A model generated the notes under the pieces. The model was not told where the DNA came from and searched no databases. It saw nothing but the letters and a program-made list of their open reading frames with translations. From Bacteroides sp. OF04-15BH (GTDB lineage Bacteria; Bacteroidota; Bacteroidia; Bacteroidales; Bacteroidaceae), in the NCBI RefSeq assembly GCF_003477995.1, contig NZ_QUEM01000046.1, positions 1-16,166 of the forward strand: DNA of 16,166 bases, in the 5' to 3' direction. Shown in pieces: positions 1-16,166 of this stretch (positions within the stretch are counted from its first letter, which is position 1; every line of letters starts with the position of its first letter). Made by a program: the position numbers and the translations under genes.

Positions 1-90
1 ATACTAATTTTCAGGCGGTTTTTTAATTCCGCCAACAGGTTGAATAAACAGAGGTACATCCGGAATATTCATGCAGTTTCTTTCCCAGAA

Positions 91-123
91 GGTCGCTTTC
101 GGAGAAACGGAAAGAAAGCGACC
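91..123. repeat. Perfect 10-bp inverted repeat (hairpin)
   Basis: GGTCGCTTTC at 91-100 is the exact reverse complement of GAAAGCGACC at 114-123, with a 13-nt spacer. No T-run follows on either strand, so it is not a classical intrinsic terminator. It may be a structured 3' end for a gene lying left of the window, or a protein-binding palindrome. Confidence 0.6.
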
Positions 124-202
124 GCCCTCAAAAACAATCAAAATAACAGCCTCAACAACAAAAAGGATACCCCGCCGTCAAGAAGTATCCGGATACAGAA
201 AA

Positions 203-230
203 GAGCTGCTCAGAAAACCTGATGCAGCTC
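203..230 (-). terminator. Rho-independent terminator after the small secreted-protein gene
   Basis: GAGCTGC (203-209) pairs with GCAGCTC (224-230), and the stem continues as TCAG (210-213) with CTGA (219-222) across a single bulged T at 223, closing a 5-nt loop. Read on the minus strand, the hairpin is followed by TTTTCT (complement of 197-202). It lies about 90 nt past the stop of the 318-671 gene. Confidence 0.65.
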
Positions 231-317
231 CTTCTTCTAAATACAAAATTACCAATTATTCCAGGACTGCCGTCGATGTCGCATCGGAACAGCCCCACTC
301 ATATAAAAGAACCCATT

Positions 318-671
318 TTACTCTCCGCCCTGCGGCTTCTGAGGCCGCTGACGTGTCTTCTGCTGTTTCCATAGTATCTGTTGTTCCTCGGTCAGCACAG
401 CCTTGATTCCTTCATTCAGTTTCTGGCGCGCTTCCTTCATCTTTTCGTCGCCACGGGCAAGGCCCTCCACTGACTTGAAATACTCCTGATACAAAGCTGT
501 GATCTTCTGTATCTGATCTTCGTTAAGGCTCAGTTCTTTGGTCATTCTTCCTACACTGCGCTCCACCTTCTGTTCGGTGGTCAGCGGTTTGCGTTCTCGT
601 GTCTTGTTTTGTGCTTGCATTGACTGCCAACTCATCATTACCAGAGCGGCCATTAATAATACTTTTTTCAT
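318..671 (-). CDS. Small secreted DUF4890-like protein
   Basis: This 117-residue protein starts with a clear signal peptide (about residues 1-20, ending S-M-Q-A before QNK), so it should act in the periplasm or at the cell surface. The mature part is highly charged and helical. It has an L-S-L-N-E-D-Q-I-Q-K-I segment and later an L-T-E-E-Q-Q segment, which resemble the LTxxQ repeats of Spy/CpxP-type periplasmic proteins. Bacteroides genomes carry many such small proteins under DUF4890; I recognise the type but not a specific function. A basic, glutamine- and proline-rich tail (KTRQRPQKPQ) ends the protein. The gene is separated from phnW by a terminator, so it is probably its own transcription unit. 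I see no good -7 box upstream. An envelope-stress or metal-binding role would be a guess. Confidence 0.75.
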   Translation of the reverse strand: MKKVLLMAALVMMSWQSMQAQNKTRERKPLTTEQKVERSVGRMTKELSLNEDQIQKITALYQEYFKSVEGLARGDEKMKEARQKLNEGIKAVLTEEQQILWKQQKTRQRPQKPQGGE

Positions 672-912
672 ATTTTCAATTTTAAGTATGTAATCCGTTT
701 CACAGTCTTGTTTTGTACTGCATTCAGTCCTAAGACAGACAACTGCCGAAAAGGTTTATTTGAACAGGCGAAAAAAAGAGCAAATTGTGGTATTTTAACA
801 TATACAACTTTCATATCAAAAGTAAAAACAGCAACAGCGGCTCCCCTCAGGCAGCCGCTGTCCGCAATTCCGTTCCGCCGAACGGTGTCATTCAAATAAG
901 AAATTTTCTGTA
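672..912. other. Spacer between the small secreted-protein gene and phnW
   Basis: No gene is supported here; the open frames on both strands lack family features. The stretch contains the phnW operon terminator (835-860). It should also contain the promoter of the 318-671 gene, although no perfect TAnnTTTG box is visible on the minus strand. Confidence 0.5.
819..860 (-). terminator. Terminator of the transporter-phnX-phnW operon
   Basis: CAGCGGCT (835-842) pairs perfectly with AGCCGCTG (853-860) around a 10-nt loop. On the minus strand the stem is followed by a T-rich tail (complement of 819-834, with a TTTTT run and then TTTT). It begins 52 nt past the phnW stop codon. Confidence 0.75.
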
Positions 913-2004
913 TTAAACAGACTGTACCTCACGGATACAGGCAATCAGGCGTTCAAAATCTTCAGGATATACATCTCCGATGTTGCCGATGCGGAAGGTA
1001 TCTGCCTGAGAAATCTTTCCCGGATAGATCACGAAACCGCGTTCTTTCAACTTCAGATAGAAAGCCTTGAAATCGAAAGCGGCATCGGGATAATAGAATG
1101 AGGTGATGACCGGAGACTGGTCGGCATCGGGCAGCAAAGTGCGGTAACCCAGACTGCGCATTCCCTCAACCAGCACCTGATGGTTCTTGCTGTAGCGGGC
1201 AAAACGGGCAGCTACGCCTCCTTCTTCTTCCAGTTCCTTCAGGGCCTGCATGAAGGCACGCACCACATGAGTGGGCGAAGTGAAGCGCCATTTTCCATGT
1301 CCCTTTTCCATAGTTTCCCACTGATCGTACAGGTCGAGCGACAGTGAGCGGGCCACTCCCTTGCACTGCTCCAACAGACTGCGACGGGCCAGGATAAAGC
1401 CGAATCCCGGTACTCCCTGAATACATTTGTTGGCACTGCTGATCATAAAGTCGATGCCCAGGGCGGCCATATCAATAGGAACACCTCCGAAACTGCTCAT
1501 GGCATCCACAATCAGCACTTTGTGGTGTTTCTTCACCACGGCGGCAATCTCTGCCAAAGGATTCAGCACACCGGTAGTTGTTTCGCAATGTACCACGGAA
1601 ACATGAGTCACCTCGGGGTGCTGATTCAGATAGTCATCAACCTGTGCCGGAACCACGGCCTGAGTCTCCTCAAACTTCATCAGATCATAGTTCAGATGGT
1701 AATAGTCGGCAATGGTTCCCATACGCTTTCCATAGGCTCCATTGGCTACAACCAGCAGATGATCCTGCGGACGGACAGCCGTTCCCAGAGTGGCCTCAAC
1801 ACAGAAGCTGCCGCTACCCTGCATCAATACGGCGGTGTACTCTTCCGGCTTGCTGGAAGCGATCTCCACAAGTTTCTTGCGAATCACCTCTACAATACCG
1901 ATATTATAATCTTCGTCCCAGGTGCACCAGTCACTCATCATGGCGCTCTTTACGGTTTCGCTGGTTGTCAAAGGTCCGGGGGTCAGCAACAAATAAGGTC
2001 TCAT
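913..2004 (-). CDS. phnW: 2-aminoethylphosphonate--pyruvate transaminase
   Basis: PhnW (EC 2.6.1.37) transfers the amino group of 2-aminoethylphosphonate to pyruvate, giving phosphonoacetaldehyde and L-alanine in the cytoplasm; it is the first step of the phosphonatase pathway. The 363-residue product has the family's length and is a fold-type I PLP enzyme. The N-terminus LLLTPGPL is typical of PhnW. Asp167 in V-D-A-M-S-S-F-G-G should hold the pyridine nitrogen of PLP, and Lys193 in S-S-A-N-K-C-I-Q-G is the expected Schiff-base lysine. [12 protein letters not shown] is close to the PhnW signature and separates it from serine-glyoxylate or alanine-glyoxylate relatives. The ATG at 2004 is well placed, 31 nt after the phnX stop. 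It is the last gene of its operon, directly downstream of the gene for the next enzyme. Confidence 0.96.
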
Positions 2005-2035
2005 ATTTTTATCTTTTTATTTATTCTACAAATGA

Positions 2036-2824
2036 TTAGTTCATACGTTTGTTAATGGCTTCGATCAATGCCGGGAGTTCTGTAATGTCATCGACCACAT
2101 AATCGGCACCGGCGGCATACATTCTGTGGCGCACCTCTGCCATTTTCTGTTTGCGGTCTTCTGCGCTCAGCTGCAGGAACTCTTCTTCGGTCAGTCCCAT
2201 CTCGTTACTTCCGATGATGGCACCCACAGTCCATACTCCAGCGTTCACTCCTTCCTTGATGTCCGAAATGGTATCACCGTATTTCAGAACCGACATTCTG
2301 GAAGGAACAGCCAGATCGCACATATTCTTATAGATCATGTAAGGATAAGGACGACCGCCCGGCAGACCATCAGAAGTGACACAGTTTTCTGTTTGGTAAC
2401 CCTTAGCGGCAGCAGCCGGGATAACCACATCCATCATTTCACGCGTATATCCGGTAGTGGAACCGATCTTGATGCCCTGTGCACGCAACTGATCCAAAGT
2501 TTCAATCACATGAGGAATCGGAGTGGTGTATTCTTTCAAGGTAGAAAACAGCAGGCGCTGGAAGTCTTCATAACGGCCCTGCACATCTTCTTCATTGTAC
2601 GAACGATGATACAGATCCTCGAAACACTTTCCAATACGAGGCATATCAAAAAGCGCACGGACATGGTCTATCTTGGTCAGTCCCATCGGACGACGGGCTT
2701 CTTCTGCCGTTACCTCGATACCAATCGCACGGAAGCTCTCCAGAAAAGCGGAAACCGGTGCAAAACATCCATAATCAATAGCCGTACCGGCCCAATCCAT
2801 AATCACACATTCAATTTTTTTCAT
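2036..2824 (-). CDS. phnX: Phosphonoacetaldehyde hydrolase (phosphonatase)
   Basis: PhnX (EC 3.11.1.1) cleaves the C-P bond of phosphonoacetaldehyde, giving acetaldehyde and inorganic phosphate. With the start at ATG 2824 the protein is 262 residues, the usual length; an upstream non-ATG extension overlapping the transporter gene is unlikely. It is a HAD-superfamily enzyme. Asp10 in I-M-D-W-A-G-T is the nucleophile, and the second HAD aspartate is replaced by Ala12, which is characteristic of phosphonatases. Lys51 in R-P-M-G-L-T-K-I-D-H-V is the cap lysine that forms a Schiff base with the aldehyde substrate. Y-G-D-T-I-S-D-I-K-E-G supplies the metal-binding aspartates of motif IV. The gene starts 13 nt after the transporter stop and precedes phnW, so all three are co-transcribed. 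Confidence 0.96.
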   Translation of the reverse strand: MKKIECVIMDWAGTAIDYGCFAPVSAFLESFRAIGIEVTAEEARRPMGLTKIDHVRALFDMPRIGKCFEDLYHRSYNEEDVQGRYEDFQRLLFSTLKEYTTPIPHVIETLDQLRAQGIKIGSTTGYTREMMDVVIPAAAAKGYQTENCVTSDGLPGGRPYPYMIYKNMCDLAVPSRMSVLKYGDTISDIKEGVNAGVWTVGAIIGSNEMGLTEEEFLQLSAEDRKQKMAEVRHRMYAAGADYVVDDITELPALIEAINKRMN

Positions 2825-2837
2825 ACGTCTTATATTT

Positions 2838-4196
2838 CTAAATACATTCAACATTCAATTTTTCAGAAGTAAAAGAACCGGCCGACTCCAGCTCTTCGGA
2901 ATTTGTTTTTTTCTGTCGGTTACGGTAATACTGGATATATCCCCAGGAAGCGGCAAAAGCCACACAGCAGAAAATTCCGATATATACCGTCATTTCGTTA
3001 TAGAAGGTATGCCAGTCAATCTGAGCGGCAAAGAATTCCTTGAAGAACAGCAGAAACAGAGTGCCCACATAACCGATAAAGTCTATCGTAATGATGAAGA
3101 AACCCACATTGCCCTTTATCTTGTAACAGGCGATAAAACGCTCGAAAAAGATGGTCTGAAAACTCAGATAAGCAATGTCCAGACACAGAGTCTGCATGAA
3201 GAGCCACGTTGCCGTGGTGAAGGTACCTTCGGGACAACCGGCTATCAGTACCAGAGCACCCATTCCCAAAGTGGAAAGCAACAGCAGAATGCCCAGCACG
3301 GTACGGTGGCTACGGGTGCGGCCCAGCAGGGCAAACACAGCCAGCATAATCAAAGTGGCAATGGCATCGAGGCGGGCAAACAGCCAGGAAGAGATGGTGC
3401 TCACATCGATGATGCACACAATGAAGTCTTCCTTGATGTCGCGCAACACCGTAAGCAGCAGGTTGGCTCCGAAGAGCAGAAGCAGCAGAGGCATAAACTT
3501 GCGGAACAGGCTCATACGCTCTTTTCCGTTAAGCGTATAACGCGGCGAACGGGCGGCTATATCGGCTGGAGTAGGATCGGGAAAGCGGGTCATGACCCAT
3601 CCCAGGAAACTGAGCAACGGAAAGGCGATGGCTCCGATGCAGGCAGGCATCCAGAACTCACTGACTCCAAGAGTATTCAGGGTATAGAGTCCCACGGATT
3701 TGGCCACTCCCGAACTGAGCGCCATGCTCACTCCCATGATGCTGGCCAGAAAGTCTGTTGTGCGCCGGCCTTCGAGAAAGCTGAAAATCACGCCCCACAT
3801 ACAGCCCAGAGACAGACCGTTGAAGAACAGAGCCCCGACATTATAAGGAGCAGGCAACAAGGCGAAAAGCAGCAGAGAAGCCTCGGACAAGGCTGCCGAA
3901 CCGACGATAAACTTCAAACGGTTCTCGGGTTTCAGTTCGGAAATGAACTTGATGCCCAACATCTTGGCCATGACATAGCCCACCAACTGCACGATGCTGA
4001 CCGCAATCTTATAGTCCATACCAAATACTTCCTGTCCGGCAAACTCGGCTGCGGTAAAGGGCTTGCGCAACGCATAGACCAGAGAGTAAGACAGCAGAGC
4101 GGTTCCTCCGGCCCACAGGATAAACATCCAGTCCGGCATGCTTTCCTTACCAGAGATCTGACGACCGAACTGATATAATTTCTGATTCATTTTCAT
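2838..4196 (-). CDS. DUF5690 family membrane transporter, probable phosphonate importer (module A)
   Basis: This 452-residue protein has about 12 hydrophobic segments and the DUF5690 pattern, an MFS-like family common in Bacteroidetes. By eye, two blocks resemble the glycerol-3-phosphate transporter GlpT and other organophosphate:phosphate antiporters. Y-A-L-R-K-P-F-T-A-A (Arg44) matches GlpT Y-L-V-R-K-N-F-A-L-A (Arg45), and L-L-T-V-L-R-D-I-K-E-D-F (Arg252) matches the region of GlpT Arg269. These two arginines hold the phosphate in GlpT, so a phosphonate or phosphate-ester substrate is plausible. It is first in the operon with phnX and phnW, so AEP uptake is the simplest role. I chose ATG 4196 because the open frame further upstream begins at TTG 4220, inside the promoter box. 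The N-terminal half carries E-L-K-P-E-N-R and L-E-G-R-R-T-T-D-F loops shared with the module B paralogue. Confidence 0.85.
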   Translation of the reverse strand: MKMNQKLYQFGRQISGKESMPDWMFILWAGGTALLSYSLVYALRKPFTAAEFAGQEVFGMDYKIAVSIVQLVGYVMAKMLGIKFISELKPENRLKFIVGSAALSEASLLLFALLPAPYNVGALFFNGLSLGCMWGVIFSFLEGRRTTDFLASIMGVSMALSSGVAKSVGLYTLNTLGVSEFWMPACIGAIAFPLLSFLGWVMTRFPDPTPADIAARSPRYTLNGKERMSLFRKFMPLLLLLFGANLLLTVLRDIKEDFIVCIIDVSTISSWLFARLDAIATLIMLAVFALLGRTRSHRTVLGILLLLSTLGMGALVLIAGCPEGTFTTATWLFMQTLCLDIAYLSFQTIFFERFIACYKIKGNVGFFIITIDFIGYVGTLFLLFFKEFFAAQIDWHTFYNEMTVYIGIFCCVAFAASWGYIQYYRNRQKKTNSEELESAGSFTSEKLNVECI

Positions 4197-4217
4197 TCGT
4201 TTTTTTGATTGACACTG

Positions 4218-4225
4218 CAAAAGTA
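4218..4225 (-). promoter_or_regulatory. -7 box of the transporter-phnX-phnW operon
   Basis: CAAAAGTA on the plus strand reads TACTTTTG on the minus strand, an exact match to the Bacteroides -7 consensus TAnnTTTG. It lies 21 nt upstream of the ATG at 4196, giving a predicted leader of about 15 nt. I do not see a matching -33 TTTG, which suggests dependence on an activator. Confidence 0.65.
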
Positions 4226-4273
4226 GATCCTATCCGAAACAGAAAAAATGAATACATGATGATTAATGAAGCG

Positions 4274-4349
4274 GTAACATTTCAGTAATATTCATGTCTT
4301 CAGAAAATCATCTTTTTGTAACCGGTTCGTAACGGAAATCTATCGTAAC
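4274..4349. promoter_or_regulatory. Candidate operator cluster of module A with phased GTAA repeats
   Basis: Five GTAA(C/T) copies lie on the plus strand with their G at 4274, 4285, 4318, 4329 and 4345, giving steps of 11, 33, 11 and 16 bp. The first three steps are whole helical turns. The copies at 4285 and 4318 belong to the bipartite element GTAATATTCATGT-N17-TTTGTAA (4285-4321), which also occurs in the module B intergenic region with the same spacing. The cluster lies between the two divergent -7 boxes, which suits a shared regulator site. The regulator that binds it is inferred, not shown. Confidence 0.55.
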
Positions 4350-4395
4350 AGGCAGAAAAATAGGGCTCTCTTACCGTTCTTTCCCTAAAAAAGCC

Positions 4396-4403
4396 TATCT
4401 TTA
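4396..4403 (+). promoter_or_regulatory. -7 box of the module A regulator
   Basis: TATCTTTA differs from TAnnTTTG only at the last base and ends 22 nt before the ATG at 4426. The module B regulator has an exact box (TACCTTTG) at the same 22-nt distance, and the two sites share the context AAAAAGYCTAYCTTTR. Confidence 0.6.
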
Positions 4404-4425
4404 TCTCATCAATGAACTGACAGAC

Positions 4426-5316
4426 ATGGACGATTTGAAAATCATATACGAGAGAATCTCTTTCCTCCGCCAGAAAGGAGTCAAGATGAAGGATATGGCC
4501 GAAAAGGCACAGGTGGCATCCAGTGTATTCTCGGCCCTGTACTCCACCGTTCTTCCTACCTATCTGAAACACGTTAAAGAAGGTATGGACAGCCAGGAAG
4601 CTCTGGACGAGGCTCTGGTGTGGGTAAACAATGTTTCGAAAAAGAAACTGCTCAGCACCATGGGAGCCATCAAGGAGGCTCTGCTCTCGATGGAACTGCT
4701 CGACACCGAAGTTACAGAAGGAAAAGACTGCTCTTTTCTCCGTAGCCTGCGCGACAATTCGCAGGATGCCTGCAAGCGCATCCATCATCTGAGCGGCATT
4801 TATATGAGTTACAGCGTGTCGTCCTCATCGCCGGCCTTGAAGATAGAACCTTACCTCATCACCCCTTCATCACAAGGAAACTGGGTGGAGGTGGTCCACA
4901 ACAATGCGTACGGCAGTACCCACCGAGGTATGGCTCTGATGAACGGAAGCTCGCATCTGTATCTGCTCTTCAACGAACAGAACCCGCCTCAGCTGGCTCT
5001 GTTTCATATCTGCCTGAAAATTCCCATGTACGAACGCCCGCCGTTCATGAAGGGAGTTTACACCTGTTTCGACTATAACTATAACCCGATAGCCCGGCGC
5101 ATTCTGTTCGTGAAGCATTCCGACAGTACTTCTTCCGAGGATTTTGCCAAAATAAAAGGAGAACTGAAACGCTTTGAGGAACTCAGCGAACAGGAAAAGA
5201 AATATTATGAATATACCTGCCGGCCGGAAGACATCATCCGTATGTGCAATATTCCGTCGCCGCGCATGACTGACGAGGATCTGGTCATCGAAAAGAAAAT
5301 ACTGGAACTTCAATAA
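4426..5316 (+). CDS. Predicted transcriptional regulator of module A (N-terminal HTH, unknown C-terminal domain)
   Basis: This 296-residue cytoplasmic protein has no membrane segment. Residues about 14-41 read like a Cro/XRE-type helix-turn-helix: R-Q-K-G-V-K-M-K-D-M-A-E-K leads into A-S-S-V-F-S-A-L-Y-S as candidate recognition helix. A V-N-N-V-S-K-K-K-L block follows at 67-75. The larger C-terminal region (about 115-270) has L-K-I-E-P-Y (138-143), L-F-N-E-Q (181-185) and D-Y-N-Y-N-P-I-A-R-R (216-225), which I cannot assign to a known ligand-binding fold. The same blocks occur in the module B paralogue, and each protein is encoded divergently from a DUF5690 transporter operon. The natural reading is a local regulator sensing a phosphonate or its breakdown product. 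DNA binding is inferred; an RNA-binding or other role is possible. Confidence 0.6.
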   Translation: MDDLKIIYERISFLRQKGVKMKDMAEKAQVASSVFSALYSTVLPTYLKHVKEGMDSQEALDEALVWVNNVSKKKLLSTMGAIKEALLSMELLDTEVTEGKDCSFLRSLRDNSQDACKRIHHLSGIYMSYSVSSSSPALKIEPYLITPSSQGNWVEVVHNNAYGSTHRGMALMNGSSHLYLLFNEQNPPQLALFHICLKIPMYERPPFMKGVYTCFDYNYNPIARRILFVKHSDSTSSEDFAKIKGELKRFEELSEQEKKYYEYTCRPEDIIRMCNIPSPRMTDEDLVIEKKILELQ

Positions 5317-5318
5317 CA

Positions 5319-5366
5319 GCAATCCCCGGAATTCTGCAAAGATTCATACAGAATTCCGGGGATTGC
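5319..5366. terminator. Perfect 18-bp hairpin between convergent genes
   Basis: GCAATCCCCGGAATTCTG (5319-5336) is the exact reverse complement of 5349-5366, with a 12-nt loop. It starts 2 nt after the regulator stop and ends 11 nt before the porin stop, filling nearly the whole gap. It most likely ends transcription from both sides, although neither strand has a strong T-run. Confidence 0.8.
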
Positions 5367-5377
5367 CGTAATGCCGC

Positions 5378-6490
5378 TCAGAAGATATATTGCACACGGG
5401 CCTGAGGAACAAAATAATTGTTCTTATAGGCCGGGTTGCAATGCTCTCCTACCCAGACATAACTTCCGCTTATCTTGAAACCGATATAGGCATTCAGATA
5501 AAAATTCAGACCAACAGACAGGTCTTTTTCTTCTCCTCCCAAGATGCCGGCACCGGTATCGTTCATATTGGTATAATTGAATCGTGCGGTCAGTTCCAAA
5601 GCGCGGTCACTCGCCGGTCTGCCCGGAACCGCAGAAGCTGCATCATAGCTGAATCCTCTGCCCAGCAGCAGATACGAAGCCTGCGCATAGCCTCCATGAG
5701 GCTGATAATTCCGATCACCGGACAGACAGTAACGGTTCAGATAATATTCTCCCTGAAGCAGATAGCGCGGACCGGTGACGAGAGCCTCCAACACTCCCTT
5801 AAACTCTTTCCGGGGAGCTCCGATACCGGCTGCAAGCAAGGGCTCGGAAAACATGGAAGTCACTCCTGCCGCCGAAAGTTCCTTATTATAGTCTTTCTGA
5901 TTTACAGGTGTCGTACGGAAAGAAAAGGCTCCTCCGAAATGCAGCAGATGGTCGTTTGCCCGTTGCCGGCGCCACACCGCACGCGACGTGGAAACCAAAG
6001 AGTTTCGCTGGTTCTCTCCAATCTTGTTGATGTCATTATAGGTATAGATACCGCTGGCCAGATAAAAGGCCGGTTTCTGAAAATGCCAGGTGACTCCCAA
6101 CTTACGGCTGTCGGTAAAAGCCAGTACCGAGGTGGCCGACTGGTGAAAACGGAGATCGGCCGTACTGATCAGCATATCCATGGAGAACGGGTCATAGGCA
6201 TTACCGAGCGCCAGCGTATGGCTTCCCCATGTGGCTTGCAGCAAAAGGTCCTTGATAGCGACCTTTCCGCCTCCCAGACCAATATCGGCTTTCATTTCCA
6301 TATTCTTATATCCGGCTTTAAAGCCCACCCGGAAATCTTCCAACCGGTAATAACCCTGTGCCTTCTGATCCTGAAAGGAAGCTACCGAAGCATCCAGAAG
6401 CGCCCGCGAACGGAACTTCAACTTGAGGGCATCCTGTGCCTGCAAGGTCAGTGTGGCACAACATGCCAGCAGCAAAAGTCCCTTTCTCAT
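5378..6490 (-). CDS. Outer-membrane porin, phosphate-selective porin O/P type
   Basis: This 370-residue protein starts with a signal peptide (cleavage probably after residue 18, T-L-Q-A) and ends V-Q-Y-I-F, an aromatic C-terminus typical of outer-membrane barrels. Alternating hydrophobic strands run through the sequence. The block G-N-A-Y-D-P-F-S-M-D-M-L (96-107), followed by S-T-A-D-L-R-F and later S-R-K-L-G-V, matches the signature of the Porin_O_P (OprP/OprO) family, whose founding members pass phosphate or polyphosphate. A Cys at position 10 is inside the signal sequence and is not a convincing lipobox. Its ATG overlaps the etfA stop by 4 nt (6487-6490), so translation is coupled and it belongs to module B. 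The likely role is outer-membrane entry of the anionic substrate used by the module. The substrate itself is inferred. Confidence 0.75.
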   Translation of the reverse strand: MRKGLLLLACCATLTLQAQDALKLKFRSRALLDASVASFQDQKAQGYYRLEDFRVGFKAGYKNMEMKADIGLGGGKVAIKDLLLQATWGSHTLALGNAYDPFSMDMLISTADLRFHQSATSVLAFTDSRKLGVTWHFQKPAFYLASGIYTYNDINKIGENQRNSLVSTSRAVWRRQRANDHLLHFGGAFSFRTTPVNQKDYNKELSAAGVTSMFSEPLLAAGIGAPRKEFKGVLEALVTGPRYLLQGEYYLNRYCLSGDRNYQPHGGYAQASYLLLGRGFSYDAASAVPGRPASDRALELTARFNYTNMNDTGAGILGGEEKDLSVGLNFYLNAYIGFKISGSYVWVGEHCNPAYKNNYFVPQARVQYIF

Positions 6491-7701
6491 ACACCCAGTT
6501 CGTTTAAGATCTGCATCATTTTAGGCAAAGCCTCCTCTACAGGAGCCACCCATCCGTAATCGGCAATGCGGAAAATGGGCGCATTGCTGTCGGGGTTGAT
6601 GGCAATGATTCTTTTGGCTCCGGTAATGGCGGCGGTATGCTGAATCTGTCCGCTGATGCCAATGGCCACATACAGATCGGGGGCAATGGTATGTCCGGTC
6701 TGCCCTACTTGTCGGGAAGCATCTATCAGATTGGCTTCTACTGCCGCACGTGATCCGGCCACAGCGGCTCCTATACGCTCGGCCCAGGCCTCAATCTCGG
6801 CCACGGTTTCCTTGTTCTTCACTCCACGGCCGATACCGATAATCACCCGGCTCTGGCTCAATGAAGCGGTCTGACAACCTTCATCTTCTTCGTGAATCAC
6901 AGAGATACGTTCGTCCGGACAGAAGGTATAGTCTTCATGACGGATCACCTCTCCGGAACGCATCCTGTCGGGCTCCTGAGCCTGCATCACGCCGGGACGG
7001 ACCGAAGCCATCTGAGGACGGTGGTGCGGTGTGACAATTGTAGCCATGAGATTTCCTCCGAATGCCGGACGGACCTGCTGCAGCAATCCGCTCTCGGTAT
7101 CCATCCGCAATTCCGTACAGTCTGCCGTCAGACCGGTATGAAGCAGAGCAGCCAGACGGGCCGACAGACCTCTTCCGCGCACAGTGGCTCCCACCAGCAA
7201 CGCGGCAGGCTTGCATTCACGGATCAAATCGCAAGCCACCCGGGCATAGTTCTCTTCAATAAAGGTTTCCAGACCGACACGATCCACCAAATGAACCGTA
7301 TCTGCTCCGTAGGCAATCAGATCTGCTGTCATCGGCTCCAACTGATGTCCCAGCAACATGGCGGCAACACGCATGCCGGACTGATCGGCCAACCGGCGGG
7401 CAATACCCAACAGTTCGTAAGTCACGGCCGCAATCTGACCCTGACTGTGCTCGGCCAAAACCCAGATTTCGGCTGCAGTCTGTTGCTCCTCGGTCTGAGT
7501 TTCCGTATTTTCCTGAATGGACAAAGCCTCAGACGGACAGTTCTGCACGCAGCTGCCGCACAGACGGCAGGCTTGCGGATTGATTTCCGGACCATCATTC
7601 ATCTGTATGGCCTGAAAGGCACAAGTTTCGGCACAGATGCCACAGGCGGTACACAGGTCCGTATTTACCTGAAGTGGAAAAGATATTTTATTTGAATTCA
7701 T
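6487..7701 (-). CDS. etfA: Electron transfer flavoprotein alpha subunit with N-terminal 2[4Fe-4S] ferredoxin domain
   Basis: EtfA forms a heterodimer with EtfB, binds FAD and passes electrons from a flavin dehydrogenase to further carriers. The 404-residue protein is longer than a plain EtfA because it starts with a bacterial-type ferredoxin domain: Cys17, 20, 23, 27 and Cys45, 48, 51, 55 each form C-x2-C-x2-C-x3-C, enough for two [4Fe-4S] clusters. An acidic, glutamine-rich linker (about 63-77) leads to the ETF N-terminal domain. The C-terminal FAD domain has G-R-G-V, V-G-Q-T-G, L-Y-V-A-I-G-I-S-G-Q-I-Q-H and A-I-N-P-D-S-N-A-P-I-F, all expected for FAD binding. Ferredoxin-fused EtfA is known from the caffeyl-CoA reductase complex (CarE) of Acetobacterium. 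The reading frame extends to a TTG at 7707, but ATG 7701 is the better start, 15 nt after etfB. Confidence 0.92.
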   Translation of the reverse strand: MNSNKISFPLQVNTDLCTACGICAETCAFQAIQMNDGPEINPQACRLCGSCVQNCPSEALSIQENTETQTEEQQTAAEIWVLAEHSQGQIAAVTYELLGIARRLADQSGMRVAAMLLGHQLEPMTADLIAYGADTVHLVDRVGLETFIEENYARVACDLIRECKPAALLVGATVRGRGLSARLAALLHTGLTADCTELRMDTESGLLQQVRPAFGGNLMATIVTPHHRPQMASVRPGVMQAQEPDRMRSGEVIRHEDYTFCPDERISVIHEEDEGCQTASLSQSRVIIGIGRGVKNKETVAEIEAWAERIGAAVAGSRAAVEANLIDASRQVGQTGHTIAPDLYVAIGISGQIQHTAAITGAKRIIAINPDSNAPIFRIADYGWVAPVEEALPKMMQILNELGV

Positions 7702-7716
7702 GATCAAGATTTTTGT

Positions 7717-8490
7717 TTAAGGATTGATAATCGTGTTCAAGGTCAGCGAGAACTGTTCTCCGCTGTTGATCCAGGAAATCTCTTTGGTGTATTCGGGTAC
7801 ATGAGTAGACACCACGCGAGTGGGCGAAGCCATCAGGCCCACATGAGCGGGATCCAGTCCCAGATCCTTTTCATTCCAAACGACAATCTCCTGTTGCATG
7901 GCTCTGCGCCATCCCTCCAAAGTAGGACTTTGCAGTTCGGCGGCATCGCGTCCCACCATGATGGCGCAAGGCAAAGCCACCTGAAGCACTTGCTGGAACT
8001 GCTCCATCTTTTTACAGACACAAACACCCTGAGGCATCACCGATTCGAAGTGACTGAAGGAAGTGACCTGGGGAATATCCAGATGACCGGCTACTTCCGG
8101 ACCGACTTGAGCCGTATCACCGTCAATGGCCATCTTGCCGAAGAAAAGCATGTCATAGTCACCGATTTTGCGTACAGCCTCAGCCAGAATCAGACTGGTA
8201 CACCAGGTATCACTTCCGGCAAAGGCGGCCGAAGAGAGCAGAATGGCTCTGTGAGCTCCACGCTGTAAAGCTTCACGCAGTACGGTCTGCGCCGATGCCG
8301 GTCCCATGCTGACCGCTACCACCTCGGCTCCGGTCTGGCGACTCAGATTCACGGCAACCTGCAAGGCATACAAATCATCCGGATTCGTCTGGCTCATGGC
8401 CGAAGAGCGTTTCAGAGTTTTCGTTACGGGATCAATGCCCACTTTAGTTGACAGGGGCACCTGTTTCAGAAAAACGATATATCTTTTCAT
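7717..8490 (-). CDS. etfB: Electron transfer flavoprotein beta subunit
   Basis: This is the partner of the ferredoxin-fused EtfA. With ATG 8490 the protein is 257 residues and begins M-K-R-Y-I-V-F-L-K-Q-V-P, matching the usual EtfB opening M-K-I-x-V-x-x-K-Q-V-P. A second ATG at 8502 (M-K-K-T-M-K-R) is possible, while the further upstream extension starts at GTG and overlaps the dehydrogenase gene. T-N-P-D-D-L-Y-A-L (35-43) and A-I-D-G-D-T-A-Q-V-G-P-E-V-A (121-134) are the conserved nucleotide-binding blocks, where housekeeping ETFs bind AMP and bifurcating ETFs bind a second FAD. Sequence alone does not let me say which type this is. The gene lies between the FAD oxidoreductase gene and etfA, which suggests that the oxidoreductase is the electron donor. 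No acyl-CoA dehydrogenase gene is nearby. Confidence 0.93.
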   Translation of the reverse strand: MKRYIVFLKQVPLSTKVGIDPVTKTLKRSSAMSQTNPDDLYALQVAVNLSRQTGAEVVAVSMGPASAQTVLREALQRGAHRAILLSSAAFAGSDTWCTSLILAEAVRKIGDYDMLFFGKMAIDGDTAQVGPEVAGHLDIPQVTSFSHFESVMPQGVCVCKKMEQFQQVLQVALPCAIMVGRDAAELQSPTLEGWRRAMQQEIVVWNEKDLGLDPAHVGLMASPTRVVSTHVPEYTKEISWINSGEQFSLTLNTIINP

Positions 8491-8524
8491 TGTTTTCTTC
8501 ATTAAATGTTCGGTATTCTTGTTT

Positions 8525-9754
8525 CTATCCTCCTTTTTTGTTGGAACGTGCATCGGCACATCTTTTCTGGAATTCCACGGTAAAAGGATCTACTTCTCCG
8601 AAACGGTCCGGAGCAAACAGGGCAGGATCTACAAAAGGAGTCTCTCCCAAAATCATTTCGGCAGCCAGACGTCCCATACCTCCTCCGGCAGCCACTCCAC
8701 CGCCACAGCATCCGGTCACGGTAAACAAACCACGATGCTGTTTAAAGCCTCCGATGATGAACTTGGCATCGGGTACATAGCAGGAAGGACCGGCCATATA
8801 ATGGGCAATGCCCAGCGTGTCGATATCCCGCAGATAGGGTTTCAGCAAAGGAGCGCACTCATCCAGGATTTTCCATTTTGCTTCGGCACGGAAGTCAAAG
8901 TCCTCCAGTTTATCGGTCAGTGTCTGCGGGTCGAACGGCTGGCATTCGCTTTCGCGAAGTCCGATAATCAGGGAGCCTACATCCGAACGGGTAAAGGCGC
9001 GTGCATCGGGAATTACCGTGAAAGGATGATTGGCCGGGAAGCGCTCCGCATCGGGATCAGAAATCCAGAAATGACTTCTTACGGGAGTAAAAGGCAAACC
9101 GATGCCCAACGGACGCATCAGCAGATTGGCCCATGAACCGGCTGCATTGACCACCACCGGAGCCTGAATCTTCGTTCCGTCACACAGTATGACACCTTCC
9201 ACCGCACCGTCGGCTGTCACCGCTATTTCACGTACCTTGGTATTGGTTTTCAGTTCCACACCCAACTTCTGGGCTGCCTTGGCGTAACCGCTGCACAGCA
9301 GAGCCGAGTCAATAAAAGCATCTGTGGGCATATACAAGGCAACCTGCACCGCCTCTTCATTGATCCAAGGCAACAGTTCGCGAACACGCTCCTGACCGAT
9401 CCGCTCATTGGCAATGCCAAAACGGTTGGCGGCCTGCTCCAGAGCTTCCACTTCGCGCAGAGAAGCCTCGGAAGATGCGATGGTAATGCTGCCGCACTGC
9501 TGCAATCCCAATGACTCGCCAAGCAGCGCTTCCATCTCTTCAATACAATCGTAGGTTTCCTGCACCATCTCCATCAGAGCCGGTTTGGTGCGTGCTCGGG
9601 TGAGCAGACAGGCTGCACGGGCTGATGCCTGCGATGCAATGTCGTTGCCATCCAACAACAGGATATTGCCTGCGCGGCGTTTGGCCAACTGGTAGGCTGT
9701 GGCGCATCCAAGCAACCCGCCTCCCACAATAATCATATCATACTGGTTTTTCAT
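8525..9754 (-). CDS. FAD-dependent amine dehydrogenase/oxidase of the DAO (glycine/sarcosine oxidase) family
   Basis: This 409-residue flavoprotein oxidises a C-N bond or a related C-H bond. The N-terminus I-I-V-G-G-G-L-L-G (8-16) is the Rossmann FAD motif, L-L-D-G (33-36) ends the second strand with an acidic residue, and V-V-N-A-A-G-S-W-A-N (201-210) is the second FAD motif. The C-terminus has the DAO pattern F-I-I-G-G ... T-G-C-C-G-G-G-V-A-A-G-G-G-M-G-R-L-A-A-E, then P-A-L-F-A-P-D-R-F. The length fits glycine, sarcosine or D-amino-acid oxidase relatives and is too short for GlpD or two-domain dimethylglycine dehydrogenases. No clear site for covalent flavin attachment is visible. It is encoded directly before etfB and etfA, so it probably acts as a dehydrogenase handing electrons to ETF. 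The substrate is unknown; an N-substituted aminophosphonate is my favoured guess from context. Confidence 0.85.
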   Translation of the reverse strand: MKNQYDMIIVGGGLLGCATAYQLAKRRAGNILLLDGNDIASQASARAACLLTRARTKPALMEMVQETYDCIEEMEALLGESLGLQQCGSITIASSEASLREVEALEQAANRFGIANERIGQERVRELLPWINEEAVQVALYMPTDAFIDSALLCSGYAKAAQKLGVELKTNTKVREIAVTADGAVEGVILCDGTKIQAPVVVNAAGSWANLLMRPLGIGLPFTPVRSHFWISDPDAERFPANHPFTVIPDARAFTRSDVGSLIIGLRESECQPFDPQTLTDKLEDFDFRAEAKWKILDECAPLLKPYLRDIDTLGIAHYMAGPSCYVPDAKFIIGGFKQHRGLFTVTGCCGGGVAAGGGMGRLAAEMILGETPFVDPALFAPDRFGEVDPFTVEFQKRCADARSNKKGG

Positions 9755-9782
9755 CTTATTCCTTATTTATTATATATATGAA

Positions 9783-11108
9783 TCAAATCAATCCGTATTG
9801 AGAATCCAAAGTACATTCTTCTACTTCCTCTTTTCGTTTCTTGTCATTTGTCATCTGGTATCTTCTGTAAATCAGGATTCCTGCAACACTGAACAGTACA
9901 GTGCCCAAGATACCGACGGTCATGGCCATTTTGTTGAACAGGGCAAACCACTCCAGATCAATACGCAGCATCTCTTTGATGGAGAGGAGCGACACGGTTC
10001 CCACATAGCCTATAAAATCAATAATCGCGATGAAGAATCCTACATTTCCCTTGATCTTGAAGCAGGCAATAAAACGGTCAAAGAAGATGGTCTGGAAAGT
10101 CAGATAGGCAATGTAAAGCGAAAGACTCTGTACAAACAGCCAGACAATAGGCGAAAGATCCAGAGTTTCATAATTGGCCGATACATAAGTCATCGTCAAG
10201 CAGCCCGCAATAACCAGAAACATCAGACACATCAAAGCCTTGATATTGCTGCGGAAGAAGACAAACAGTCCGAAGATACCCAGAATAATCAGTGTCACCA
10301 CGGTATCCACCTGTGCGAACAACCAGGAAGACTGTCCCGACATATCCAGAATGTTCACCAGAAAATCTTCTTTAATATCACGAAGCACCAGCAACAGGAA
10401 ATTACCGATAAACAGCAAAGACAGGATGGGTGCATATTTCCGGAACAAGGCTACGCGTCCCTTATGATCCAGGATCACCCGTTCATTTCGCAGCTGAATA
10501 TCTTCGGCTGTGGGATGCGGCAGACGCTTGAGCATATATCCCATAAAGATGAGCAACGGCAATGCTACAGCACCGATCAGCGCCGGCATCCAGAAAGCAT
10601 CAATCTGAAGATCGTTGATCACAAAGAGACCGAAACTCTTTGCCAGTCCGGAACTGAACACAATACTTACTCCCAACAGGCTGGCCAGCATATCCGTAAT
10701 CTTACGTCCTTCGATAAAGCTGAAGATCACGCCCCACATACAACCCAAAGAAAGTCCGTTGACAAACATGGCCAGAGCGTTGTAAGGAGCGCTCAGCAGT
10801 CCGAAAAAGAGCAAGGCCACCTCGGCCAGAATCGCAGAAGAAACGAAAAAACGGAAACGCTTTTCCCGTTTCAGCTCGGAAATGATCTTGATGCCGAAGA
10901 ACTTGGCTACCAGATAACCCAGAATCTGAATGGTAGTCACCGCCACCTTATAATCGATTCCGAAAAAGTCCATTCCCTGAAAGGAAGCCGCTGTATAAGG
11001 TTTGCGGAGCGCATATACGAGCGAATAGGAAAGTAAGGCTGCCCCTCCGGCCCAAAGTATCAGAATCAGTTCTGAAAGATTCTTGTTTTTTGCAATCTGT
11101 TTCATCAT
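9783..11108 (-). CDS. DUF5690 family membrane transporter, probable organophosphonate importer (module B)
   Basis: This is a 441-residue paralogue of the module A transporter, alike along the whole length, with about 12 hydrophobic segments. Shared blocks include L-S-Y-S-L-V-Y-A-L-R-K-P (Arg35), N-G-L-S-L-G-C-M-W-G-V-I-F-S-F, S-S-G-x-A-K-S, V-L-R-D-I-K-E-D-F (Arg243) and I-K-G-N-V-G-F-F. The two arginines correspond to the GlpT phosphate-binding arginines by eye, so an anionic phosphorus compound is the likely cargo. The paralogues differ in several loops and at the N-terminus, which suits related but distinct substrates. The gene is first in its operon, 28 nt upstream of the FAD oxidoreductase gene. 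Two adjacent ATG codons (11108 and 11105) could each be the start. That it imports and does not exchange or export is inferred from its position with catabolic genes. Confidence 0.83.
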   Translation of the reverse strand: MMKQIAKNKNLSELILILWAGGAALLSYSLVYALRKPYTAASFQGMDFFGIDYKVAVTTIQILGYLVAKFFGIKIISELKREKRFRFFVSSAILAEVALLFFGLLSAPYNALAMFVNGLSLGCMWGVIFSFIEGRKITDMLASLLGVSIVFSSGLAKSFGLFVINDLQIDAFWMPALIGAVALPLLIFMGYMLKRLPHPTAEDIQLRNERVILDHKGRVALFRKYAPILSLLFIGNFLLLVLRDIKEDFLVNILDMSGQSSWLFAQVDTVVTLIILGIFGLFVFFRSNIKALMCLMFLVIAGCLTMTYVSANYETLDLSPIVWLFVQSLSLYIAYLTFQTIFFDRFIACFKIKGNVGFFIAIIDFIGYVGTVSLLSIKEMLRIDLEWFALFNKMAMTVGILGTVLFSVAGILIYRRYQMTNDKKRKEEVEECTLDSQYGLI

Positions 11109-11137
11109 ATTTTTATCAGTTTTTTTGTTTTCGAAAG

Positions 11138-11145
11138 CAAATGTA
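11138..11145 (-). promoter_or_regulatory. -7 box of the module B catabolic operon
   Basis: CAAATGTA on the plus strand reads TACATTTG on the minus strand, an exact match to TAnnTTTG. It lies 29 nt upstream of the ATG at 11108. A CAAA (TTTG on the minus strand) at 11161-11164 lies upstream, but closer than the usual -33 spacing. Confidence 0.65.
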
Positions 11146-11203
11146 CAGGAGGGGAAATATCAAAAAAATTAATTAATCATTTATTATAAACGCCTGAAAT
11201 TCA

Positions 11204-11251
11204 GTATTTATAATGTAATATTAATGTGTAGATTACGACATAAGTTTGTAA
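11204..11251. promoter_or_regulatory. Candidate operator of module B sharing the bipartite element
   Basis: GTAATATTAATGT (11215-11227), a 17-nt gap and TTTGTAA (11245-11251) repeat the module A element with one mismatch in 20 defined bases and identical spacing. The two GTAA copies are again 33 bp apart. A degenerate GTATT sits 11 bp upstream at 11204, where module A has GTAAC. The element lies 69 nt from the operon -7 box and 71 nt from the regulator -7 box. Confidence 0.6.
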
Positions 11252-11322
11252 TAAACCGGGCATTTTTGTAGGGCTATTGACACATCAACGGGGCATTTTA
11301 TTTCTCTTTTGCCGAAAAAGTC

Positions 11323-11330
11323 TACCTTTG
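11323..11330 (+). promoter_or_regulatory. -7 box of the module B regulator
   Basis: TACCTTTG matches TAnnTTTG exactly and ends 22 nt before the ATG at 11353, the same distance as in module A. The flanking AAAAAG upstream is also shared. A TTTG at 11308-11311 is too close to be a standard -33 element. Confidence 0.65.
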
Positions 11331-11352
11331 CTGAAAAGCATGTTTCAATCTT

Positions 11353-12261
11353 ATGGATAAACTGATATTTCTCTATGAACAACTGAAAAAAATCCGTGAA
11401 TCGGGAGTCAAGGTAAAAGACATATCCGAGGAAACAGACATTGCCTCCAGCGTACTGTCTTCTCTTTATTCATCGGTGCTGCCGGCTTATGTGAACATGG
11501 TTGCTGCCGGTGAAGATGCCGACGAGGCATTGGACAAGGCTCTGCAACAGGTAAACAATGTTTCCAAAAGGAAACTGATGGGCTGTCTGGACGATCTTCT
11601 GGAGAAACTGGCTCATTTGAAACCCAAAGGAAACCTTACGAAGAGTCAGGAACATTCTGTTTTTCATGATCTGGAAAAGGAGGCAGCGCGTTATGTGCAT
11701 CATGCCGGTGCCTATACCGGACTGTATACAGCCTACAGCCGTTCGTCGTTTTCCGACGGACTGAAAGTGGAGCCTTATCAGATAGCCTCTTTGGCTGAAG
11801 GCGAACTGATGCCACGCGTGTATTGTCAGAGCATGAACGGAGAATATTATACCGGTACCGGCATGTTCTCTCCCTTCCAGACCGGTTATCTGATGTTCAA
11901 CGAACAGAAGAAACTGCAAGTAACCCTCAAAGTGGTTTATCTGCAACTGCCTGTTCTGGAACATCCGGCACTGATCAAGGGTATCTACATGACGCATGAC
12001 TACAACCGGAATCCCATAGCACGGCGGGTAGTACTGGTGCGCCAGGGTGATGAAATCCCTCTGGATGAATTCGCCCAACTGAAAACTCAGGTGATCCCGA
12101 AAAATGATATCCCGACCGAACTGAAACCTTTTTATGACTATACGTGTCAGGAAAATGATGTCATAAAAAGTATCATGCTGGTTTCCCCGCAAATGAATAT
12201 GGAGGAACTGGCAGAAGAGAAGAAGATGCTGCGCTTGCTTTCTTCTTCCACTAAAGAATAA
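11353..12261 (+). CDS. Predicted transcriptional regulator of module B (paralogue of the module A regulator)
   Basis: This 302-residue soluble protein is alike along its length to the regulator encoded at 4426-5316. In the first 46 residues I count 24 identities, including G-V-K-x-K-D, A-S-S-V-x-S-x-L-Y-S and V-L-P-x-Y, which form the candidate helix-turn-helix and the segment after it. V-N-N-V-S-K-x-K-L, L-K-x-E-P-Y, F-N-E-Q and N-P-I-A-R-R-x-x-x-V are also kept. The middle part (about 145-190) is more divergent, which would suit a changed effector. The protein ends in a short charged helix with E-E-K-K-M-L. The gene is divergent from the transporter-FAD oxidoreductase-etfBA-porin operon and should control it and possibly itself. 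I do not know a named family for the C-terminal region. Confidence 0.6.
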   Translation: MDKLIFLYEQLKKIRESGVKVKDISEETDIASSVLSSLYSSVLPAYVNMVAAGEDADEALDKALQQVNNVSKRKLMGCLDDLLEKLAHLKPKGNLTKSQEHSVFHDLEKEAARYVHHAGAYTGLYTAYSRSSFSDGLKVEPYQIASLAEGELMPRVYCQSMNGEYYTGTGMFSPFQTGYLMFNEQKKLQVTLKVVYLQLPVLEHPALIKGIYMTHDYNRNPIARRVVLVRQGDEIPLDEFAQLKTQVIPKNDIPTELKPFYDYTCQENDVIKSIMLVSPQMNMEELAEEKKMLRLLSSSTKE

Positions 12262-12568
12262 GAGAACTTATGCAAACAAGAACAAAAGCGGCATTCAGAC
12301 AAAATACCCTTTTTCCCATAAACCAAACTTAGCAATGACAAGATAAAGAAGGAAGGTGGTGTCAGAATAAAATGAATACTCTCCCAAGTTACCCTCAGTA
12401 ACGGTAATACTTTTCAAAGAGTGATTAGACCCACTTCCATATAACAACGGCCCGAACTTGAATGTTCGGGCCGTTGTTATTAAATAAGAGAAGGGCATCA
12501 AAATGATGTATTTTACCAAATCCTTAGCGAAAAGTTCTGCACTGCTCCATTACAGCCAATACAGTGAA
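12262..12568. other. Intergenic stretch after the module B regulator
   Basis: No coding sequence is supported; the open frames here are short and lack motifs. It holds a palindrome GTTAC-N5-GTAAC (12388-12402) followed by another GTAAT at 12404-12408, a minus-strand TAAGTTTG box at 12324-12331 with no gene to serve, and the strong hairpin at 12441-12480. The 180 nt between the regulator stop and that hairpin are otherwise unexplained. Confidence 0.5.
12441..12480. terminator. Perfect 17-bp hairpin between convergent genes
   Basis: ATAACAACGGCCCGAAC (12441-12457) is the exact reverse complement of 12464-12480, closing a 6-nt loop. It lies between the module B regulator and the HAD phosphatase gene, which converge, and probably ends both transcripts. 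The GC-rich core with A/T-rich ends is typical of a bidirectional intrinsic terminator. Confidence 0.85.
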
Positions 12569-13207
12569 TCAGAGCAGTTCTTCAAGTGACGGCATCAGCG
12601 CCACATGAGGATAAGCCTGCAGCTCCTCGCGGGTGGTCATGCCATGCAGCACTCCGGCAAAATCCACTCCGGCGGCACGTGCTGTCTGCGCATCCACCAC
12701 ACTGTCGCCCAGATAAAGCACCTCATCGGCCGCCACCTTCAGACGGTCCAGAGCTGCCAGCAGTCCTTCGGGCGAAGGCTTGTGCGCCCGGACATCCTCT
12801 CCCCCAATGACCACATCCAGAAAATCGTCGCCCAGATAACGGGACAACAGATCCAGAATACGGTAGCGGTATTTTGTGGAAATGATGCCCAGCTGTGCTC
12901 CCTGCTCCTTCAGGCTGCGCAACACCTTCAGGGTTTCGGGAAAGAGCACCGTGTTGGCAGTCATGTGCACATCCGCGGCCTTGACATATTCCGCCTTGTA
13001 GGCAGCCAGCACCGTCGGATCGCTCACGCCGGTGAGCAGGGCAAACGATTCCTCCAGAGTCAGACCGATGGTGCGTTTGATCTGCATTTCGGAAATGCCC
13101 TGATAATCGTGGTTATCGAGCACGATGCGAAAGCACTTTACGATTCCTTTTGACGAATCGGCCAACGTATAATCAAAGTCAAACAAATAAGCTTTATATT
13201 TCTTCAT
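12569..13207 (-). CDS. HAD-family phosphatase, phosphoglycolate phosphatase-like
   Basis: This 212-residue cytoplasmic protein is a HAD hydrolase with a helical cap, of the Gph/beta-phosphoglucomutase-like group. Motif I is L-F-D-F-D-Y-T-L-A-D-S-S, with Asp10 as nucleophile and Asp12 as acid/base. Motif II is I-I-S-T-K (Ser110), motif III is Lys143 in A-H-K-P-S-P-E-G, and motif IV is L-G-D-S-V-V-D (167-172). Unlike PhnX it has the second aspartate and lacks the cap lysine block, so it should hydrolyse a phosphate ester, not a C-P bond. Phosphoglycolate is the usual family annotation, but the real substrate could be another small phosphate. I chose ATG 13207: the upstream ATG at 13225 would lie only about 2 nt from the predicted transcript start. 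It has its own promoter, so a link to the phosphonate modules is not indicated. Confidence 0.85.
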   Translation of the reverse strand: MKKYKAYLFDFDYTLADSSKGIVKCFRIVLDNHDYQGISEMQIKRTIGLTLEESFALLTGVSDPTVLAAYKAEYVKAADVHMTANTVLFPETLKVLRSLKEQGAQLGIISTKYRYRILDLLSRYLGDDFLDVVIGGEDVRAHKPSPEGLLAALDRLKVAADEVLYLGDSVVDAQTARAAGVDFAGVLHGMTTREELQAYPHVALMPSLEELL

Positions 13208-13233
13208 AATCTCTGTTGTTTCCATTCCGGCTA

Positions 13234-13241
13234 CAAAGATA
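13234..13241 (-). promoter_or_regulatory. -7 box of the HAD phosphatase gene
   Basis: CAAAGATA on the plus strand reads TATCTTTG on the minus strand, an exact TAnnTTTG match 26 nt upstream of ATG 13207. It favours that start over the ATG at 13225. Confidence 0.6.
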
Positions 13242-13310
13242 CGAAAATCCTTTAAAACACATGTCAGTCATTTTTCATGAGGCAAGAAAAGGAAATCAAA
13301 AATAAATCCA

Positions 13311-13318
13311 TAAATTTG
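13311..13318 (+). promoter_or_regulatory. -7 box of the potassium channel gene
   Basis: TAAATTTG matches TAnnTTTG exactly and ends 33 nt before ATG 13352. An in-frame upstream ATG at 13277 lies before this box, so it is unlikely to be used from this promoter. Confidence 0.6.
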
Positions 13319-13351
13319 CAACCATTCGTCATCAGAAAAACAAATCAGAAT

Positions 13352-14176
13352 ATGGATTCAAAACTTTATCCTCCACGCATGGCAGAGCTGGAAAAAGGCT
13401 ATAAATTAGTTTACGGAAAGATTCACGAGCAGCTGAAGCGAAAATGGTTCCAATACACCGAACTGTTTTTCATCGTTGGCTCCATCGCTTCGATCATCTA
13501 TAGTTCGTTTGAAATCTCGGCTCCCTTCCGGGCCCAGTTGTTTCTTTTCAACTATATAGCCTCTTTTGTATTTACCATAGAATATGCCCTGCGCCTGATT
13601 TCCGCACCGATGCAATATCCCAACAAAAGGGGATGGCAGGCCAGACTGAAATATGTCTTTTCATTCTATGGCATCATTGATTTTGTGGCTATCCTTCCTT
13701 TCGTGGTCATCTACACCTATCAGGACTCACCACATCTGCATCTGGTGGTACTGGCCTATATTCTGATTATCTTCAAACTGATCCGCTATTCGCGCTCGTT
13801 CCGCCTGATCGGTGAAGTGCTTCATGCTGTGCGCGAGGAACTGGTGACCGCCTATACGGCCTGCGGCATCATGCTCGGTTTCTTGGGCATCCTGATGTAT
13901 TATATCGAACGGTACGCACAGCCGGAAGCGTTTGCCAACATCGGCGACGGATTCTGGTGGGCCATTGTGGCTTTCACCACGGTGGGCTACGGCGACATCT
14001 ACCCAATCACCCCGTTGGGACGTCTGCTCAGCAGTCTGATCAGTCTGATCGGCATTGCCATGATTGCCATCCCTACCGGTATCATCAGCTCGGCTTTCAT
14101 GAACATGATGCTGGACAAACGGAAAGAAAGAGAAGAAAAAGACAAGGAAAAAACTGATTCCAAAAACAATCTATAA
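13352..14176 (+). CDS. Voltage-sensor-type potassium channel subunit
   Basis: This 274-residue inner-membrane protein has the six-segment layout of a voltage-gated potassium channel. S1 lies at about 36-52, S2 at 63-83, S3 at 103-123 and S4 at 131-152. In S4, Lys142, Arg145, Arg148 and Arg151 are spaced every third residue (K-L-I-R-Y-S-R-S-F-R), as in true voltage sensors. S5 covers about 166-186, followed by the pore loop with filter T-T-V-G-Y-G-D (209-215) and S6 (about 226-250) with I-P-T-G-I. The C-terminus is a short, highly charged K/E-rich tail with no RCK (TrkA-N) domain. Four subunits would form the pore. The start at ATG 13352 (M-D-S-K-L-Y-P-P) fits the promoter; a 25-residue upstream extension is in frame. 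A lipoprotein gene follows 12 nt after the stop. Confidence 0.93.
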   Translation: MDSKLYPPRMAELEKGYKLVYGKIHEQLKRKWFQYTELFFIVGSIASIIYSSFEISAPFRAQLFLFNYIASFVFTIEYALRLISAPMQYPNKRGWQARLKYVFSFYGIIDFVAILPFVVIYTYQDSPHLHLVVLAYILIIFKLIRYSRSFRLIGEVLHAVREELVTAYTACGIMLGFLGILMYYIERYAQPEAFANIGDGFWWAIVAFTTVGYGDIYPITPLGRLLSSLISLIGIAMIAIPTGIISSAFMNMMLDKRKEREEKDKEKTDSKNNL

Positions 14177-14188
14177 AAACTGCATACA

Positions 14189-14590
14189 ATGAAAAAACTG
14201 TTTCTAATCATAGCCACAGCGCTGACTGTTGTGAGCTGCCACACCGGCAAACAGGCCGGAAAGCCCATGTTGGGCGCCGACCGTGACCGACACGGATGTA
14301 TCGCCTCGGCAGGATATACCTGGAGTAAAGTCCGGAAAGACTGCGTCCGCACCTTCGAAGAGGGCATCCGTCTGGTTCCGGCACATGTAAAAACTTCCGT
14401 AGCCGCTTATGTGATATTCTCACCCGATCAGGAGCGCGCCGAAGTATTCCTTCCGGGACAGAAAAAACATCCGGTACTGAAACACAAGGGAGGTATCTGG
14501 AAAAAGAAACCATACGTTCTGGCCAAAAACAAGAACGGATGGATTCTGAAAACAGGCGGAACAGATGTTTATGTCTCTCCGCAGAAATAA
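14189..14590 (+). CDS. Small lipoprotein with a GCxxSAGYxW motif
   Basis: This 133-residue protein has a lipoprotein signal: M-K-K-L-F-L, a hydrophobic stretch, then the lipobox V-V-S-C with Cys17 as the acylated residue. It should sit in the cell envelope. The mature part carries D-R-D-R-H-G-C-I-A-S-A-G-Y-T-W (31-45) and then K-D-C-V-R-T-F-E-E-G (50-59). Cys37 and Cys52 could form a disulfide. This GC(I/L)xSAGYxWS...CxRxFE pattern recurs in small envelope proteins of several phyla, but I know no biochemical function for it. The rest is basic and beta-rich, with several K-K and K-N-K runs. It follows the potassium channel gene by 12 nt and is probably co-transcribed; whether the two proteins interact is unknown. 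Confidence 0.8.
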   Translation: MKKLFLIIATALTVVSCHTGKQAGKPMLGADRDRHGCIASAGYTWSKVRKDCVRTFEEGIRLVPAHVKTSVAAYVIFSPDQERAEVFLPGQKKHPVLKHKGGIWKKKPYVLAKNKNGWILKTGGTDVYVSPQK

Positions 14591-14596
14591 AAATCA

Positions 14597-14638
14597 AGAA
14601 GCGGCTCCGATTTCCTTTTGGAAGTCAGAGCCGCTTCT
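14597..14638. terminator. Long hairpin between convergent genes
   Basis: AGAAGCGGCTC (14597-14607) pairs with 14628-14638. After one C/A mismatch the stem continues for seven pairs, including one G-U, to a TTTT loop (14616-14619). On the plus strand GTCTTT follows. It starts 6 nt after the lipoprotein stop and probably also serves the minus-strand gene ending at 14671. Confidence 0.8.
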
Positions 14639-14670
14639 GTCTTTAAAAAGTGTACTAAAGGCGTTTCAAA

Positions 14671-16166
14671 TCAAAGTTTCTTGGGATTTTTGTTCCAGTG
14701 ATATACCAGATGCAGCATGACATAATGCGGCAGAGAGCGATACCAGGTTTCTACACGTCCCTGCGCATTGACCTCATATTGTGTGGCCGACAGGTTGTGC
14801 AGCAGGTCAAAGGCTTCCAGACGCGCTATGATCTTACCCTTCCAGAACGACTGGCTCAGAGAGGCATTCAGCAAAAAGTCATTCGTATTCAGTTCCGAGC
14901 TGCCATAGCCGCGACGGCTGTACATGGTGGCATCCAGTGCTACCGTAGTCTTCAGTTTCGGTATCGTATAGCGGCCGGAAAGACCGTAATTGAAATCCCA
15001 TACATTCAGGGTCTCGAAATCATACATACGCCCCACCGAGTGCCGCCAGCTGACATCACCCGAAGCACGCAAGTTCAGCATGCCCTTGCTATATTGGATA
15101 TAGGCTCCGTCATGCAGCGTCGTGGTGTTGACGACATTCCTGTGGCTTTCCGTCTCGCCGGCCAGCATCGCATAATCCACGGAATGCCGGTAGTTCGCAT
15201 CGGCGTTCATCTGCCATCTCCAGTATTTCTTTTCGCCCAGAGCCTGTGAATAGTCAAACTTGGCCGTACCCGAATAGGCGCCGTCCACATTCACCGGTTT
15301 ATAGGTATATACACCGGTTTCCGGATTATAGTTCACGGACTGGGCCACATCCCGATGCTGATAATTGTATGTGGCTGCGATGTGCCATTGCCGTTCGTTC
15401 TTTCCCCATCTGTCCGTATAGTCCACAGAAACCGTTGTGTTGGCCTTCTTCTTCAAGTCGGGATTTCCCAACTTAACCACCAGCGGCTGACTGTCGTCCC
15501 GATAGTTCACCCGGTCATAAAAATCTACATCCTTAAGGTCATAACGGAGATTCACAGAAAAACTATGGTTTCCGCCAGGCGACACCGTACGGAAACTTAC
15601 GTAAGGAGAAAGAAGCGCCGTGTGCCGATATACGGTTGTGTCAATCACTCCCCGCTGATAATCCAGTGCTTCGTGCAAGATGGGCACAGAAACACCCATT
15701 CTCCACTGGTCATAAAAAATTTTAACCGGACTGTCACCCACCTGATAATATTTCCGCTTGGAAAAAGTTATATTGGGCTCAGCTCTTATACCATAAACAT
15801 GACTGTCATAGGAGTTTGCCGGATCGGTAATCGCATTCAGCATGTCCAGTTGAGAAGCCAACAGCAAGGTGTCCGGATGATACAGATAATCATGTTTCCG
15901 AACATCACCATAGTTAACGGTAGAACCTACCGACATTCCCATTTTACCAATCAATTCCGGAACTGAGTAAGTCAATGAACCATATACTATCGAGGTACGG
16001 TTAGCCCTGTCACTGGCATTGTAGCGTACATCCTTTGTCTGGGTATTTGCCTGCCAGGTGTTGTAGCGATCAGACAGCCATGACTTCTCGTCGGTATACC
16101 AATAGGAAAGATGGTAGTTCAAATTCCTGTCTCTCCGCTGAACGTGCTGGACAGAAATGGTCAGCA
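14671..16166 (-). CDS. Outer-membrane beta-barrel protein, TonB-receptor-like C-terminal part (partial, runs off the right edge)
   Basis: The C-terminal 498 residues of a large protein are visible; the frame stays open to the window end, so the N-terminus lies outside. The sequence is a string of amphipathic beta strands with tyrosine- and tryptophan-rich turns (for example Y-W-Y-T-D-E-K-S-W and E-T-W-Y-R-S-L-P-H-Y), ending V-Y-H-W-N-K-N-P-K-K-L. R-L-E-A-F-D-L-L-H-N followed by the W-Y-R-S-L-P-H-Y-V-M-L block is characteristic of the Bacteroidetes outer-membrane barrel family OMP_b-brl_3, which resembles TonB-dependent receptors with an N-terminal carboxypeptidase-like domain. It does not look like a SusC. 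No SusD-like gene is in view. Its substrate and any link to the phosphonate modules cannot be judged from this part. Confidence 0.8.
   Translation of the reverse strand, partial: LTISVQHVQRRDRNLNYHLSYWYTDEKSWLSDRYNTWQANTQTKDVRYNASDRANRTSIVYGSLTYSVPELIGKMGMSVGSTVNYGDVRKHDYLYHPDTLLLASQLDMLNAITDPANSYDSHVYGIRAEPNITFSKRKYYQVGDSPVKIFYDQWRMGVSVPILHEALDYQRGVIDTTVYRHTALLSPYVSFRTVSPGGNHSFSVNLRYDLKDVDFYDRVNYRDDSQPLVVKLGNPDLKKKANTTVSVDYTDRWGKNERQWHIAATYNYQHRDVAQSVNYNPETGVYTYKPVNVDGAYSGTAKFDYSQALGEKKYWRWQMNADANYRHSVDYAMLAGETESHRNVVNTTTLHDGAYIQYSKGMLNLRASGDVSWRHSVGRMYDFETLNVWDFNYGLSGRYTIPKLKTTVALDATMYSRRGYGSSELNTNDFLLNASLSQSFWKGKIIARLEAFDLLHNLSATQYEVNAQGRVETWYRSLPHYVMLHLVYHWNKNPKKL

Follow-up and report, generated by a model that had tools for sequence, protein, structure and literature searches.

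Some gut Bacteroidales appear to carry a PbfC relative and a co-encoded ETF for a proposed N-methyl-aminophosphonate oxidation without O2

The window, meaning the whole analysed stretch of 16,166 nucleotides, covers positions 1-16,166 of contig NZ_QUEM01000046.1 from Bacteroides sp. OF04-15BH and carries two adjoining gene groups, called module A and module B here. Module B consists of five genes on the minus strand, from 11108 to 5378: a DUF5690 transporter (MFS_B, 9783..11108; PF18943, 439.8 bits), a putative FAD amine dehydrogenase of PbfC type with a single DAO domain in 409 aa (8525..9754; PF01266, 220.3 bits), an apparently bifurcating-type EtfB (7717..8490, with the ORF reaching to 8559; PF01012, 111.4 bits), an EtfA with an N-terminal ferredoxin domain (6487..7707; PF01012 (ETF) 154.5 bits, PF00766 (ETF_alpha) 100.1 bits and two Fer4 stretches) and a Porin_O_P outer-membrane protein (5378..6490; PF07396, 63.1 bits against a cut-off of 20.9). 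EtfB probably starts at the ATG at 8490 or 8502, which is likelier than 8559 because its homologues align from about residue 24. With the start at 8490, the gaps in gene order are 28, 34 and 9 bases and the porin gene shares a 4-base overlap with etfA, a spacing as in an operon. These matches confirm the flavoenzyme, the EtfB, the ferredoxin-fused EtfA and the porin where an earlier note on this DNA had placed them, while its “organophosphate-type” label for the transporter is not confirmed, since MFS_B matched no family other than DUF5690 in Pfam and NCBIfam.

Module A lies beside module B and is also encoded on the minus strand. It contains PhnW, the 2-AEP:pyruvate transaminase (913..2004; TIGR02326, 579.5 bits, cut-off 400.8), PhnX, the phosphonoacetaldehyde hydrolase (2036..2854; TIGR01422, 341.7 bits, cut-off 220) and another DUF5690 transporter (MFS_A, 2838..4220; PF18943, 410.1 bits), which shares 53% identity with MFS_B and is proposed to import AEP. 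Each module has a divergent regulator-like gene on the plus strand, RegA (4426..5316) for module A and RegB (11353..12261) for module B, with 37% identity between them. Homologues of RegA stand divergent to DUF5690-phnX-phnW also in records of Bacteroides finegoldii and Parabacteroides distasonis. For RegB, Pfam and NCBIfam searches gave no match; its structure model predicts a helical N-terminus and a beta-barrel, and a search of PDB with this model returned nothing at E<=0.001, so that a regulator role is presumed only. A motif scan of the two intergenic regions found no TTTG/TAnnTTTG promoter pairs.

We built trees of the transporters (43 rows) and the regulators (26 rows) from the sequences that passed the length and score limits. 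In the transporter tree, 18 of the 19 rows neighbouring a DAO gene form a single clade (SH-aLRT 100), and the remaining row belongs to G537, a genome of the phylum sample in which PhnA, PhnY, PhnW, a PbfC relative and DUF5690 stand in a row. In the flank check, a DUF5690 gene was located within 1.5 kb of PhnX in 16 of 20 DAO genomes. From this context, MFS_B would carry an N-methyl-aminophosphonate.

To relate module B to phosphonate genes, we counted PhnX only above its curated cut-off, because at E<=0.001 the model matches all 14 control genomes, none of them above the cut-off. It turned out that PhnX is present in 20 of 20 DAO genomes versus 12 of 393 Bacteroidales (3% background), with PhnW adjoining PhnX in all 20; the scan that reached these genomes used peptides of the window DAO and thus picks out near kin, and the 20 are also related to one another. 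In two loci (L019 and L020), MFS-PhnX-PhnW-DAO-EtfB-EtfA make up one co-directional run, G031 contains MFS-PhnX-PhnW-DAO up to the contig end, and in G833 PhnX-PhnW and MFS-DAO-EtfB are divergent neighbours. The modules are neighbours in the window and in L003, L008 and L011. Within the fetched flanks (at most 10 kb, and shorter where a contig ends), both modules were seen together in only 5 of 20 loci and not in the other 15. In the family sample, DAO occurs in 9 and PhnX in 22 of 251 genomes, and all nine DAO genomes are among the 22; the chance of this is 5.3e-11, and 7e-4 in the order sample without its centre, by a calculation that ignores kinship and for samples that are both centred on G002 (Phocaeicola plebeius), itself a chosen DAO genome. 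Since 13 of the 22 PhnX-bearing genomes lack DAO, the enzyme is accessory. Taken together, the phosphonate link of module B is well supported by gene context and kinship.

Judged by sequence, the closest characterised enzyme to the window DAO is PbfC, the N-methyl-2-aminoethylphosphonate dehydrogenase of Azospirillum sp. B510, which uses O2 poorly and whose natural electron acceptor is described as unclear, with a quinone or a carrier protein named as possibilities (PMC10590968). The comparison with FAD oxidases in the earlier note needs correction, as PbfC is described in that paper as a dehydrogenase. The window protein shares 39.8% identity over 100% of its length with the phnWX-linked DAO of B510, which is taken here as PbfC; the other 29 listed of 920 plasmid records stay at or below 30.0%. 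When the Azospirillum protein served as query against plasmids, only 7 records were reached, perhaps owing to a low-complexity filter. In the DAO tree, the window enzyme groups with PbfC-like rows (up to 44% identity) and apart from PbfD1, the DMGDH-like rows and a single further DAO row (28.6-30.0% for the DMGDH-like and other DAO rows). The Bacteroidales enzymes form their own clade (100/100), while the split of PbfC-like and Bacteroidales rows from the outgroup has a support of only 84/99 and the tree singles out no nearest sister. The tree included 29 of at least 120 PbfC-like proteins listed, left out PbfB and PbfD2, and dropped L018 (without a stretch) and L054 (identical in protein to P0121). 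Invariant residues, including the ARSxK tail, are common to the Bacteroidales enzymes and PbfC. An assignment to PbfD1 was rejected (TIGR03364, 55.7 bits versus a cut-off of 285.1). Foldseek matched the DAO model to glycine/sarcosine oxidase and related folds; the model has a mean pLDDT of 73.9 with weak stretches, and therefore no claim is made on the active site. Besides the DAO fold, both enzymes have phnW and phnX genes beside them in B510 and the window, and both are expected to be O2-independent. What sets the Bacteroidales enzyme apart is its co-encoded EtfB and ferredoxin-fused EtfA: at E<=1e-10 no EtfA or EtfB was detected in 21 kb around pbfC in B510 (L054), nor was one found in 19 kb of G537, and hence other acceptors are available to PbfC relatives.

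EtfB and then EtfA directly follow the DAO gene in 20 of 20 relatives, an arrangement that is not due to chance; in L007 and L020 the EtfA gene is broken across two frames, and only its largest open fragment was aligned. The best PDB matches are CarE for EtfA (6fah_A, 305 bits; LctC 256.3, human 120.9) and CarD for EtfB (6fah_B, 166.4 bits; human EtfB 56.7), which makes CarCDE of Acetobacterium woodii (6FAH) the source of the closest solved relatives of both subunits. The ferredoxin domain of EtfA has two CxxCxxCxxxC motifs (two clusters), as in CarE. The catalytic partner in CarCDE, CarC, is a relative of acyl-CoA dehydrogenases, whereas the partner in the window is a DAO amine dehydrogenase. 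The ETF also shares motifs with LctBCD, the electron-confurcating lactate dehydrogenase-EtfAB (7QH2, PMC9232219): the EtfB sequence DGDTAQVGP, a beta-FAD motif in which Gly occupies the Gly123 position (21 of 21 rows), the SPT motif in the window EtfB, and the N5-contacting Arg (R205 of LctC) within RPAFGGN of EtfA in all 20 readable rows, the L007 fragment being without that stretch. LctBCD differs in having a dehydrogenase of another family and one ferredoxin cluster in its EtfA versus two. A further difference lies in the NAD(H) motif RXFXG of EtfB, of which F and G are kept in 21 of 21 rows and the Arg position is occupied by R in 7, by K in 2 and by P in 11, with A in the window; the Arg is thus absent from the window and from 13 of its 20 relatives, while the position is R in 79 of the best 120 of 7904 EtfB homologues. 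Overall, the module B ETF looks like the bifurcating (CarDE/LctBC) type, which makes a plain ETF-to-quinone route unlikely.

To see where ETF electrons could go, we searched the genomes of the relatives for possible acceptors. The ETF-quinone oxidoreductase models PF05187 and PF21162 matched none of the 20 genomes, as against 3 and 2 of 14 control genomes respectively, and the known quinone route via ETF-QO was rejected for these 20. Mitochondrial dimethylglycine and sarcosine dehydrogenases, as a passage of PMC12630350 describes them, are amine dehydrogenases of the same fold that deliver electrons to an ETF; they differ in that their canonical ETF feeds ETF-QO, and in that the window protein consists of one DAO domain. 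All 20 genomes contain two EtfA matches each and a single acyl-CoA dehydrogenase match at E<=1e-10, and the EtfA outside the module lies 1.0-1.9 kb from the latter in all 20. Because this second EtfA adjoins the acyl-CoA dehydrogenase, the module ETF looks dedicated. RnfB, which could exchange electrons between ferredoxin and NADH, was matched in 17 of 20 genomes, mostly over half of the model and near the cut-off.

On these grounds we consider it quite likely that module B provides the phosphonatase pathway with an anaerobic entry route, with electrons passing through EtfAB, perhaps in a confurcating manner. Porin_O_P and the DUF5690 permease would import an N-alkylated aminophosphonate, most likely N-methyl-2-aminoethylphosphonate, and the PbfC-type flavoenzyme, if it acts like PbfC, would convert it to phosphonoacetaldehyde and methylamine. 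PhnX of module A would then release acetaldehyde and phosphate, and PhnW would process plain AEP in parallel, both by the established functions of their families. The reduced flavin would be re-oxidised by the co-encoded EtfAB instead of O2, as suggested by the EtfB and EtfA genes that follow the DAO gene in all 20 relatives; this linkage would also fit an enzyme that reduces O2 poorly. Like lactate, an amine should have too positive a potential to reduce NAD+ by itself. In the least certain step, electrons from EtfAB and reduced ferredoxin would probably reach NAD+ by confurcation, as the EtfAB resembles the CarDE/LctBC type in its beta-FAD motif and ferredoxin domain; the missing Arg of the NAD motif speaks against this step. 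That the operon is an electron-confurcating amine dehydrogenase, in which a secondary-amine phosphonate and reduced ferredoxin are oxidised and jointly reduce NAD+, falls a little short of an even chance. The central claim of the earlier note, oxidation of an aminophosphonate without O2 with electrons to ETF and the product to PhnX, is supported by context and kinship, namely PhnX in 20 of 20 genomes and PbfC as the closest enzyme. The bypass of PhnW which it suggested would apply to an N-methylated substrate only; PhnW stands beside PhnX in all 20.

With the same enzyme and substrate, the ETF may instead be a plain two-electron carrier to another flavoprotein, such as an acyl-CoA dehydrogenase, or to a quinone reductase, without confurcation. 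This is how, according to a passage of PMC12630350, a Fusobacterium ETF links lactate oxidation to butyryl-CoA formation, and the EtfAB of C. propionicum is non-bifurcating while being close kin of bifurcating ones (PMC9232219). The absent NAD-motif Arg and the acyl-CoA dehydrogenase match in each genome would fit such a carrier. However, the Gly of DGDT, which the canonical Fusobacterium ETF lacks in the same passage, is kept in 21 of 21 rows, in all 20 genomes an EtfA gene other than that of the module lies near the acyl-CoA dehydrogenase, and neither ETF-QO model found a match in them. We hold this account to be less likely than not.

The substrate of the DAO enzyme can be questioned as well. 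Plain AEP or another aminophosphonate, for instance N,N-dimethyl- or hydroxy-AEP, is suggested by an identity to PbfC of only 40% and by the activities of PbfD2 on AEP and PbfD1 on dimethyl-AEP, but PbfC disfavours AEP about 400-fold (PMC10590968) and AEP oxidation would be redundant with PhnW beside PhnX in all 20 genomes, so we regard this as unlikely. A non-phosphorus amine (sarcosine, proline or dimethylglycine), with the phosphonate neighbourhood incidental, is highly improbable given the co-occurrence with PhnX far above background, the runs of DAO with PhnX-PhnW and the higher identity to PbfC-like than to DMGDH-like rows. It draws on the best PDB sequence match, dimethylglycine dehydrogenase (103.8 bits), on the top NCBIfam models, which are N-methyl-tryptophan, glycine and sarcosine oxidases and all under their cut-offs, and on automatic names of several PbfC-like database proteins as 4-methylaminobutanoate or sarcosine oxidase.

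PMC10590968 already reports PbfC homologues from AEP clusters in the FCB group. An ETF partner did not turn up in the open-licence literature searched, where none of the titles listed dealt with a bifurcating ETF that serves an amine or aminophosphonate dehydrogenase. Excerpts of PMC10590968 describe the PhnWYA route as compatible with anaerobic life and not processing N-methyl-AEP, and the PbfD2 route as aerobic only.

In conclusion, some gut Bacteroidales appear to combine a PbfC relative with its own electron carrier for oxidising N-methyl-aminophosphonates without O2. With ETF genes linked to the DAO gene in all 20 relatives, there is now a named acceptor that can be tested for PbfC-type enzymes, and the co-encoded ETF may answer the question of which acceptor they use. 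If the proposal is true, a bifurcating-type ETF complex would be built on a DAO-fold subunit instead of acyl-CoA, lactate or FixCX partners, and if this ETF confurcates, it would bring a new class of catalytic subunit into flavin-based confurcation. Through such a PbfC-ETF route, anaerobes would gain access to N-methyl-AEP, and its phosphorus would be freed in the anoxic gut.

By gene calls and profile matches, two gene runs are found on the minus strand of the window, which is nearest to Bacteroidales. Module A (4220-913) encodes a DUF5690 transporter, PhnX and PhnW, and module B (11108-5378) encodes a second DUF5690 transporter, a flavoenzyme of the DAO family, EtfB, a ferredoxin-fused EtfA and Porin_O_P. 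The intergenic gaps of module B are 28, 34 and 9 bases (with the EtfB start taken as 8490), and its last two genes overlap by 4 bases. Each module is accompanied by a divergent regulator-like gene, RegA (4426..5316, plus strand) for module A and RegB (11353..12261, plus strand) for module B. Since the two transporters are 53% identical and the two regulator-like proteins 37%, the modules look like a duplicated unit of uptake and control which carries different enzymes. The stretch adjoining the modules (12569-14176) encodes a hydrolase of the HAD family (PF13419, 140.6 bits) and a protein resembling an ion channel (PF00520, 93.2 bits), both ordinary sequences.

In the transporter tree, the 18 module-B copies from Bacteroidales group as a single clade (SH-aLRT 100); the regulator tree likewise splits the two kinds. 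RegA and RegB had no match in Pfam or NCBIfam. The structure model of RegB (mean pLDDT 75.4, pTM 0.57) has a helical N-terminus followed by eight strands, and its best Foldseek matches are small beta-barrels with E-values of 0.008 or worse; the pair may represent a new family of regulators that sense a ligand and control the uptake of aminophosphonates. RegB-like genes (47-48% identity) also occur downstream of module B at L013:20067 and L014:8733, where they are not divergent to the transporter. For DUF5690, we found no naming publication in the open-licence literature.

For the distribution of the flavoenzyme, we scanned one genome per species, which gave 20 loci with DAO (60-81% identity). 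DAO is followed by EtfB and EtfA in all of them, and every one of the 20 genomes contains a PhnX above the curated cut-off, with PhnW adjoining it; these PhnX genes score at least 321.9 bits, and the best of the other matches 50.7 bits. In the order sample, 12 of 393 genomes contain PhnX and 3 contain DAO, all of them within those 12 and one being the sample's own centre, Phocaeicola plebeius; in the family sample the 9 DAO genomes (of 251) all fall within the 22 with PhnX, 13 of which are without DAO, and because the sampled genomes are kin to each other, chance figures for this co-occurrence serve as a guide only. One genome of the family sample (G997) has two PhnX genes above the cut-off on separate contigs. 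Remoter PhnX genes (35-38% identity) without an adjoining DUF5690 gene were seen in the order sample at L075 and L077 (G138, G350) and L076 (G403), two of these three genomes having a PhnW match about 3 to 4 kb away.

The gene order is further evidence that module B belongs to phosphonate metabolism. L019 and L020, the most divergent pair among the 20 loci, have a single DUF5690 transporter and a single run of transporter, PhnX, PhnW, DAO, EtfB and EtfA, and the two fused-run transporters included in the tree fall outside the module-B clade. G031 contains transporter, PhnX, PhnW and DAO up to the contig end, and in G833 transporter, DAO and EtfB are divergent from PhnX and PhnW. Modules A and B are adjacent in L003, L008 and L011, in arrangements unlike that of the window, and PhnX was absent from the flank read in the other 15 of 20 loci, a flank that was at times ended by a contig end. 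EtfA is split over two reading frames in L020 and L007, and an in-frame stop interrupts the transporter gene of L020, which would reflect either assembly error or decay. At L018 and L074 (both G019), no DUF5690 match lies at either module within the stretches read, and PhnX, PhnW, DAO, EtfB and EtfA are present. Besides, DUF5690-phnX-phnW with a divergent regulator-like gene is found in two records filed as plasmids, L065 (B. finegoldii) and L066 (P. distasonis), the latter also bearing chromosomal-looking genes such as dapB.

For the DAO enzyme, the best match in a translated search of plasmids was on pAB510a of Azospirillum sp. B510 (39.8% over the whole length), while the remaining 29 of the best 30 of 920 plasmid records reached at most 30.0%. 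As this record is unannotated, the neighbours were identified by sequence comparison, giving the order PhnW (52% to the window PhnW), PhnX (38%), DAO and class-III aminotransferase. This neighbourhood fits the described B510 cluster of PhnWX, PbfA and PbfC (PMC10590968), so that the match is probably PbfC itself. The window DAO is up to 44% identical to the best 120 PbfC-like proteins, and 28.6-30.0% to DMGDH-like proteins and one other DAO row. In the tree, the Bacteroidales proteins form a group of their own (100/100) and fall with the PbfC-like proteins; a split with support 84/99 separates this side from PbfD1, the DMGDH-like proteins and the other DAO row (PbfB and PbfD2 left out). Among 395 genomes of the phylum sample, three (G002, G004 and G537) have a DAO match. 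G537 contains, in this order, an HD-domain oxygenase relative (208.6 bits, slightly below the cut-off of 214.6), PhnA (495.8; cut-off 407.55), PhnY (665; cut-off 635.65), PhnW, a relative of PbfC with 36% identity to the window DAO, and a DUF5690-like transporter, and no ETF genes across the 19 kb read. Thus, PbfC relatives and this type of transporter accompany phosphonate genes beyond the close relatives of the window too.

PbfC converts N-methyl-AEP (AEP, 2-aminoethylphosphonate) to phosphonoacetaldehyde, disfavours AEP about 400-fold and uses O2 very poorly, and its electron acceptor was stated as unclear, with a quinone or a carrier protein as possibilities (PMC10590968). The same paper already reported PbfC homologues within AEP clusters of the FCB group, and its main text has no word starting with "Bacteroid". 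A later paper, which again describes PbfC as a dehydrogenase with FAD, contains neither "electron acceptor" nor "flavoprotein" as a term (PMC12366243). By this kinship, N-methyl-AEP would be the substrate of the window DAO.

The ETF of module B carries motifs of the bifurcating type. EtfA is nearest to CarE of A. woodii (305 bits; human ETF 121 bits) and EtfB to CarD (166 bits; human ETF 57 bits), and EtfA has two four-cysteine cluster motifs, as CarE likewise has two clusters (PMC9232219). EtfB of the window and all 20 relatives contains the beta-FAD motif DGDTAQVGP, said to be missing from non-bifurcating ETFs (PMC9232219); in a canonical ETF of Fusobacterium, Phe replaces the Gly of this motif (PMC12630350), which is kept in 21 of 21 here. 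All 21 also have the SPT motif, and the 20 readable rows all have the Arg contacting N5 of beta-FAD. However, the NAD motif RXFXG retains its Arg in 7 of 21 (Ala in the window), and this loss would weigh against the bifurcating-type reading. Among the best 120 EtfB homologues, the Arg is present in 79, and F and G in all 120. For LctB, the motif was needed for NADH reactions when three residues were altered jointly (PMC9232219).

EtfA is matched twice in every one of the 20 genomes. The first match, with an open frame of 341-352 aa, lies 1.0-1.9 kb from the sole acyl-CoA dehydrogenase match, and the second belongs to module B (400-433 aa, except for the two broken frames), so the module ETF looks dedicated to DAO and would be its electron acceptor. 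The two domain models of ETF-QO match in none of the 20 genomes (controls positive in 3 and 2 of 14), and 17 contain an RnfB match at the threshold used, in most cases one that spans half of the model. The ETF may confurcate with ferredoxin and NAD+, which would have thermodynamic support, as the oxidation of amines is probably too positive for direct NAD+ reduction.

In conclusion, no publication on a PbfC-type enzyme combined with ETF was found by title in the open-licence literature, and the new part is a PbfC variant which would have a dedicated ETF.
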